Of a stretch of DNA of 64,000 nucleotides, positions 1-64,000 are shown one piece after another; the stretch's first letter is position 1; the number at the start of each line of letters is the position of its first letter. This stretch comes from Parapedobacter koreensis (GTDB lineage: Bacteria > Bacteroidota > Bacteroidia > Sphingobacteriales > Sphingobacteriaceae). Location: the NCBI RefSeq assembly GCF_900109365.1, contig NZ_FNZR01000006.1, positions 248,001 to 312,000 of the forward strand. The letters run 5' to 3'. The notes beneath the pieces were generated by a model. It did no database searches, had not been told where the DNA came from, and saw only the letters and a list, made by a program, of their open reading frames with translations. The translations under genes were made by a program, and so were the position numbers.

Positions 1-855
1 AAGCAGTATGGAAACCGTGGTAAAGTTGCTATCCGCATGCTTCGGGAAGTTATGCAGGTCCTGCACCGCATCCACAAATAATCCAGCTTGATGTCCGGCT
101 TTGCGGAAGTCCTGGAAAGACACGTTGTCTTTTTTCAGGCGTTGTTCGTAGTACAATTCGTCTACCTGCCCTTCGAGCACGGCCACCGGCACAACTTGAT
201 GGGTTTTTACATAAGTCATAAAGGACGTATTTCCCCATTGCTCCCTTGAACTGTCGATAAACTGTGTCCGTGCCACGACGGCTGCGTGAAGGTGCGAGGG
301 ACCATCGGGTTCCTTCATGACACCAGTTACCTCCAGTTCGAAGGCATCATGGACCTTGATGGTTTTGCCGATTGGATCACTGTCGCCGAACAGCTTCTTG
401 GCCACGGACTCCTCGATGACGGTGGTGTTCGGTTTGTCCAGCGCGGTCGCAGCATGGCCTTGGACCAATTGGAAAGGAAATACCTTGAAAAATGAAGAAT
501 CGGCCTCCACGAAGTTCGGCTGGTAAATTTTACGATCGCCGACAGCTAAGAGCACTTCATAGTCTTCATAAGGTGATATCCGCGTGGCATGTGCTATCAG
601 TGGCAGTTGGTTCTTGAGAAAGTCGGGCAACGGCGCATGAGTGCGCTTCATGATATCCTCGTCTGTCCGTTCGGATACCTTATACACTTTTCCCAATTCG
701 GCATCCCAACGGTCGTAGTTCAGCTCATGGTTGAGGTACAATAGGATAACGAGGAAACTGGCCAGCCCAATGGCTAGGCCAGCGATGTTGATGGCACTGT
801 ATACCTTATTCTTCCAAAGGTTGCGCCACGCGATTTTGATGTAGCTTTTTATCAT
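1..855 (-). CDS. FtsX-type ABC transporter permease, N-terminal part (runs off the left edge)
   Basis: The frame is open from an ATG at 855 to position 1, giving 285 residues; the C-terminal part lies outside the window. It starts MIKSYIKIAWRNL, has a first membrane span around residues 20-40, then a MacB-type extracytoplasmic domain with the segment ESVAKKLFGDSDPIGKTI near residues 145-165, found in nearly all its paralogues here. It follows the permease at 903-3275 and would be the fourth gene of the unit starting at 8188. The 47-bp gap upstream carries a 7-bp periodic leader. Function by family is mechanical or export work coupled to an ABC ATPase; the substrate is unknown. Confidence 0.9.
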   Translation of the reverse strand, partial: MIKSYIKIAWRNLWKNKVYSAINIAGLAIGLASFLVILLYLNHELNYDRWDAELGKVYKVSERTDEDIMKRTHAPLPDFLKNQLPLIAHATRISPYEDYEVLLAVGDRKIYQPNFVEADSSFFKVFPFQLVQGHAATALDKPNTTVIEESVAKKLFGDSDPIGKTIKVHDAFELEVTGVMKEPDGPSHLHAAVVARTQFIDSSREQWGNTSFMTYVKTHQVVPVAVLEGQVDELYYEQRLKKDNVSFQDFRKAGHQAGLFVDAVQDLHNFPKHADSNFTTVSILL

Positions 856-858
856 TTT

Positions 859-887
859 TTAGACATTAGACAACAGACTCGCCTATC
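859..887 (-). repeat. 7-bp periodic leader upstream of the 855 start
   Basis: The plus strand reads TTAGACA TTAGACA ACAGACT CGCCTAT, with AGAC recurring every 7 bp, ending four bases from the start codon. It is one of eleven such leaders in this window. Confidence 0.6.
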
Positions 888-902
888 CTCACTTCTTTTC
901 TT

Positions 903-3275
903 TTACTCATCCCTCAACGACTCGACCGGATTGGCTACCGCGGCCCGTATTGCTTGTCCACTTATTGTGAGCAACGCAATCACCGCCGCCACCAAACCCG
1001 CTATAATAAACATCCACCATTCAATGGCAATGCGGTAGGCGAAATCTTCCAGCCAGCTGTTCATTGCCCACCACGCGATGGGCGAGGCAATAAGGATGGC
1101 CAAAAGCACCAGCCGAATAAAGCCTGCCGAGAGGAGGTAGACGACACTCATCACAGAAGCACCCAGCACTTTCCGTACCCCAATCTCTTTTACCCGCTGC
1201 GCAGCTGTAAATGTTGCAAGGCCGAACAGCCCCAAACACGATACGATTAACGCCAAAACAGCAAAGCATGAGGCAAGCCTGCTCACCAGCTGCTCACTGT
1301 GGTATAATTTCGAAAATTCCCAGTCCGAAAATTGATAAGTAAAGGGGATGGCTGGATTTAAGGTTTTATTTACCTGTTCAAGGCCTTTCAGAGCAGGCGC
1401 GGTTTGCCCCGGCGCAATCCGGACGAGAATGGTGCCCCAACCCCAGTTTTCGTCCAACCGTACGATGAGCGGTTCGATGGTATGGTGCATGGAGTTGAAA
1501 TGGAAATCTTCCAATACGCCAATCACTTGCCCTTGCCTTTGATCCCAGCCCAGGGATTGGCCAAGGGGCTGTTGAAGACCTATGGCACGTGCGGCGGTTT
1601 CATTGATAAGGAATGCCGCGGTATCTGCGCCAAACGCGCGGGAAAAATCACGCCCTTCCTTCAGCCGGAGGCGCATGGTGCTCACGAAATCATAGCCGAC
1701 TACCGCATCGGTAAACGATAGGGTAGTGCCCGGTGGTTTGCTGGGCCAACTGACTCCCCACGTGTGGTGTTCGATATACGTGGGGGAGTTGCGCATTTTC
1801 GATACGGAGAGCACGCCAGGCACTGCAGAAGCTTGTGCTTTAAATGCTTCATAATTGGTGATCAAATTGCCTTCTATGGGGATGTATAGCAAGTTGTCGC
1901 GGTCATACCCAATCGTTGTATGCTGGATAAAATCCATTTGCCGCTGGAAGACCAGCATAGCTGCTATGAGGATGATGGAGAGGCTAAACTGGAATACAAC
2001 TAACCCCTTCCTGAAAAACGCACCGCCCTTGGCTGTCTTCGCTTTCAATGCTCGTAAAGGGTTGAGCGACGATAGATACAATGCCGGATAGCTGCCGGAT
2101 GCCAATCCTACGGCCAGCCAGATGCCGGATAGACCGAGCCAGAAACGGGCTGTAGTAATCGGTACGGAAAGTTGCTTGCTGGTAAGTTCCTGAAACAGGG
2201 GGAGCAACATAAATAATAGAACCAATGAGACAACGACAGCAGCACCCGTCAGCACCAAAGCTTCCAGTAGATAACGGAATGCTAATGATACACGGCTGGC
2301 ACCGATTGTCTTGAGCAAGCCAACCTCCTTGGCCCGCTTCACGGCCCCTGCCGTAGCCAGGTTCATGAAGTTGATGCAGGCAATTGCTAAGATGAAGATA
2401 GCCAGTACCGTGAACAGCCGTACATATGCGATACGGCCGCCATTCGGATAGCCGTTTTTGAATGCGCCATTCAGATACCGGCTTGGGTAAGCCTGCAAAG
2501 CAAGCTCCTGTCTGACACCCGCTTGCGGGTCGATATATTGGTAGAGGAAGTCCTTGATTTTTTGTTCCACTGATTCCGGGTCGCTGTCCGGCTTTAGCAG
2601 AATAAATGTCGCTGGCGAGGCATTCCGCCACGTGCTGGCCCAAGCATTTTGTGTCATGAATGGTGCCCAACTGCGGAGAAAATCAAATTGTTGCGACGAA
2701 TAGGATGGCAAATCCTCAAAAACGGCCGTCACACGCAGATCTTCTTTTCCTTCGAGGCTCACGGTTTGACCCATGGCGCTTTCCGGGCTTCCAAAAAAAT
2801 AGGTGGCCATCATGTGCGAAATCGCGACCCCTTCCGGTGATGACAATGCCGAGGCTTTGTCGCCCAACAACAGCGGGTAGGTAAACATGGACAGGAAATC
2901 ACTCCCGGCAAAGAAACCCAGCATCTTACCCGTCTTTCCGACGGCTTCCAGGTTGCTCTTGGTACCCGGTGCGGCGATATACTCAAAGCCACTGGCAAGT
3001 GCAATTTCAGGCACATTGGTTTTGAGTTCCTGAGCAAGTAATCCCTGTGTGGCGAAACTGGCTTCTACGCTTCCTTCGTAAAAATTACGGCTATACACCT
3101 GGAAGAGCCGGTCGCCCTGGCTGTGGAAATGATCCACGCGCTGCTCATCCTGTACCCACAGGAGGATAAAGAGGCTCGCGCAAATTCCCAGCGCCAATCC
3201 CATCATGTTGAGCAGGGAAAAAGCACGATCCTTTATCAGGAATCGCCAAATCGGTTTGAAATAGTTTGCTGCCAT
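903..3275 (-). CDS. FtsX-type ABC transporter permease
   Basis: A 790-residue inner-membrane permease. Family layout: an N-terminal span (about 20-40), a MacB_PCD-like extracytoplasmic domain, a first FtsX core with CINFMNLATA near residue 300 followed by RAKEVG, a second extracytoplasmic domain (about 450-670), then a second FtsX core with [15 protein letters not shown] near residue 694 and the tail NPVESLRDE. Eight spans are expected. Such permeases dimerise and pair with a LolD/MacB-like ATPase. An in-frame GTG at 3299 would overlap the upstream stop as GTGA, but the ATG at 3275 aligns with the MIKNYFK start of the paralogues. Its N-terminus, MAANYFKPIWRFL, lacks the usual AWRNL. Confidence 0.92.
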   Translation of the reverse strand: MAANYFKPIWRFLIKDRAFSLLNMMGLALGICASLFILLWVQDEQRVDHFHSQGDRLFQVYSRNFYEGSVEASFATQGLLAQELKTNVPEIALASGFEYIAAPGTKSNLEAVGKTGKMLGFFAGSDFLSMFTYPLLLGDKASALSSPEGVAISHMMATYFFGSPESAMGQTVSLEGKEDLRVTAVFEDLPSYSSQQFDFLRSWAPFMTQNAWASTWRNASPATFILLKPDSDPESVEQKIKDFLYQYIDPQAGVRQELALQAYPSRYLNGAFKNGYPNGGRIAYVRLFTVLAIFILAIACINFMNLATAGAVKRAKEVGLLKTIGASRVSLAFRYLLEALVLTGAAVVVSLVLLFMLLPLFQELTSKQLSVPITTARFWLGLSGIWLAVGLASGSYPALYLSSLNPLRALKAKTAKGGAFFRKGLVVFQFSLSIILIAAMLVFQRQMDFIQHTTIGYDRDNLLYIPIEGNLITNYEAFKAQASAVPGVLSVSKMRNSPTYIEHHTWGVSWPSKPPGTTLSFTDAVVGYDFVSTMRLRLKEGRDFSRAFGADTAAFLINETAARAIGLQQPLGQSLGWDQRQGQVIGVLEDFHFNSMHHTIEPLIVRLDENWGWGTILVRIAPGQTAPALKGLEQVNKTLNPAIPFTYQFSDWEFSKLYHSEQLVSRLASCFAVLALIVSCLGLFGLATFTAAQRVKEIGVRKVLGASVMSVVYLLSAGFIRLVLLAILIASPIAWWAMNSWLEDFAYRIAIEWWMFIIAGLVAAVIALLTISGQAIRAAVANPVESLRDE

Positions 3276-3295
3276 AACGTTTTTTATCACATAGT

Positions 3296-5677
3296 TCACT
3301 CATCGCGCAAAGACTGGACTGGATTCGAACGCGCCGCCCTTACCGTCTGAAAACTGACCACCAATACAGTCAATATCAGGGCACCACCAATTGCCACGGC
3401 AAAAATCCACCACGGTACAGCGGTACGGTACGCATATTTCTGCAACCAATTGTTCAGCGCATAATAGGTTGCCGGACTTGCAATGAGGCAGGAAATCAAG
3501 ACCAATACGACGAAATCGATGGACAACAGCTTCCACAGTTGGAATACTGATGCGCCAACGACTTTGCGGATGCCGATTTCTTTGGTGCGTTGCTCGGCAA
3601 CAAACGACGCCAGGCCGAAAACGCCGAGGCAACTGATAGCGATGGCCAGCAACGCAAATACCGTGGCCAGCTGGCCAATGCGCTCCTCATACGCAAATTT
3701 GGCAGCATATTCGGTATCGGCAAATTTGTAGTCAAATGGTGCATTGGGAATGACTTCTTTGAATACCTGCTCAATGCCCGCCACACACGCTCCTGTAGAT
3801 AATTGCGGGTTCAGGCGGATGTTGATCCAGTTGGCATCCCCGTTCAGTAAATACACCGCTTGTTTGACCGGACTAAAAGGCGAGCTCATCACCACATCGT
3901 TGACAATGCCAATGATACGAAAGTCCATGCCGCTCCACTGCACGGTTTTGCCCAGCGGATCTTTCAGTCCCATAAATTTCACGGCGGCTTGATTGATGAT
4001 AAGTGCCGCCGAGTCGGTGGAAAATTCCCTGGAGAAGTCCCGCCCTTCTTCTATATGCCAATCAATGGTTTTCCCGTACTCATGCGTCACCCAGATGGTG
4101 GCAAAATCCGTGGATAGATCCGGGTCTTTTCCCTCCCAGTCAAATCCACCGCTATTAGACCATACCGACGTAAGCGGACTGGAAGATTCGGCCATCTCCA
4201 CGATGAGGTTTTTTTCCTTGAGGGCATGGCGAAGCACCTCAAACTTGCCGTAAAAATCGGGCGTAATCATCTGTACCATCATCAGGCGTTCACGGTTATA
4301 GCCGGTAGGGCGATCTTTGGTATACTGGATTTGTCGGAATACGATCAACGTGCCGATAATCAGTGCCAACGAAATCGTAAACTGCACCACTACCAGCACC
4401 TTCCTTGGCAGGCTTGCCGCACGGCCCGCCTTGAATGTTCCTTTCAATACATTCAGCGGGTTGAAGGACGATAGGTAAAAAGCCGGATAGCTGCCTGCTA
4501 CGATACCCGTAAGCAGGGTAAATACCAGTCCTGCACCCCAAAACCATCCGTTCGTCCAAGGGATGGTCATTCGTTTGTCGGCCAACTCGTTAAACCAGGG
4601 TAATGCCACAATGACCAGTAGGAGGGCAAGCACAAACGCGATGTTGGCGATTAACGCCGACTCGCTTAAAAACTGGGCAATCAGCAATCGTTTGGGCGAT
4701 CCTACGGTCTTCCGGATACCCACCTCCTTCGCGCGTCGTTCCGAACGGGCGGTGCTGAGGTTCATGAAGTTGATGCAGGCAAGAATCAGTACAAAACCGC
4801 CAATAATAGCAAATAGGTAGACATACTCGATAAGTCCGCCGGCCACTTTGCCATTCTTCCAATCGTTTCGCAGGTGCCAATCATCCATGGGATGCAGGAT
4901 GAGTCGGGCTTTGAACCGCTTGTCTTCGTCGGATACTTTATTGAGCTTTGCATCCGCAATGGCGGCATTCACGCCATCAAAGGTCGCACCATCGGGAATC
5001 TGGGCAAAGCACTGAAAGGAATTGTTGCCCCATTGGGTAGCGGCATTTTTGAGCCACGATTCCGAGGTGAGGTATAACGACCACGGAGCGATGAACTTCA
5101 AGTCCTTGAATGTCGTGTTATAGGGCAGATCCTTGTAAACGGCCGTCACCCGCACATCCAGTTTTTGGTCGATTTTTAGCAACTGATTCAGGGGATCCAC
5201 ATCGCCAAAGAACGCCTTGGCGGTTGATTCAGCGAGCATGATGCTGTTCGGGTCACCCAGCCCGTTGATATGGCCTGCCAGGATATCCAACGTAAGCATA
5301 TTTGGGCCGTCCACATCCATGTAGATGCCGTTATGTGATAGCTGCTTATCACCGTTTGACAATACATGAGGCCCCTCCCATGAGGCCATAACCACGTATT
5401 TGAGGTGGTCACCGTAGTTTGTTTTCAATTCTTCTCCCAACGGAAGGGGAATGGCGACACCCGAAAAAAATTCCCCGTTCCAAAGCTGGGTTTGCGTGAT
5501 TTGTCCGATTCGCTCGTAGTTTTTATGGTAATGGTTGTACGACAGCCCATCCCAGATCCATAGTGCAATCAGCATAAAAACAGCCATTCCCATCGCCAAA
5601 CCAGTGATGTTGATGAAAGCCGACTTCCTGTTTTTGGCGAGGTTTCGCCATGCGATGCTGATGTAGTTTTTTATCAT
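3296..5677 (-). CDS. FtsX-type ABC transporter permease
   Basis: A 793-residue permease starting MIKNYISIAWRNL. The first FtsX core is at CINFMNLSTA (about residue 301), the second at RTKEIGIRKVVGASV (about 697). Its second extracytoplasmic domain has SSPLTSVWSNSGGFDWEGK, closely matching the permease at 41753-44119 (SAPLTEGWSNSWAFSWQGK), so the two form a subfamily although they sit in different operons. Unlike most neighbours the tail is NPVQSLRDE on a divergent final membrane region. Its TGA stop lies 20 bp before the preferred start of the next gene, suggesting translational coupling. Confidence 0.93.
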   Translation of the reverse strand: MIKNYISIAWRNLAKNRKSAFINITGLAMGMAVFMLIALWIWDGLSYNHYHKNYERIGQITQTQLWNGEFFSGVAIPLPLGEELKTNYGDHLKYVVMASWEGPHVLSNGDKQLSHNGIYMDVDGPNMLTLDILAGHINGLGDPNSIMLAESTAKAFFGDVDPLNQLLKIDQKLDVRVTAVYKDLPYNTTFKDLKFIAPWSLYLTSESWLKNAATQWGNNSFQCFAQIPDGATFDGVNAAIADAKLNKVSDEDKRFKARLILHPMDDWHLRNDWKNGKVAGGLIEYVYLFAIIGGFVLILACINFMNLSTARSERRAKEVGIRKTVGSPKRLLIAQFLSESALIANIAFVLALLLVIVALPWFNELADKRMTIPWTNGWFWGAGLVFTLLTGIVAGSYPAFYLSSFNPLNVLKGTFKAGRAASLPRKVLVVVQFTISLALIIGTLIVFRQIQYTKDRPTGYNRERLMMVQMITPDFYGKFEVLRHALKEKNLIVEMAESSSPLTSVWSNSGGFDWEGKDPDLSTDFATIWVTHEYGKTIDWHIEEGRDFSREFSTDSAALIINQAAVKFMGLKDPLGKTVQWSGMDFRIIGIVNDVVMSSPFSPVKQAVYLLNGDANWINIRLNPQLSTGACVAGIEQVFKEVIPNAPFDYKFADTEYAAKFAYEERIGQLATVFALLAIAISCLGVFGLASFVAEQRTKEIGIRKVVGASVFQLWKLLSIDFVVLVLISCLIASPATYYALNNWLQKYAYRTAVPWWIFAVAIGGALILTVLVVSFQTVRAARSNPVQSLRDE

Positions 5678-5680
5678 TTT

Positions 5681-5730
5681 TTAGACATTTAGACAACAGA
5701 CATTAGACAACAGACATTAGACAACAGACT
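5681..5730 (-). repeat. 7-bp periodic leader upstream of the 5677 start
   Basis: The longest of these leaders: after one 8-bp unit, AGACAAC and AGACATT units alternate six more times at exact 7-bp spacing, immediately before the start codon. Confidence 0.65.
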
Positions 5731-5740
5731 TGCCTATCTA

Positions 5741-5780
5741 TCCATCGGGATCTCGCTATGACGCGATTTACTCATCGCGT
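5741..5780 (-). repeat. REP-like palindromic element at a permease 3' end (truncated copy)
   Basis: Overlaps the last codons and stop of the 5768 gene. The palindrome ACGCGAT-N6-ATCGCGT is intact, but only one arm (ATCGGGAT side) of the second palindrome remains, and no displaced SLRDE remnant follows. Confidence 0.6.
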
Positions 5781-8188
5781 AAAGACTCGACCGGATTAGC
5801 CACCGCCGCCCGCATCGCTTGCCAACTCACGGTAAGCAGCGCTATCACCACCGCCACTAATCCTGCCAGCGCAAACATCCACCACTGGATATCGATGCGG
5901 TAGGCAAAATCTTCCAGCCACTTATTCATCGCCCACCAAGCGATGGGGGAGGCGATAGCTATGGCGATGAACACTAACTTGACAAAATCTTTCGATAGCA
6001 AACCCACAATGCCCGTTACGGTAGCTCCCAACACCTTGCGGATGCCAATTTCTTTGGTGCGCTGGAAAGCCGTAAGTGTGGCTAATCCAAAGAGGCCGAA
6101 GCAGCTGACAAGGATAGTGACGCCTGTGGCCAGTCCGATGAGTTTAGCCATCCGGTATTCGGATTCATACAGCCCCTTTATCCGTTCATCGTTGAATCGG
6201 TAGTCAAAAGGCGCATTGGGATAGATGGCTTTCCATTCCTGCTCCATCACGGCAAAGGCTGCTTTCCATTGCGAGCGGTCTGCTGGAAGTTTGATGTTGA
6301 AAGTTTGCAGTGAACTCCTGCGGTTGGAAGTCCCCAATGCGATGGGCTCAATCTCCACATGAAGATCTTTCTGGTGGAAATCGGCGACAATACCTACGAT
6401 GGGGTATTGTTTATTCTGCATGGTCAGGATCTGGCCAATCGCTGCTTCTGGCGTGCTGAAACCAAAGGCCTTACGGGCAGCGTCATTGATGATGAGGTCA
6501 CGCAACGTATCCGTTTGCCGGATGTTGGTACCCGCCAGCAGCTTCATCTGGTAGAGCGGCAGGTAGTCCGCATCAATGTATTTGCGGGGCATGTTGAGCC
6601 GCACTTGGCCTGTATCTGCGGCGTAATCAAAGGTGGTACCCCAGTGGCTGTTGTTCAGTGGTTCATGTCCCATAGCGATGCCTTCAATTTCGGGGCGTTG
6701 TGCGAGTGCCCGCTTATAGATAGCGGGGTCAATATCCGCACCCTGATCTGACCGATAGGGCATGGCAATATTCACCACGGCATCGTGTGTGAAGCCAAGG
6801 TCTTTATCCAAGGTGTAATTGAGCTGTTGCCCGATGATGAGCGCGCTGACGATAAATACCTGTGCGATGACAAACTGGAAGACGATGAGTGCCTTCCTGA
6901 AGTTAAGTCGCGCGCCCACGACCATTTTTTCTCCCTGTCCCTTTAGCACCTTTACGGTCTGTACTTTGGTAATGAGCCAAGCTGGATAAAGGCCGGCTGC
7001 AAGGGTAATGGTGCCAAGCAGCGTGAGCAGGAACAACACTAATCCAGTGTGGTTCCTGAAATCCCTCAGGCCTTCCGGAATAAATTCCGGAAAGACAACC
7101 ATGAACAAGCTGGTGAGCGGGATGGCCAACAGCAAGGCAACAAGGGCGATAGCTAATGTTTCTGCAAGGAAATTGCCAATAAGCGCATGAGGTGTGCCGC
7201 CGAGTGTCTTGCGGATGCCGATTTCCCGGGCGCGTTGCGGCACCTGTGCCGTACTAAGATTCACGTAATTAATACAGGCCAGCACCAATAGGAAGAAACC
7301 GATACCCATCAAGCCATAAAGCGTATTCATGCTGGCCGACCGGGAACCGGTCGCATACTCACTGGCAAAATGCTTTTCAGCTAAGGGTAGCGCATCAAAC
7401 CATGCCGTATAGCTACCTTCTTTTTGAAATTCAGCAGCAAATTCAAGCCGCTTCTGCGTAGCAAAATCAAGGGCTGGCTTGATGGATTTGCCGGGTTCGG
7501 TTTTGACAAACAAGATATTATTGGAGTTGAATGAAAGCCAGTTGTCGGACGTCCAGTCCTGCTGAGACACGGCAATAAACTCCTTTTCTTCAAAACTGCT
7601 TGGGTAATCCAAGTCAGCCACGATGCCCGTAACAGTACGGGCCAAGGTATCATAAACCAACGTTTGGCCCAGTATCTCTTCCGGCTTCAGGTCGGGGAAA
7701 TACTCCGCAGCGCGCGACTCCGTAAGGACCACCTTATCCGGAGCGTCAAGCGCGGTTTGTCGTGTCCCGGCGAGCCACCGGTAGGGAATCATTTCGAAAT
7801 AAGCTGGCAAGGTGGCTACCAGTTGGGGATCTTCTACGATTTTCTCCAGCCGTTCTTGCAGGGCAGGTATCGTCAATTTTTCAATATATTGATCATAAAT
7901 GGGCACTATCAGCTCTATACCAGTGATATCCTGAGCGAGCGAAGAAGCCAACGGCAAGGGTATACCGCCGAAACCACTTTCTCCTCTTTCGTCCTTGAAA
8001 CGTGCCACCACTTGATAGATTTGTGCTGCCTCTGGATGTGCCTTGTCGTAGCTCAATTCATAATCCACGATGCGGTAGATAATCCAGCACGCGCTGATGC
8101 CGATAGCAAGGCCCAGCACATTCAATGCCGTAAAGAGACGATTGCGCCATAGGTGGCGGAGGGTAGTTTTAAGATAGTTCCTTATCAT
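5768..8188 (-). CDS. FtsX-type ABC transporter permease, first gene of unit A
   Basis: An 806-residue permease starting MIRNYLKTTLRHLWRN. The first FtsX core is CINYVNLSTAQVPQRAREIG (about residue 305), the second [15 protein letters not shown] (about 710). Its extracytoplasmic domains resemble those of the 18638-21073 permease (shared PLPLASSL / PAPLGNAI region and the long FPxLxPxEVIGxxL segment), defining a second subfamily. It is preceded by the dual-palindrome operator at 8308-8344 and a sigma-54-like element at 8240-8255, so it is the promoter-proximal gene of a unit continuing through 3296, 903 and the left edge. Confidence 0.93.
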   Translation of the reverse strand: MIRNYLKTTLRHLWRNRLFTALNVLGLAIGISACWIIYRIVDYELSYDKAHPEAAQIYQVVARFKDERGESGFGGIPLPLASSLAQDITGIELIVPIYDQYIEKLTIPALQERLEKIVEDPQLVATLPAYFEMIPYRWLAGTRQTALDAPDKVVLTESRAAEYFPDLKPEEILGQTLVYDTLARTVTGIVADLDYPSSFEEKEFIAVSQQDWTSDNWLSFNSNNILFVKTEPGKSIKPALDFATQKRLEFAAEFQKEGSYTAWFDALPLAEKHFASEYATGSRSASMNTLYGLMGIGFFLLVLACINYVNLSTAQVPQRAREIGIRKTLGGTPHALIGNFLAETLAIALVALLLAIPLTSLFMVVFPEFIPEGLRDFRNHTGLVLFLLTLLGTITLAAGLYPAWLITKVQTVKVLKGQGEKMVVGARLNFRKALIVFQFVIAQVFIVSALIIGQQLNYTLDKDLGFTHDAVVNIAMPYRSDQGADIDPAIYKRALAQRPEIEGIAMGHEPLNNSHWGTTFDYAADTGQVRLNMPRKYIDADYLPLYQMKLLAGTNIRQTDTLRDLIINDAARKAFGFSTPEAAIGQILTMQNKQYPIVGIVADFHQKDLHVEIEPIALGTSNRRSSLQTFNIKLPADRSQWKAAFAVMEQEWKAIYPNAPFDYRFNDERIKGLYESEYRMAKLIGLATGVTILVSCFGLFGLATLTAFQRTKEIGIRKVLGATVTGIVGLLSKDFVKLVFIAIAIASPIAWWAMNKWLEDFAYRIDIQWWMFALAGLVAVVIALLTVSWQAMRAAVANPVESLRDE

Positions 8189-8239
8189 AGCGGTTGCTGG
8201 TCAATGTGATGATCATTCCCGTTTTCTCGGTCACTAAAT

Positions 8240-8255
8240 ACAGTTATTGCGCCAA
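8240..8255 (-). promoter_or_regulatory. sigma-54-like -24/-12 promoter, unit A
   Basis: The minus strand reads TTGGCGCAATAACTGT, with GG at 8253-8252 and, after ten bases, GT in place of the canonical GC. It lies 55 bp from the operator and predicts a start site near 8229, about 40 nt before the ATG at 8188. The close match to the elements at 26183 and 31428 supports it. Confidence 0.6.
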
Positions 8256-8307
8256 ATTGATAAACTTCTGATAATAAAACTCTTGCATCGATGTTTGTCT
8301 TGATGGG

Positions 8308-8344
8308 TGTTCGATATCGAACACCTATTGTTCAATTGCGTACA
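8308..8344 (-). promoter_or_regulatory. Dual-palindrome operator, unit A
   Basis: The first palindrome, TGTTCGATATCGAACA (8308-8323), is perfect and extends to 18 bp with GTG/CAC ends. The second, TGTTCAATTGCGTACA (8329-8344), is imperfect. Centres are 21 bp apart, two helical turns. The site lies about 80-115 bp upstream of the predicted start, where enhancer-binding activators of sigma-54 normally sit. Confidence 0.75.
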
Positions 8345-8404
8345 GTACGGACATCTGCCGCCCCGCCATCGACCTCACCATCGGTACCAACCCCCGCCCC
8401 CGTT

Positions 8405-8446
8405 GTTTTATGCCCATTGCAGTCAGGCCCAGGAGATGTCAGCGAA
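8405..8446 (+). repeat. Palindromic repeat, beta type, 5' half only
   Basis: Begins GTTTTATGCCCATTGCAG like the full beta copies, runs through a diverged core (CCCAGGAGATGTCAGCGAA) and stops there, joined directly to the REP-like element that ends the 8457 gene. The right arm is missing. Confidence 0.6.
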
Positions 8447-8469
8447 ATTACGCGATTTATTCATCGCGT
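8447..8469 (-). repeat. REP-like element at a permease 3' end (minimal copy)
   Basis: Only the ACGCGAT-N6-ATCGCGT palindrome remains, overlapping the final codons and stop of the 8457 gene. It abuts a truncated beta repeat, so both elements appear to have been cut at their junction. Confidence 0.55.
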
Positions 8470-10841
8470 AAAGACTCGACCGGATTGGCCACTGCCGCCC
8501 GCATCGACCGATACCCAACGGTCAGCGCGGCGATAGCCAACGTGATGCCAATAGCAGATAAGAAAATACCGGGTCCTATCGCTATCCGATAAGAAAAGTC
8601 CTGTAAGTACCGATCCATCCCCAGCCAAGCAATTGGTGCAGCGATGAGGAAGGCCACCAGCAACAGTCGGGCAAATTCACGACCGAAGAGCCAAAGAATC
8701 TGCGGTACCGTAGCACCCAGCACTTTCCGGACACCGATTTCTTTGGTTTTATGCAACGCCATGAATGATATTAATCCATATAATCCGAGGCAGCCGATTA
8801 AAATGGCTACGATGGAAAAGCCCTGGATGAGGTTGAGCATGATGTTGTCCAGTTCGTAAAATTCGGCGATGGATTCGTCCAGAAACTCGTAGGAATACAC
8901 ATAATCCGGATACGTTTCCTTCCATATCCGCTCAAATGCAGCCATGGAAGAAGCCAACTGCTGTCCGTTGAGTTTAATTGAACAATTGAAGTAATAAGCC
9001 GTCCACGGCATGATGCATATCGCGTCTTTTTCGCTATGGAGCGAATAATTGTAGAAATCCTTCACGACACCCACAATTGTACCTTTGTTCTCGTCGCCAT
9101 TGACCGCGATAGGTTTGCCAATGACCTCCTCGGCTGACGCAAAGTTGAGGTTTTTGACAAAGGTCTCATTGACCAGAAACTCGTTGATGGTATCCGAAGG
9201 GAAGAAATTCCGGCCGGCGACCAGCGGGATATCAAATGTAGTCAGATACCGATCATCGGCATACTTCAAGTTGATGCTCCACCGTTCGGTGTCCGGCCGG
9301 TTGTCGTAGCGGATACCTGTTGTATTATTGGTGCCGGATGCCGGCGGCTGGAAATTGAGCGATACGTTTTCCACGTTATTGATAGCCGATAGCCGGTCTT
9401 GTAGTGTTTTCATCTTCGCCGTATTCCCTACCTCGGGTATGGGCAAGGTTACGATGGCATCCTTGTCAAATCCCAAATCGGTTTCCCGTGCATAGCGAAT
9501 TTGGTTGGCAACGATGAGGGTACCAATGATTAATACTTGGGAGATGGTAAACTGCCCGATGACCAACACCCGCCGCAACGAGAAGCCGCCGATTTCCCGT
9601 TGCGTAATCTTGCTGCGCAACGCCTGTACCGGCCTGAAACCCGCCAAAACCAGTCCTGGGTAAGAGCCCGATAGAAATACCACGAACACCGCTATCGACA
9701 CCAGGAACATCGGCAATTGCCAACTGCCGAATAGGCTTAGTTGCACTTCGGTGTTGAGCAACTGGTTGATGCCTGGAAGCGTGACCATAGCAATGCCGTA
9801 GGCAATCGTCATAGCAATGAACGTAATGATGGCTGTCTCGGCGATAAACTGCCAGAACAGTTGCTTGCGGTTGCTCCCCAATACCTTTCGGACACCGATT
9901 TCCTTAGCCCGATTGATCGCTTGGGCTGTGGCTAAATTGGTGAAGTTGATGGCCGCAGTCACAATGAGGAACAAGCCGATAATAAGCAGTGCCCATAGGT
10001 AATTCTTGTTGACATAACCGTCAAAGTCGGAATTGAAATGGATGTCGTTCAGTGGTTGAAGCTTAAATTTCCAGATATCTTTATCACGGCCTTTGTAGAT
10101 GCGCTGAGGTAGCTCGGTTAACGCTTTGGTCACCTGTTCTATGGATATGCCGTCTTTTAACCGCGTATAGCATTTGGAACCCGAAAATACCCCTCCCCAG
10201 TTGTCTTCTCCACTATTGTTATTCAGCAACTCATGATACGAAGCAAAAATCTCTTCCTTAAAGTCCGTATTGTTGGGCAGATTCCTGAGGATCCCCTTCA
10301 CCACGTAGTCGCTTTGATTTCCAATCCGGAGCGTTTTGCCCATGGGGTCCGCATCGTCAAAATATTTCTTGGCCATCCGTTCGGTGAGTACAATTTCATT
10401 GGGCTGGTGGAGCACTGTACTGCTATCGCCGCGCAATAATGGGAAATCGAAGATGGCGAAAAATTCCGGTTCGGAGTAGGCAACGGATTCTTCAACAAAC
10501 CGCTTGTCGTCGCCTGCATCGGGCACAGCCACCATCACATTGCGGTAGTCTACCTTTCGTGCGGTGTATTCCGCAAAGCTGAAATCTTCGCGCAAAGCTT
10601 TACCCAACGGTCTCGGCACACCCGGTGATCGATTTATCCCGTCGTCATGCCATTCCGTGACCAAGCGGTAAATCCGATCCTGCTGCGGATGGAAATTGTC
10701 GAAACTGAGATGGTAGCTGACCATCGTGAAAATAAGTAAAGCACTGGCAATACCCAATGCTAAGCCCAACACATTGATGAATGCGTAAGACTTGTTGCGC
10801 TTAATGTTGCGCCAAGCGATTCTAAAATGGTTCTTTATCAT
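8457..10841 (-). CDS. FtsX-type ABC transporter permease, last gene of unit B
   Basis: A 794-residue permease starting [17 protein letters not shown]. The first core reads [20 protein letters not shown] instead of the usual CINFMNL, so the otherwise common Cys is absent. The second core is [15 protein letters not shown], with [11 protein letters not shown] replacing the usual LFGLAxF. It appears to end the seven-gene run that starts at 26112. The 268 bp downstream contain the truncated repeats and then the operator of unit A. Confidence 0.93.
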
Positions 10842-10846
10842 TTTTT

Positions 10847-10881
10847 CAGTGTTCAGTGATCGGTAGTCAGCGGTCTGTTGT
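10847..10881 (-). repeat. 7-bp periodic leader upstream of the 10841 start
   Basis: CAGTGTT CAGTGAT CGGTAGT CAGCGGT CTGTTGT on the plus strand: five degenerate heptads whose actual bases differ from the AGACATT leaders while the 7-bp phase is kept. Confidence 0.6.
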
Positions 10882-10973
10882 TATTACCGATCAATCATTA
10901 TAGATGTACTTGAATCTTTATCCTTGTTTCTTTTACCCTTGCCTTTCTTCGTCCACTACCGGTCACTCGCATC

Positions 10974-11052
10974 GATTCCCGCCATTGTAGACGAAACCTA
11001 TGAGACGGCAGCGAAGCCCGCCGGATCCAGTTGATGAGCAACGGCTGGAATC
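10974..11052 (+). repeat. Palindromic repeat, alpha type, 79 bp
   Basis: The left arm GATTCCCGCCATTGT pairs imperfectly with the right arm GCAACGGCTGGAATC. The core carries CCTATGAGACGGCAGCGAAGC and GGATCCAG. The right flank ATCATCCACCA is shared with the copies at 18550 and 21127. Confidence 0.75.
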
Positions 11053-11064
11053 ATCCACCACAGA

Positions 11065-11085
11065 TCATTCGTCACGCAGCGAATC
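11065..11085 (-). pseudogene. Displaced permease 3' end (DSLRDE-stop remnant)
   Basis: The minus strand encodes D-S-L-R-D-E-TGA, a second copy of the permease C-terminus, just beyond the REP-like element that now ends the 11123 gene. Its codons (GAT TCG CTG CGT GAC GAA) differ from the active end, so it is not a simple direct duplication. Confidence 0.65.
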
Positions 11086-11086
11086 C

Positions 11087-11135
11087 ATCCCGAAATGCTT
11101 CGGGATCTCGCTATGACGCGATTTACTCATCGCGT
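11087..11135 (-). repeat. REP-like palindromic element at a permease 3' end
   Basis: Two palindromes: ATCCCGAA-N4-TTCGGGAT and ACGCGAT-N6-ATCGCGT. The second spans the last codons and stop of the 11123 gene. The DSLRDE remnant lies on the other side. Confidence 0.7.
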
Positions 11136-13567
11136 AAAGACTCGACCGGATTAGCCACTGCCGCTCGGATCGCCTGCCAGCTTACGGTGAGCAAGGCAAT
11201 CATTACCGCAGCCAATCCCGCCACGGCAAATATCCACCATTGGATGTCAATGCGATAGGCAAAGTCTTCCAACCATTGGTTCATCGCCCACCAAGCAATG
11301 GGCGTAGCGATAACGATGGCAATAGCTACCAGCCGCACGAAATCTCGGGACAAGAGTCCCACAATGCCTGTGACGGTGGCACCCAGCACCTTGCGGATGC
11401 CGATTTCCTTGGTGCGCTGTTCCGTAATGAAAGCGGCCAGTCCAAATAACCCGAGGCAAGCAATTAAGATGGCCAGCGTGGCAAAGCAGGTAAAAATCAT
11501 GCCTATACGCTGTACATCACCGTACATGGTCGCAAAACTTTCGTCGAGAAACGTAAAGCGTATTGGTTGCTCAGGAGCAAATTCCTCCCATTTCGCGGTG
11601 ATAGCAGCTATAGAAGCCGACAAATTCCCGCCATTGATTTTCACAGCCATGATGCTCGGGCTGTTACCCAGAACCAAGCAGACCCCACCAACCTCGTCTC
11701 TCATGGGCTCGAAGTTGAAGTCTTCCACGACACCGACAATCGTCATCTTTTGCCGGCTATTGGTGATTTGTGCGCCAATCGGATTCGTCAGCTGCAAAGA
11801 CTTGGCGAGGCTTTGGTTGATGATGGCAGCTTCCCTGTCTGTGGCCAATTCCCGATTGAAATTTCGGCCCTCGACAAGATGGATGCCTAAGGTAGGAAGA
11901 TAATTCTCGTCAATTTGCCAGAATTGACCACCCACAGAAGGGTCGGCGTTTACCCGACCTTCTCTCCAGAACGAATTTCCGTTCCGCTTTACACCGTCCA
12001 TTTGCACGGGCAGGTAATCGCTTACCGTAACGTCCAGTACGTCTGGAAGGTTACGAATTTCGTCCTTCAAGGTAGTTACTTGCTTCCCTAGGGTATGCGT
12101 GGCTTGGATAAGCATCACCTGATCTTTGTCAAAGCCGATTTTCCGGTTCAGGATAAAGCGCATTTGCTGGTTGATGATGAGCGTGCCCACGATGAGGATA
12201 ATGGATGTGGTAAACTGAAAAACAACCAATCCGTTGCGTAGGATAGGATTTCTACTTCCCCGGCTCAACTGACCTTTGAGCACGTGTATCGGACGGAACC
12301 CCGATAGGTAGAGGGCTGGATAAAGGCCGGCGAGCAACCCAATTCCAAGGGCCGACAGGAGGATGATGGGAAGCAGCCACGGGCTGGTCCAGGGAAAAGT
12401 AAGGCGTTTGTCGGCCAACTGATTAAAGAGCGGCAGAAACAGCCACGCCAACAAGGCTCCCAAGATGATGGACAATATGCTGTAAAGTACAGACTCAATG
12501 AGAAACTGCGTGGTTAAGCTACTTCGGTATGATCCCACAACCTTCCGAAGACCCACTTCCTTTGCCCGATTTGCTGACTTGGCGGTAGATAGGTTAATGA
12601 AGTTGATGCAAGCGATTAACAAGATAAAAACAGCAATGCCACCGAATAACCAGACGAAACGGATATCTCCTTTGGCGCTGCCTTCATTATAATCGCGGAT
12701 GTCATAAGAATGAAGGTGGATACCTGGAACCGGTTGCAATAGCAGCCCGGCTGTTTCGATACTTTTGGGAATTTGATGACCTGAAGCCTTCAGCGCGGGG
12801 ATGAGGTAGTGTTCCACGTAATTTTTAGTGGTTTTCTTTTCCAATTGTCGGACATCGGTACCGGGTTTCACCTTAAAATACGTCACGTAGTTGCTAGCGA
12901 GCCAATTAGTCTGTTCGCCATCATAAAAATGGATGCCAGAGAGCGTGAGGAAAATGTCGTACCCGTATAAGTGGGAGTTAGTAGGAATGTCTTGAATGAT
13001 GCCTTTGACGACATAGGGCTTGCTTTTGTCGTTGTTCAGGTAAATTACCTTATCAATTGGATTGCTATCGGCGAAATACTTGTTTGCTTTGGAAGCAGTT
13101 AGGACTACCGTGTTGGGCTGGCTCAGCGCATACTGGCGATCGCCGTATACCATTGGCAACTGAAGGAGGTCCAACAACTGCTGATCCATGTAGATTACAC
13201 CGTCCTCGTGAGCACTTTCCGGATGGCTATCGGTAGCTACCTGATTGCTGCCAGCCCCAAAAAGCGGATTGGGAAGTAGGCGGCCCGCCTGTTCGATTTC
13301 CGGAAAGTCTGCCTTCATGGCTTCCGCAAAAGGCCCCTCAAACGAAATCCCTTTGATCACATTGCCATTGTCGGTGAATTGGCCGACAACCCGGTACAAC
13401 CGGTCGGCATCAGGATACGACTGATCGTAGCTGGTTTCATGGATGGTGTACAACGTAATGAGCATGCATGCAGCGATACTGAACGCAAAGCCTCCGATTT
13501 TGATGGCCGAATACAAGCGGTGTTTTGTCAGGTTCCGCCACGCGATTTTTAAATAATTCTTTATCAT
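11123..13567 (-). CDS. FtsX-type ABC transporter permease
   Basis: At 814 residues the longest permease of the set. It starts MIKNYLKIAWRNLTKHR; the cores are CINFINLSTAKSANRAKEVG and [20 protein letters not shown]. The first extracytoplasmic domain is enlarged (about residues 60-290) and includes SKANKYFADSNPIDKVIYL in place of the usual FGDxxPIGKxI. The C-terminal 75 residues are very close to those of the 5768 gene although the extracytoplasmic parts are not, suggesting exchange of 3' segments. The 281-bp gap downstream holds a leader, an alpha repeat and a displaced 3' end. Confidence 0.93.
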   Translation of the reverse strand: MIKNYLKIAWRNLTKHRLYSAIKIGGFAFSIAACMLITLYTIHETSYDQSYPDADRLYRVVGQFTDNGNVIKGISFEGPFAEAMKADFPEIEQAGRLLPNPLFGAGSNQVATDSHPESAHEDGVIYMDQQLLDLLQLPMVYGDRQYALSQPNTVVLTASKANKYFADSNPIDKVIYLNNDKSKPYVVKGIIQDIPTNSHLYGYDIFLTLSGIHFYDGEQTNWLASNYVTYFKVKPGTDVRQLEKKTTKNYVEHYLIPALKASGHQIPKSIETAGLLLQPVPGIHLHSYDIRDYNEGSAKGDIRFVWLFGGIAVFILLIACINFINLSTAKSANRAKEVGLRKVVGSYRSSLTTQFLIESVLYSILSIILGALLAWLFLPLFNQLADKRLTFPWTSPWLLPIILLSALGIGLLAGLYPALYLSGFRPIHVLKGQLSRGSRNPILRNGLVVFQFTTSIILIVGTLIINQQMRFILNRKIGFDKDQVMLIQATHTLGKQVTTLKDEIRNLPDVLDVTVSDYLPVQMDGVKRNGNSFWREGRVNADPSVGGQFWQIDENYLPTLGIHLVEGRNFNRELATDREAAIINQSLAKSLQLTNPIGAQITNSRQKMTIVGVVEDFNFEPMRDEVGGVCLVLGNSPSIMAVKINGGNLSASIAAITAKWEEFAPEQPIRFTFLDESFATMYGDVQRIGMIFTCFATLAILIACLGLFGLAAFITEQRTKEIGIRKVLGATVTGIVGLLSRDFVRLVAIAIVIATPIAWWAMNQWLEDFAYRIDIQWWIFAVAGLAAVMIALLTVSWQAIRAAVANPVESLRDE

Positions 13568-13585
13568 GTCTTTTTGTTTTATGCT

Positions 13586-13613
13586 TTAGGCTTATTGCTT
13601 ATAGCCTACAGCC
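13586..13613 (-). repeat. 7-bp periodic leader upstream of the 13567 start
   Basis: TTAGGCT TATTGCT TATAGCC TACAGCC on the plus strand; nearly identical to the leader at 16018, indicating copying between adjacent gaps. Confidence 0.6.
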
Positions 13614-13625
13614 TGCACCTGAAAA

Positions 13626-15995
13626 TCACTCATCCCTCAAAGACTCGACCGGATTGGCCATCGCCGCCCGTATCGCTTGCCCACCCACGGTGAGCAGGGC
13701 AATTACCACAGCCATCAATCCCGCCACAGCAAACATCCACCACTGGATATCAATGCGGTAAGCAAAATCTTCCAACCACTGGCTCATGGCCCACCACGTA
13801 ATGGGAGAGGCGATTGCGGCAGCAATTAATACCAATCGAACAAAATCTGACGACAGCAGACGCACGACGTCTGCCACTGACGCACCCAATACTTTTCGGA
13901 TACCGACTTCCCGAACTTTGACCTGTGCCATGTAAGTGGAAAGCCCAAATAACCCCAGGCAGGAGAGCAGGATAGCCACCAACGAAAATAATTTAAACAG
14001 CATTCCAGAACGTTGTTCCGCTTTATACAAGCTGTCATATGCGTCGTCAAGAAACGTATACTCAAACGGGAATCCAGCATTGTACTGTTTCCAAAGGGTT
14101 TCAACCAAAGCGATGGCATTTGCAGCATTCCGCCCACTAACCTTCACATACATCTTGTAGTTCTCTTGAGGCTGATAGCGTAACACGACAGGTTCAATTT
14201 GCTGCTTCATGGAGGCAAAATGGAAATCCTTTACAATTCCGATGATGGTTCCTTCCTTGCCCCACAAGTTGAAACGTTTGCCAATGGGATCGGAGATGCC
14301 TGCTTCCCTGATAGCTGTTTCGTTGAGGACGTAGTGTATCGAGTCAGTGGCTATTCCGCTGAAACCCTGCCCTTCTGCTAATTGCAGCCCCAAAACGGAA
14401 ACAAAGTCCTCATCGACGGACAATGGATGAATATAAAAAACTCGGTCCGATGCTTTTCCCTCCCAATCGACACCGGTCGTATTCGTTCCGATATTGATGA
14501 TGGGATCATCGGCAGTGGTGATGCCCGTTATTCCGCGCTGCTTCAATAATTCATTTTTTATCGATTGGGTATGGGGTGCCATATCCCGCATGTCAAACGT
14601 GAGCACGTGGGCCTTATCAAATCCAAGTTCTTTTTCATGGATGTAGTGGAGTTGGCGGTCAATGACAATGGTACCTGTAACCAACGTCAAAGAAGCTACA
14701 AACTGGGTCACAACCAACACTTTCCTGATAAATTCGGTATCCAAGCCGATCGCAATCTTCCCTTTGATCGCCTTCAACGGTTCAAAGGAGGATAAAAGGA
14801 GTGCGGGATATATGCCCGATAATATCAATGTGAAGCCGATAGCGGCTATAGCGATGCCCCATATGCGTGGATCGGACAACTGGAACGCAATGCTTTTGCC
14901 CGCGATACCGCTATAGACGGGTATCGAAACGTATACCAATAAGCAAGCACCTAAACCGGCGATGATAAAAGTAATTGCCGTTTCGGCCATGAACTGTATA
15001 AAAAGCTCGCTTTTTCTCGCCCCGAGGATTTTGCGCATGCTCACTTCCCTTACGCGAAGCATAGACCGTGCGGTCGATAGGTTGACATAGTTGATGGCGG
15101 AAATCACGAGGATGAGTATACCGACGATGAGGAATATCCGGACAACCTGCATCATGCCCTCGCTACCGTCGGGATTATAAAGATGCATCTTCGCCAGCGG
15201 TTGTAAGGCATAAGGATCTTTGAGGCCAATGTCTTTGTAGTGATTCAGAAGGCTCTGGGCAAGTTTTCTTTCGACCAGGGCAGGGCTTATGCCGGCATGT
15301 AGTTGTAGGAATGTAGTGTATGTGAAATTGCCGAAATCGGATTCAATGCTTCGTCCCTCCTCACCCTGTGCATATATTTCGGCATAAAGGGCCATGGGGA
15401 AAAGCATATCATATCGGATGCTGGAATTTTCGGGGAAATCTTCTACAACGCCAGTTACCACGAACAGATCGCTATTATCTGCCCGTAAAACCTTGCCCAT
15501 CGGGTTTTCTGATCCGAAATAGCGCTCGGCTGTAGATACAGTGAGTACGACGGAATGATGATCTGCAAAAGGTGCCTTAGGATTGCCATACCGCCAGGTG
15601 AAATCAAAGATGCTGAACAACGCAGGATCGGCGTAGCCCGTACTTTCTTCCTTGAATTCCTTGTCCGCATAGCTGAATAGCGAAAACTCAAAGTTGCCTT
15701 TGACCCGTGCCGCATTCCTGACTTCTGGAATTTCTTGTTGGGCAAATGTGCTTATCGGAGCATGGGAGGAACCCCACACTTGGCGATCACTACCCGTGCC
15801 CACATTGGACAACAAACGGTAGATATTTTTCTTATCACCATGAAACCGATCATAGCTTAATTCATTTTGCACCCACAATAAAATGAGTATGCCCACGGCC
15901 AGTCCCGTGGTCAGTCCAATAATATTGACGGTACTATAGAATCTGCTATTTCCCAAGCCCCTGAACGCAGTCTTAATGTGGTTATAAATCATCAT
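13626..15995 (-). CDS. FtsX-type ABC transporter permease
   Basis: A 789-residue permease; the second of two adjacent ATGs (15992) aligns best with the MIKNY starts. The first core is AINYVNLSTARSMLRVREVS, the second KVREVGIRKVLGASVADVVR. It shares with the 35746 permease the YDRFHxD start region, a PLSxxAQ-like segment, VREV/AREV instead of AKEV after the first core and a GPDG/NPDG loop before it, forming a third subfamily spread over two operons. The intergenic spacers on both sides are 55-58 bp and almost identical. Confidence 0.93.
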   Translation of the reverse strand: MMIYNHIKTAFRGLGNSRFYSTVNIIGLTTGLAVGILILLWVQNELSYDRFHGDKKNIYRLLSNVGTGSDRQVWGSSHAPISTFAQQEIPEVRNAARVKGNFEFSLFSYADKEFKEESTGYADPALFSIFDFTWRYGNPKAPFADHHSVVLTVSTAERYFGSENPMGKVLRADNSDLFVVTGVVEDFPENSSIRYDMLFPMALYAEIYAQGEEGRSIESDFGNFTYTTFLQLHAGISPALVERKLAQSLLNHYKDIGLKDPYALQPLAKMHLYNPDGSEGMMQVVRIFLIVGILILVISAINYVNLSTARSMLRVREVSMRKILGARKSELFIQFMAETAITFIIAGLGACLLVYVSIPVYSGIAGKSIAFQLSDPRIWGIAIAAIGFTLILSGIYPALLLSSFEPLKAIKGKIAIGLDTEFIRKVLVVTQFVASLTLVTGTIVIDRQLHYIHEKELGFDKAHVLTFDMRDMAPHTQSIKNELLKQRGITGITTADDPIINIGTNTTGVDWEGKASDRVFYIHPLSVDEDFVSVLGLQLAEGQGFSGIATDSIHYVLNETAIREAGISDPIGKRFNLWGKEGTIIGIVKDFHFASMKQQIEPVVLRYQPQENYKMYVKVSGRNAANAIALVETLWKQYNAGFPFEYTFLDDAYDSLYKAEQRSGMLFKLFSLVAILLSCLGLFGLSTYMAQVKVREVGIRKVLGASVADVVRLLSSDFVRLVLIAAAIASPITWWAMSQWLEDFAYRIDIQWWMFAVAGLMAVVIALLTVGGQAIRAAMANPVESLRDE

Positions 15996-16017
15996 GTTAT
16001 ATCTTTTGTTTTATGCA

Positions 16018-16045
16018 TTAGGCTTATTGCTTATAGCCTACAGCT
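16018..16045 (-). repeat. 7-bp periodic leader upstream of the 15995 start
   Basis: TTAGGCT TATTGCT TATAGCC TACAGCT, matching the 13586 leader at all but one base. Confidence 0.6.
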
Positions 16046-16050
16046 GAAAA

Positions 16051-18459
16051 TCACTCATCCCGCAAACTATCTACAGGGTTGGCCATCGCCGCCCGTATCG
16101 CCTGCCCGCTTACCGTGAGCAATGCAATCACCACGGCCGCCAATCCCGCCGAGGCAAATACCCACCAGTGGACCTCAATGTGGTAGGCAAAGTTTTCCAG
16201 CCAGTTATTCATCGCCCACCAAGCCGCTGGTGTAGCGATGATAATAGCAATAAAAACCAATCGCACGAAATCGAATGATAGCAAGCGTATGATACCTAAT
16301 ACCGATGCGCCAAGCACCTTGCGGATACCGATTTCCTTTGTGCGTTGCTGCGCGGTATAGGTAGCTAAACCCAAAAGGCCTAGGCAGGCGATGAACAGGG
16401 CCAGCCCAGAAAATACTGTAAACAATCTTCGGAACCGAAAATCCGCTTCATATTGCCGGTTAAAACTTTCATCCAGAAAGCTATACAGGAATGGCCGGTG
16501 TGGAGCCAGTTCAGACCAGATGTTGCCCAGCTTGACCAGGGTTTCAGGCAAGGTAGCCGTCTGTACCTTAAGGGTGAGAAATCGGCTGCTCATGGGTTCA
16601 AACCGGAGTGCCAACGGCTCCACCTTACGGTGCAACGACAGGTAGTTGAAGTCTTTGACCACACCGATGACCTGCCCCTCCTTGCCCCATTGTGAAAACC
16701 GCTTGCCAATGATGGCGCTGGGATCTGCATAACCCCAAAGCCGGGCAGCCGCTTCGTTAATAACCAGTGAATGAGCCGTATCTGCAGGGAAATCCCTGGA
16801 ATAAGGCCTGCCGGCTGCCATTTCGATACCGAAATGAGGGATGAAATCCACATCCACTTCAAAGAGTGATGGACCCAGCCCAGTCATTGTCCCTTCCGGC
16901 GATTCCACTTCCGTGTAAGCGTTCGGGAAATAAGCTCCCGGGACACTTCGTGACGCCGAAACAGATACCACTTCTTTTTCTTCTAAAAACCTGTTTTTAA
17001 AGGCTTCCAATTTAGCGGTAACTTGGTCATCATAGTTGAAATCGATGACTAACATCTGCGTTTGCTGGAATCCGAGATTTCGGTGCTGTAAGTGATTAAG
17101 CTGGGACAACACAATAAATGTACCGGCGATAAGGGCAATGGAGAGGCCGAATTGGAAGACCACCATACCTTTGCGTAGTGCAGCGCCTTTCGGTGTCGAG
17201 CGAAATGCCCCTTTGAGTACGGCAATAGGCTTGAAGCCAGCTAATACCAAAGCCGGATAACTGGCTGCCGCCATTCCCGTCACACCTACCGCCAGCGAAA
17301 AAATGGCCAGCGTCTGCCAATCAACCACCGCGGCCAAGGCGAAACGTTTTCCGGCAAATGCTTCCATCAAGGGCAATAAGGCGAATACTATTCCCACAGC
17401 GAAGAAAGCGGCCACGAGTACCATGACCAGTGACTCACTCATAAACTGGCCGATCAGGCTCTTCCGATCTGCGCCAACGACCTTGCGGACACCCACCTCC
17501 TTGGCCCGTTCCAAAGACCGGGCGGTTGCTAAGTTCATGAAATTGGCGCAGGCAATGCAGAGGATGAACAGCCCGATGATCGCAAAAATGTATAGGTTCT
17601 GTACGCTGCCTGTCGCGCCGGGCTGTCTATCTGCTGTAGAGTGCAGGTATGCGTCAAGTAAAGGTTCAAAACGAATGCGGTAGCTGCCATCGTCCGAAGC
17701 ATGGTGACGGTCGAGGAAGTCGGGGACTTTGGATGTCAAATGTGCAATGTCAGACCCTTCTGGTACTCGGAAATAGGTGTAAAAATCCACATATCCCCAC
17801 TCGTCAAACACTTCCGCCCAGGATTGCCGAAAGGAAGTCATGGACATTAACGCATCAAAGGTGAAATGGGAATTGGAAGGCACATCTTCCATAACGGCGG
17901 TAACGGTATAAACGCCGGGAGCTGCCCGACCTCCGGTGGCCCCACCTTCGAGAGTTTTGCCGATCGGGTTTTCATCTCCAAAGTATTTCTTGGCTGTGCT
18001 TTCAGTCAATACTGCGGAATACGGTGCTTTGAGCGCCGTCTTCGGATCGCCAGCAATCAGTTTCCAGCTGAATAGATCAAAGGCTGTCGAATCCATGTAG
18101 AAGACGCGTTCTTCCTGAAAGACTTTTTCGCCGTGTTTCAACAAAATGGAGACTTGGCCGGAGAACTGCACCACTTCTTCCACTTCTGGGAAGTCTGATT
18201 TCAACGCGGTCCCTACAGGTGCATTTCCCCACACTTGCCCGTGATAGCCCGCTCCCCCCACTTCTTTCCATTCGTGGATAACGCGGTAAATGCGATCCTT
18301 ATTCGCGTGATACTTGTCATAGGAAAGTTCGTCCCGAATATAAAGCACTATCAATAGGCAACATGCTAAACCAATGGCCAGCCCACTGATGTTAATGGCG
18401 GCATAGCCTTTATTCCTATGTAGGTTCCGCCAGGCGATTTTGAAATAATTCTTTATCAT
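16051..18459 (-). CDS. FtsX-type ABC transporter permease
   Basis: An 802-residue permease starting MIKNYFKIAWRNLHRNKGY. Cores: ACANFMNLATARSLERAKEVG (about residue 300) and RTKEIGIRKVLGASVLGIIR. The second extracytoplasmic domain carries SRSVPGAYFPNAYTEVESPEG and GKRFSQWGKEGQVIGVVKDF, the latter a form of the GxxIGVxKDF motif seen in most of the set. The tail is NPVDSLRDE with CGG and TTG codons unlike the REP-bearing genes, and no REP follows. Confidence 0.93.
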   Translation of the reverse strand: MIKNYFKIAWRNLHRNKGYAAINISGLAIGLACCLLIVLYIRDELSYDKYHANKDRIYRVIHEWKEVGGAGYHGQVWGNAPVGTALKSDFPEVEEVVQFSGQVSILLKHGEKVFQEERVFYMDSTAFDLFSWKLIAGDPKTALKAPYSAVLTESTAKKYFGDENPIGKTLEGGATGGRAAPGVYTVTAVMEDVPSNSHFTFDALMSMTSFRQSWAEVFDEWGYVDFYTYFRVPEGSDIAHLTSKVPDFLDRHHASDDGSYRIRFEPLLDAYLHSTADRQPGATGSVQNLYIFAIIGLFILCIACANFMNLATARSLERAKEVGVRKVVGADRKSLIGQFMSESLVMVLVAAFFAVGIVFALLPLMEAFAGKRFALAAVVDWQTLAIFSLAVGVTGMAAASYPALVLAGFKPIAVLKGAFRSTPKGAALRKGMVVFQFGLSIALIAGTFIVLSQLNHLQHRNLGFQQTQMLVIDFNYDDQVTAKLEAFKNRFLEEKEVVSVSASRSVPGAYFPNAYTEVESPEGTMTGLGPSLFEVDVDFIPHFGIEMAAGRPYSRDFPADTAHSLVINEAAARLWGYADPSAIIGKRFSQWGKEGQVIGVVKDFNYLSLHRKVEPLALRFEPMSSRFLTLKVQTATLPETLVKLGNIWSELAPHRPFLYSFLDESFNRQYEADFRFRRLFTVFSGLALFIACLGLLGLATYTAQQRTKEIGIRKVLGASVLGIIRLLSFDFVRLVFIAIIIATPAAWWAMNNWLENFAYHIEVHWWVFASAGLAAVVIALLTVSGQAIRAAMANPVDSLRDE

Positions 18460-18463
18460 TGTT

Positions 18464-18484
18464 CAGACATTAGACAACAGACTT
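18464..18484 (-). repeat. 7-bp periodic leader upstream of the 18459 start
   Basis: CAGACAT TAGACAA CAGACTT on the plus strand, three heptads five bases from the start codon. Confidence 0.55.
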
Positions 18485-18549
18485 GCCTATCTTTAGTTCT
18501 TTATTCCTTTATCCTTCATCTTCCTCATCACCCACCACTCATCACCACC

Positions 18550-18628
18550 GATTCAAGCCGTTGCGGACGAAACCTAGGAGACGGCAGCAAAGCGAACCGG
18601 ATCCAGTTGAGGAGGAACCGCTTGAATC
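18550..18628 (+). repeat. Palindromic repeat, alpha type, 79 bp
   Basis: Left arm GATTCAAGCCGTTGC, right arm GGAACCGCTTGAATC. The core has CCTAGGAGACGGCAGC and the hairpin variant GCAAAGC, then GGATCCAG. It lies ten bases from the stop of the 18638 gene. Confidence 0.75.
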
Positions 18629-18637
18629 ATCCACCAA

Positions 18638-21073
18638 TCATTCATCGCGTAAAGAATCAACTGGATTGGCCATCGCCGCCCGTATCGCTTGCCCACCTAC
18701 GGTAAGCAACGCGATGACAACCGCGGCCAATCCGGCACCGACAAACATCCACCATTGAATCTCGATGCGGTAAGCGAAATCTTCTAACCACTGGTTCATC
18801 GCCCACCACGCGATGGGAGAAGCGATGACGATGGCAATTAATACCAGTTTCACCACGTCTTTAGACAAAAGACGCACAATGCTGGTTACTGTTGCGCCCA
18901 ATACCTTGCGGATGCCGATTTCTTTCGTGCGCGCATTGACGGTATACATGGCCAATCCCAGTAATCCGAGGCAACTAATCAGAATAGAAAGCGACATGGC
19001 CCAAGCCAGCAAACCCGCCGTGGCCTGTTCCCGCTCGTAAAATTGGGCGACCATTTCATCCACAAACTGATAATTGAACTCCTCGCCGGGGAATGCTTGT
19101 CCGTAAGCTTTCTGGATTTGGGTCAGGGCATCGCTCCACGACTGGCCGTCCCGGTTGGGTTTTAGCCTGACGTGGAAGGTCGAACCGCTATTCCGCTCAA
19201 ATAGCAAAGGACTGATCAACGCTCGGGTAGATTGATGGTGGAAGTCTTTCATCACACCTACAATGGGCACCGTCCGGCCGTTCCAATTCAACGACACACC
19301 CAGTGCTTCTTCGGGGCGTTGGAAACCGATCGCTTTTGTAAACTGCTCATTGACGAGCAATTCCTTGGTGGAATCGCCGGGCAACACGTTACGACCGGCC
19401 AAGAGCTCGATCCGGTAAACATTAAGGTAGTTTTCATCGCCCCATCGAATCTGCGTGGTGGGCTTTAACTCCTCTTTCCCATTATGGTAGGAAACGTTGG
19501 TAAACGACATCCCCTGGTCGGCAGGAGCAAGAAAGCCGGAGCTCGCCAGTTCAACACCCGAAAGCGATTGGATCGTGTGCAACAATGCAGTGCGCTTTTG
19601 CTCTTGATCCCTTGGCGTATCAAATTTGATCACCGCCTCCTTGTCAAACCCCATATCCGCATCCAACGAGTAATTAATTTGCTGGGTGACAATGAAGGTA
19701 GCAAGGATGAAAAACTGGGCAACGGTAAATTGGGATACGGTCAGTGTTTGGCGGATAGTAGCTTGCCGCGATTGCCCTGTCCGGGAAGATACCTGATTTT
19801 TTAGGGTTTCCGTAGGGCGGTAGCGGGACAGCACCAATGCCGGATAACATCCCGATAGAAAACCGACCGTCAAAACGAGCAGGGAGAGCAATACGAGGTA
19901 TCCCGGTTGCCCCATGAAGTCGGCACCTAACCCCGGAGGGATATGGGTGGCGAATAAATGAAGGATAAGCGGTACTAAAAGTATCGAAAATACTGTCGCG
20001 ATACTCGTGATGAGTACCGTTTCGCCGAGGAACTGTTGGATTAATTGCGTTTTTGAGCTACCCAATGTTTTGCGGATACCGATTTCCTTGGCTCGTTGGG
20101 ACGCTTGTGCCGTGGTCAGATTAATGAAATTAATGCAGCCCAATAACAGCAAGAAGGCCGCAGCGGTCAACAATCCATATAAGGTGGATTTTTCTGCGAT
20201 GCGTCCGCCCACACTTGGATAATGGGGGTTGAAATGGATATCCCATAAGGGCTGGAGCGTAAGCGTGATGTCCTTTCCCGACGCTGTATTGTGGCTTCTA
20301 TACAGCGTGTTCAATTGGGTTTGTATAGCCGCCGCCGTGTGGTCCGCCTCCAGTTTGATATACAGCTGTGAATACGCCATCCAGTCATTCCACACGTCCA
20401 TCATGAAGTTGTCCTTCAGTGGGGAAGCGTCGATGGTTGCGAGGGAAATAAATTCCTTGCCGCTGAAGTCCGTCGGTTTGTCCAAATCACGGACAATCCC
20501 CGATACGGTCACGGTCAGGTCATTATACGTAAGTTGTTTGCCGATGACCTCAATGGGTGATAATGTTGGGAAGTAAAGGCCTGCGCGGCTTTCCGTCAGC
20601 ACGACGGTGTAGGGCTGGCCGACAGTTGCCGATGGTTCTCCGCCAATCCAGTCATAAGCCAGCAGTTGAAAATAGTCGTTGTTCGTGAAAACAACTTGCC
20701 GCTGTTTCTTAAACGTACGTGGTTCGGAAGATTGATCCCCCTCAACACGCACCTGGGCGGTTGCATCCCCTTGGAATTGGAATACGGGAACGGTCCGTTC
20801 GACACCTGTGAGTTCGGTCGGTATCGCGTTGCCCAACGGCGCAGGTACACCTACGCTATGCCCTTCCACGCCATTGAAGTTGGCGTCGATCACCACACGG
20901 TAGATCCGCTCCTTATCCGGCAGAAACGTATCGAAGCTAAATTCGTAATACACAATCAGGGAAATCACCAATGCCGCACTGATGCCGATGGCGAGTCCCA
21001 GCATGGTCAATAGTGAGCGGAATTTGTTGCGCCAAAGCTGGCGAAATGCGGTTTTGAAATAGTTTTTTATCAT
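18638..21073 (-). CDS. FtsX-type ABC transporter permease
   Basis: An 811-residue permease starting MIKNYFKTAFRQLWRNKF. Cores: CINFINLTTAQASQRAKEIG and [20 protein letters not shown]. It groups with the 5768 permease on its extracytoplasmic domains (FPTLSPIEVIGKQLTY; GYL-LLSLLVLTVGF) but its last 75 residues resemble many other paralogues. Tail NPVDSLRDE. The next upstream gene ends 143 bp away, with an alpha repeat between them. Confidence 0.93.
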   Translation of the reverse strand: MIKNYFKTAFRQLWRNKFRSLLTMLGLAIGISAALVISLIVYYEFSFDTFLPDKERIYRVVIDANFNGVEGHSVGVPAPLGNAIPTELTGVERTVPVFQFQGDATAQVRVEGDQSSEPRTFKKQRQVVFTNNDYFQLLAYDWIGGEPSATVGQPYTVVLTESRAGLYFPTLSPIEVIGKQLTYNDLTVTVSGIVRDLDKPTDFSGKEFISLATIDASPLKDNFMMDVWNDWMAYSQLYIKLEADHTAAAIQTQLNTLYRSHNTASGKDITLTLQPLWDIHFNPHYPSVGGRIAEKSTLYGLLTAAAFLLLLGCINFINLTTAQASQRAKEIGIRKTLGSSKTQLIQQFLGETVLITSIATVFSILLVPLILHLFATHIPPGLGADFMGQPGYLVLLSLLVLTVGFLSGCYPALVLSRYRPTETLKNQVSSRTGQSRQATIRQTLTVSQFTVAQFFILATFIVTQQINYSLDADMGFDKEAVIKFDTPRDQEQKRTALLHTIQSLSGVELASSGFLAPADQGMSFTNVSYHNGKEELKPTTQIRWGDENYLNVYRIELLAGRNVLPGDSTKELLVNEQFTKAIGFQRPEEALGVSLNWNGRTVPIVGVMKDFHHQSTRALISPLLFERNSGSTFHVRLKPNRDGQSWSDALTQIQKAYGQAFPGEEFNYQFVDEMVAQFYEREQATAGLLAWAMSLSILISCLGLLGLAMYTVNARTKEIGIRKVLGATVTSIVRLLSKDVVKLVLIAIVIASPIAWWAMNQWLEDFAYRIEIQWWMFVGAGLAAVVIALLTVGGQAIRAAMANPVDSLRDE

Positions 21074-21077
21074 TTTT

Positions 21078-21105
21078 CAGACATTAGACAACAGACATTA
21101 GACCT
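21078..21105 (-). repeat. 7-bp periodic leader upstream of the 21073 start
   Basis: CAGACAT TAGACAA CAGACAT TAGACCT on the plus strand, four heptads. Confidence 0.6.
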
Positions 21106-21126
21106 GCTTAGCTTCCCAATACCATC

Positions 21127-21205
21127 GATTCAAGCCGTTGCGGACGAAACCTAGGAGACGGCAGCGAAGCGAACCGGATCCAGTTGAGGAGCAACCACTG
21201 GAATC
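21127..21205 (+). repeat. Palindromic repeat, alpha type, 79 bp
   Basis: Left arm GATTCAAGCCGTTGC, right arm GCAACCACTGGAATC, with the full core CCTAGGAGACGGCAGCGAAGC and GGATCCAG. It sits in the gap between the 21217 and 21073 permeases and is therefore transcribed within unit B. Confidence 0.75.
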
Positions 21206-21216
21206 ATCCACCACCA

Positions 21217-23646
21217 TCACTCATCGCGTAAAGACTCGACCGGATTGGCCACCGCTGCTTTGATGGCCTGGAAGCTTATGGTAAGTATGGCAATTGCTAC
21301 GGCTACCAATCCACTCAAGGCAAACGTAAACCATTTTAATTCAATATGGTAAGCGAAATTATACAACCATCTGTCCATCATCCACCAAGCTACTGGAATC
21401 GCGATAAGCATGGCAAGAAGAATGAGCTTTGTAAAATCACCGAGCAACAGCGTGATTAACCTGGGTACGGAAGCACCCAGCACCTTGCGGATACCGATTT
21501 CTTTTGTCCGCCGATAGAAGGCGATCAGGGTCATGCCGAACAGTCCGATACAGGCAATCACGATCGCTATGAAGGCGAATAGGCCAAAAACAACGCCAGT
21601 GCGCTGTTCGGACTTATATTGCTGGTCGAGACGTTCGTCAAGAAATGCAAATTCAAAATCGTAAGCATCATCGAACTGGGTATATACCTGCTTTATCGCC
21701 GCAATCCTGTTCTCAAAGCCCGTTGTGTTCAGCTTAATAACCAGGTGATTGTAAGCAGCCGCGGATAAAATAAAAAGCAATGGCTGAACGGGACGGTGAA
21801 ACGACTGAAAATGAAAGTCTTTCATGATGCCGACGATACGGCCTTTTAACAGATTGCCGCTTTGGTCAATCAGCCAGTTGATTTCCTGGCCTACGACAGA
21901 TGGCAACTGAAGCTGCGCATTGAGCTGAAGCGCGGCAGTTTCATTGATGACGAATGACCTCATCGTATCGGAAAGGTTTTCGCGCCGGAAGAACCGGCCT
22001 TCGGCCAGCCCGATATTCATGGTTTTTAAAAAATCGTAGTCCACAAACGCCTCTGAGCAATCGATTTCATGGCCGGGCGACCCGTTAAGAGAAACAGGAC
22101 GTTGGTCAAACTGTCCGCCGGGAAGATTTGAACTGGCCGAAACGGACGTAACACCCTCGATGTTCATCAACGTCGTCTTGAGCGTTTCCATGCGATTGCC
22201 TACCGACCTGTCTTTTAAAGGGATTACGACCATTTCTTCTTTGTCAAAACCCAGGTTTTTGCGCTGGATATAATCGAGCTGGTTAAAGATGATGGTCGCC
22301 CCCGAAATCAGCACGATGGAAACGGTAAACTGGAATACAATCAATGCTTTTTGCACGCTGCTGCCTTTGGATGTATGCCGGAAATTCCCCTTAAGGATCG
22401 CATTTGGCTGCGCGGAAGATAAAAAGAGAGACGGGTATAGGCCCGAGATGATTCCCACCATGGCCCCAAGGCCGACGAGCATGGGAACGGCCTTCAGGTA
22501 ATCCACACGGAAGGAATGCCCCGTCAGTGAATTATAAAAGGGAAGGCTTATCATCACCAGCAATATGGCGACAATGACGGATATCAGTGCAATGAACAAG
22601 GATTCGCCTATAAATTGAAACGAAAGCTGGCTGCGCAATGCTCCGACGGTTTTTCGGATGCCGATTTCTTTGGTGCGTTCAGCCGATTTGGCAACCATCA
22701 GGTTCATGAAGTTGATGCAGGCAATGACGAGCGTAAGCAGTCCCGCAGCTACCATAATATGCACATACTCGATGTTCCCGTTGGTTTCAAGCTCCCAACG
22801 CAGGTGTGATTTCAAGTGAATGTCGGTGAGCGGTTGTAAGCGGAATCCGAAATTGCTGGCACGGGCTTTCTGGTACTGTTCATCAGAGATGTTAATGTAT
22901 TGGCGTACCCAGGACAGCAGTTTGCCTTCAAGTACTTTTGGGCTGGTGCCCGGCTTCAGGCGCAGGTAGTTGAAATGCCCGAAGTCGCCCCACTTGTAGT
23001 AATTGCTTTCCGGGTTGAAAGATTTTTCCCGTAAATAGGAAATCAGCAGGTCAAAATGGAAATGGCTTTGTTCGGGAACATCTTTGAATACAGCCATCAC
23101 TTCCAGCAGCACGGTGTCGGCGTTTACGGCGAGCTGCTTGCCGATGGGATCTTCATCACCGAAATATTTCTTTGCGAAGGATTCGGAGATCAATAGGCCA
23201 TTTACATGCATCAACGCCCTTTTTGCATCGCCCCGGACAACTGGGAACCGGAATACATCAAAAAAAGTAGTGTCGACGGCGAGCAGGCTAGTTTCGTCAA
23301 ACTTGATATTCTTTTCGAGATTCCGAACGGAGAACGTCCTTTTGGTCAGCCCGGCTCCCCAAAGCGGCGATAGGCTCACCGCACTTTCCACCTCAGGGAA
23401 ATCCCGAACCACCGCCTGAGCCATCGGGTGAGGCGTGCGTGTCTGCGGGTTTTCGTTTTCCCAGGTGATCCGGTAAAGATTTTCATAGTGATCGTAATAC
23501 CGATCATAACCCCGCTCATAGGCTACATACATAGCAATAAGAAACACGCAGGCAATGCCCAAGGCCAGACCCGAAACATTGATAGCCGTATGGAGCTTGT
23601 TTTTAACAAGGCCCCGAAATGCAATGGTGAGGTAATTTCTAAACAT
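21217..23646 (-). CDS. FtsX-type ABC transporter permease
   Basis: An 809-residue permease starting MFRNYLTIAFRGLVKNK. Cores: CINFMNLMVAKSAERTKEIG and RTKEIGIRKVLGASVPRLIT, the latter preceded by MTLIAFYR rather than LAxFxxxQ. The last membrane region is divergent (WLYNFAYHIELKWFTFAL). It has neither a heptad leader nor a REP element and appears to be an older, less exchanged member. It is second in unit B, 69 bp after the 23716 gene. Confidence 0.93.
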   Translation of the reverse strand: MFRNYLTIAFRGLVKNKLHTAINVSGLALGIACVFLIAMYVAYERGYDRYYDHYENLYRITWENENPQTRTPHPMAQAVVRDFPEVESAVSLSPLWGAGLTKRTFSVRNLEKNIKFDETSLLAVDTTFFDVFRFPVVRGDAKRALMHVNGLLISESFAKKYFGDEDPIGKQLAVNADTVLLEVMAVFKDVPEQSHFHFDLLISYLREKSFNPESNYYKWGDFGHFNYLRLKPGTSPKVLEGKLLSWVRQYINISDEQYQKARASNFGFRLQPLTDIHLKSHLRWELETNGNIEYVHIMVAAGLLTLVIACINFMNLMVAKSAERTKEIGIRKTVGALRSQLSFQFIGESLFIALISVIVAILLVMISLPFYNSLTGHSFRVDYLKAVPMLVGLGAMVGIISGLYPSLFLSSAQPNAILKGNFRHTSKGSSVQKALIVFQFTVSIVLISGATIIFNQLDYIQRKNLGFDKEEMVVIPLKDRSVGNRMETLKTTLMNIEGVTSVSASSNLPGGQFDQRPVSLNGSPGHEIDCSEAFVDYDFLKTMNIGLAEGRFFRRENLSDTMRSFVINETAALQLNAQLQLPSVVGQEINWLIDQSGNLLKGRIVGIMKDFHFQSFHRPVQPLLFILSAAAYNHLVIKLNTTGFENRIAAIKQVYTQFDDAYDFEFAFLDERLDQQYKSEQRTGVVFGLFAFIAIVIACIGLFGMTLIAFYRRTKEIGIRKVLGASVPRLITLLLGDFTKLILLAMLIAIPVAWWMMDRWLYNFAYHIELKWFTFALSGLVAVAIAILTISFQAIKAAVANPVESLRDE

Positions 23647-23657
23647 ATCCGTCAGAT

Positions 23658-23678
23658 TTATTCATCCCTTAGACTATC
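23658..23678 (-). pseudogene. Displaced permease 3' end (DSLRDE-stop remnant)
   Basis: The minus strand reads GAT AGT CTA AGG GAT GAA TAA, encoding DSLRDE-stop, beyond the REP-like element that terminates the 23716 gene. Codon choice differs from the functional end. Confidence 0.65.
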
Positions 23679-23679
23679 C

Positions 23680-23728
23680 ATCCCGATATCCATCGGGATC
23701 TCATTATTACGCGATTTACTCATCGCGT
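23680..23728 (-). repeat. REP-like palindromic element at a permease 3' end
   Basis: ATCCCGAT-N4-ATCGGGAT followed by ACGCGAT-N6-ATCGCGT; the second palindrome contains the last codons and stop of the 23716 gene, the promoter-proximal gene of unit B. Confidence 0.7.
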
Positions 23729-26112
23729 AAAGACTCGACCGGATTAGCCAAAGCCGCCCGTATAGCTTGCCAGCCTACCGTAAGCAATGCAATCGCTACC
23801 GCGACAAATCCAGCTCCGGCAAACATCCACCATTGTATCTCGATACGGTAAGCAAAGTCATCCAGCCACGTGCGCATAATCCACCAAGCAATGGGGGCAG
23901 CCACGAAAATGGCCATCAACACCAATTTCAAAAAATCCATGGACAATAGCCGCACAATACCTGCTACTGATGCCCCCAATACCTTGCGGATACCGACTTC
24001 CTTCATCCGAAGCTCGGCCATGTACATGGACAGTCCCAACAGGCCCAGGCAGGAAATGAAGATGGCAATTCCTGCGAAGATGCCAAACAGCAACTGCTGT
24101 GTTTGCTCTTTTTCATATAAGTCGCCAAAACGGTCATCCAGAAATTCATACCCGAAAGGGTTGTCCGGAAAGCGTGCTTTCCATACGGATTCCATGTAGG
24201 CAAGGGTAGACCGGATATCGCCGCCCGATACCCGTACAGACCACCACGCATAGCCACCCTCCATGCCCATGGCTAAAGGGACAACCTGCTGGTGCAACGA
24301 CTCGAAATGGAAATCTTTCGTGACACCGATGATTTGACCTTTCCGGTTGCCATAGGCAAACACATTGCCGATGGCATCGGCCGGATCATCCCAGCCAAGC
24401 ATTTTCACGGCCGATTCATTCAGGATGAACCCTTCTTCACGATCAGCCGGATGTTCGCGCGACAGGTTGCGCCCGGCGGCCATTTCGATTTGATAAGTGG
24501 GGATAAACTGCTCGTCAATAGCCAGTCCCTTGATCATTGCACCCATGGGGGCTAATTCGCTCCCCCGCATCACGAATGCGGTCTGTCCATCCAGCAGCCT
24601 CCCGGTGGGGACACGTGACGAACGTCCAACTTCCACGATACCCGCATACTGTATCAATTGTTGCCGTACCGATGCAAAGGCCGTTGAATCGCCAGCCGCA
24701 GGAAGCAGGATGATTTGTTCCTTCGCATAGCCCAGTTTAAAATCCTGTACATGCTTCATTTGGTTGTACACCACAGTAGTACAGATAATTAATAGCACCG
24801 CTATCGCAAACTGCGTAGTGACCAACAATTGCTGCAATATCCCTTTTTTGACGTCGGTAGCCACCTTCCCTTTGAAGACCTTGACTGGCTGAAAAGCAGT
24901 AAGGAAAAAAGCAGGGTAGCTGCCGGAAAGCAAGGCCGTGAGCAACATCACGACGCCAATGATAATAATAAACGAGGGTGTCAGCAGATTGGTAAATATG
25001 AGGCTTTTGCCCGCCAGTTCATTCAGGAAGGGCAGAATGAGCGCCACCAATGCAAACGAAATGAGCAGTGCAATGACGGTAAATAACCATGATTCAACAA
25101 GAAACTGCCGAATCAACTGGCTCCGTTGCGCACCGACGACCTTGCGCATGCCCACCTCTTTGGCCCGTTTCGCCGAACGGGCTGTGGTCAAGTTCATGTA
25201 GTTGATGCAGGCGATAACGAGGATAAACAAGGCGACTGCGGAAAAGAAATAGACATACCGGATATCCGACGTGGGTTCGATTTCTGAGTCGGTATGCGAA
25301 TGCAGGTGGATGTCTGTCAATTTCAGGAGGTGTAGCACCGAATAGTTGGAGGTGTTCTCGCCCATATGCTTGTTCTGAAATGCTGGAAAAGCCTCCACTA
25401 ATCGTTGTGGATCATAGTTTTCAGGAAGCAGTAAGAACGTGTTGAAGGCGTTGTTCCCCCAGTTTGTCCGCAGGCGTTCGGCACCGTAGATAGTTTCGTC
25501 ATTTAATGTGGCAAAGGAAATCAGAAAATCAGGATGCATGCTGGATTGCGCCGGTAGCGGGTTAAAAACCCCGGAAACCATCAATTCGGCTTGATTGTTT
25601 ATGCGTACCATTTTGCCTACCGGATTTTCATCGCCAAAATACTTTTTGGCCATGGGGGCTGATAATGCGATGGTGAAGGGCTCCTTCAGCGCCGTGCTTG
25701 CATCACCCTGTACGACATCTACCGTGAATAAATCGAAAAACCCATCTTCGACAAAAAAAACCCGTTCTTCATTGAAAAGGTTGTCGCCATACCGAACGGT
25801 TGCGTTGCTTTCCAGCATACGTACCATGTGTTCCACCTCGGGGAAATCCTGCGCAATCAGTGGCCCATAGGGTGGGGCCACCTGTGCCAGGTGCAGATTG
25901 GTCGAACCATTATCGTCCAAAAATTCGCGGGATACCCGGTAAATCCGGTCGGCCTTTTCATGAAAGCGGTCATAGCTTAGCTCATCCTTGATATACAGCG
26001 CAAGCAGTAAGAACGCCGTAAGCCCGATGGCCAGCCCCATGATGTTGATGGTGGAGAAGACCTTGCCGCGTATGAGGTTGCGCCATGCCGTTTTGAAATA
26101 GTTCTTGATCAT
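23716..26112 (-). CDS. FtsX-type ABC transporter permease, first gene of unit B
   Basis: A 798-residue permease starting MIKNYFKTAWRNLIRGKVF. Cores: CINYMNLTTARSAKRAKEVG and RMKEVGIRKVLGASVAGIVR. The segment MAKKYFGDENPVGKMVRI is in the first extracytoplasmic domain, and GQIIGVTKDFHFESLH in the second. It is preceded by the dual-palindrome operator (26250-26286) and a sigma-54-like promoter (26183-26198), so it opens a run of seven permeases ending at 8457. Confidence 0.93.
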   Translation of the reverse strand: MIKNYFKTAWRNLIRGKVFSTINIMGLAIGLTAFLLLALYIKDELSYDRFHEKADRIYRVSREFLDDNGSTNLHLAQVAPPYGPLIAQDFPEVEHMVRMLESNATVRYGDNLFNEERVFFVEDGFFDLFTVDVVQGDASTALKEPFTIALSAPMAKKYFGDENPVGKMVRINNQAELMVSGVFNPLPAQSSMHPDFLISFATLNDETIYGAERLRTNWGNNAFNTFLLLPENYDPQRLVEAFPAFQNKHMGENTSNYSVLHLLKLTDIHLHSHTDSEIEPTSDIRYVYFFSAVALFILVIACINYMNLTTARSAKRAKEVGMRKVVGAQRSQLIRQFLVESWLFTVIALLISFALVALILPFLNELAGKSLIFTNLLTPSFIIIIGVVMLLTALLSGSYPAFFLTAFQPVKVFKGKVATDVKKGILQQLLVTTQFAIAVLLIICTTVVYNQMKHVQDFKLGYAKEQIILLPAAGDSTAFASVRQQLIQYAGIVEVGRSSRVPTGRLLDGQTAFVMRGSELAPMGAMIKGLAIDEQFIPTYQIEMAAGRNLSREHPADREEGFILNESAVKMLGWDDPADAIGNVFAYGNRKGQIIGVTKDFHFESLHQQVVPLAMGMEGGYAWWSVRVSGGDIRSTLAYMESVWKARFPDNPFGYEFLDDRFGDLYEKEQTQQLLFGIFAGIAIFISCLGLLGLSMYMAELRMKEVGIRKVLGASVAGIVRLLSMDFLKLVLMAIFVAAPIAWWIMRTWLDDFAYRIEIQWWMFAGAGFVAVAIALLTVGWQAIRAALANPVESLRDE

Positions 26113-26116
26113 TTTT

Positions 26117-26151
26117 TAGTAGTTAGTACGAAGTGCGTAGTCGTTAGATAA
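26117..26151 (-). repeat. 7-bp periodic leader upstream of the 26112 start
   Basis: TAGTAGT TAGTACG AAGTGCG TAGTCGT TAGATAA on the plus strand; sequence unlike the AGACATT leaders but the same period. Confidence 0.6.
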
Positions 26152-26182
26152 CCCCGCTTCGCTCACCCGTAAGAACGTGTAG

Positions 26183-26198
26183 ACATATTTTGCGCCAA
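26183..26198 (-). promoter_or_regulatory. sigma-54-like -24/-12 promoter, unit B
   Basis: TTGGCGCAAAATATGT on the minus strand: GG at 26196-26195, ten bases, then GT. The predicted start near 26172 puts the operator at about -78 to -114. Confidence 0.6.
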
Positions 26199-26249
26199 AA
26201 ATGCAAGATGTTGTTTTTCAGATTATTGTATGGGTGTTGGCTGCGAAGG

Positions 26250-26286
26250 TGTCCGATATCGAACACCTATTGTTCAATAGCGGACA
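26250..26286 (-). promoter_or_regulatory. Dual-palindrome operator, unit B
   Basis: TGTCCGATATCGAACA (26250-26265) and TGTTCAATAGCGGACA (26271-26286), centres 21 bp apart. The GG of the promoter is 54 bp from the first palindrome. Confidence 0.75.
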
Positions 26287-26296
26287 GGTGATAGGC

Positions 26297-26332
26297 AATA
26301 AAAAAGTTGCCTCAGATCAAAGAGGCAACTTT
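26297..26332 (-). terminator. Intrinsic terminator of the esterase unit
   Basis: Perfect 11-bp stem AAAGTTGCCTC / GAGGCAACTTT (26303-26332) with an 8-base loop, followed on the minus strand by a T-rich run. It closes the 26378 gene's transcript just before the unit B operator. Confidence 0.8.
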
Positions 26333-26377
26333 AGCTGATTGAACCGGCCATTGCCGATGATGGGTTGGCGTCGGCGT

Positions 26378-27427
26378 TTACGGATTCAATGTAGCTTTAA
26401 TAACGGCTGCGGCTTGCAGGATAGCGGTCTGTACGGCAGGCACGTCTGCGATGGGATTGAGCAAGCCATAATCGTGTATTAATCCGCTGTAGCGGGTCAG
26501 CGTTACGGGCACGCCGGCTTCATTCAGCCTTCTGGCGTATGCCTCGCCTTCGTCCCGCAGCACATCGTTTTCTGCCGTCTGTACCAGTGCCGGGGGCAGC
26601 CCGCGCAGCTCTTCCAACGTGGCTTGCAGGGGGGAGGCATAGATTTCCGTGCGTTTGGCCGTATCTGGGAGGTAATTATCCCAAAACCATTTCATCATGT
26701 TTTTGGTGAGAAACCGGCCTTCGGCAAACTGATTGTACGACTCGGTTTCAAAGTCGGCGTCGGTCACCGGCCAGAGCAGTACTTGGAGTTTGATGTGTGG
26801 CCCGTGCTGTTTTTTGGCCATCAGCGCGATGACGGCGCTCATATTGCCACCTACGCTGTTACCTGCTATAGCAAGGTTTTTTCCATCTACGCCGATTTCA
26901 CGCCCATGCTGCGCCACCCATTGCAACACGGCATAGATTTCATTGATGGCCGTGGGGTATTTGGCTTCCGGAGATGGCGAATAGTCCGGAAATATGGCTA
27001 CCGCACCACTGTGCACGACCAGATCGCGCACCAGCCGCCTATGGGTGGGGTAATCACCCAATACCCAGCCGCCACCGTGGATGAAGATAAAGACCGGAGC
27101 GTTTTCTTTCACCCCTTCGGGTCTGGTGATGTGGATGGTTACTTCGTGGCCGTTTTGTGAAATCACCCGCTCGGATTCTTCGATACCTGAATAATCCACC
27201 GTTACGGATTGCTGGGCACCGACCAATACCTGGCGGGCATCTTCCGGACTGAGCTGCTCCAGGGGCTTTCCGTCGCCTGAATTGAGTTCGTTCAAAAATG
27301 ACCGCACTTCCTTAAAAACCTGTGGGTCCTGTTCGCCTTTATAAGGCCTTTCTTGTGCTGATGCGAATGTGCTCATGGCTAAAAAGATTAATAACAAATC
27401 CTGCTGAATAAACGCTGAAAATTTCAT
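26378..27427 (-). CDS. Secreted alpha/beta hydrolase (HSL/GDXG-type esterase)
   Basis: A 349-residue enzyme, probably exported: residues 1-25 (MKFSAFIQQDLLLIFLAMST...) look like a signal peptide. The oxyanion motif HGGGW is at 117-121, the nucleophile elbow GNSVGG at 189-194 (Ser191), with a late Asp in AENDVLRDE and His in GLIHDYG. This is the hormone-sensitive-lipase fold acting on short acyl esters. The elbow has Asn-Ser-Val instead of the common Asp-Ser-Ala. The frame stays open to 27493, but that would overlap the OsmC gene; ATG 27427 gives a clean signal peptide. Likely co-transcribed with the gene ending at 27459. Confidence 0.85.
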   Translation of the reverse strand: MKFSAFIQQDLLLIFLAMSTFASAQERPYKGEQDPQVFKEVRSFLNELNSGDGKPLEQLSPEDARQVLVGAQQSVTVDYSGIEESERVISQNGHEVTIHITRPEGVKENAPVFIFIHGGGWVLGDYPTHRRLVRDLVVHSGAVAIFPDYSPSPEAKYPTAINEIYAVLQWVAQHGREIGVDGKNLAIAGNSVGGNMSAVIALMAKKQHGPHIKLQVLLWPVTDADFETESYNQFAEGRFLTKNMMKWFWDNYLPDTAKRTEIYASPLQATLEELRGLPPALVQTAENDVLRDEGEAYARRLNEAGVPVTLTRYSGLIHDYGLLNPIADVPAVQTAILQAAAVIKATLNP

Positions 27428-27458
27428 GTTTGTTTGCATTAAAAGTGAACCGTTTCGT

Positions 27459-27872
27459 TTACCCAACCAATTGTGCCTGAAGGACGATTTCAAAGCGGAA
27501 TGCCTGACTCACAGGGCAGGTCTTTTCGGCATTCCTGGCAATCTCCTGAAATGCAGCTTCGCTGATTCCCGGTACTTGGGCTTTCAGTTCCAGTAGCGAT
27601 TGCGTGATTTTACCATTGTCCAGTGTTACAGTCGCCGAGGTAACCAGTTCTTCGGGGGGATAGCCGGCCTGTGTGAGATCCAAGCTGAGCTTCATGGTAA
27701 AACAGCCGGCATGGGCTGCCGCCAGCAGCTCTTCGGGATTGGTACCGATGCCATCGGCAAACCGGCTATTGAATGAATAAGGGGTGTGGTTCAGTACGGT
27801 GCTGGCTGTCGTCAGGTGTCCGTTTCCTTCTTTGATGGTGCCGTTCCAAACGGCTTGCGCTTTGCGTTTCAT
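27459..27872 (-). CDS. OsmC-family peroxiredoxin-like protein
   Basis: A 137-residue protein matching the length and pattern of OsmC thiol peroxidases: Cys57 in HAGCFTM and Cys119 in KTCPVSQAF are the expected reactive pair, with GGxGTNPEELL-like spacing (GIGTNPEELLAAAHAG) before the first. These cytoplasmic enzymes reduce organic hydroperoxides. It is followed 32 bp later by the esterase and preceded by an AraC-type regulator on the same strand, suggesting a small stress-response cassette inserted among the permeases. Confidence 0.9.
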   Translation of the reverse strand: MKRKAQAVWNGTIKEGNGHLTTASTVLNHTPYSFNSRFADGIGTNPEELLAAAHAGCFTMKLSLDLTQAGYPPEELVTSATVTLDNGKITQSLLELKAQVPGISEAAFQEIARNAEKTCPVSQAFRFEIVLQAQLVG

Positions 27873-27918
27873 AACTTGTTTCCTTTCTTTTAATCAATTT
27901 TTGATTGTTTTGATGGAA

Positions 27919-27926
27919 CAAAGTTA
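27919..27926 (-). promoter_or_regulatory. Candidate -7 element of the OsmC gene
   Basis: TAACTTTG on the minus strand matches the Bacteroidota TAnnTTTG consensus 47-54 bp before the start codon. No convincing -33 element at standard spacing was found. Confidence 0.3.
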
Positions 27927-27984
27927 TGGCTGTTGAAGGGTCAGAAAAATACACAAATGGCGCTTCTGATTGTATATTTTTCCC

Positions 27985-28827
27985 TCATTGGTAGTTTTTC
28001 TTAAAAATCGCGGGGCTATTGCCCACTTTGCTGGTAAAAAGGCGGTTGAAATAAGCGGGGTCATCATATCCCAGGTCGTATGCGATCTCTTTAACGCTCA
28101 ATGCGGTATGGCTCAGCAGTCGTTTGGCTTCCAGGATGATACGGTCTTTGATGACATCATTGGGCTGTGGTAAGTCGAACCGTCTGAATTTGTTGGACAA
28201 GGTCTTGGCAGCCACGCCCATCAGATCAGCATACTCGGATACCGAGTGTTTTCTCTTGTAATGGATTTCCACCAGTCGGCTGAACTCGCGGAAAAATTCC
28301 GTTTCCCGGTGAGGCTCGTCGTTCAGCTTGCCGAGTTGTTGTTTTTTCCAGATCCGCGTAGCTCGGATAATCAATTGTTTCAAGTAAACCCGCAGCATTT
28401 CTTCCTGGGAAGAGGCATTAAGTTCAAATTCTTCTTCCATTTGCTGGAAGAGGTAGGCGGCCACTTGGTTTTCGTCTGCTGACAGGGCGGTCAGGGGCAT
28501 TTGGTAGCTATTATTGAAGAGCAGGCCATCGCAGGCCACTTCGGCATCATGAATCTGTATGCAATAGAAATCCCGGTTGTAGTAAATGAAAAAGCCGGTA
28601 CCTTCCCCGATGGCATGGACCGTCAGATGTTGGTTGGTGATAAAAAATACACCGGGCTGGCGGCCCGTGTATTCGTCGAAATCCACGGTGACGCGATGCC
28701 CGGCGGGCAAATAGAGGATGCGGATATACCCGTGGAATTGATGGCTGTTCAAGGCATCAACCATGTTGACTGATACCTTAATTAACCCGAATTTTTTATA
28801 GTTGGACTCGTAGATACGGTGTTGCAT
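27985..28827 (-). CDS. AraC-family transcriptional regulator
   Basis: A 280-residue regulator from ATG 28827 (a TTG at 28851 is a less likely start). The N-terminal half is a cupin-like sensing domain. The C-terminal ~100 residues form the double helix-turn-helix with HSVSEYADLMGVAAKTLSN and SVKEIAYDLGYDDPAYFNR then GNSPAIFKKNYQ. It is 112 bp upstream of the OsmC gene on the same strand and is the natural candidate to control it. An origin with a mobile unit is possible but no boundary is visible. Confidence 0.88.
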   Translation of the reverse strand: MQHRIYESNYKKFGLIKVSVNMVDALNSHQFHGYIRILYLPAGHRVTVDFDEYTGRQPGVFFITNQHLTVHAIGEGTGFFIYYNRDFYCIQIHDAEVACDGLLFNNSYQMPLTALSADENQVAAYLFQQMEEEFELNASSQEEMLRVYLKQLIIRATRIWKKQQLGKLNDEPHRETEFFREFSRLVEIHYKRKHSVSEYADLMGVAAKTLSNKFRRFDLPQPNDVIKDRIILEAKRLLSHTALSVKEIAYDLGYDDPAYFNRLFTSKVGNSPAIFKKNYQ

Positions 28828-28867
28828 AGCGGATGAGGATAAGCTATGCAAATTTAGCTAAACTTTA

Positions 28868-28888
28868 TCATTCATCCCTTAGTGACTC
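28868..28888 (-). pseudogene. Displaced permease 3' end (ESLRDE-stop remnant)
   Basis: The minus strand encodes E-S-L-R-D-E-TGA beyond the REP-like element at the end of the 28926 gene, with AGG/CTA codons unlike the functional end. Confidence 0.65.
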
Positions 28889-28938
28889 GATCCCGAAGTT
28901 ATTCGGGATCTCCTTATCACGCGATTTATTCATCGCGT
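28889..28938 (-). repeat. REP-like palindromic element at a permease 3' end
   Basis: ATCCCGAA-N4-TTCGGGAT then ACGCGAT-N6-ATCGCGT. Compared with the 23680 copy, the paired bases T/A have become A/T, a compensatory change that keeps the stem. Confidence 0.7.
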
Positions 28939-31319
28939 AAAGACTCGACTGGATTGGCCAATGCTGCTTTTATAGCCTGCGAGCTTACGGTCACTAAGGC
29001 GATGACTATGGCCACTAACCCTGCAATACCGAACATCCACCATTGGATATCAATGCGGTAGGCGAAATTGTCCAGCCATTTGTTGAACCCCCAATACGCC
29101 ATGGGACAGGCGACGATGAAAGCCACTACGACTAACTTAATAAAGTCTATGCTGAGCAGGCGCACCAGCGATGGCACCGTAGCACCAAGCACCTTGCGTA
29201 CGCCGATTTCTTTAGTACGTTTTTCTGCCGTGAAGGCGGCTAAGCCAAACAGTCCCAGGCAGCCGATGAAAACTGCCAGTATGGAGAAGACCAAAAGCAC
29301 CTTTGCCGTTTGCTGGTCGGCCAGATAGCGGCTTTTCAGGTGGCTATCTAGGAATGTATAATCAAATGGCGCGTCAGGGAGGACTTTTTTGTATGCCGCT
29401 TCGTATTGACGGAGTGTTTCCCGCAGGTCACCTGTTGAGAAGCGCACCATGAGGTATCGGATAGATTCGCTGGCATTGGTAAATGCATAAGCGCCTACAG
29501 GACTATGTAATGATGCATAGTTGAAATTGTCTACTACGCCCACGATTGTTGAATGGTCTCCTAAATCGGCCAATACCCTTTTGCCAATGGCTTCTTCGGG
29601 AGTCAAACCCAGGTAATCGACCGCGTACTTGTTGAGCACCACCTCAACGACAGGTGTGCCGGTCTCGGTAGTATCGCCGGACAACCGATCCTTGATCATC
29701 CGTCCGGCCAGCACGTCAAGTTGCAGCACCTGCTGGATATCCCCGATAATCCGGTTGGAAGAAAGCCATGCACCTTGTTTGTCGGCATCATCTTTATGGA
29801 TGGATCGCCCGCTTTCGCCTTTTCCGGGAAATGCCTGGGAAAGTACCATGCCCTGTGTTTGGCCCAATGCACCAATCTGATTTTTTAACGCGTCGAATTC
29901 CTGTTTATTTTGTGCCGAACTCAGCCCGATGACGATGACATTCTCGGGGTTGTAACCCAATTTACGCTTACTCACGAAGTCCATCTGTAGGTACATGATG
30001 ATCACGCCCACGATGAGGATGATGCTGGCACTGAATTGCACCACAACGAGCACACGGCGGAAAAGCGCAGATCCCGTTCTGGCGGCCTTCCCTTTTTGAA
30101 GCGCTTCCAATGGTGTGTAGGCGGAGAGAATAATCGCCGGATAAAGGCCTGCAATGAGCGTCAGCGATAACCAGAAAACGGGCAAACCTATCCAGAATAC
30201 CGGATGCGCCAGCGTGGCATATACCAATGTCTTGCCGGATAAGGCGTTGAATACAGGAATGCCAAGGACGGTAAAAACAATCCCGAAAACGACGGCAATC
30301 CATGTGAGCAATGCCGTTTCGATGTAGAATTTGCCCAGGAGCCCCTGTCTATTGGCACCAAGAGCCTTGCTTATGCCGACCTCCTTGCCGCGTTGTTGTG
30401 CACGGGCAGTGGCGAGGTTCATGTAATTGATGGCAGCCATCAGCAGCAATGCAATGGCCAGGTAAGTCAGCTGCTGGAGCTGTGCGGCATCGCCTTTTCT
30501 ATCGCTGTAAGCGTCTATTTCCGACGAGTTTAAATGTACCGCTTCCAACGGTTGCAGCGCCAAAGAAAAGTACCTGCGGTCGGCCTCTACGTGTTCCTCA
30601 ATCATTTTGGGCAAGTAAGTTTCTACCTTCTGGCGGTCATCGGCATCCCGTAGCATGATCCACGTCTCAAAGCTGGCGTTGTCCCAGGTATTTCGTCTTG
30701 CAAATCCTGTCGTGCTGTATGCACCGATGAGCTCGGCATCAAAGGTGCTCGTTGTTGGCAGGTCGGCATAGACACCGGTCACGTTGAGCGTCGTATTCCT
30801 GTTCAGTTCGATGGCCATGCCGACAGGATTTTTGTCGCCGAAATATTGCTTGGCCTTACTTGCCGATAGCAGCACAGCGTTAGGTGCGTTGAGGGCTGTT
30901 TTCCGATCCCCATGGATGAAATGCAGGTCGAAGATTTCCACAATTTCTGGATCGGCCCAATATAAGCGACTTTCGATAAAAGCATCATTGCCGACACTGA
31001 TATTGGCATTGTCCCCGAAGTCATTCAGCAAGGCACGGGCAGACAATTCCACTTCGGGAATATTATCCTTCACCGTAGGCCCCACGGCATTGGGAACACT
31101 GGCTAAAAGCATGTCGTTCCCCTCGTAATTTATGTGAGCCAAATAGCGGAAGATCCGATCCCGGTTGGGGAATGCGTCGAACGCCCGTTCTTGGATGATG
31201 AATAGCGCAAGTAGAAACGACACCCCGAGTCCTACAGCGAGCCCGAAAATATTCAACGCGCTGAACAGTTTGTTGTTCAATAAATTGCGCCAAGCGGTTT
31301 TGAAGTTGTTCTTAATCAT
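28926..31319 (-). CDS. FtsX-type ABC transporter permease (unit C)
   Basis: A 797-residue permease starting MIKNNFKTAWRNLLNNKLF. Cores: AINYMNLATARAQQRGKEVG (Gly for Ala in the RAKEVG motif) and [20 protein letters not shown]. The second extracytoplasmic domain has the unusual insert SQAFPGKGESGRSIHKDD. It is a single-permease unit under its own operator and sigma-54-like promoter (31428-31532). The regulator gene at 31543 lies just upstream on the same strand. Confidence 0.93.
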   Translation of the reverse strand: MIKNNFKTAWRNLLNNKLFSALNIFGLAVGLGVSFLLALFIIQERAFDAFPNRDRIFRYLAHINYEGNDMLLASVPNAVGPTVKDNIPEVELSARALLNDFGDNANISVGNDAFIESRLYWADPEIVEIFDLHFIHGDRKTALNAPNAVLLSASKAKQYFGDKNPVGMAIELNRNTTLNVTGVYADLPTTSTFDAELIGAYSTTGFARRNTWDNASFETWIMLRDADDRQKVETYLPKMIEEHVEADRRYFSLALQPLEAVHLNSSEIDAYSDRKGDAAQLQQLTYLAIALLLMAAINYMNLATARAQQRGKEVGISKALGANRQGLLGKFYIETALLTWIAVVFGIVFTVLGIPVFNALSGKTLVYATLAHPVFWIGLPVFWLSLTLIAGLYPAIILSAYTPLEALQKGKAARTGSALFRRVLVVVQFSASIILIVGVIIMYLQMDFVSKRKLGYNPENVIVIGLSSAQNKQEFDALKNQIGALGQTQGMVLSQAFPGKGESGRSIHKDDADKQGAWLSSNRIIGDIQQVLQLDVLAGRMIKDRLSGDTTETGTPVVEVVLNKYAVDYLGLTPEEAIGKRVLADLGDHSTIVGVVDNFNYASLHSPVGAYAFTNASESIRYLMVRFSTGDLRETLRQYEAAYKKVLPDAPFDYTFLDSHLKSRYLADQQTAKVLLVFSILAVFIGCLGLFGLAAFTAEKRTKEIGVRKVLGATVPSLVRLLSIDFIKLVVVAFIVACPMAYWGFNKWLDNFAYRIDIQWWMFGIAGLVAIVIALVTVSSQAIKAALANPVESLRDE

Positions 31320-31323
31320 TTTT

Positions 31324-31358
31324 TAGACATCAGATATTAGACAACAGACATTAGGCCA
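31324..31358 (-). repeat. 7-bp periodic leader upstream of the 31319 start
   Basis: TAGACAT CAGATAT TAGACAA CAGACAT TAGGCCA on the plus strand, five heptads. Confidence 0.6.
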
Positions 31359-31427
31359 ACGACCATCCATAGCTGCTCACTGCCCTCGCCCTGCCCATCC
31401 GGCAGGCAGTCATCTGCAAGAGACGAG

Positions 31428-31443
31428 GCATTTTTTGCGCCAA
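31428..31443 (-). promoter_or_regulatory. sigma-54-like -24/-12 promoter, unit C
   Basis: TTGGCGCAAAAAATGC on the minus strand: GG at 31441-31440, ten bases, then the canonical GC. The best match to the sigma-54 consensus of the five. Confidence 0.68.
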
Positions 31444-31495
31444 AATGCTATTTGGTTGATTGTTAGCGTGTTAATAATTGGTCGGGGTGCTTGAG

Positions 31496-31532
31496 TGTTC
31501 GGTATCGGACACCTGCTGTCCAGATTCGGACG
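31496..31532 (-). promoter_or_regulatory. Dual-palindrome operator, unit C
   Basis: TGTTCGGTATCGGACA (31496-31511) and TGTCCAGATTCGGACG (31517-31532), centres 21 bp apart, ending ten bases from the stop of the AraC/TPR regulator gene. Confidence 0.73.
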
Positions 31533-31542
31533 GCAGGCAAGG

Positions 31543-33627
31543 CTACAGCAGCCTTTTCGCCTCAAGAGACGCCTTAATCTCGTCGTGCTGTTTCCAAAAT
31601 TTCGTTTCGATAGTATGCATCACGCGTTTAAACTCCGGGTGATCCCTGATCGGGTCGACGATGGGATCATTGGGCAATAGCAGGATCCAATATTGATAAT
31701 TGTCTGCCTCCGAGAATTGCCTTAGGTGGTTTATTGCTTTTTCGGCATCTTGCTGATAGAGGTAGTACAGCGCCAGGTGCATAGGTTTGTAGATGGTTTG
31801 ATCGTCGTCCGAAAAAGCTTTGAAATTAGCGGCAAACTTATCCGCTTCTTCTCGGAATCCCCGATTAGCCAGTACAATGGCTATCGTTAAGTTAACGTTT
31901 CTAAAAATGTCCAATTGATAGCGTTCCCGGATTTCGATAAATCGCTTATAATACTGGTAGGCGCGTTCATCATCTCCATCGTAATGATAGACTTTCGCAA
32001 GTTCCTGCAAGATATATAGCAAGTTGGGATCCCGTTCCAATTCCTTTAATAGCAGTTGCCTACCAGCGTTGGTATTCTTATCTCTGGCGAAAAGGATAAC
32101 GGCTTTGACCCATACAGCAAACGAATTCGTTGGATTGTAATCCAGTGATTTATCAATATAGACAAGTGCCTCTTCAAGGAAACCAGTTTGGATAAACGCA
32201 TTGCTCAAATGCAGGTAATTAAGGCTGGATGCCGCAGAATCGCGCGCGGCGGCGTCCAGCCGAAGTCCCCGTAACGCATATTCGAGGTATTTGGCTGTAT
32301 TGGGGGTGAAGCTGTTATAAAAATCCGAAAGGAAATTGATGGCTAAGATGGAATTGGGATTGTATGCCAACGCTTTTTCAAAATACGGAATAGCCGCCTT
32401 GTATTCCTTTTTGTGCGCGTAGGACAACGCTTTGGCAATGAGGCTCTCCGGAAGTATCGGATCGTGGAAAATCGCTTTGTCTGCAAAGTCAGCGATCTCA
32501 TCCCCGTATTGTTGATCCACCATAAACAGATCCAGGTAGTAGCAGGCTATCGCACTACAGGCATAAGCAAGGGCGAATTTTTCATCATGTCCGATAGCCT
32601 GCTTGAAATAGCCGATGGCCCCTTTCAGGTTGTCGCTGCCCTCTTGGCGTAATAACTCGATGCCCTTTAAAAATAAATCATAGGCCACTAGACTTTCTGT
32701 GGGCTTCTTTTCTATGCGCCTTCGTTCATCCTGCGTGACGATGGCTTGAACTTCCTTTGCAATATCCTTGGCAATTTCTTCCTGTAACAAGAAAATATCG
32801 ATCGCTTGGCGACGGTATTGCTTAGCCCAAAGATGCCTGTCGCTGGGCCCATCGATGAGTTGAATGCTCAGCAGAAGTTGGTCGCCCATTTTTTGGCCGC
32901 TCCCTTCTACGAAATAGCGGGCGTTTAGCTCTTTTGCCATCTCTGGGATGGATTTTGCGACGTTCCGGTACTTTTCAGCCGATGTCCGGCTGATGACTTT
33001 GAGGTCTTTTATTTGCTGAAGATTGTTCAGCGTCGACTCCATTAAGCCGTTGATTAAATAGCGGTTGGTTGAATCGCTGCTTTCATTTTTAAAGGGCAAT
33101 ACGGCGATTGATTTTTCGAGGGGAGTCGATGTCGGTGCTGACCACCAATAATAGCCCAATAGACCGATGATCAATAGGACTAGCACCGCTAACGCACCCA
33201 CAACCATCACGTGCGATTTACGGTGGGAATAGATCAACGGCTTAGGTTCTTGATTTTGGTCGTCAGTTATGTTGTTCTTGTCTGCCCCGATTCGTTTATG
33301 TGTTTCTCCCGGTGGATACCCATAGTGTTCACGAAAGCATTTGATAAAATAGGAGGTACTGCCGAATCCTACTTGGTAGGCTATTTCAGATATGGTCAGT
33401 TGGGATGTTCTCAGCATGGACATGCTGTGTTCCAACCGAACTTGCCGGATGAACTGGCTAACCGATAGGTTGGTCAGGTGTTTTACCTTTCGCAATAGGT
33501 TTGAGCGGCTCATGTGCAGCTCGTTGGCCAGCTCGGATACGCCAAACTGCTCGTCGGATAAGTTATCCTCGATAACAGCCTTGATTTGGCTCATGAAATC
33601 TGGTGTATCAGGGTACAAATCGGGCAT
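31543..33627 (-). CDS. Membrane-anchored AraC-type regulator with TolB-N-like and TPR sensor region
   Basis: A 694-residue hybrid. Residues ~18-112 form an AraC double helix-turn-helix (FGVSELANELHMSRSNLLRK; ISEIAYQVGFGSTSYFIKCF). One membrane span covers ~140-162. Then comes SIAVLPFKNES, the start of a TolB-N/adenylate-cyclase-associated domain (~173-290), followed by TPR-like helical repeats to the end. DNA binding would be cytoplasmic and the sensor periplasmic, a one-component design. AraC domains are usually C-terminal; here it leads. It lies between the permease units and is divergent from an ankyrin lipoprotein gene. Confidence 0.85.
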   Translation of the reverse strand: MPDLYPDTPDFMSQIKAVIEDNLSDEQFGVSELANELHMSRSNLLRKVKHLTNLSVSQFIRQVRLEHSMSMLRTSQLTISEIAYQVGFGSTSYFIKCFREHYGYPPGETHKRIGADKNNITDDQNQEPKPLIYSHRKSHVMVVGALAVLVLLIIGLLGYYWWSAPTSTPLEKSIAVLPFKNESSDSTNRYLINGLMESTLNNLQQIKDLKVISRTSAEKYRNVAKSIPEMAKELNARYFVEGSGQKMGDQLLLSIQLIDGPSDRHLWAKQYRRQAIDIFLLQEEIAKDIAKEVQAIVTQDERRRIEKKPTESLVAYDLFLKGIELLRQEGSDNLKGAIGYFKQAIGHDEKFALAYACSAIACYYLDLFMVDQQYGDEIADFADKAIFHDPILPESLIAKALSYAHKKEYKAAIPYFEKALAYNPNSILAINFLSDFYNSFTPNTAKYLEYALRGLRLDAAARDSAASSLNYLHLSNAFIQTGFLEEALVYIDKSLDYNPTNSFAVWVKAVILFARDKNTNAGRQLLLKELERDPNLLYILQELAKVYHYDGDDERAYQYYKRFIEIRERYQLDIFRNVNLTIAIVLANRGFREEADKFAANFKAFSDDDQTIYKPMHLALYYLYQQDAEKAINHLRQFSEADNYQYWILLLPNDPIVDPIRDHPEFKRVMHTIETKFWKQHDEIKASLEAKRLL

Positions 33628-33677
33628 GGCGCAGCACAGTTTTTCGAAACAAATATACTTCTTGCACCGGGGTTTGC

Positions 33678-33710
33678 GTCATAATTTATACCGATTAGTC
33701 ATAATTTATA
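33678..33710. promoter_or_regulatory. Two direct repeats, candidate AraC-type sites
   Basis: GTCATAATTTATA occurs at 33678-33690 and again at 33698-33710, exactly 20 bp apart, in the divergent promoter region of the AraC/TPR regulator and the ankyrin lipoprotein. Tandem sites about two helical turns apart are typical of AraC-family binding; autoregulation is inference. Confidence 0.5.
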
Positions 33711-33822
33711 TGGGCTACTTCAAACTTGATGCGTTTATCCGCAAAACTGTTTAGTCCGTGCTTCTGAACTGACCGACCTTTAGGACATTGAAAAACCTTA
33801 TCAAATTTAATGGAATAATCGC

Positions 33823-34422
33823 ATGAAAACACCAGCAATCAATTTGTCAAAAGCAGTCTTTGGGGTAGCGTTCATTGCAGCGCTATGGACGGCAGCCTCC
33901 TGTTCAAGTGGGAATAGTACTGCACAACAAGATGGCACGTCGCCAAATGCAACTGGCGACGTTGAATCTCCGGCCGTGGATATCCATACGGCCGTAATAA
34001 CGGAAAACGTAGCGGCACTTCAGCAGCATATCGCGGCCGGAACTAACCTGAACGAGAAAGATCCGTTTGGAGGTTCGAGCCCGTTGATAACCGCCGCCAT
34101 ATTCGGGAAACCAGCAATGGCCGAGCTGTTGATTACGGCTGGAGCCGACTTGAATTTCCAGAATAACGAGGGGTCGACACCGCTTATTAGCGCTGCTTTT
34201 TTCGGACGGGCCGAAATTGTCAGGATGCTGTTGGATAGCGGTGCTGATAAAACAATCAAGAATAAATATGGGGCTACTGCCTATGACTCCGTGGCGGCAC
34301 CGTTCGGTGAGGTGAAAAACACCTATGATATAATGGGCAAGATGCTGGCGCCTATGGGGCTGAAGCTCGACTATGCCCACCTCGAAAAAGTACGACCCGA
34401 AATCGCTACGATGTTGAAATAA
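33823..34422 (+). CDS. Ankyrin-repeat lipoprotein
   Basis: A 199-residue protein with a lipoprotein signal ending in TAASC (Cys27), a low-complexity linker, then about three ankyrin repeats (DIHTAVITENVAALQQHIAA; SSPLITAAIFGKPAMAELLI; STPLISAAFFGRAEIVRMLL) to residue ~160. It is probably tethered to the outer face of a membrane and acts in protein binding. The stop is 22 bp before the acyltransferase gene, so the two are likely co-transcribed, divergently from the AraC/TPR regulator. Confidence 0.85.
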   Translation: MKTPAINLSKAVFGVAFIAALWTAASCSSGNSTAQQDGTSPNATGDVESPAVDIHTAVITENVAALQQHIAAGTNLNEKDPFGGSSPLITAAIFGKPAMAELLITAGADLNFQNNEGSTPLISAAFFGRAEIVRMLLDSGADKTIKNKYGATAYDSVAAPFGEVKNTYDIMGKMLAPMGLKLDYAHLEKVRPEIATMLK

Positions 34423-34444
34423 GGGGCTAATTAACCGTAAATAG

Positions 34445-35545
34445 ATGAAAACAATACAAAGAAGATATGATATCGATTGGATTAGGGTAATTGCTATCGG
34501 TCTGCTCTTAATTTACCATGTAGCGATCGGCTTTCAGCCCTGGGGTATCATGATTGGATTCATTACTTCAGACAAACCGTGGGAGGCCTTATGGCTTCCC
34601 ATGGCTATGCTTAATGTATGGCGTATTCCGCTGTTATTCTATGTGTCGGGCATGGGGATTTATTTCGCCATGCAGCGTCGGAATTGGCGGCAACTGCTGC
34701 AAGAAAGGGCGAGGAGGATTCTGCTTCCCTTTCTTTTCGGTGCGTTAGTCTTCGTTCCCATCCATGTATACCTTTGGCAGTATTATTATCAATTTGACCG
34801 TACATATTCGCCCAGTCCGGGTCATCTATGGTTCTTGGGCAACATCATGATCTATGTCGTTGTATTGTTGCCAGTTTGCTTTTATCTGAAACGCCATGAG
34901 AGCGGTCCGTTTGTGGCGTGGCTGAAAAAAGGACTCAGCCATCCATTGGGTTTACTACCGGTCTTCAGCGTATTTGTTGCCGAAGCAATGCTTTTGGATC
35001 CGAAGCCTTTCGAACTGTACGCCATGACATCCCATGGGTTTTTCCTCGGACTGCTGGCTTTTTTCGTTGGGTTTTGTTTTGTGCTCGCCGGTCGCCCGTT
35101 TTGGGAGATGCTGCTCAAATGGCGATGGCTGTTTTTGGGAATTGCGCTGCTTCTTTTCGCCGTACGGCTCGTATATTTTGCATCCGATGCCCCGAATTAC
35201 CTACGATCCCTGGAGTCAAATTGTTGGATCATGGCGGTCTTTGCGTTCGCCCACAAGCACCTCAACCGTCCCAGCCGGACACTGCGGTATCTTAGTGAGG
35301 CCGCCTATCCGGTTTATATCGTACACATGGTATTCCTATACTTGGGAGCGTTGTTTCTGTTTCCGTTGGACATAGCCGCACCGTTGCAGTTCGTGCTCCT
35401 TTTGGTTGTGACAGCGGCCGGTAGCCTCGTGCTATATGAACTGGTTATCCGGCGGGTAAATTTCCTCAGGCTTTTATTTGGATTGCGCCACCGATTATTA
35501 TCCTCCCCGACATCACCGATTCCAGCCGTTGCAGACGAAACCTAG
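34445..35545 (+). CDS. Acyltransferase family 3 membrane protein
   Basis: A 366-residue integral membrane protein of the acyltransferase-3/OpgC type: it opens RYDIDWIRVIAIGLLLIYHV, has WRIPLLFYVSGMGIYFAMQ and about ten hydrophobic spans, ending ELVIRRVNFLRLLFGLR. Such enzymes acylate extracytoplasmic glycans or lipids; the substrate here is unknown. The last eight residues (IPAVADET) and the stop codon are encoded by the left arm of an alpha repeat beginning at 35518, so the C-terminus has been replaced or extended by the repeat. Confidence 0.85.
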   Translation: MKTIQRRYDIDWIRVIAIGLLLIYHVAIGFQPWGIMIGFITSDKPWEALWLPMAMLNVWRIPLLFYVSGMGIYFAMQRRNWRQLLQERARRILLPFLFGALVFVPIHVYLWQYYYQFDRTYSPSPGHLWFLGNIMIYVVVLLPVCFYLKRHESGPFVAWLKKGLSHPLGLLPVFSVFVAEAMLLDPKPFELYAMTSHGFFLGLLAFFVGFCFVLAGRPFWEMLLKWRWLFLGIALLLFAVRLVYFASDAPNYLRSLESNCWIMAVFAFAHKHLNRPSRTLRYLSEAAYPVYIVHMVFLYLGALFLFPLDIAAPLQFVLLLVVTAAGSLVLYELVIRRVNFLRLLFGLRHRLLSSPTSPIPAVADET

Positions 35546-35573
35546 GAGACGTTAGCGAAGCGAACCGGATCCA
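35518..35573 (+). repeat. Palindromic repeat, alpha type, right arm missing
   Basis: Starts GATTCCAGCCGTTGC, has the core CCTAGGAGACGTTAGCGAAGC and GGATCC, then breaks off into unrelated sequence. It overlaps the acyltransferase 3' end; the TAG of CCTAGG is its stop codon. Confidence 0.7.
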
Positions 35574-35594
35574 ATCATTCCCTTTCCCACTGCG

Positions 35595-35676
35595 GTTTTA
35601 AGTCCATTGCAGCCAAGGCCTAGGAGACGTTAGCGAAGCGCTACGGATCCAGTCGTGGCTGCAATGGACTTAAAAC
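35595..35676 (+). repeat. Palindromic repeat, beta type, 82 bp, perfect arms
   Basis: The arms GTTTTAAGTCCATTGCAGCC and GGCTGCAATGGACTTAAAAC are perfectly complementary over at least 20 bp. The core has CCTAGGAGACGTTAGCGAAGC and GGATCCAG. It lies between the converging acyltransferase and permease genes. Confidence 0.8.
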
Positions 35677-35687
35677 ATCACTCACCA

Positions 35688-35708
35688 TCACTCATCGCGC
35701 AAAGACTC
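35688..35708 (-). pseudogene. Displaced permease 3' end (ESLRDE-stop remnant)
   Basis: GAG TCT TTG CGC GAT GAG TGA on the minus strand, ESLRDE-stop, next to the REP-like element that ends the 35746 gene. Confidence 0.65.
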
Positions 35709-35709
35709 C

Positions 35710-35758
35710 ATCCCGATATGCATCGGGATCTCGCTATTACGCGATTTATTCATCGCGT
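35710..35758 (-). repeat. REP-like palindromic element at a permease 3' end
   Basis: ATCCCGAT-N4-ATCGGGAT then ACGCGAT-N6-ATCGCGT spanning the stop of the 35746 gene. Nearly the same sequence as the 23680 copy. Confidence 0.7.
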
Positions 35759-38121
35759 AAAGACTCGACCGGATTAGCCAATGCCGCCCGAATGGCCTGC
35801 CAACTAACAGTGAGCAGCGCAATCACCACGGCCGCCGATCCCGCAACCGCGAACATCCACCATTCGACGTCAATGCGGTAGGCAAAATCTTCCAGCCACG
35901 TGTTCATGGTCCACCAAGCAATGGGGGTACCCATGATGATCGAGACAAGTACCAGCTGGATAGAACCTTTGGATAGCAGCCCAACGATATTGCCGACACT
36001 CGCTCCCAGCACCTTGCGGATACCGATTTCCTTGACCCGTTGGCGCACCGTGTAGGTAGACAGGCCCAGCAGTCCAAGGCACGAAATGAAGATGGCAATC
36101 CCGGCAAATATATTGAACAGGAGCCCGGCCCGTTGATCAGCTTGATATTTAGCTTCAAATTGTTTATCGAGGAAACTATAACTGAACGGGATATCACCTG
36201 CGTATTGCTTGTATTGTTTTTCAACGGCGGCGATCGCCTGCTGTGCCGCTTGGGCGCTGGTACGCACGTAAAGCATATTGCCATTCCACCAGCGGAAAAA
36301 CAGCAAGGGTTCGATTTTCTTTTTCAAGGATTGGAAGTTGAAATCCCTTACGACACCGATGATCGTGCCCGCGCGGCTATGGAAGCTAATGGGCTGGCCA
36401 ACATAAGGTGGTGTGAGGCCCATTTCTTTCACTGCCGCTTCATTGACAATGTATAGGTTGCTGTCTGCAGGCGTACCCGAAAAATTACGTCCTTCCAACA
36501 GTTGTATACCCACGGTTGGGATGAAGTGCTGATCGATGACCGCTTGATTGATGATGACCTGGCTATTGGTCGGTTTGCCGGACCATTCCAGATCGCTGGT
36601 GGACGATTCGTGGTTGGAAAGGTCGTAAATATCGGTCAGCGAAATACCTGTGATTCCCTGCTGGCTATTGAGTTCGTTTTTTAGCGCATCGATATGCCCG
36701 CTCACCGCATCGGGTAGCGGCACGGTGAAGACGTAATCTTTGTTATAGCCCAAATCCAGTTTTCGGATATAGTCCAATTGCTTGCCGATAACCAACGTGG
36801 CCACAATCAGTACGGTAGAAATGGAAAACTGGAAAACCACCAGGATCTTGCGAAACAACGTGGTGCCAATACCGGAAGTGATCTTCCCCTTCAGCACTTG
36901 TAGTGGGCGGAAGTCCGAAAGCAGCAGAGCCGGATAGATGGACGCCGACAGCAGAGTACCCACGGCGGAATAGCCCACCACTTTCCAAATGTCGGTGTCG
37001 GCAAATGAAAAGTGCAGCTGTTTGCCAGCGATGAGGTTGTACACAGGCAGCAATGCCAAAATAAGCCCGATGGCTATCGCTAATGCGAAGCAGAACAGTA
37101 AAGTGGTTTCCACAATAAATTGAAAGAACAGCTGCCGCCTGCTGGCACCGACCACTTTCCGTATACCAACCTCACGGGCTCTCACCAACGCTCGTGCTGT
37201 CGAAAGATTGATGTAGTTGATGGCCGCGATAGCGAGCACTAAGATGGCAATGATCAAAAAGATACGTACCATCCGGGCGGACGCGTCGTTGCCATCTGGC
37301 CCTACCAAATGCAGGCTGGCAAGGGATTGCAGTCCGTAGCGGGTGTCACTTTCGCCGTTGCGCGCTTTATCATAGGCAGCGGTGAAATCCTGTTCGGCAT
37401 CGATTGGGTCTGTGCCTTCCTGCAATTTGACATAGGTGTGAAACGCGTAATTACCCAGATCCGCGTCGATGGTTTTCCAGTCGCCATTACCGCCGTTTGC
37501 GGTAAACTGCTGTGCGTAATAACCCATTGGAAAAAGTGCGTCGCATACGAGGGATGAATTGTCCGGGAAATCACGCAATACACCGGCAACGGTAAAATTG
37601 TCTCCCCGAAATTGCAGCACCTTGCCCATGGCATCACCATCACCAAAGAATTTCCGGGCTGTCGATTGCGTGACAACCACGCTATTATTGTTCGGAAACG
37701 GCGCAGTGCGGTTGCCCTGCAAGAGTTCAAAATCAAATACCGTCAGGAAAGTGCTGTCTACGCAGGCCGCCACAAAACCATCCAGCACCTTGCTGCGGTC
37801 GGCATTCGCCAATACTTGGTCATATTCGCTGTAAACGCGGACGATGGATTCGACACGCGGAATAGACTGGGCATAGACCGATAGGGGACCGGGTACACCT
37901 TCCCACACCATATCCTGCCCGTTGGCCTCGAAATGAGCGAGAATTTTATACGTACGCTGGTAGTCACTGTGGAAGCGGTCATAGCTGCGTTCGTGTTGGA
38001 CCCAAAGCAACAGCAACATGGCTGTGGCTAATCCGAAAGCGAGCCCACAGGTATTGATAATGCTGTAGAATTTATTTCCCCTAAGACTCCGCCAAGCGGT
38101 TTTGAAATGGTTCTTTAACAT
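35746..38121 (-). CDS. FtsX-type ABC transporter permease (unit D)
   Basis: A 791-residue permease starting MLKNHFKTAWRSLRGNKF. Cores: AINYINLSTARALVRAREVG and RVKEIGIRKVLGASVGNIVG. It is the closest relative in the window of the 13626 permease, judged by shared loops (GQDMVWEGVPGPLSVYAQ region, GPDG before the first core, FNFQSLKKKIEPLLF). It is a single-gene unit with its own operator and promoter (38199-38303) and converges on the acyltransferase gene. Confidence 0.93.
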   Translation of the reverse strand: MLKNHFKTAWRSLRGNKFYSIINTCGLAFGLATAMLLLLWVQHERSYDRFHSDYQRTYKILAHFEANGQDMVWEGVPGPLSVYAQSIPRVESIVRVYSEYDQVLANADRSKVLDGFVAACVDSTFLTVFDFELLQGNRTAPFPNNNSVVVTQSTARKFFGDGDAMGKVLQFRGDNFTVAGVLRDFPDNSSLVCDALFPMGYYAQQFTANGGNGDWKTIDADLGNYAFHTYVKLQEGTDPIDAEQDFTAAYDKARNGESDTRYGLQSLASLHLVGPDGNDASARMVRIFLIIAILVLAIAAINYINLSTARALVRAREVGIRKVVGASRRQLFFQFIVETTLLFCFALAIAIGLILALLPVYNLIAGKQLHFSFADTDIWKVVGYSAVGTLLSASIYPALLLSDFRPLQVLKGKITSGIGTTLFRKILVVFQFSISTVLIVATLVIGKQLDYIRKLDLGYNKDYVFTVPLPDAVSGHIDALKNELNSQQGITGISLTDIYDLSNHESSTSDLEWSGKPTNSQVIINQAVIDQHFIPTVGIQLLEGRNFSGTPADSNLYIVNEAAVKEMGLTPPYVGQPISFHSRAGTIIGVVRDFNFQSLKKKIEPLLFFRWWNGNMLYVRTSAQAAQQAIAAVEKQYKQYAGDIPFSYSFLDKQFEAKYQADQRAGLLFNIFAGIAIFISCLGLLGLSTYTVRQRVKEIGIRKVLGASVGNIVGLLSKGSIQLVLVSIIMGTPIAWWTMNTWLEDFAYRIDVEWWMFAVAGSAAVVIALLTVSWQAIRAALANPVESLRDE

Positions 38122-38198
38122 AACTGGCTGTTTTTATCTGCGTTATCTACTCGATAATCACCGGGATGGTTTCAGCATCTCGTCTATTTTCAAAAGCG

Positions 38199-38213
38199 AC
38201 ATTTTCTAAGCCA
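38199..38213 (-). promoter_or_regulatory. sigma-54-like -24/-12 promoter, unit D
   Basis: TGGCTTAGAAAATGT on the minus strand: GG at 38212-38211, ten bases, then GT. The upstream half diverges from the GGCGCAA of units A-C but the spacing to the operator (54 bp) is kept. Confidence 0.5.
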
Positions 38214-38265
38214 GAAATGTAGTCAATTGATTTGTAGTTATTTGTGTGGGTGTTGATGGAAAAAG

Positions 38266-38303
38266 TGTTCGTTTCCGAACACCTTTCTGTACGGATGCGG
38301 ACA
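38266..38303 (-). promoter_or_regulatory. Dual-palindrome operator, unit D
   Basis: TGTTCGTTTCCGAACA (38266-38281) and TGTACGGATGCGGACA (38288-38303), centres 22 bp apart. Confidence 0.7.
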
Positions 38304-38339
38304 TGGGCGTCACTTGATAGACCCGGCCGTATTTTTCAA

Positions 38340-38716
38340 TTACTCATGGGGGTTTATCAGGCGCAATCCTTTTATGTTGGAAAAGTCCTGAATGTTTCTT
38401 GTAATCAAAGTACACTTCTGTACGATTGCGGTGGCAGCAATGATGGCATCGGGGAGTTTGATCTTGCGCTTTTTTCGCAATGCAATGGTCTGTATGACCA
38501 CATCGTCATCCATATGGGGACAACTTTTGCAGCGACTAAAAACGCATCAATAGCGGGAGGGATGTCGGTACGCGATAATAACTCTATTTTATTGACAACC
38601 GATATTGTCGGTTCGGCATCGATGATCGTTGCAATCAAACGAACACCGTTTTCGGGCAATAAATTGGCACAGAAATCAATGACGACGTTGGTGTCTAATA
38701 GGTATTTCTTTCCCAT
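38340..38716 (-). pseudogene. VapC-like PIN-domain toxin, frameshifted
   Basis: The ATG at 38716 begins MGKKYLLDTNVVIDF, the PIN N-terminus with its first acidic residue, and the frame continues through PTISVVNKIELL to AAKVVP near 38510. There it shifts: two extra bases in CCCATATGGATGAC move the rest, which reads DDDVVIQTIALRKK...KIKLPDAIIAATA...LITRNIQDF in another frame, to a stop at 38340. That downstream part holds the remaining PIN acidic motif (LPDA) and the TRN motif. Removing an AT repeat unit restores a ~124-residue PIN protein. Disabled unless this is a sequencing error. Confidence 0.75.
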
Positions 38717-38910
38717 TCGTCTTTTAGGTCCTCTATTTGCTTGTGATACGTAGCAGCTTGTTCTTTGCTGATGCTTCCCTGCATCATATCAGACAGTTTC
38801 GTAGCTGTTTTCGTGGGAGGAGTAACGATTTGAATCAGATTAAGGAGCTCTAAATCTTGAATAAGTTTTATCGCCTTTTGATCGCGTATTTTAATCGTTA
38901 GCGTATCCAT
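38695..38910 (-). CDS. Putative antitoxin of a VapBC-like pair
   Basis: A 71-residue protein (MDTLTIKIRDQKAIKLIQDL...) overlapping the PIN gene by 22 bp, the usual antitoxin-toxin order. A GTG at 38928 would add six residues. The C-terminal half is helical and charged (EQAATYHKQIEDLKDEWERN), as expected for a toxin-binding tail. I do not recognise a specific DNA-binding fold. With the toxin frameshifted it may be an orphan antitoxin. Confidence 0.65.
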   Translation of the reverse strand: MDTLTIKIRDQKAIKLIQDLELLNLIQIVTPPTKTATKLSDMMQGSISKEQAATYHKQIEDLKDEWERNTY

Positions 38911-39019
38911 GACAAAATAGTTTATCACAAATTTAGATAAAATTGCTCTTTTTCACAAGTGTTAATTTTCGTCTGCCGGGCTCCATCACTCAATCCACGC
39001 CCTTCTTCCCACCTCCACT

Positions 39020-39100
39020 GTTTTATGCCCGTTGCAGCCAAGACCTAGGAGACGTTAGCGAAGCGCCACGGATCCAGTCTTGGCTGCAATGGGCTAAAAC
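39020..39100 (+). repeat. Palindromic repeat, beta type, 81 bp
   Basis: Arms GTTTTATGCCCGTTGCAGCC and GGCTGCAATGGGCTAAAAC pair with few mismatches. Core CCTAGGAGACGTTAGCGAAGC, GGATCCAG. Homology with the 41667 copy extends about 25 bp to the left (CCCTTCTTCCC, CCTCCACT). Confidence 0.78.
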
Positions 39101-39111
39101 ACCACCCACCA

Positions 39112-41511
39112 TCATTCATCCCTCAATGACTCGACCGGGTTCGCCGTGGCTGCGCGGATAGCGTGGAAACTTACCGTAGCCAGTGCAATCAAGGCGGCCA
39201 TGATTCCGGCAAACGCAAAGATCCACCATGTGATATCGACGCGGTATGCGAAATCTGCCAACCAATTGCTTCCTGCCCACCAGGCCAGTGGCGTGGCAAT
39301 CAAGACCGCGATACCCACCAGCAGCAGAAACTGTTTTGAAACCAGTGCAACGATATTGCTTAAGGTAGCGCCCAACACTTTCCGGATGCCGATTTCCTTA
39401 GTACGTTGGGCAGTCGTGAATGCCGCTAAGGCAAATAATCCGAGGCAAGCCAGTACTATCGCGATGGTGGCAAACGCGGAAAATAACCCCGCGATCCGTT
39501 CCTCCGTTTTGTAGAGCGCATTGAAGTCGTCGTCCATGAAATGGTAGTCAAAAGGGCGGTGCACGACACGCGCTTTCCATGCGTTTTCCAACGTGGTGAG
39601 TGTGGTGGCAAGGTGCTCTCCTTTTACCTTTACAAACAGCTGATACGTCATGGTCGTATCCAGGAAAATCAATAACGGGCCTATTGGCTCATGCAGCGAT
39701 TCAAAATGGAAATCCTTGATCACACCCACTACCGTACCGGGGGATCCCCTTGAAACGGTTTTTCCAATAGCTTCTTCTGGTGTCCACCCAAGGTCCATGA
39801 CCGCTTTTTCGTTCAGTATATAAGACTCCCTGTAATTTGCATAGTTAGCGGTGGTATCCTGCACCGCAAAATCGGCAGCGGTAAAATCCCTCCCCGCTGC
39901 CAGCTCCATTCCCATCGTTTTCAGGTAATCCAAGTCCACTGGTGTAGCATTCAGCATAAGTTCTTTTGGGCCGGTGCCGTCATCGGCTTCGATGCCGTCT
40001 CCCCAGCCGATGGACGTAGGGTCTTCATAAGCCCCGGTCACGCTCAGCACATTGGGATTGGCCCTGAACGCATCTTTTAATTGATTGTATACCGGCCGCG
40101 TCTTGCCATCGATAGGCAATACCAATACATGCGAACGGTCATAACCTAAGTTTTTGCGTTGGATGAAAGACACCTGGTTCAGCACGATAACCGTTGCCGC
40201 CATCAGGAATATGGCAATGACAAACTGGAATACGATTAACCCTTGGCGCAGCTTACCACCGGAATGGGATACCTGCAGGCCGGACTTCAGGATGTTTACC
40301 AATTTTTTGCTGCTCAGCACCACCGCTGGATATGCGCCCGCAAGCAAGCTGATGAGCACACTCAATGCCGCGGCCGACAATAAAAACCCCTGTTTGAAAA
40401 ACAAGGCAGCCGTGAAGAGTTTGCCGGTAAGGGCATTGAACAACGGGAGCAACATGACGCTGATCAATACGGCCAATACCAACGCCAACGAAGTGATTAG
40501 TATGGATTCGCCCAAAAACTGTTTCAAGAGCTGTGGTCGCCCGGCTCCCATCACTTTGCGGATGCCGATTTCCATGCCGCGATTTACGGACTGCGCAATG
40601 GCTAAGTTGGTGTAGTTTACACAGGCAATCAGCAAAATGAGCACGGCTACTACGCTCAATACATAGATATACGTGATGTTGCCGTTGGATTCCAGCCCAG
40701 CCAATGGCGAATGCAGGTGCACAGCTTGTAGCGGCTCCAGGTGAAAGGTCCAGTAATCATTTTCTGGAAGGCTCATTTCCTCCTGATTGACTTGCCGCAT
40801 ATGACTGGCAACAGCAGTTGCCAACGGATCGATTTGGCTCGCATCTTGGAGTAGCAGGTAGGTAATGTAATTGGCAGTACCCCATATTTCCGTTTTGGAT
40901 GCATTGAGCGTATTGAAGGAAATGATCAGGTCGTATTGAATTTGCGAATTGAGTGGAGCATCGCCCGCGATCCCGGTTATTTCATATTCACGATCCCCGC
41001 CATCGAGCCGGAATGTTTTGCCAATGGGATCGGCATTTCCAAAGTATTTTTTTGCGGCAGAAGTAGACAGCACGGCTTTTTGAGGAGCATCCAACACATT
41101 GTTGGCATTGCCCTGCAACAACGGGAAGGAAAAGATGTGAAAGAAATCCGCATCAGCATATAAAACGTTGTGTTCTTCAAACGACTGCTGGCCGATGGCT
41201 ACCGAATGCGCATATTTACTCGTGCGGACGTACCGTTCTACCTGAGGAAACGTCCGTTTGAACTCAGGTCCTACCTTAGTGCCGGTCTGGGCAAACTGAC
41301 GTTCGGATCCGGACCTGCTCATATCCGATGTTACCCGCACAATCCGGTCGGCTTTTTCATGGAACCGATCGTAGGTTACCTCATTCCAGATATATATCCC
41401 AATCAACATACAGGCCGCGAGGCCGGTTGTCAGCCCAACGATGTTGACAAAGCTATACAGTTTGTTTTTGCGGAAGCTCCGCCAGGCAGTTTTGAAATAG
41501 TTTTTTAGCAT
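39112..41511 (-). CDS. FtsX-type ABC transporter permease
   Basis: A 799-residue permease starting MLKNYFKTAWRSFRKNKLY. Cores: CVNYTNLAIAQSVNRGMEIG, where GMEIG departs from the usual AKEVG, and RTKEIGIRKVLGATLSNIVA. The last membrane region is distinct (SNWLADFAYRVDITWWIFAF). It is the third gene of unit E, after the ATPase and the 41753 permease. The gap before it holds two palindromic repeats. Confidence 0.93.
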   Translation of the reverse strand: MLKNYFKTAWRSFRKNKLYSFVNIVGLTTGLAACMLIGIYIWNEVTYDRFHEKADRIVRVTSDMSRSGSERQFAQTGTKVGPEFKRTFPQVERYVRTSKYAHSVAIGQQSFEEHNVLYADADFFHIFSFPLLQGNANNVLDAPQKAVLSTSAAKKYFGNADPIGKTFRLDGGDREYEITGIAGDAPLNSQIQYDLIISFNTLNASKTEIWGTANYITYLLLQDASQIDPLATAVASHMRQVNQEEMSLPENDYWTFHLEPLQAVHLHSPLAGLESNGNITYIYVLSVVAVLILLIACVNYTNLAIAQSVNRGMEIGIRKVMGAGRPQLLKQFLGESILITSLALVLAVLISVMLLPLFNALTGKLFTAALFFKQGFLLSAAALSVLISLLAGAYPAVVLSSKKLVNILKSGLQVSHSGGKLRQGLIVFQFVIAIFLMAATVIVLNQVSFIQRKNLGYDRSHVLVLPIDGKTRPVYNQLKDAFRANPNVLSVTGAYEDPTSIGWGDGIEADDGTGPKELMLNATPVDLDYLKTMGMELAAGRDFTAADFAVQDTTANYANYRESYILNEKAVMDLGWTPEEAIGKTVSRGSPGTVVGVIKDFHFESLHEPIGPLLIFLDTTMTYQLFVKVKGEHLATTLTTLENAWKARVVHRPFDYHFMDDDFNALYKTEERIAGLFSAFATIAIVLACLGLFALAAFTTAQRTKEIGIRKVLGATLSNIVALVSKQFLLLVGIAVLIATPLAWWAGSNWLADFAYRVDITWWIFAFAGIMAALIALATVSFHAIRAATANPVESLRDE

Positions 41512-41515
41512 TTTT

Positions 41516-41536
41516 TAGACGTTAGACAATAGGCTT
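41516..41536 (-). repeat. 7-bp periodic leader upstream of the 41511 start
   Basis: TAGACGT TAGACAA TAGGCTT on the plus strand, three heptads. Confidence 0.55.
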
Positions 41537-41593
41537 GCCCATTTTTAGTTTTTATTCCTTTATCTTCCTCATCACCCACCACTCATTACCACC

Positions 41594-41640
41594 GATTCAA
41601 GCCGTTGCGGATGAAACCTAGGAGACGGCAGCAAAGCGAA
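41594..41640 (+). repeat. Palindromic repeat, alpha type, right half missing
   Basis: GATTCAAGCCGTTGC, then CCTAGGAGACGGCAGCAAAGC, cut off before GGATCC; followed 26 bp later by a full beta copy, the same alpha-half/beta-full arrangement as at 35518-35676. Confidence 0.68.
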
Positions 41641-41666
41641 TCTACACCCTTCTTCCCGCCTCCACT

Positions 41667-41747
41667 GTTTTATGCCCGTTGCAGCCAAGGCCTAGGAGAC
41701 GTTAGCGAAGCGCCACGGATCCAGTCTTAGCTGCAATGGGCTAAAAC
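41667..41747 (+). repeat. Palindromic repeat, beta type, 81 bp
   Basis: Left arm GTTTTATGCCCGTTGCAGCC, right arm AGCTGCAATGGGCTAAAAC; core CCTAGGAGACGTTAGCGAAGC and GGATCCAG. It lies five bases from the stop of the 41753 gene. Confidence 0.78.
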
Positions 41748-41752
41748 ACCAA

Positions 41753-44119
41753 TCACTCATCCCGCAGCGAATCCACCGGATTGGCTAAAGCTGCTTTGAT
41801 GGCCTGCGAACTAACCGTCGCTAACGCAAGCACAAGTGCTCCGGTACCTGTCAATACAAAAATCCCCCAACTGATTGGCGCACGGTACGTATACATATGG
41901 AGAAAGTAACGATCCATAAACCAATAAGAAAAAGGGAAAGCCACTAAACAGGCTATTAACACCAGTATCACAAATTCTTTTGACAGCAGTTTGGCAATGG
42001 AGAATACCGAAGCCCCCAACACTTTTCGGACGCCGATTTCCTTGGTGCGATTTTCGGCCATATACGCCGCCAACGCAAATAAGCCAAGGCAGGAAATGGC
42101 GATGGTGATGAAGGTAAATAACGCTGCCAGTGTGCCGTACGTCTGGGTTTCCTCGAATTTTTGCCGATAGGCTTCATCCACAAAACTATATTCAAAAGGG
42201 AATTCGGGATTATAGCGTTTGAAGATGGCTTCCGTTCTGCTCAAGGCTTCCGATGTCGTTAAAGCGGGGTTAAACTTGATGTGCATCGCATTGAACCATC
42301 CCGCAGCCCCTTCGATGACCATTGGTGGGATGGGTTCAAAAGGTGAACGTAGGATAAAATCTTTAATGACGCCGATGACATGCCAGTCCTTGCCATTGTC
42401 TTGAATGGGTTGTCCAATAGGATCTTCAAAACCCATGGCCTTTGCCGCAGATTCGCTGAGGATAATCCCCAAGGAATCGGTCGGATACGTTGAGAGATCG
42501 AAATCTCGCCCTGCAACGAGGGTGAGGCCGGCAGTTTTTACAATGTGGTCGTCCGCACAAAACCTATCGAAGACGGTTTTGTCATCCGGCCGTTTGCCTT
42601 GCCAACTGAACGCCCAGCTGTTGCTCCATCCTTCGGTAAGGGGTGCACTCGTCCGGGTTACGGACTCCGCGACCCCACTATTGAGTAATTCGTTTTTGAT
42701 GAGGGTACTATTTTTAGCCACTAATCCTTCCTCAAAGATGTAGACAAGGTTGTTTTGGCTGTAGCCGTTTTCGCGGTCTTTGCCATGCTGTACCTGCCGC
42801 TGTATGACAATGGTGCTCACGACGAGCGCAATGGCTACTGTAAATTGGGTGACGACCAGTACCTTCCGTGGATTAAACGCGGCATTGACACGTTTAAACG
42901 TGCCCTTCAGCACTTTCACAGGCTGGAACGACGAAAGGAAAAAGGCTGGATAACTGCCCGCCAGCGTGCCGGTAAGTAGGATAAAGCTGAGAAAGGATAC
43001 CCAAAAAATAGGTGATGCAAAATCGATGAACAACCGACGATCCACCAGCTCTCCGAATGCCGGCAAACTCAACCATACGATGCCCAGTGCCAGTACCCCG
43101 CCGATGAAGGCGATAAGGACGGATTCACAGAGGAATTGTCCAATAAGAGAATGCCGATATGCACCCGCCACTTTGCGGACGCCTACCTCCTTGGCCCGCT
43201 TTTCACTCCGGGCAGTGCTGAGGTTCATGAAATTGATGCAGGCGATGAGCAAGACGAAGGCTGCGACAAAGAGAAATGCTTGCACCATATCGATGCGTCC
43301 GCCTGCCATTTTACCATTCACGAATTTGGTATACAACCACCAATTGGGCAGCGCATAGAGGAACACTTCATTGTCTTCCCGTCCATCTGAGTGTCTGATG
43401 GTGATATCACGGATTTTTTTGTTCACGTCGTCAATGGAGGCCCCGGGAGTGAGCTCAATATAGGTCGAGACGGAGTTGTTGCCCCAAAAATTGTCAGACA
43501 TTCCCAACTTTTCCATGTAGGCCCAGGGCATGAAGAATTCCGCCTGTCGAAACCGTGTATTGCCGGGCATATCGGCCATGACGCCCGATACGGTGGCTAA
43601 GTCTATCGTATCCAGCCGGATGGTCTTTCCTATGGCATCTTCATTGCCAAACAGTCGTTTGGCAAGCGACTGGGTGATCACTACGTTTGTGGTGTTGGTA
43701 AGCACGTTGTTCGCGTTGCCCTGAATAAGCGGGAAGTCAAACATTTGCAGAAATGCCGAATCCACAAAAATGCCGTTCCCTTTTAGCTTCTTATCGCCCA
43801 CGGTCATTAAGACAGGGCCCATGCTTGAATAACGGCTTATGCGGACGATCTCTGGAAATTCTGCTTGCAACGCGGGACCGAGGGGCTTGGGGGTGCTAAA
43901 CCAGGTGTTCAATTCGCCATTGAAGACAGCTTGGTTGGCCGCTATGTATAATCGGTCCTTTTTGCTGTGGAACATATCAAAACTTACTTCGTTTTGTATC
44001 CACAGCAGGATAAGTATAGCGGCCGCCATTCCAAGGGCAAGCCCCCCGATGTTGAGCGCCGAATAACCCTTGTTATTCCAAAGGTTGCGCCATGCGATTT
44101 TGAAGTAGTTTTTGATCAT
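41753..44119 (-). CDS. FtsX-type ABC transporter permease next to the ATPase
   Basis: A 788-residue permease starting MIKNYFKIAWRNLWNNKGY. Cores: CINFMNLSTARSEKRAKEVG and [20 protein letters not shown] preceded by AAYMAEN. Both the [18 protein letters not shown] segment and the LVAFP stretch recur in the partial permease at the right edge, and its extracytoplasmic domain pairs with the 3296 gene. As the only permease directly after the ATPase (137-bp gap), it is the best candidate for the ATPase's original partner. Confidence 0.94.
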   Translation of the reverse strand: MIKNYFKIAWRNLWNNKGYSALNIGGLALGMAAAILILLWIQNEVSFDMFHSKKDRLYIAANQAVFNGELNTWFSTPKPLGPALQAEFPEIVRISRYSSMGPVLMTVGDKKLKGNGIFVDSAFLQMFDFPLIQGNANNVLTNTTNVVITQSLAKRLFGNEDAIGKTIRLDTIDLATVSGVMADMPGNTRFRQAEFFMPWAYMEKLGMSDNFWGNNSVSTYIELTPGASIDDVNKKIRDITIRHSDGREDNEVFLYALPNWWLYTKFVNGKMAGGRIDMVQAFLFVAAFVLLIACINFMNLSTARSEKRAKEVGVRKVAGAYRHSLIGQFLCESVLIAFIGGVLALGIVWLSLPAFGELVDRRLFIDFASPIFWVSFLSFILLTGTLAGSYPAFFLSSFQPVKVLKGTFKRVNAAFNPRKVLVVTQFTVAIALVVSTIVIQRQVQHGKDRENGYSQNNLVYIFEEGLVAKNSTLIKNELLNSGVAESVTRTSAPLTEGWSNSWAFSWQGKRPDDKTVFDRFCADDHIVKTAGLTLVAGRDFDLSTYPTDSLGIILSESAAKAMGFEDPIGQPIQDNGKDWHVIGVIKDFILRSPFEPIPPMVIEGAAGWFNAMHIKFNPALTTSEALSRTEAIFKRYNPEFPFEYSFVDEAYRQKFEETQTYGTLAALFTFITIAISCLGLFALAAYMAENRTKEIGVRKVLGASVFSIAKLLSKEFVILVLIACLVAFPFSYWFMDRYFLHMYTYRAPISWGIFVLTGTGALVLALATVSSQAIKAALANPVDSLRDE

Positions 44120-44130
44120 TTCTTAAATGT

Positions 44131-44165
44131 CAGATATAGGACACTAGATTTGAGACACCAGATAG
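44131..44165 (-). repeat. 7-bp periodic leader upstream of the 44119 start
   Basis: CAGATAT AGGACAC TAGATTT GAGACAC CAGATAG on the plus strand, five degenerate heptads. Confidence 0.55.
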
Positions 44166-44230
44166 GCTGCTCCTTGCTCTTTTTATCCTTCATCTTTTTT
44201 TACACACCCCCGGCCACTATTCCCTCCACC

Positions 44231-44248
44231 AGGAGACGGCTGCAAAGC
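44231..44248 (+). repeat. Core fragment of the palindromic repeat family
   Basis: AGGAGACGGCTGCAAAGC matches the alpha core with one change; neither arm is present. It lies just after the ATPase stop on the minus strand. Confidence 0.45.
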
Positions 44249-44256
44249 CAGTACCG

Positions 44257-44931
44257 TTACCCTACGGTCTCCATCAGCACCTGCCCATCCAGCATGCGGA
44301 TGATGCGATCGGCATAGCGAGCGTCGTGCTCGCTGTGTGTCACCATCACAATGGTCGTGCCCTGCTCATTAAGCTCGGTAAGCAACTGCATTACTTCATT
44401 ACCGTTGTTGGAATCGAGGTTACCAGTAGGTTCGTCAGCGAGGATAAGTTTGGGTTTATTCACCACAGCACGGGCTACAGCCACACGTTGCTGCTGACCG
44501 CCAGAAAGCTGTTGCGGGAAGTGGTTGCGACGATGCATGATTTGCACCTTTTCCAAGACTTCTTCTACCCGTTGCTTACGCTCGGCAGCGGGCACCTTGG
44601 TATAAATAAGAGGTAATTCCACGTTTTCAAATACCGTCAGTTCATCAATTAAGTTGAAACTTTGGAATACGAAACCAATATTGTGCTTACGCAGGTCAGA
44701 ACGTTTGCGTTCGTTGAACTTGGCCACTTCAATGCCGTTGAATAGGTAGCTGCCTTCGTCTAAATCGTCCAGCAAGCCGACGATGTTGAGCAGTGTGGAC
44801 TTTCCACAGCCTGACGGTCCCATCACGGCTACAAACTCGCCTTCTTTCACATGGATGCTCAGGTTATTGAGCGCTACCGTCTCCACCTCCTCGGTGCGGT
44901 AAAATTTTTGTAGTTCGGTAATTTTTATCAT
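44257..44931 (-). CDS. ABC transporter ATPase, LolD/MacB-like
   Basis: A 224-residue cytoplasmic ATPase, the usual length for the LolD/MacB/FtsE group. Walker A GPSGCGKST at 38-46, Q-loop FQSFNL, signature LSGGQQQRVAVARA near 141-154, Walker B LILADEP near 161-167, switch His in MVTHSEHD. It would drive the FtsX-type permeases by nucleotide-dependent dimerisation. It is first in unit E and the only such ATPase in 64 kb against sixteen permeases, so it may serve many of them; further ATPases outside the window cannot be excluded. Confidence 0.95.
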   Translation of the reverse strand: MIKITELQKFYRTEEVETVALNNLSIHVKEGEFVAVMGPSGCGKSTLLNIVGLLDDLDEGSYLFNGIEVAKFNERKRSDLRKHNIGFVFQSFNLIDELTVFENVELPLIYTKVPAAERKQRVEEVLEKVQIMHRRNHFPQQLSGGQQQRVAVARAVVNKPKLILADEPTGNLDSNNGNEVMQLLTELNEQGTTIVMVTHSEHDARYADRIIRMLDGQVLMETVG

Positions 44932-44944
44932 GTTATTTTGCTTT

Positions 44945-44979
44945 CAGCAGTCGGCTATTGGCTATCAGCGGCTGGCCTT
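44945..44979 (-). repeat. 7-bp periodic leader upstream of the ATPase
   Basis: CAGCAGT CGGCTAT TGGCTAT CAGCGGC TGGCCTT on the plus strand. It shows that the leader type is not limited to permease genes. Confidence 0.55.
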
Positions 44980-45022
44980 GTGCGTGGTTCGTTACTTGTT
45001 GTTCTTCTTTATTCCAGAACTA

Positions 45023-45056
45023 TTCATTATCGTTCCAATTTTTTAATGAATTGGAA
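45023..45056 (-). promoter_or_regulatory. Divergent sigma-54-like element with inverted repeat, unit E
   Basis: TTGGAACGATAATGAA on the minus strand has GG at 45036-45035, exactly 55 bp from the operator as in units A and C, but no GC or GT at the standard -12 distance (TG comes one base early). An 8-bp inverted repeat TTCCAATT-N8-AATTGGAA (45033-45056) overlaps the GG. Confidence 0.4.
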
Positions 45057-45090
45057 ATCAATGATGTGTTGCTTATGTTGATTTTGAAAC

Positions 45091-45127
45091 TGTTCGATAT
45101 CGAACACTTGTTGTCCGCAAGCGGACA
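45091..45127 (-). promoter_or_regulatory. Dual-palindrome operator, unit E
   Basis: TGTTCGATATCGAACA (45091-45106) and TGTCCGCAAGCGGACA (45112-45127), both perfect palindromes, centres 21 bp apart. This is the most symmetrical copy and defines the consensus. Confidence 0.8.
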
Positions 45128-45222
45128 ATCGGCAAACTTGGATGATAGCCGGCATTTGGTAAGGGTTCTGCTTGGTGGCAAAGGCAACCTATGGGATAAG
45201 CGTATGTAAGATGTTTGCTGGG

Positions 45223-45864
45223 CTAAGGGAGGCGTACGTGGATGTGGACGCTATCAGAGACCAATTCGCTCCCGAACGACATAAAGGTGAGGAAGACCTC
45301 TATATCAGTACCTATCCAATTTTCCTTTGCCGGAAGGATGCACTCCTGTGCATCGCGGGTTGTCTCGTTAAGGAAATTTTGCCAGATTCCCAACGCATGC
45401 GAATAGACGAGAATGGACAGCCTGTCAGTGCCATATGCTTTTTCCGCACCGGTATTATCGCACCAAGAGACGTGAAGCCCGGAGTCGGTCCACCTGGCAT
45501 TTACTGCCTCTGCACCTGGAAGGTCACCTTGACTGGTACGGAATTTACTCCAGTCGATTTCAAGGTTCGGGTATTCTCCTTTAAGCGCTTGCTTTTTGTT
45601 TAGCGAAAGTGCCAGGTTGAACGCGCTCATATTCAACGGATCCGCTACATTACGGAAGCTCGTGCGGATGAATACGGTTAATGGTTTGAGTGCTTCCATG
45701 ATGACCTTCATGGCCTGCTCATTGGCCAATCGGGCCTCGCTTCTCGGCTTGCTGCTCTTGCGGGGCAACCCACGGATGACATCAAGTCCCTTCCATTTAT
45801 AGCCGACTACACTGCCTACTTTTCCGCTGAAGCTCCCATTCGGTCCATTTTTGAATACTGCCAT
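45223..45864 (-). CDS. DUF6266-like protein
   Basis: A 213-residue protein opening MAVFKNGPNGSFSGKVGSVV then GYKWKGLDVIRGLP, the pattern I associate with the DUF6266 family common in Sphingobacteriales. No signal peptide or membrane span, no catalytic motif visible. The function is unknown; members often occur as scattered single genes with many paralogues. It is divergent from the glucan phosphorylase gene. Confidence 0.7.
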   Translation of the reverse strand: MAVFKNGPNGSFSGKVGSVVGYKWKGLDVIRGLPRKSSKPRSEARLANEQAMKVIMEALKPLTVFIRTSFRNVADPLNMSAFNLALSLNKKQALKGEYPNLEIDWSKFRTSQGDLPGAEAVNARWTDSGLHVSWCDNTGAEKAYGTDRLSILVYSHALGIWQNFLNETTRDAQECILPAKENWIGTDIEVFLTFMSFGSELVSDSVHIHVRLP

Positions 45865-46184
45865 TGCCCAATCTCCTATTTTTTGATCCCCAAATATAAA
45901 ATGTTGGTTTAAATAATCAAAAGAATAATAATATATTAATCATATATAATACATATATTATTCATATTTTCCCCTATAAATACCCTATTAAAACCCTATA
46001 ATATATGAATAATATTTTATTAAACTGGAGATTTTTCGTTGTATTAATAAAGAAAGAATGGGTGTGGTCAACGTGATCCATAGCACCCTGCGTCAAGTTA
46101 AATGCGTATTATTTTTTTGATTATCTTGTCTTTTTAAGCGGCATATATCAATTTGCTTTGTTTTCTTTGTATATAGAACATCAA
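45865..46184. other. AT-rich divergent intergenic region
   Basis: About 320 bp between the DUF6266-like gene and the phosphorylase start, very AT-rich. It contains the nested repeat at 45955-46015. I could not assign promoters with confidence. Confidence 0.5.
45955..46015. repeat. Three 11-bp tandem repeats inside a 13-bp inverted repeat
   Basis: CCCTATAAATA, CCCTATTAAAA and CCCTATAATAT follow each other at exact 11-bp steps (45972-46004), bounded by ATATTATTCATAT (45955-45967) and its perfect complement ATATGAATAATAT (46003-46015). Confidence 0.65.
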
Positions 46185-47849
46185 ATGATCGATATGGCGG
46201 CTTCACGTTATTCCTTCCCTTACCCAGTACAGGAGCTATTTGCTAAACGGGTGGCGTATTTTTCTATGGAATTTGCGATTGACCAAGCGTTGAAAATTTA
46301 CAGCGGTGGCCTGGGCTTCCTGGCCGGTTCGCACCTGCGCAGTGCTTATGCATTGGGGCAGCACCTCGTAGGAGTTGGTATGCTGTGGAAGCTGGGCTAT
46401 TATGATCAGGGCCGCAACGAGGATCAAACGTTGCGCGTAGATTGGCAGCAGAAACTGTACGCTTACCTCGAAGATACGGGTATTACGTTTACCGTTCGCA
46501 TCCATGATGCCGACGTATGGGTGAAGGCCTATTACCTGCCGCCCCATGTTTTCCAGAGTGCACCATTATACTTGCTGACAACGGATGTGGCCGAAAACGA
46601 CTATGTTTCCCGAACCATTTCCCACCGCTTGTATGACGGCAATGCGGCTACCAAACTGGCGCAATACATGGTATTGGGCATTGGGGGTGGAAAACTGCTT
46701 GATTTGTTGGGCTATGATGCCGAGATTTACCACCTGAATGAAGCCCATGCACTGCCTGTAGCGTTTCACTTGCTGCAAAAGTTCAATAAAGACCGGGAGG
46801 CACTACGGCAACATTTAGTGTTTACGACCCATACTCCGGAAGAGGCGGGCAACGAGAAACATCCCATAGACCTATGTCTCGAAATGGGCTACTTCAGTGG
46901 GCTAGCTAAGCCGGAGGTCCAAGAGGCCACAGGGATTGACGATGGACTATTCAACCTCTCATTAGCGGCACTACGGCTGGCCAAAAGGGCCAATGGGGTA
47001 TCTGAACTGCACGGCCACGTGGCCAGCGAGATGTGGGGAAAGTACGACGGTATCTGCGACATTGATCACATCACCAATGCACAGAATTATAGCTATTGGG
47101 CGGATACTGAGCTTTACGAAGCTGCTGATCGAGCGGATGATGCCCGCTTGGCCGAGCGTAAGGCGACATTGAAGCGCCAGACATTTCTCGATGTGGCCGA
47201 TCAGACGGGCCGCTTGTTCCGACCCGATGTGCTTACCATCGTCTGGGCAAGGCGATTTGCGGGCTACAAACGTGCCGATCTGCTGCTCCGCGATCGGGAA
47301 CGATTTGAGCGGCTGGTGACGAATACGGAGTATCCCGTGCAGATCATCTGGGCGGGCAAGCCATACCCTGCCGACCAGGGAGCCGTCGACCTGTTCAACT
47401 CGCTTGTGCATTTGAGTCATCAATATCCGAATGTGGCCGTGCTCACCGGCTATGAGCTGGCCTTGAGCAAACTGTTAAAGCAGGGTGCCGATATTTGGCT
47501 CAATAATCCGCGGATACCGCGTGAGGCATCGGGAACCAGCGGTATGACTGCTGCCATGAATGGTGCACTCAACCTTTCAACCAACGACGGTTGGATACCG
47601 GAGTTTATTAAGCCGGGAGTCAACGGATTTCTGGTGCCAGAGGCCGATTATCAACATATCGGCATCAATGAACAGGACAACCACGATGCGTATTACCTGT
47701 ATGAATTGCTGGAGGAACATGTACTACCGATGTATTATGAGCGGCAGCACGAATGGCTTGCCCTGGTGAAGCAAAGCATGGCCGATGTCCGCACGGCCTT
47801 TGGCAGTGACCGTATGGCTCGGGAGTATTATGAGAAGTTGTATGTTTAG
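46185..47849 (+). CDS. Alpha-glucan phosphorylase family protein (GT35, short form)
   Basis: A 554-residue member of the glycogen/starch phosphorylase family in its short bacterial form (VAYFSMEFAIDQALKIYSGG; YHLNEAHA; WARRFAGYKRADLLL; PREASGTSGMTAAMNGALNL). Phosphorylases release glucose 1-phosphate from alpha-glucans using PLP. The residue aligned with the PLP lysine in the SGTSxMK motif appears to be Thr455, so PLP chemistry is uncertain. ATG 46185 is preferred over an upstream TTG (46158); 46194 is also possible. It stands alone, converging on the TPR lipoprotein gene. Confidence 0.85.
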   Translation: MIDMAASRYSFPYPVQELFAKRVAYFSMEFAIDQALKIYSGGLGFLAGSHLRSAYALGQHLVGVGMLWKLGYYDQGRNEDQTLRVDWQQKLYAYLEDTGITFTVRIHDADVWVKAYYLPPHVFQSAPLYLLTTDVAENDYVSRTISHRLYDGNAATKLAQYMVLGIGGGKLLDLLGYDAEIYHLNEAHALPVAFHLLQKFNKDREALRQHLVFTTHTPEEAGNEKHPIDLCLEMGYFSGLAKPEVQEATGIDDGLFNLSLAALRLAKRANGVSELHGHVASEMWGKYDGICDIDHITNAQNYSYWADTELYEAADRADDARLAERKATLKRQTFLDVADQTGRLFRPDVLTIVWARRFAGYKRADLLLRDRERFERLVTNTEYPVQIIWAGKPYPADQGAVDLFNSLVHLSHQYPNVAVLTGYELALSKLLKQGADIWLNNPRIPREASGTSGMTAAMNGALNLSTNDGWIPEFIKPGVNGFLVPEADYQHIGINEQDNHDAYYLYELLEEHVLPMYYERQHEWLALVKQSMADVRTAFGSDRMAREYYEKLYV

Positions 47850-47873
47850 CTGTGGCTGAGCGGATACCTGCGA

Positions 47874-48704
47874 TTAGCGATATTGCAGCAATGCCCGCTC
47901 AATATCTTCCAGGTAAATCTGCCATGGCATCTCGACATAAGGGTCTTGGGCATGATAGCCATCGCCTGTGAAGAGCGCTTTGGCTTTTTCGAGGCTTGCG
48001 AGTGCTTGGGCTTTTTTCCCAATCTTTGCTAGCAGCAATCCCCGGTAATAGTGCCCATCAGCCAGTTTATCATAGTGGGCGATTTGCCGGTCCAAGTCCG
48101 CTAACGCGCCATCGTAGTCTTTCAATTCCATCTTAAGAATGCCGCGATAGAGATAATCGTGATAGCCTACCCATTCTGGGCCGAGATGTCGAATAGCTTC
48201 ATCAATGGTTTGATCAAAATACTTCAGCGCCGCCGATGAATCCTGTAAGCCGAGTTTGGCGAACGCCATCCATGAATGGATATTAAAATCGCCGACCATC
48301 TTGGGCGAGCCGGCTACGAGCGTATCATACCGTTGGAGGTCGGCCAATCCGCCCGCATAGTCGTGCAAGAACTTGACTTTGCACCAACCCCGGGTGTCCA
48401 GGTAATTTGAGGGCTCCAGTTCCACTACTTTGTTGATGAGTTGCATCCACGTGGCGTAGTCTCCGCGCTTGAGGTAGGGCACGCTTTTCTCATGCCAAGC
48501 TTTGGCGAAGGCGGGGCATAGGGCGATGGCACTGTCTAAGTATTGTTGGGATCGCGCGCTGCCTTGGTTGCCTTTTTGATTGTACAGCCTTTCGGCCAGT
48601 TCACAGTCCGAAAGCCCAGCGTTCGGGTCGTACCTATTCGTATTCCGCTGTCCGCAGGCCGTTACCACAAATAGGCTAAGGCAATATATCCACCACTTGA
48701 CCAT
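47874..48704 (-). CDS. TPR-repeat lipoprotein
   Basis: A 276-residue lipoprotein: MVKWWIYCLSLFVVTAC (Cys17) then TPR-like helices (KAWHEKSVPYLKRGDYATWM; YHDYLYRGILKMELKDYDGA; DGHYYRGLLLAKIGKKAQAL). Probably a periplasmic scaffold. Its start lies inside the upstream gene (29-bp overlap), so it is translationally coupled as the third gene of a peroxidase operon. Confidence 0.82.
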   Translation of the reverse strand: MVKWWIYCLSLFVVTACGQRNTNRYDPNAGLSDCELAERLYNQKGNQGSARSQQYLDSAIALCPAFAKAWHEKSVPYLKRGDYATWMQLINKVVELEPSNYLDTRGWCKVKFLHDYAGGLADLQRYDTLVAGSPKMVGDFNIHSWMAFAKLGLQDSSAALKYFDQTIDEAIRHLGPEWVGYHDYLYRGILKMELKDYDGALADLDRQIAHYDKLADGHYYRGLLLAKIGKKAQALASLEKAKALFTGDGYHAQDPYVEMPWQIYLEDIERALLQYR

Positions 48705-49191
48705 CGTTTATTTTGAATGTTAACTGTTGGAAATAATCATAGGACGATCCCTGGTATTGCCCGGGGATCCAATCATCCAAGGCCTTGGTGAAGGTGAGGA
48801 TTGCCGCTACAAAGGCGGGATCAAATATGGTAGGCTTGTAGATTCGGTCGATTTGCAGTACGCGGAAACGGTCGACCTCACCACGGCAGTTGACCACAAA
48901 ACGGACGGTAATATATCCGGTCTTTATCGGTATAGCCCGCTGTTTAGCCAGCGGCTTTATTTCCAGCAGTTGCAGTAAGCGTTTGCGTCCGCCCTGGTAT
49001 CCGCCGGATACGGCATAATTTTCTTGGATGGTACCACCGCAAAGCGTGAAATCTGGATTGTCCAAAGCGGGATCGAATGTGATGTGACCTACAGGCATCC
49101 CATCCTTGTGTTTAAGGTCTGTCAACTGCTGGGCTGTACTAGACAGTGGCGCTGTCCATAGGACGAAGGCTGACCAAAATAATACCTTCAT
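48676..49191 (-). CDS. Secreted TonB-C-terminal-like protein
   Basis: A 171-residue exported protein. ATG 49191 overlaps the peroxidase stop as ATGA and begins a clean signal peptide (MKVLFWSAFVLWTAPLSSTA). The C-terminal part (GYITVRFVVNCRGEVDRFRV ... ALDDWIPGQ) resembles the TonB C-terminal fold used as a stand-alone periplasmic domain in Bacteroidota; there is no membrane anchor or Pro-rich linker, so it is not a working TonB. Role unknown. Confidence 0.72.
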   Translation of the reverse strand: MKVLFWSAFVLWTAPLSSTAQQLTDLKHKDGMPVGHITFDPALDNPDFTLCGGTIQENYAVSGGYQGGRKRLLQLLEIKPLAKQRAIPIKTGYITVRFVVNCRGEVDRFRVLQIDRIYKPTIFDPAFVAAILTFTKALDDWIPGQYQGSSYDYFQQLTFKINDGQVVDILP

Positions 49192-49673
49192 GCATCCAGC
49201 CATTTCAAAATATCGGGCTCAATGGCTTCCGGCTTGGTGGTGGGCGCATAGCGCTTACGGGGCCTGCCATCTTTGTCTATTAGAAACTTCGTGAAATTCC
49301 ACTTGATGCGGCTACCGAACAGGCCTCCCAACTGGCTTTTCAGGTACCTAAACACGGGATGGGTGTTTTTGCCATTGACATCGCATTTCTCGAACAGTTG
49401 GAACGTCACCCCATGGTTGACCTTGCAGCTTTCCTCCACGGTGTCGTTGGTTTCGGGCTCCTGCCCCATGAATTGATTGCAGGGGAATCCCAGCACGACC
49501 AAGCCCTTGTCTTTATAGCGTTGATGCAACGTTTCCAGGCCTTCGAATTGTGGCGCAAGACCGCATTTAGTCGCGGTATTGACTACCAAGACCATATTAC
49601 CTTTGAACGCTGACATCGGAATAGCTTTCCCTTGTGGGGTATTAGCCGATAATTCATAAAACGTCATTGCCAT
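49188..49673 (-). CDS. Glutathione peroxidase family thiol peroxidase
   Basis: A 161-residue protein of the GPx family with Cys, not selenocysteine: TATKCGLAPQ (Cys37), GFPCNQFMGQEP with the conserved Gln, and WNFTKFLID. The resolving-Cys type of bacterial GPx uses thioredoxin. It is cytoplasmic, with no signal peptide. First gene of a three-gene overlapping unit with the TonB-C-like and TPR proteins. An alternative start is ATG 49667. Confidence 0.93.
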   Translation of the reverse strand: MAMTFYELSANTPQGKAIPMSAFKGNMVLVVNTATKCGLAPQFEGLETLHQRYKDKGLVVLGFPCNQFMGQEPETNDTVEESCKVNHGVTFQLFEKCDVNGKNTHPVFRYLKSQLGGLFGSRIKWNFTKFLIDKDGRPRKRYAPTTKPEAIEPDILKWLDA

Positions 49674-50041
49674 AAAGCGAAGGTACGGAAAATGAGTTTA
49701 TACAAAAAAATCCACCCAATGGCCAATATTTGTATGGCCAAATTTTTTATGGTTGTTAATGGCTTTGCAAATTCATGTGGGATTTTGGGGAGTAAGAAAT
49801 AGGATTATTTCATTTTTTATTATAAAAATATACGAAATAGGTAATTGTAACTCAAATTATATATAAATATTTTGATACATAGCTGATATTGCAATATTTT
49901 TATTCACATTTGTAATCTAATCGCGATTTAATAAAAATATTTACTTCCCATTAATCAAATTGTTTAATTTTTCATCGTTGAATGCTTGTTTGTTTGTGTA
50001 TTTTGTAAACTCTATTATCTTTTTTAATTAATCAAATTTAT
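49674..50041. promoter_or_regulatory. AT-rich region upstream of susC-like gene
   Basis: 368 bp without a gene between divergent transcripts. Near 49975-50010 a TTG followed about 20 bp later by TATTTTG resembles a Bacteroidota -33/-7 promoter for the SusC gene; the match is imperfect. Nothing else recognised. Confidence 0.35.
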
Positions 50042-53000
50042 ATGAAACAAAAACTACTATGTTTCTTCGTGCTCAGCATGGTATTGACAGGGTCAGTCTT
50101 TGCGCAAGGTCGAAGAATCACCGGAACGGTGACGTCAGCAGATGATGGTTCGCCCTTATCTGGCGTTTCGGTAATTGTGCGTGGTACGTCATTGGGTGCC
50201 CAGACAGACTCGGAAGGGAATTATTCGGTAACGGTACCAAGCGGCGCATCGTCACTGATTTTTCGCATGATTGGCTATGCAGAGCAGGACATTTCATTGG
50301 GTGGAAACACAACCATCGATGTCGCTTTAGCGCTGGATGCCTCGGTATTGACCGAAGTTATCGTTACGGGTTACGGTCAGGAAATCAAAAAGCAAAGCTT
50401 GACTGGGGCTGTATCGGTGTTGAGTGGCGGGGATATTGAAAATATGCCCACCCAAACCTTCGACCGGGCGCTCCAGGGCCGCTTGGGCGGTGTTCAGGTT
50501 ACCTCCAGTGGGGGGCAACCCGGGGGTGGTTTGCAGATTAATATCCGCGGAGCGGTGTCGGTAAATGGTAATGCGCAGCCGCTATACATTATTGACGGTG
50601 TGCAGATGAACCCGCCGAGTGGTGCTGGAGGCGCATCAAGCGTCACTTCACAGAACATCTTCGCTTCCATCAACCAGGAGGATATTGAGTCCATACAGGT
50701 GCTGAAAGATGCGGCAACGGCTTCCATTTATGGTTCGCAAGCGGCAAATGGCGTTGTGATCATCACCACGAAAAAAGGTAAAGTAGGCAAGACCACCGTA
50801 AAAGCTAATATCCAGCAAGGTTGGTCGACCAACCCTAACCCGTATAACTTGCTGAGCGGTCCGGATTATTATCGGCTCTACGCACGGGCTTATGCCAACC
50901 AATATACGTGGACGCAAGGTAGTCCTGAAGCCGGTGTGCGGGCATTTAATCAGTCGATCTACGGTACCCCTGAATCGCCGGACATTTCGTCCATTCCCAA
51001 TGTGAATTGGTATGACGCGGTTTTCCGGACAGCCAAGCTTGGCCAGTATAACGTTTCGTTTGCTGGCGGTAGTGAAAAGACGACATTTTTCGTGTCCGGT
51101 GGTTATAATTCTACGGAAGGAACGAATATCGGATCCGATTTTACCCGTGGGACGTTCCGGGCTAATTTGACGCATTCGGTGTCAAATAAGTTTTCGATCG
51201 AATCGAATATCAGTTTGTCAGGTACCCGGTCACGCGGACCGACGTCTGGCAACGGCTTTTATGTCAACTCGCCGTTTTCAGGAACGCTTTTGGTACCGAC
51301 ATTGAACCCCATTTACAATGAAGACGGTACATGGAACAATGATCTGATCAATGGGTATGGTTACAACATCTTGCAATTGATCGAAGAGCAGAAGCGTTCG
51401 ACAAATACCTATGCAACGGTCAGCAACATGGCCTTGAATTACGATGTCATTCCTGGCTTACGTTTGAAGGCGTACGCAGGTATCGATTTTTCAGATGCCA
51501 ATAACTTCACGTATAGCCCCTCGTCTATCCCGCAATTCTTAGCTGTTGGAGGCTCGGGCTCTGAAAACTACCGGCGGAGAATGAACTGGAACACGTCATT
51601 GACGGCATCGTTTAACCGGACATTCAATGAAAATCACAATTTCAGCGCGTTGGGTGGATTTGAATACAGGGATTATTCGGATACGGAATTATCCGCTGCC
51701 GCGCAGGGATTTGCCAATCCGGCGTTGGAACTGATTAGCCAAGCTGCTACGAATACAAGCTATGGTTCTACTTTCACAGGCTACAGGCTGGCCAGCTTGA
51801 TTGGTAGTGTCAACTACGATTACAAAGCGAAATACCTGTTGACAGCGAATGTGCGGTACGATGGGTCGTCACGCTTCGGGGCAGATAACAAGTTCGGTTT
51901 GTTTGGTGGTGTATCGGCCGGCTGGCGGATATCTGAGGAAACGTTTATGGATCCGCTTTCCTTCCTTGATGAGCTAAAATTGAGAGCCAGCTACGGGATC
52001 ACGGGTGACCAAAGTGGTATTGGTGACTTTGAGCCCTTGCCATTATTTAGTTCACCGGGAGCTGCCGCTTCCTATAACGGAAGCCCCACGTTGAGACCTT
52101 CGCAAATCGCTTCGCTCGCATTGGGTTGGGAAAGCTTGCATTCGTTGAACTTGGGGTTGGATTTTGGATTCTTCAAAAATCGAATCTTTGGTACGTTTGA
52201 TATTTACAGCAACGATCGGGATAACATGTTGCTGAATCAGCAATTGCCCATGGATTCCGGATACGGATCAGTGACTATCAATGCGGGTAAAGCGCGGATG
52301 CAGGGGATTGATATTGAACTCGGTGTGGTGCCATTCCGCTCAAACAGTGGGTTTAAATGGACATCGTCCTTCAATATTGCGTTTGTACGCAGTAAATTAC
52401 TTGCGTTGAATGACGGCGCCACGGAGGTCAACAACGGTCGCTATGTGGTCGGCAAGCAATTGAATTTGGTGTATTCGCCGATTTGGGCGGGCGTTAACCC
52501 TGCTGATGGCCGGGCGATGTACTATGACGCAAACGGCAACATCACCTATTCACCCCAAAGTACTGCTGATCGGAAAATAATTGGCTCGTACAACCCTGAT
52601 TTTTATGGTGGATGGACCAATACGTTCTCCTACAAAGGCTTTACGCTGGACGCGTTGTTCCAATACCAATACGGTAATACGGCAATGACCCAAACGAATT
52701 ATGCGCTTGAACTATCCGGTGCATATGGCTACAATGTGCTGCATTCCCAATTGTATGACTCATGGACTACTCCGGGACAAATTGCTACAGTACCCAGGCC
52801 TTATTGGGGTGGTGCTGAGCCCGGAAACGTAGCCATAACTACCTTTTCGTCACGCTGGATACAGGATGCTTCTTACATCCGGTTGAAGCAAGTTTCGCTG
52901 AATTATGATCTGCCACGCCCTTGGTTATCCAAGATTGGAGTCCAAGGTCTTCAGCTTTATGTGCAAGCATTGAACTTGTTGACAATCACTGAATACACCG

Positions 53001-53092
53001 GTGAAGACCCGGAAAATACGTCGTATACCGGCAATTTGAACGTCTATCCGCATCCGCGTACCTATACAGTGGGGGCCAATTTTACATTTTAA
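50042..53092 (+). CDS. SusC-like TonB-dependent outer-membrane receptor
   Basis: A 1016-residue outer-membrane importer. Signal peptide to about residue 21 (ending VFAQ), then a carboxypeptidase-regulatory-like domain (GTVTSADDGSPLSGVSVIVR, residues ~25-100), a TonB box/plug region (LTEVIVTGYG; IRGAVSVNGNAQPLYIIDG) and a beta-barrel ending in VGANFTF with the typical terminal Phe. It works with the SusD protein 13 bp downstream to take up an oligomer across the outer membrane. No glycosidase lies nearby, so the substrate could be a glycan or a peptide. Confidence 0.95.
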   Translation: MKQKLLCFFVLSMVLTGSVFAQGRRITGTVTSADDGSPLSGVSVIVRGTSLGAQTDSEGNYSVTVPSGASSLIFRMIGYAEQDISLGGNTTIDVALALDASVLTEVIVTGYGQEIKKQSLTGAVSVLSGGDIENMPTQTFDRALQGRLGGVQVTSSGGQPGGGLQINIRGAVSVNGNAQPLYIIDGVQMNPPSGAGGASSVTSQNIFASINQEDIESIQVLKDAATASIYGSQAANGVVIITTKKGKVGKTTVKANIQQGWSTNPNPYNLLSGPDYYRLYARAYANQYTWTQGSPEAGVRAFNQSIYGTPESPDISSIPNVNWYDAVFRTAKLGQYNVSFAGGSEKTTFFVSGGYNSTEGTNIGSDFTRGTFRANLTHSVSNKFSIESNISLSGTRSRGPTSGNGFYVNSPFSGTLLVPTLNPIYNEDGTWNNDLINGYGYNILQLIEEQKRSTNTYATVSNMALNYDVIPGLRLKAYAGIDFSDANNFTYSPSSIPQFLAVGGSGSENYRRRMNWNTSLTASFNRTFNENHNFSALGGFEYRDYSDTELSAAAQGFANPALELISQAATNTSYGSTFTGYRLASLIGSVNYDYKAKYLLTANVRYDGSSRFGADNKFGLFGGVSAGWRISEETFMDPLSFLDELKLRASYGITGDQSGIGDFEPLPLFSSPGAAASYNGSPTLRPSQIASLALGWESLHSLNLGLDFGFFKNRIFGTFDIYSNDRDNMLLNQQLPMDSGYGSVTINAGKARMQGIDIELGVVPFRSNSGFKWTSSFNIAFVRSKLLALNDGATEVNNGRYVVGKQLNLVYSPIWAGVNPADGRAMYYDANGNITYSPQSTADRKIIGSYNPDFYGGWTNTFSYKGFTLDALFQYQYGNTAMTQTNYALELSGAYGYNVLHSQLYDSWTTPGQIATVPRPYWGGAEPGNVAITTFSSRWIQDASYIRLKQVSLNYDLPRPWLSKIGVQGLQLYVQALNLLTITEYTGEDPENTSYTGNLNVYPHPRTYTVGANFTF

Positions 53093-53105
53093 TGTTGAAT
53101 GAGTT

Positions 53106-54536
53106 ATGAAAATTAAAGTATTAAGTATATATGCGATTTCCGTTGGTCTACTGATGACGGCGTGTGAGAGCATGGTGGAATTAGATCCAAAGAACAATGT
53201 GGTTGCAGGGGCCGTTTTTGGGAATTTGTCTGGGGCGCAGGCCGTGCTCAATTCGGCATACAACCGGATGATTCGATCCAATGCATCCTACGGCAGGGAC
53301 TACGTGCTTATGGGAGATGCCCTTGCTGACAATCTTTTTACCGCCACGCAGTATTCCTCCCAGCGGTGGAATACGGTCAACGTAAATAACATTGGCCAGC
53401 ACTACAACTCGTGGGAGGTCTGCTACCAAATCATCAATGACCTGAATGAAGTGATAGCGAAAGCGCCGCAAATACCCATTGTCGAGAGCGAACGGAAGAA
53501 TTTAAACAGCCTGTTGGCGCAAGCGTATACACTTCGGGCGCTGACGTATTTTGATATCGCACGCGCATACGGCTATGAGCCCAACAAAATCCCAACAACT
53601 GGCCAAGGTGCGGGATTCGACAGAAGTGCGGTAATCCGGCTTACGCCTACTACAGATGTGGAAAGTGCGCAGCCTATCCGCAGGTCTTCCATCGTAGAAA
53701 CCTACACCCAGGTGGAAAATGATCTCACTACAGCGATTGGATTGTTTGCGGATGCCACTGAGCCGACGAACTATTACATGACACTCGGTACAGCGTATGC
53801 ATTGCGGGGCCGATTGAATTTATACTGGGAACGTTGGGAAGCTGCCATCAGTGATTTTGATGATGCTTTTGCCAATTCGGATGCCGAGTTGACGGATGAT
53901 ATCGTATCTGCATTTACCTCGATTAGAAATCCGGAATCGTTTACCCAGCTTTCCGTGGATTACGCTACGCAGGCATTGGGCTCTGGTGATTCGCCTTACG
54001 GGTATACGCACCGTCCGGGTTACAATGGAATCCAGACGTTTGGTGGGCAAACACTGGCAAACGAGGTATTTGCGCTGCTTGAAGAAGGTGACGATCGCTT
54101 GGGGTTAATCTTTTTTGACGGTGGATTTAATTGGTCCAACAAATACAACGGTGCTGCCGGATTGTATGCCGACCACTTGACCATCATCCGCTACAGCGAT
54201 GTGTTGCTCATGAAAGCCGAAGCCTTGGCTCAATTGGAGCGATACGGTGAAGCGGCCGCGTTGGTGACCACCTTGCGGAGCAATCGCAACGCCTCGCTCA
54301 GCGGTATCCCCACTGGCCCAGCTATTATGAATTACATCAAGGACGAACGTCGGCGTGAGCTGCATTTTGAGGGACAGCGTTGGTTTGATTTGAAGCGGTG
54401 GGGAGAGGGAATTACCAAACCTGCACAAGCAACGGGAGCGAGCTTTATCCCATCCGATGATATCCGAATCCTCGCCCGGATACCGGTTACACAGATTACA
54501 TTGTTTCCGGAGTTACCCCAAAATCCAGGTTATTAA
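53106..54536 (+). CDS. SusD/RagB-family outer-membrane lipoprotein
   Basis: A 476-residue surface lipoprotein with signal ending LMTAC (Cys20). SusD features: ELDPKN after the linker, QAVLNSAYNRM, LRALTYFDIARAYGY, and ERRRELHFEGQRWFDLKRWG near the C-terminus. It forms the lid on the SusC barrel and binds the substrate. Confidence 0.95.
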   Translation: MKIKVLSIYAISVGLLMTACESMVELDPKNNVVAGAVFGNLSGAQAVLNSAYNRMIRSNASYGRDYVLMGDALADNLFTATQYSSQRWNTVNVNNIGQHYNSWEVCYQIINDLNEVIAKAPQIPIVESERKNLNSLLAQAYTLRALTYFDIARAYGYEPNKIPTTGQGAGFDRSAVIRLTPTTDVESAQPIRRSSIVETYTQVENDLTTAIGLFADATEPTNYYMTLGTAYALRGRLNLYWERWEAAISDFDDAFANSDAELTDDIVSAFTSIRNPESFTQLSVDYATQALGSGDSPYGYTHRPGYNGIQTFGGQTLANEVFALLEEGDDRLGLIFFDGGFNWSNKYNGAAGLYADHLTIIRYSDVLLMKAEALAQLERYGEAAALVTTLRSNRNASLSGIPTGPAIMNYIKDERRRELHFEGQRWFDLKRWGEGITKPAQATGASFIPSDDIRILARIPVTQITLFPELPQNPGY

Positions 54537-54557
54537 TTTTATGATTTGATGAACGAT

Positions 54558-55082
54558 ATGAAAAAATTACATGTTAATAGTTTGATGGGTATGCTCTTTG
54601 TGTTGCTGGCACTTGGCGGTTGCATGGAAGAGCGGGAGTTGAGATATACCGGACCTACCGTGGTCGAATTCAAAAATCACCTGTTCGGCCGTGTTGCCGG
54701 GTATCTTCCAACGGGCGTGTATCCCAACCAATCGGGAACACCAATGACTACCTTGTCCAAATACATCTCTGTTGAAACGCGGGGAAAAGATTCCGTTTTG
54801 GTTCAACTCATTGGACCACAACTGTCATCAGATTCCCAAATCGAATTCAGTATTGCCGAAAATAGCACGGCAGTGGAAGGAACGCATTTTGAATTTGAGT
54901 CGGCCGGGTCTCGCACCGTTACGCTGCCAGCAAATTCTTCGTCCACTTACATTGTCTACGACTTGATACCAGGCAGTTTGGAAACCGGTGAAACGGTGAC
55001 ATTGCGACTGAACCTGATCGGAAACGACCAGGTTGGTTTTAGTCAGAACTACAGCCAGTTTACCACTTATTTGCGACAATAG
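54558..55082 (+). CDS. Lipoprotein of the SusCD locus (DUF4843-like)
   Basis: A 174-residue lipoprotein, signal MKKLHVNSLMGMLFVLLALG then Cys22. The segment AENSTAVEGTHFEFES and the beta-rich C-terminus resemble the DUF4843/DUF1735-type immunoglobulin-like domains found next to SusD. Probably an accessory surface binding protein. ATG 54549 and TTG 54546 are alternative starts; 54558 gives the best signal peptide. Confidence 0.75.
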   Translation: MKKLHVNSLMGMLFVLLALGGCMEERELRYTGPTVVEFKNHLFGRVAGYLPTGVYPNQSGTPMTTLSKYISVETRGKDSVLVQLIGPQLSSDSQIEFSIAENSTAVEGTHFEFESAGSRTVTLPANSSSTYIVYDLIPGSLETGETVTLRLNLIGNDQVGFSQNYSQFTTYLRQ

Positions 55083-55188
55083 TCGTTAGTGACATTTCGC
55101 TTGAAATCGGTTGTTAATTGTCCAACAATTAGCAACCGATTTTGGCGTTTGGTACAACCGTATTTTTCACATGATTAACTTGATTATT

Positions 55189-55848
55189 ATGCGTCTATTT
55201 TTTACGTTATCATGTTATCTCCTTGGCTTGCCTTTCTTAAGCGGGCAGGTGGTGGAGCATGTCAACGGAACCGTTGTCACGGAGAAGCAGTATACAGACA
55301 TCCAGGGTAACCCGTACCTGTTTAACGGATGGCGAAAAGGGGAAGTGACCTTAACTGGCAATGAAAAGTTTACGGGGCTAAACCTGAAATACGACCAGGT
55401 CAATGACGAGGTGCTATACGAAGGCAAAGGAGGTAATGATTATCACTTTGCTAAGCAGGTGGTTGCATTTTCCATCGTTGCTGATGACGGTGAATCGGCA
55501 TCCTATCGTAACGGGTTTGGTGCATACGAAAAGTTAGGCAACAACGCGTTTTACCAAGTACTTTACGATGGTAAGGTGAAATTTCTGAGAAAGGAAGTCA
55601 AGACCATTGTGGAACGTATCGTATACGGTTCGGCCAATGCCAATAAACTGGTACAACGATCGGAACGCTATTTTATTAAGCTGGAAGGGAAAACATTGGC
55701 TGAGGTCAAGCGCGATCGAAAATCCCTACTTGCCTTTTTGGGACCGGAAAAATCCGGTGATTTGGGAGCCTTTATCGACCGGGAAAAGCTGAAATTCAAA
55801 TCGGACGAGGACGTCATCAAATTACTGCAGTATTTCGAGGGGATGTAG
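55189..55848 (+). CDS. Secreted protein of unknown function
   Basis: A 219-residue protein with a signal peptide (MRLFFTLSCYLLGLPFLSGQ). The mature part is beta-rich then helical (ERYFIKLEGKTLAEVKRDRK); I do not recognise a family. ATG 55171 in frame would add six residues. It is 106 bp after the SusCD lipoprotein and ends at a strong terminator, so it could belong to the same transcript. Confidence 0.7.
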   Translation: MRLFFTLSCYLLGLPFLSGQVVEHVNGTVVTEKQYTDIQGNPYLFNGWRKGEVTLTGNEKFTGLNLKYDQVNDEVLYEGKGGNDYHFAKQVVAFSIVADDGESASYRNGFGAYEKLGNNAFYQVLYDGKVKFLRKEVKTIVERIVYGSANANKLVQRSERYFIKLEGKTLAEVKRDRKSLLAFLGPEKSGDLGAFIDREKLKFKSDEDVIKLLQYFEGM

Positions 55849-55852
55849 ATGT

Positions 55853-55892
55853 AATAAGGGGGCCACTTCATTGCAGCCCCCTTTATTATTTT
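55853..55892. terminator. Bidirectional intrinsic terminator
   Basis: Stem AATAAGGGGGC / GCCCCCTTTATT with a ~12-base loop and flanking T and A runs, placed between the converging 55189 gene and S9 peptidase gene. Confidence 0.85.
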
Positions 55893-55920
55893 CACGATAT
55901 ACGTTGGACGCAATGGTCCG

Positions 55921-58416
55921 CTACCTTGTTTTCGGAATTTCCCTGTTCATTTCCACCATGTCGACGCTGTCACTAGCGGAGTTGCCCAGCAGGTGTTGGC
56001 TAAAGTAATCGCCCATCTTCCAGAAGAAGTACTCCATCATGTTGGCGTACCCATGTTGCTGGCCGGGCATCAACAGGAAATCGAATCGTTTATTCGCTTT
56101 GATAAGTGCTTCGGCCATCTGGATGGTATTGGCGGGATGGACATTGTTGTCTACATCTCCGGTAGATAATAACAGATGCCCTTTGAGGTTTCGGGCAAGC
56201 TCGCTATTTTTTGCAATACTGTAGATGAATGTGGTGTCGCCTTTTGGCGTGATTCGCTCGGTCACCCCATGGTGCCGTTCGCTCCATCGACGGTTATAAA
56301 TGTTGTTTTCATGGTTTCCTGAGCCGGAGACCGCTACCTTAAAAAAGTCAGGGTATACCAACATGGCTGCGGTAGACATAAATCCGCCGCCGGAGTGACC
56401 GGTAATACCTACGCGATTGATGTCTATAAAGGGATACCTGTCGGCAAGTTGCTCGGCAGCAGCTTTTTTATCCGCCAGCCCATAGTCCCGGAGATTGCCG
56501 TAGCCATAGGTGTGGTACCACTTAGACCGATTGGGATGCCCTCCTCTGTTGCCTATGGTGATAACGACAAAGCCAAACTGTGCCAGCCGATCTACCCGAT
56601 CCATGCTACGTCCAAAAGCCTTATTGACCGATTCGGTTTGCGGGCCTGGGTACACATACTCAATGATGGGATAACTGCGCGTGGAATCGAAGTCAAATGG
56701 TTTGTACATCACACCGTAAATGTCGGTAATCCCGTCATCGGATTTTACCTTAAAAGGTTCTGGGAATTTGTAACCGGCTTCGAATAGCCTGGAAAGATCT
56801 GCGGTTTCCAAATCCATGATTTTTTGCCCGGCACTGTTGTATAGTACCGATACCGGTGCAGTATTCACGCGTGAAAAGTTGTCTACGAAAAACTGGTTGT
56901 TTTCGTCCATGTTTGATTGATGGTCAAAATCACCGGGGTTCAACAACTTCATGCCGCTGCCGTTGAGGTTGACGCTATAAAGATGCATGTAATAGGGATC
57001 CTCGTTGGGCTCGCGTCCGTTGGCTGCAAAATAGAGTGTCCGTGTTTTTTCATCTACTCCCACAACGTTTGAACTGAAGAATTCACCCGAAGTGATTTGG
57101 TTTTTTAAATTACCTTGCCTGTCATAGAGGTAAAAATGACCCCAGCCGTCGCGTTCTGACCAAAAAACAAACTCCTCGCCATTGTTGATCAGTTCGGGCT
57201 GCTGAACGTCTTGGTAGGTATTGGAACGTTCTTCGACGAGGATATCGACCGTTCCGTCAACGCCGACAGTGCCCATGTCTATGCGCTTCATATCACGGCT
57301 GGTGCGCGCGAAATAAAAACGTTCATTGGTGCCCAGCCAGGTGGTGATCCGGATTTCGTCGTTGTTTCTTCCGAATCCAAATCCACCTTGAGACTGATTG
57401 TCAGTCCACAGGGAAAGCGTCTGGTTTTTAAACGCAGAGACATCAATGCGTCTTGGTTTTTTTGTGGCAAAATCGAAGATATATAATTCTTGTTCGGTGC
57501 TGTCGACTTCTCCGGGCATTTGATACTTATACGTTTCGAGGGTGGGTCGTTTCCCTCCGACATTATTGATCACCCACAGGGGATTGATTCCGCGATTGTC
57601 TTTTTTAGTCACCACAAAATGGCGGCCATCTGGCGACCAGATGATCCGTGCACTTCGACGTTCTTCCTTCGGATCTTTATCGCCAGTGGTTGTATTATTG
57701 GGATCGCCACCCCAAGCATAGTATTGAATGCCATCCGTGGTAATCTGATGCTCTACGATGGTACTGTCTTTTTCATTCTTTTTTGCTTTGGCGTAGTTTT
57801 CCCGATCCATCCAGTAGAGATTGTAGTTGCGGGCGAATATCACCGTATTGGTATCCGGCGAAAACGATGCCCATGAGGGGTGAGGTTTCGGTTTAAGGGA
57901 ATCTGCAAGTTCAGTAAGCTGCCGTGTAGCTAAATCGTATTCAAAATAAAATACTTTCTTTTTCAGCGAATCCGACTTGTTGGTGGTTTTGGCAAGCTCT
58001 TCCTTGGTCTTTAACGTGTCTTTCGTGCTGTTTACCTCAAAACGGATCTTTCGTTCATCTTCGGTAAACTTCAGGCCGCGCAGTTCAATGTGCTGTGCGT
58101 CAAACGGATCTTTTACGATACGGGTGAGCTGAGTCGCAAGTTGGGCATTGTCAAATAATTTCTGCTTGGTACGTGCTGCTGGGTCGACAATGTACCATTG
58201 CTGTCCGGCCGTGGTTTCATAGGAATACCAAAACCGATTGGTTTTTTCCAGCCAATTGGGATTTACCGAGGTGGAAAAGATTAGTTTGCGTAGCTTTTCC
58301 GGTGAAAATTTGGCGGCCAGTTGGTAGTTGGCACTTGGGGGCTGGGGGATCTGTTGGCAGAATCCATCTATAGATACGAAAAGTATCCATAGCATTAGGT
58401 AATTTTTTATACTCAT
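55921..58416 (-). CDS. S9 family prolyl oligopeptidase / DPP IV-like peptidase
   Basis: An 831-residue exported serine peptidase. Signal peptide MSIKNYLMLWILFVSIDGFC; beta-propeller N-terminal domain with WSPDGRHFVV and WSERDGWGHFYLYD; C-terminal alpha/beta hydrolase domain with catalytic Ser675 (GHSGGG), Asp756 (DVDNNVHP) and His788 (QQHGYAN). It removes dipeptides or cleaves after proline in the periplasm, feeding peptide catabolism. It converges on the SusCD unit, which makes a peptide substrate for that transporter possible but unproven. Confidence 0.93.
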   Translation of the reverse strand: MSIKNYLMLWILFVSIDGFCQQIPQPPSANYQLAAKFSPEKLRKLIFSTSVNPNWLEKTNRFWYSYETTAGQQWYIVDPAARTKQKLFDNAQLATQLTRIVKDPFDAQHIELRGLKFTEDERKIRFEVNSTKDTLKTKEELAKTTNKSDSLKKKVFYFEYDLATRQLTELADSLKPKPHPSWASFSPDTNTVIFARNYNLYWMDRENYAKAKKNEKDSTIVEHQITTDGIQYYAWGGDPNNTTTGDKDPKEERRSARIIWSPDGRHFVVTKKDNRGINPLWVINNVGGKRPTLETYKYQMPGEVDSTEQELYIFDFATKKPRRIDVSAFKNQTLSLWTDNQSQGGFGFGRNNDEIRITTWLGTNERFYFARTSRDMKRIDMGTVGVDGTVDILVEERSNTYQDVQQPELINNGEEFVFWSERDGWGHFYLYDRQGNLKNQITSGEFFSSNVVGVDEKTRTLYFAANGREPNEDPYYMHLYSVNLNGSGMKLLNPGDFDHQSNMDENNQFFVDNFSRVNTAPVSVLYNSAGQKIMDLETADLSRLFEAGYKFPEPFKVKSDDGITDIYGVMYKPFDFDSTRSYPIIEYVYPGPQTESVNKAFGRSMDRVDRLAQFGFVVITIGNRGGHPNRSKWYHTYGYGNLRDYGLADKKAAAEQLADRYPFIDINRVGITGHSGGGFMSTAAMLVYPDFFKVAVSGSGNHENNIYNRRWSERHHGVTERITPKGDTTFIYSIAKNSELARNLKGHLLLSTGDVDNNVHPANTIQMAEALIKANKRFDFLLMPGQQHGYANMMEYFFWKMGDYFSQHLLGNSASDSVDMVEMNREIPKTR

Positions 58417-58609
58417 AAAAATTATTTGGTTAATTATATATAAATAGTCGGTAAATTATTAGTTTTCGCGGTAATTTCGTTTAATAATTATGTAATATTC
58501 ACGTGAAGGTTGGTTATGTACTAAAATTGTGATATACGGTGCCAAAATTCGATAGAAATGGCTGGCAAAAGTTTGTGCTGTAATTGCTGATTCTTCAACA
58601 ATAACACCC

Positions 58610-58617
58610 TATTTTTG
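58610..58617 (+). promoter_or_regulatory. Candidate -7 promoter element of the LysR gene
   Basis: TATTTTTG fits TAnnTTTG exactly, about 35 bp before the start codon; the nearest TTG upstream (58584) is 23 bp away, a little long for a -33 element. Confidence 0.4.
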
Positions 58618-58618
58618 C

Positions 58619-58633
58619 ATGTCTATTCGACAT
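58619..58633. promoter_or_regulatory. Candidate LysR-type operator
   Basis: ATGTCTATTCGACAT is an interrupted palindrome containing T-N11-A, the LysR-family signature, right at the predicted start of transcription of the LysR gene. It would suit negative autoregulation. Confidence 0.5.
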
Positions 58634-58652
58634 ATTTTATTTATAACAACGC

Positions 58653-59600
58653 ATGTTATCTACAAGCCATAGGGTGTTTTTGGAAGTGGCTACCCACCTC
58701 AGTTTTTCCAAGGCAGCAAAGTCGCTGTTCATGAGCCAACCGGCTGTTAGCCGGCACATCAAGCTGTTGGAAGAGCAATATAAGTTTGCGCTGTTTGCGC
58801 GCTCGTCAACAGGCATCCAATTAACATCGGTAGGTGAAAGGGTTTACCATTACCTGGCTGAAGCACAGGAACTTCAACGGAAAATCGATTATGAAATCAG
58901 CGCATTGCAGTCAGAGCAGGCGGCAAAGGGAAACCTTTTAATTGGTGCCAGTACGACGGTATCGCTGTACATCATCCCGTCCTTGGTATCCGGTTTCTTA
59001 CAGGAGTTTAAAAAGGTATTCATCCGGGTGGTCAACCGGAATATGGAGCATGTCATCCATGCGCTGATGAATAAGGAGATAGACCTCGGCATTGTCGAAG
59101 TGGATAACAAACTCGGGGCATTCAGCTATGATTATTTTACGTCCGATCGTATCATCGTAGTCTGTTCGCCATTGAATCCGATCACACGTAAAGATGCGTT
59201 CTCATTGGATGATTTAGTGAAGGCACCCGTAGCGCTACGAGAGAACGGCTCGGGAACCCTCGCTGTGGTGCAGCGTGAACTAAGCAAAGTCGGTATATCC
59301 ATTTCGGACTTGAATACACAAGTAAGGTTGGGGGGCACCGAGGCGCTCAAGAATTACCTGTTGGCGGATCGTTGCATCGGATTTATCCCCCAAAAAGCCG
59401 TTATGCGGGAGTTGGCCAGCGGTGAACTGGTGGAACTCCCGGTCCCCGGGCTTACATTCGAGCGGGATTTTTTCTTCGTACGGCGGAAGGGTGATGATTT
59501 TGAACTGACCAAGCGATTTATCCGATTCTGCAAGCAACACACCTCAATCGATGCGCTCCCCGTTAAAACGGATCTTAATGCAATTCCTGAAGTAGGATAA
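58653..59600 (+). CDS. LysR-family transcriptional regulator
   Basis: A 315-residue regulator: winged helix at residues ~5-65 (FLEVATHLSFSKAAKSLFMS, then QPAVSRHIKLLEEQYKFALF) and a periplasmic-binding-like effector domain from ~90 (KGNLLIGASTTVSLYIIPSL). The 3' end overlaps the convergent TauE-type gene by 26 bp. Target unknown; the neighbouring exporter is a candidate, although the two are convergent rather than divergent. Confidence 0.92.
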   Translation: MLSTSHRVFLEVATHLSFSKAAKSLFMSQPAVSRHIKLLEEQYKFALFARSSTGIQLTSVGERVYHYLAEAQELQRKIDYEISALQSEQAAKGNLLIGASTTVSLYIIPSLVSGFLQEFKKVFIRVVNRNMEHVIHALMNKEIDLGIVEVDNKLGAFSYDYFTSDRIIVVCSPLNPITRKDAFSLDDLVKAPVALRENGSGTLAVVQRELSKVGISISDLNTQVRLGGTEALKNYLLADRCIGFIPQKAVMRELASGELVELPVPGLTFERDFFFVRRKGDDFELTKRFIRFCKQHTSIDALPVKTDLNAIPEVG

Positions 59601-60360
59601 AGACAGCCATGCTGATAACCAGCCATCCGAATCCTTTTTGAAGCTGCGGACCGGACACCTTGTTGGAGGCTATTAATCCCAGGGATAGCCCCAGCGTGGC
59701 CAAGGCGGTAAAGGTAAGCAGGAAGGGCCATTCGATCGCCGGGTTGGGTAAGCTGCCCAGAAAGCCGATGAAGGTATTGGTGGCTACGATGAATAGTGTA
59801 GTACCCATGGCCTTTTGCACGGAAAGGTTGCCGAGGAATATCAACGCAGGAATAATGAGGAAACCGCCGCCATTGCCTACCAAACCACCCAAGCTGCCAA
59901 TAATAATGCCTTCCAACAGGAATAGGGGCAATGTTTTTGCAAGTGGTTTTGGAGCGGCAGCATGTGTTGACGATTTTCGCCGCACCATGGAAATGCCCGC
60001 ACCAAGCATTAGCGTGGCAAACAGCAAGAGGACGCCGACAGGTTTTTCCAGGGAAAAATCGCCGATACGGACAACAGGATCGGGTATCAGGGGCAGCAAC
60101 CATTTCCGCGTCAGGTACAACGATACCACGGAAGGCATGCCGAAGACCCATACCATCGGCCAGTCGACCAACTGCGCTTTCCACTTGCTTGCCACGCCGA
60201 TAAAACTGGTGGTGCTCACCATAAACAGCGAATAGGTAGTAGCAAGCAGTGGGTTGATGTGGAAGAGGTACACAAATGATGGGATGGCGAGTAATGCGCC
60301 CCCACTTCCGGTAAGACCGATAATCAGGCCAATCACCAAGGCCGAGCTGTATGCGATCAT
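59575..60360 (-). CDS. TauE/SafE-family sulfite or anion exporter
   Basis: A 261-residue inner-membrane protein with about eight hydrophobic spans and the two family repeats (GLIIGLTGSGGALLAIPSFV near the N-terminus; GSLGGLVGNGGGFLIIPALI near the middle). The family moves sulfite, sulfoacetate or related organosulfur anions. Its 3' end overlaps the LysR gene. Confidence 0.9.
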   Translation of the reverse strand: MIAYSSALVIGLIIGLTGSGGALLAIPSFVYLFHINPLLATTYSLFMVSTTSFIGVASKWKAQLVDWPMVWVFGMPSVVSLYLTRKWLLPLIPDPVVRIGDFSLEKPVGVLLLFATLMLGAGISMVRRKSSTHAAAPKPLAKTLPLFLLEGIIIGSLGGLVGNGGGFLIIPALIFLGNLSVQKAMGTTLFIVATNTFIGFLGSLPNPAIEWPFLLTFTALATLGLSLGLIASNKVSGPQLQKGFGWLVISMAVFILLQELH

Positions 60361-60510
60361 GCAACAAAATTTGCCGCAAAGCTATAGACTGGCGGTATAT
60401 GCCGGCGTTCGAAATTTGTTATCGGCCATAAGCGGTTGTTATGGGAATGTTATGTCTTCTTTAAGTTTGTGAACGGATTGGCTATAGGAAATTGTGTAAA
60501 AAATATTTTT

Positions 60511-60556
60511 GATTTTACGAATAACTTCGTACTTTTGAAATACGAAATAAATCGTA
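60511..60556 (+). promoter_or_regulatory. Promoter and two BlaI-type operators of the BlaI/BlaR1 pair
   Basis: TACTTTTG (60530-60537) fits TAnnTTTG, with TTTTTG ending at 60511, 18 bp upstream. Two 16-bp palindromes overlap it: TACGAATAACTTCGTA (60516-60531) and TACGAAATAAATCGTA (60541-60556), centres 25 bp apart. BlaI/MecI repressors bind paired dyads of this kind over their own promoters. Confidence 0.7.
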
Positions 60557-60561
60557 TAAAA

Positions 60562-60933
60562 ATGGCACAGATAAAACCGACAGAAAGTGAACTGGAAATT
60601 TTACAGATTTTATGGGAGAAAGGAGAGTCCAGTGTACGGGATGTCCATGAAATCTTATTGAAAACTAAAGACGTAGGGTATACAACCACGTTGAAGATTA
60701 TGCAAATCATGCATGAGAAGGGATTGGTGAACAGGGATAGTTCGGCGAGGACACACATCTATACGGCTAATGTGGGTCGGGAATCAACGCAGCAGCATCT
60801 GTTGGATAAAATGATAACCCAGGTGTTTAACGGGTCGGCCGCGCGGCTGGTCATGCATGCATTGGGCAACAACAAGGCCAGTGCGGAAGAAATAGCGGAA
60901 ATTAAAAAGTATCTCGATAATTTAGAAAAGTAA
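60562..60933 (+). CDS. BlaI/MecI/CopY-family repressor
   Basis: A 123-residue repressor starting MAQIKPTESELEILQILWEK, with the winged helix (SSVRDVHEILLKTKDVGYTT, then TLKIMQIMHEKGLVNRD) and a C-terminal dimerisation helix region. ATG 60562 is chosen because the longer frame runs through the operator. The BlaR1-like gene follows after 5 bp, so the two form an operon. Confidence 0.93.
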   Translation: MAQIKPTESELEILQILWEKGESSVRDVHEILLKTKDVGYTTTLKIMQIMHEKGLVNRDSSARTHIYTANVGRESTQQHLLDKMITQVFNGSAARLVMHALGNNKASAEEIAEIKKYLDNLEK

Positions 60934-60938
60934 CCGCC

Positions 60939-62852
60939 ATGGAAAATTTTGTTCCATTGATTTTTAACGGATTGGGATGGGCGATCGTACACTCCCTATG
61001 GGTAGGAGCCATCCTTTACGGTTCCCTAATGCTGGTTTTCCAATTTGGAAATTGGCGAGCCAAGACGAAATCATTGTTGCTGGCAATAACACTGTCCGTA
61101 CTTCTGGCTTTTTTTTGCCTGACGTTTTTATACGGTTTGATAGACCGATCGTTAAGTGCATCTGCAACGATTACGGACGTCGATATCTTCCTTCTTCAAT
61201 CGTTTGATTATGAACAATCGGTAACGCTCAAAACACATATTGAACGTTATTTTCCCGTGGTCATCGCTTTTTATATCCTCGGCGTTTTTTTGCAGGCTGT
61301 ATTGGTCATCAATGGTTTTCGGAAATTGCGTATCATCCGGAAACAGGGCTTGCTGGACGTACCCGGACCGTGGAAGACACTATTGACCAGTATAAAACTG
61401 CGGTTGGGACTTCGTACACCCATTGCCTTCCACCTTTCTACGCTGGTGGATGTCCCCATGGTAGTTGGCCACTTGAAGCCCATCATCTTATTTCCCATGG
61501 CTGTTTATACCGGCATGCGCATGGAGCAGGTGGAAGCCGTGCTTATCCATGAATTGGCACACATCAAGCGGAACGATTACCTGATAAACCTCATTAAAAC
61601 GATAACGGAAACGTTGCTGTTTTTCAATCCTTTTGTCTGGCTCATCGGCAAGGCGCTGGAGATGGAAAGGGAAAACGCGTGCGACGATGTGGTGGTGGAC
61701 CTTACCGCCAAGCCCGTGTATTATGCACGGACACTCCTGTGGTTGGAGGAACAACGACAGCAACCCAGCCCCAGCTTGGCCTTGCAGGCCGTAAGCAAGA
61801 AAAAACAATTGTTACACCGGATTCAACGAATGACTAACATGAACAAAAATTATTTGAACGCCAAGCATAAACTGGCTGTCCTGACATTGATGCTCGGCTG
61901 CATCGCGTCGCTCGCTTGGGTGAAACCTTTTATAAAGGATACAGCACCAACTGAAACGGCTGAGTTACTATCTACTACCGTTGGTGAGCAGACCAGCTTT
62001 CCAGCGGATTCCGCAAAGGCAGTGACGTTTCAGGCGGTGGCAAGTGATACGGTGCCCGTGGGTAAAGAACCGTACATTACGTTCATTGGTAAAGATAGCG
62101 ATGCGCTGATCTTCGACAAATACGAAGACCTTCCTGACAGCCTAAAAGAGAAAGTAGATCACCGTCGTTACTTAGCCGACTCCCTCCGCATTATGTACAG
62201 CTCATCCGCTTGGAAAGAGAAAATGGAAAGAATGCGATTGTCAAAGGAAGAACGGGATAAAATGACCGCCCAGGTGCACCAGCATATGGATTCGTTAAAC
62301 ACGCTTTTCGAGTCAAAAGAATGGAAGGAAAAATTTAGCGCCATCGCACAAAATACGGATGTCATCCGTAGGCAAACCGATTCCATCCGCGCTTATTTTG
62401 ACTCGTCTACATGGAAGGATAAACTGAAAGCGCATGCAGATTCGCTAAGCGCATTTTTCAATTCTTCGGAGGGCAAAAAGGCAAGGGAGCGATTGAAGCA
62501 ACAGCTGGAAGAAAATAAAATTAATGCTACAGAGTGGCGGGAAATGATTATCCAGCAAGACCGGATTACGCAACGATATTTGGATTCCATTAGGACCTAC
62601 CTCAATTCGCCGGAGTGGAAAAGCAAGATGAATCAATGGAATAAAGAATCAAAGGGCAACGATACCACGCTGGTATGGCCGACGATGACTATCACTATAA
62701 AAAAACACCAAGAAGCATTAGCATCCCTTCAGCAGCAATATGCAAGCATCAATGAGGATAAAGCACGGCGGTATTATCGGGTGCTCGAACATCATCAAAA
62801 GCGATATATAGACGGTAGCATCAAACCGTGGTTTGATCTGAATAACCGATAA
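60939..62852 (+). CDS. BlaR1-type M56 membrane metallopeptidase with repeat tail
   Basis: A 637-residue sensor protease. Four spans in the first ~320 residues enclose the zinc site HELAH (204-208) with a third ligand likely at Glu245 (ENACDD). After a further span (~305-325) the C-terminal ~300 residues are not a penicillin-binding domain but a charged helical region with five related units of the form DS(L/I)-x(R/N)-x(Y/F)-S-x-W-K, starting near residues 414, 451, 481, 501 and 549. In the family, signal sensing leads to cleavage of BlaI; the signal here is unlikely to be a beta-lactam. Confidence 0.9.
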   Translation: MENFVPLIFNGLGWAIVHSLWVGAILYGSLMLVFQFGNWRAKTKSLLLAITLSVLLAFFCLTFLYGLIDRSLSASATITDVDIFLLQSFDYEQSVTLKTHIERYFPVVIAFYILGVFLQAVLVINGFRKLRIIRKQGLLDVPGPWKTLLTSIKLRLGLRTPIAFHLSTLVDVPMVVGHLKPIILFPMAVYTGMRMEQVEAVLIHELAHIKRNDYLINLIKTITETLLFFNPFVWLIGKALEMERENACDDVVVDLTAKPVYYARTLLWLEEQRQQPSPSLALQAVSKKKQLLHRIQRMTNMNKNYLNAKHKLAVLTLMLGCIASLAWVKPFIKDTAPTETAELLSTTVGEQTSFPADSAKAVTFQAVASDTVPVGKEPYITFIGKDSDALIFDKYEDLPDSLKEKVDHRRYLADSLRIMYSSSAWKEKMERMRLSKEERDKMTAQVHQHMDSLNTLFESKEWKEKFSAIAQNTDVIRRQTDSIRAYFDSSTWKDKLKAHADSLSAFFNSSEGKKARERLKQQLEENKINATEWREMIIQQDRITQRYLDSIRTYLNSPEWKSKMNQWNKESKGNDTTLVWPTMTITIKKHQEALASLQQQYASINEDKARRYYRVLEHHQKRYIDGSIKPWFDLNNR

Positions 62853-62913
62853 CTTTACGCTGCTCAAAACATGAAGTTTAGTAAAGTCTTGTCAGAATAG
62901 CCTGTTTATGAAA

Positions 62914-63633
62914 CTATTTTATTGACAGATCTTCACGATCAGGAATCTGCCGTAGGCTCCTATTCCAGAAGACGGTGATGAGGATCCAAATGACAATACA
63001 TGTGATGGTAACCTGCATATCCCGCAAAATCATCAGGGCATGGATGGAAGCGGCCACGAGCAGGGAGTTGGTTTTGTCCGTGGCATAAGCCATGATGATC
63101 GATACGACAATACATAGCAGGACAAAAATATGAAGTCCGCCAAATGAGTCAAAGCTGTCGAAAATAAGCAGGTGCCAAAATCCCCAAAGTATGCCGGTGA
63201 TAATGCCTTTCAGCCAAAAAGACGTAGTGCCCAATTTGTCATTTAGGAACCCGCGCCAGGCGCTTTCTTCAAACAGGTCATAAATCAATGTCGATAGGCA
63301 AGTTATAAATGCCCATAGGTGCGGGTTGACGCCGAGATTATTGGTGAATCCGACGACGGTATAGGCGATTAAAAAAATACTGCTAAAGAGCAGGCTGCTC
63401 ACGGGCCTGTTGCCCAGCAGTGTGGTTCGCCGTTTTGTTTTGAAAAGACGGTAAGCGAGGATACTGGCAAGTAACAACCCAATACCGTGATTCCAATTAA
63501 AAGGGACTTTGAGGTCAAACAACCGTATCCAAACTTCCCTGATTATATTCGGAAACTGGATTAGCAAATACGTTAGTCCACAGGCCAGCAGGTAAAAGAG
63601 GACGATGTTGGCCCATTTTATTTTGTCATTCAT
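62914..63633 (-). CDS. CPBP-family intramembrane metalloprotease
   Basis: A 239-residue protein with about seven membrane spans and CPBP motifs: EESAWRG at 122-128, His154 in GFWHLL and His near 197 in AASIHAL. These Abi/Rce1-type proteases act within the membrane, sometimes in bacteriocin self-immunity. The start codon overlaps the end of the permease gene by 8 bp, so it is translationally coupled to that permease. Confidence 0.87.
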   Translation of the reverse strand: MNDKIKWANIVLFYLLACGLTYLLIQFPNIIREVWIRLFDLKVPFNWNHGIGLLLASILAYRLFKTKRRTTLLGNRPVSSLLFSSIFLIAYTVVGFTNNLGVNPHLWAFITCLSTLIYDLFEESAWRGFLNDKLGTTSFWLKGIITGILWGFWHLLIFDSFDSFGGLHIFVLLCIVVSIIMAYATDKTNSLLVAASIHALMILRDMQVTITCIVIWILITVFWNRSLRQIPDREDLSIK

Positions 63634-64000
63634 CTCTTAGGCTTCTGGTTGGGTTGGCTAACGCCGCCTTAATGGCCTGTGAGCTCACGGTGAGCAGGGC
63701 GATGAGGAGAACACCGAGGCCAATGGCCGCAAACACCCACCAGTAGATATCGGTATGGTAGGTGAATTTCTTGAGCCAACTATCCATTGCCCAATAGGCG
63801 ATGGGAAAGGCCACGAGGCAGGCAATGCCGACGAGCGTCAGAAATTCCTTGTTGAGCAGGTTGACCAGCGACAGCACCGATGCGCCCAACACCTTGCGGA
63901 CCCCGATTTCCTTGGTGCGGTTTTCGGCCATGTAGGCAGCAAGGCCAAATAGGCCAAGGCACGAGATGAAAATGGTAAGGAAGGTAAAGAGGCCTGCGAT
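63626..64000 (-). CDS. FtsX-type ABC transporter permease, C-terminal part (runs off the right edge)
   Basis: The last 124 residues of a permease: [33 protein letters not shown], final spans and the tail NPTRSLRDE, where Thr-Arg replace the usual Val-Glu. It is closest to the 41753 permease (LVAFPIAYWAMDSWL against LVAFPFSYWFMDRYF). It lies 19 kb from the main array, so the paralogue set extends beyond the window. Confidence 0.92.
   Translation of the reverse strand: MAGLFTFLTIFISCLGLFGLAAYMAENRTKEIGVRKVLGASVLSLVNLLNKEFLTLVGIACLVAFPIAYWAMDSWLKKFTYHTDIYWWVFAAIGLGVLLIALLTVSSQAIKAALANPTRSLRDE

Follow-up and report, generated by a model that had tools for sequence, protein, structure and literature searches.

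A predicted membrane-anchored AraC-type regulator and a conserved tandem site beside an ankyrin-repeat lipoprotein operon in Parapedobacter koreensis

Inside an array of permease genes, the genome of Parapedobacter koreensis carries a gene for an AraC-type protein (REG), and the question raised by this locus is which promoter the protein serves. We analysed the 64,000 nucleotides around the gene (NZ_FNZR01000006.1, positions 248,001 to 312,000), called the window here, together with related loci from other genomes. The gene and the parts of its product are as follows.

31543..33627, minus strand: regulator gene REG, 694 aa, ATG start, stop codon at 31543
33298..33603, minus strand: AraC/HTH_18 DNA-binding domain of REG, about aa 9-110, from Pfam and recognition-helix conservation
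33145..33216, minus strand: single transmembrane helix of REG, about aa 138-161, from hydropathy and a helix at 141-161 in the model
32707..33123, minus strand: TolB-N-fold domain of REG, aa 169-307, from the structure model, predicted periplasmic
31588..32691, minus strand: TPR superhelix of REG, about aa 313-680, from Pfam and the structure model

The domain order of REG is thus AraC-type DNA-binding domain, transmembrane helix, TolB-N domain and TPR superhelix. In Pfam, HTH_18 matches aa 33-112 (E 2.4e-22), and both PF12833 (79.4 bits; cut-off 33.6) and PF00165 (54.6 bits; cut-off 26.6) place the domain in the AraC/XylS type, while several TPR families also exceed their cut-offs. Hydropathy gives one hydrophobic segment, near aa 145. 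In the AlphaFold model of the full-length protein (mean pLDDT 79.0, pTM 0.54), the helix at 141-161 leads into an alpha/beta domain, which is followed by a long helical superhelix. TolB_N is absent from the Pfam matches at E 0.01. When aa 169-307 were modelled alone (17 sequences, pLDDT 83.3), it turned out that the model matches the TolB N-terminal domain 4pwz (Z 14.1, rmsd 3.4, 128 aligned), FlgT 3w1e (Z 13.1, rmsd 3.2, 126 aligned) and the CadC periplasmic domain 3ly8 (Z 11.1, rmsd 3.6, 128 aligned), and because of these fold matches we regard the TolB-N reading as correct despite the silence of Pfam at that threshold. Among the 15 Pfam families listed at E 0.01, REG has no Trans_reg_C (winged helix) and no histidine kinase or receiver domain. 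HTH_18, the TPR families, hydropathy and the fold matches therefore agree with the first-pass annotation, which had described a DNA-binding domain first, then one membrane span and a TolB-N-like and TPR region, and had taken the protein for a one-component transmembrane regulator, a view that the sequence supports.

From hydropathy, fold and the weak charge bias, we infer that the TolB-N and TPR part is periplasmic and acts as the sensor. A TPR part that stays in the cytoplasm and recognises a ligand or partner there, in the manner of MalT or Rap-type regulators, would suit the MalT domain III and Rap/NprR structures among the matches of the TPR part, as well as the weakness of the charge bias around the helix (3 K/R and 2 D/E before it, 1 and 1 after). 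We consider such an arrangement highly improbable, since a hydrophobic stretch is seen by eye at the same position in 11 aligned family sequences and TolB, FlgT and CadC contain domains similar to the TolB-N domain. The periplasmic sensor is the arrangement used below.

To find the conserved surroundings of REG, we searched 251 genomes of the family (P. koreensis included), drawn from a larger group, and obtained full-length orthologs in 10 other genomes with 54-70% identity; the next matches covered only part of the protein. With the family REG profile, a search of 395 genomes of the class added 8 orthologs (E < 1e-220) from four other families (f2, f15, f54 and f63), followed by a gap, as the next match has E 8e-85. 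A scan of genome contigs with the single REG protein gave one distant locus only. The locus set thus contains 19 loci (own genome, 10 from the family and 8 from outside), all of which were examined and none dropped. In 19 of 19 loci, REG is divergent from an ankyrin-repeat gene (ANK), which is followed by an acyltransferase-3 gene (ACYL). In the window, these two genes are:

33823..34422, plus strand: ankyrin-repeat lipoprotein (ANK), 199 aa, from Pfam and the lipobox
34445..35545, plus strand: acyltransferase-3 membrane protein (ACYL), 366 aa, MdoC-like (PF01757, E 6.6e-26)

The lipobox Cys27 of ANK is invariant in 11 family sequences. ACYL reaches 67 bits against the MdoC/OpgC NCBIfam equivalog, which is below its cut-off of 338. 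The weak likeness of ACYL to MdoC and the invariant lipobox cysteine of ANK suggest a role of this operon in the envelope, probably a modifying one.

The 195-bp intergenic region between REG and ANK contains a tandem repeat, and the first-pass annotation had reported two copies of a motif, 20 bp apart, in this divergent promoter region.

33675..33690, plus strand: candidate operator half-site 1, TGCGTCATAATTTATA, with a counterpart in 19 of 19 orthologous loci
33695..33711, plus strand: candidate operator half-site 2, TTAGTCATAATTTATAT, 20 bp after half-site 1, with a counterpart in 19 of 19 loci
33721..33754, plus strand: conserved blocks CAAACTTGATG and TCCGCAAAACTGTTTAG, between the candidate operator and the lipoprotein promoter

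The copies are confirmed as exact 13-bp repeats of GTCATAATTTATA at 33678-33690 and 33698-33710, with starts 20 bp apart. With up to 2 mismatches, the 13-mer is expected 1.75 times in the 64-kb window and was seen 2 times, so single copies are not notable, but the spaced pair is. In the whole P. koreensis genome, the exact 13-mer occurs only at 33678 and 33698; allowing 1 mismatch raises this to 7 places, the 2 exact copies and 5 others that differ at one base, compared with 8 for the reversed control. The spaced form CATAATTT-N12-CATAATTT (up to 2 mismatches) has 8 occurrences, compared with 4 for the reversed control; the pair beside REG is the sole exact one, and the 7 others have 2 mismatches. 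A wider regulon was considered as well; a second exact pair was looked for throughout the genome and none was found.

In the orthologous loci, a direct tandem pair with starts exactly 20 bp apart is present in 19 of 19 intergenic regions (consensus TGCATCATAATTTATA), and this period corresponds, at the level of sequence, to the tandem direct half-sites about two turns apart of AraC/XylS proteins. Scored against a 16+16-base consensus, the pairs reach 24-31 of 32 in 19 of 19 loci, and in each locus the spacing of 20 outscores all other spacings from 14 to 39; control windows of 470 bp, 760 in all and taken from these neighbourhoods, reach 22 at most. The consensus was built from family sequences, so the score is not independent for the 11 family loci, while the 8 outside loci are independent of it. 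When a stricter pattern of the pair was run over 390 class genomes, it matched in 5, each time at the divergon; this pattern measures specificity only, because it failed to match the own genome and two of the sampled orthologs (G251 and G374), and the ortholog genome G628 lies outside the sample. The first-pass annotation had suggested a genome search for the pair and had held absence elsewhere against the motif. The exact pair is indeed absent elsewhere in the own genome, but the orthologs keep a conserved 20-bp pair, and together these point to a one-site regulator and not to a meaningless motif. Its suggestion that the tandem sites are likely the own operator of REG has gained support accordingly from the sequence.

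Between the pair and the box of ANK lie two conserved blocks, 33721-33731 and 33738-33754, and part of the second may be a -33 element. PWM scores (z 3.6 and 2.0) had pointed to two more half-sites, a third at about +41 and a fourth at about +62, though the PWM reading of the reverse strand at 42 scored slightly above that at +41. They were not upheld by a column shuffle on 18 of the 19 rows (L114, with its shorter spacer, was left out), which gave 85/1000 at 41, 508/1000 at 62 and 276/1000 at 65 for direct half-sites and a marginal 25/1000 for the best inverted half-site, at 43.

To figure out which of the two divergent promoters the pair belongs to, we compared its distances to the promoter boxes on both sides. 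The Bacteroides promoter consensus has TAnnTTTG at -7 and TTTG near -33, and the TAnnTTTG part is also reported for Flavobacterium (PMC7366714). The boxes in the window are:

33774..33783, plus strand: CGACCTTTAG, -7-like box of the lipoprotein operon, at a fixed distance from the candidate operator
33650..33657, minus strand: TATATTTG, TAnnTTTG -7-like box of REG, from a pattern match

The lipoprotein box of the window, GACCTTTA, deviates from TAnnTTTG. On this side, 18 of 19 loci have a CTTTR box 101-102 bp away from the pair (ungapped, anchored on the pair), and in the remaining one (G251, L114) it lies at 81 bp, which is 20-21 bp, or two helical turns, closer. On the other side, the distance from the pair to the start of the REG match varies from 34 to 152 bp across the 19 loci. 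Such a constrained distance between pair and CTTTR box suggests that the main target is the lipoprotein operon. The pair stands about 80-100 bp upstream of the lipoprotein -7-like box, a greater distance than for AraC-family activators whose sites adjoin the -35 element.

The pair might instead be mainly autoregulatory for REG, self-repressing or self-activating, with the lipoprotein operon a mere neighbour. With a loose pattern, 14 of the 19 loci show a TAnnTTTG-like REG box at 25-27 bp from the pair, so that a bound protein would sit against the -33 region of REG, and in these loci, where the distance is near-fixed, autoregulation could be the main role. Against this, the same loose pattern finds no REG box at that distance in 5 of 19 loci (L110-L114), the distance to the lipoprotein box is the one that is kept, apart from the two-turn variant, and the operon is linked to REG in every locus. 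We therefore regard a mainly autoregulatory pair as unlikely, but autoregulation of REG, beside control of the lipoprotein operon, is likely in most lineages.

Does REG itself bind the pair? When REG of the window is compared with its 18 orthologs, the recognition-helix regions are 55-88% identical and the TPR part 39-70%, while the transmembrane and linker region drops to 9-24%. The segments MSRSNLLRR and SYFIKCFRE are little altered in 19 orthologs and different in five paralogs. We also examined six related AraC-domain proteins, one of which (L152) has no transmembrane segment, and found no comparable pair with 20-21 bp spacing in 6 of 6: the pair score was reached by 17, 60, 150, 184, 185 and 193 of 200 shuffles, against 0 (L078) and 3 (L110) in the positive controls of the same test.

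The presence of the pair also follows that of the REG gene. CATAWTTT-N12-CATAWTTT is found at this promoter in 10 of 10 relatives with REG and in none of the 5 selected relatives that lack it; one extra place occurs in G073, and the reversed control has one place, in G078. Besides, the operon occurs without REG in two genomes. At E 1e-60, the ACYL profile finds 12 of 251 family genomes, namely the 11 with REG and G180, and in the class it finds 10 of 395, namely 9 with REG and G290. In G180 (L166:6331-9150), ANK-ACYL directly follows, on one strand, the genes of an ECF sigma factor (Sigma70_r2, E 6.9e-15; Sigma70_r4_2, E 1.4e-13) and of a 221-aa protein with no family above cut-off and a hydrophobic stretch seen by eye, and there is no AraC-type regulator match at this locus. 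In G290, a DUF2975-like protein (weak, below cut-off) and a small HTH-like reading frame (by eye) accompany ANK-ACYL, the former upstream. The best pair scores, 18 and 19 on the two strands in G180 and 19 in G290, are inside the control range, so both genomes that have the operon without REG lack the pair. In this small sample, pair and REG appear to be present or absent together, and the ANK-ACYL operon seems able to change its regulator. That another, unlinked regulator binds the pair while the AraC protein acts elsewhere is very unlikely in view of this joint occurrence, of the operons that lack both and of the recognition helices conserved alongside the site. REG remains our candidate for the protein that occupies the pair.

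The position of REG inside the permease array suggests another target, and the first-pass annotation had proposed that it senses an envelope signal relevant to the permeases. Between permease C and the 3' end of REG, permease C has upstream signals of its own:

31427-31445: -24/-12-like element of permease C, sigma-54-like by eye
31496: TGTYCG-N4-CGRACA palindrome near permease C, from a pattern match

The annotation had placed REG ten bases from the operator of unit C. This distance is roughly right (by eye, the second palindrome ends at about 31533, and the stop codon is at 31543), but it is the 3' end of REG, not its promoter, that faces permease C. Permease homologues are near REG in 6 of 11 same-family loci (own and 5 of 10; stretches of 12 to 20 kb), which fits control of the array. 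They are found in 0 of 8 loci outside the family (stretches of 17 kb), though an ABC ATPase homologue is present in three of these (L111, L113 and L114), while ANK and ACYL are kept in 19 of 19. Moreover, the own genome has no second exact pair, and the permeases have palindromes and -24/-12-like elements of their own. Control of the permease array by REG was rejected on this evidence from neighbourhood, site and orientation, and we hold it to be extremely improbable. The permeases may be under sigma-54 control: -24/-12-like elements lie at 26182 and 31427 in the window, and the genome encodes five strong sigma-54 activator domains (> 200 bits). The genome has 20 distinct occurrences of TGTYCG-N4-CGRACA, compared with 0 for the reversed control, and 6 of the 20 are in the window (8308, 26250, 31496, 38266, 45091 and 45112), upstream of several permeases.

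Several further features of the window were noted. The TGTYCG-N4-CGRACA palindrome looks like the operator of a separate regulon of sigma-54 type for the permease array, and no tie between this system and REG was found. Between two permeases of the array, positions 26378-28851 encode an alpha/beta hydrolase, an OsmC-like protein and a second AraC-type regulator (288 aa). A repeat element centred on GGAGACGTTAGCGAAGCG, which includes inverted repeats (GTTTTAAGTCCATTGCAGCCA and its complement), occupies intergenic positions 35545-35676, 39022-39099 and 41602-41712; with up to 2 mismatches it occurs at 19 places in the genome, 13 of them on the contig of the window, against 0 in the reversed control.

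Taken together, REG is probably a transmembrane one-component activator that resembles CadC, has AraC specificity and serves a single operon, and it probably also regulates its own gene. This reading builds on the domain order, the three-gene divergon, the fixed-spacing pair, the fixed distance to the lipoprotein box and the lack of a further exact pair in the own genome. The AraC-type domain would be cytoplasmic, one helix would pass through the inner membrane, and the TolB-N and TPR part would form the periplasmic sensor. Two REG subunits would bind the tandem half-sites TGCRTCATAATTTATA, which, being 20 bp apart, should both be on one face of the DNA. From the pair, REG would control, and most likely activate, the divergent ANK-ACYL operon, and probably its own promoter too; activation is preferred to repression because of the habit of the family and the distal, fixed position of the site. 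As in CadC, a periplasmic signal would alter the association of the sensor parts and thereby DNA binding or the contact with RNA polymerase, so that signal-dependent association of the TolB-N and TPR parts would let two AraC domains occupy the pair. Points that count against this reading include the period of the half-sites, 20 bp and not 21 bp, the distance of the pair from the lipoprotein box, the deviation of that box from TAnnTTTG, the near-fixed REG box of 14 loci, the orthologs missed by the strict class pattern, and the outcome of the search for weaker proximal half-sites to bridge the gap to the box, which were not significant when direct (85/1000 shuffles) and marginal when inverted (25/1000).

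The sensor part of REG has relatives with other output domains. TolB-N/TPR adenylate cyclases of the same class match the same TM-TolB-N-TPR part of the REG profile, but have an N-terminal cyclase domain (PF00211 in L149 of G594 and in L153 of G374) instead of the DNA-binding domain. Because the cyclase domain replaces the DNA-binding domain in these related proteins, TM-TolB-N-TPR looks like a reusable sensor module. As separate observations, L154 (G566) has five tandem genes with cyclase-like N-termini by eye, four of which match the TolB-N-TPR profile, and L150:3541-7041 (G485) encodes a distant AraC-TolB-N-TPR regulator beside a DUF418 membrane protein, whose TolB-N region (that of the regulator) matches FlgO above cut-off.

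In a wider sense, and tentatively, the locus may be a single-target switch, in which a membrane-tethered AraC protein has its only strong genomic site beside its own gene and an envelope module keeps its partners but swaps its regulator between lineages. If so, the regulator of the module would be an AraC-TolB-N-TPR protein, an ECF sigma factor with a partner protein, or another. Selection would then keep the REG gene and its site side by side, since a protein fixed in the membrane has to reach its DNA target from there, and would also keep the distance from operator to promoter at whole helical turns. Comparative genomics gives a likely operator, a likely target operon and a natural spacing variant (G251), and with these, how a tethered regulator finds and activates a promoter becomes testable in a one-site case. 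The comparison further connects a lipoprotein-acyltransferase pair that is still uncharacterised with predicted periplasmic sensing.

Among known systems, REG resembles transmembrane transcription regulators in having a DNA-binding domain and a predicted transmembrane helix in one polypeptide. Transmembrane one-component regulators are numerous in Bacteroidota; a survey of such proteins (PMC10269533) finds the phylum of REG enriched for them and notes that very few have experimental validation. By term counts, AraC, TolB and TPR do not occur in its main text, so the REG architecture is not discussed there. Nor is AraC-TM-TolB-N-TPR described in the titles and abstract starts of the literature matches listed. 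The hybrid two-component systems of Bacteroidota share the AraC-type domain: outside the orthologs, close AraC-type DNA-binding domains are found in long ORFs, mostly of about 1,340-1,510 aa, which we take to be such systems, and structure chain 12aw, named hybrid two-component system, is among the close domains. REG differs from them, with no kinase or receiver domain among the families listed and with its DNA-binding domain at the N-terminus.

With AraC/XylS regulators, REG shares HTH_18 with both recognition helices and a candidate operator of directly repeated, bipartite half-sites. AraC and other classical members are soluble proteins whose DNA-binding domain is C-terminal, whereas that of REG is N-terminal and membrane-anchored, with a 20-bp period and a distal site. 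The half-site TGCA-N6-TTTATA resembles the XylS site TGCA-N6-GGNTA, which is given twice in PMC4514859 with a period that we count as 21 bp.

The likeness to CadC lies in the N-terminal DNA-binding domain, the single transmembrane helix and the predicted periplasmic first domain, whose fold is that of the ToxR/CadC type (3ly8, Z 11.1). The DNA-binding domain of CadC is a winged helix, while REG has AraC/HTH_18 in place of the Trans_reg_C domain of ToxR/CadC, its C-terminal part is a long TPR superhelix, and regulator and target operon are divergent. As described in PMC6320335, the CadC gene stands beside its operon, the cadBA promoter has two binding sites, each with a dimer, and CadC dimerises through its periplasmic domain on signal; the REG gene likewise stands beside its operon, with two sites in the putative target promoter.
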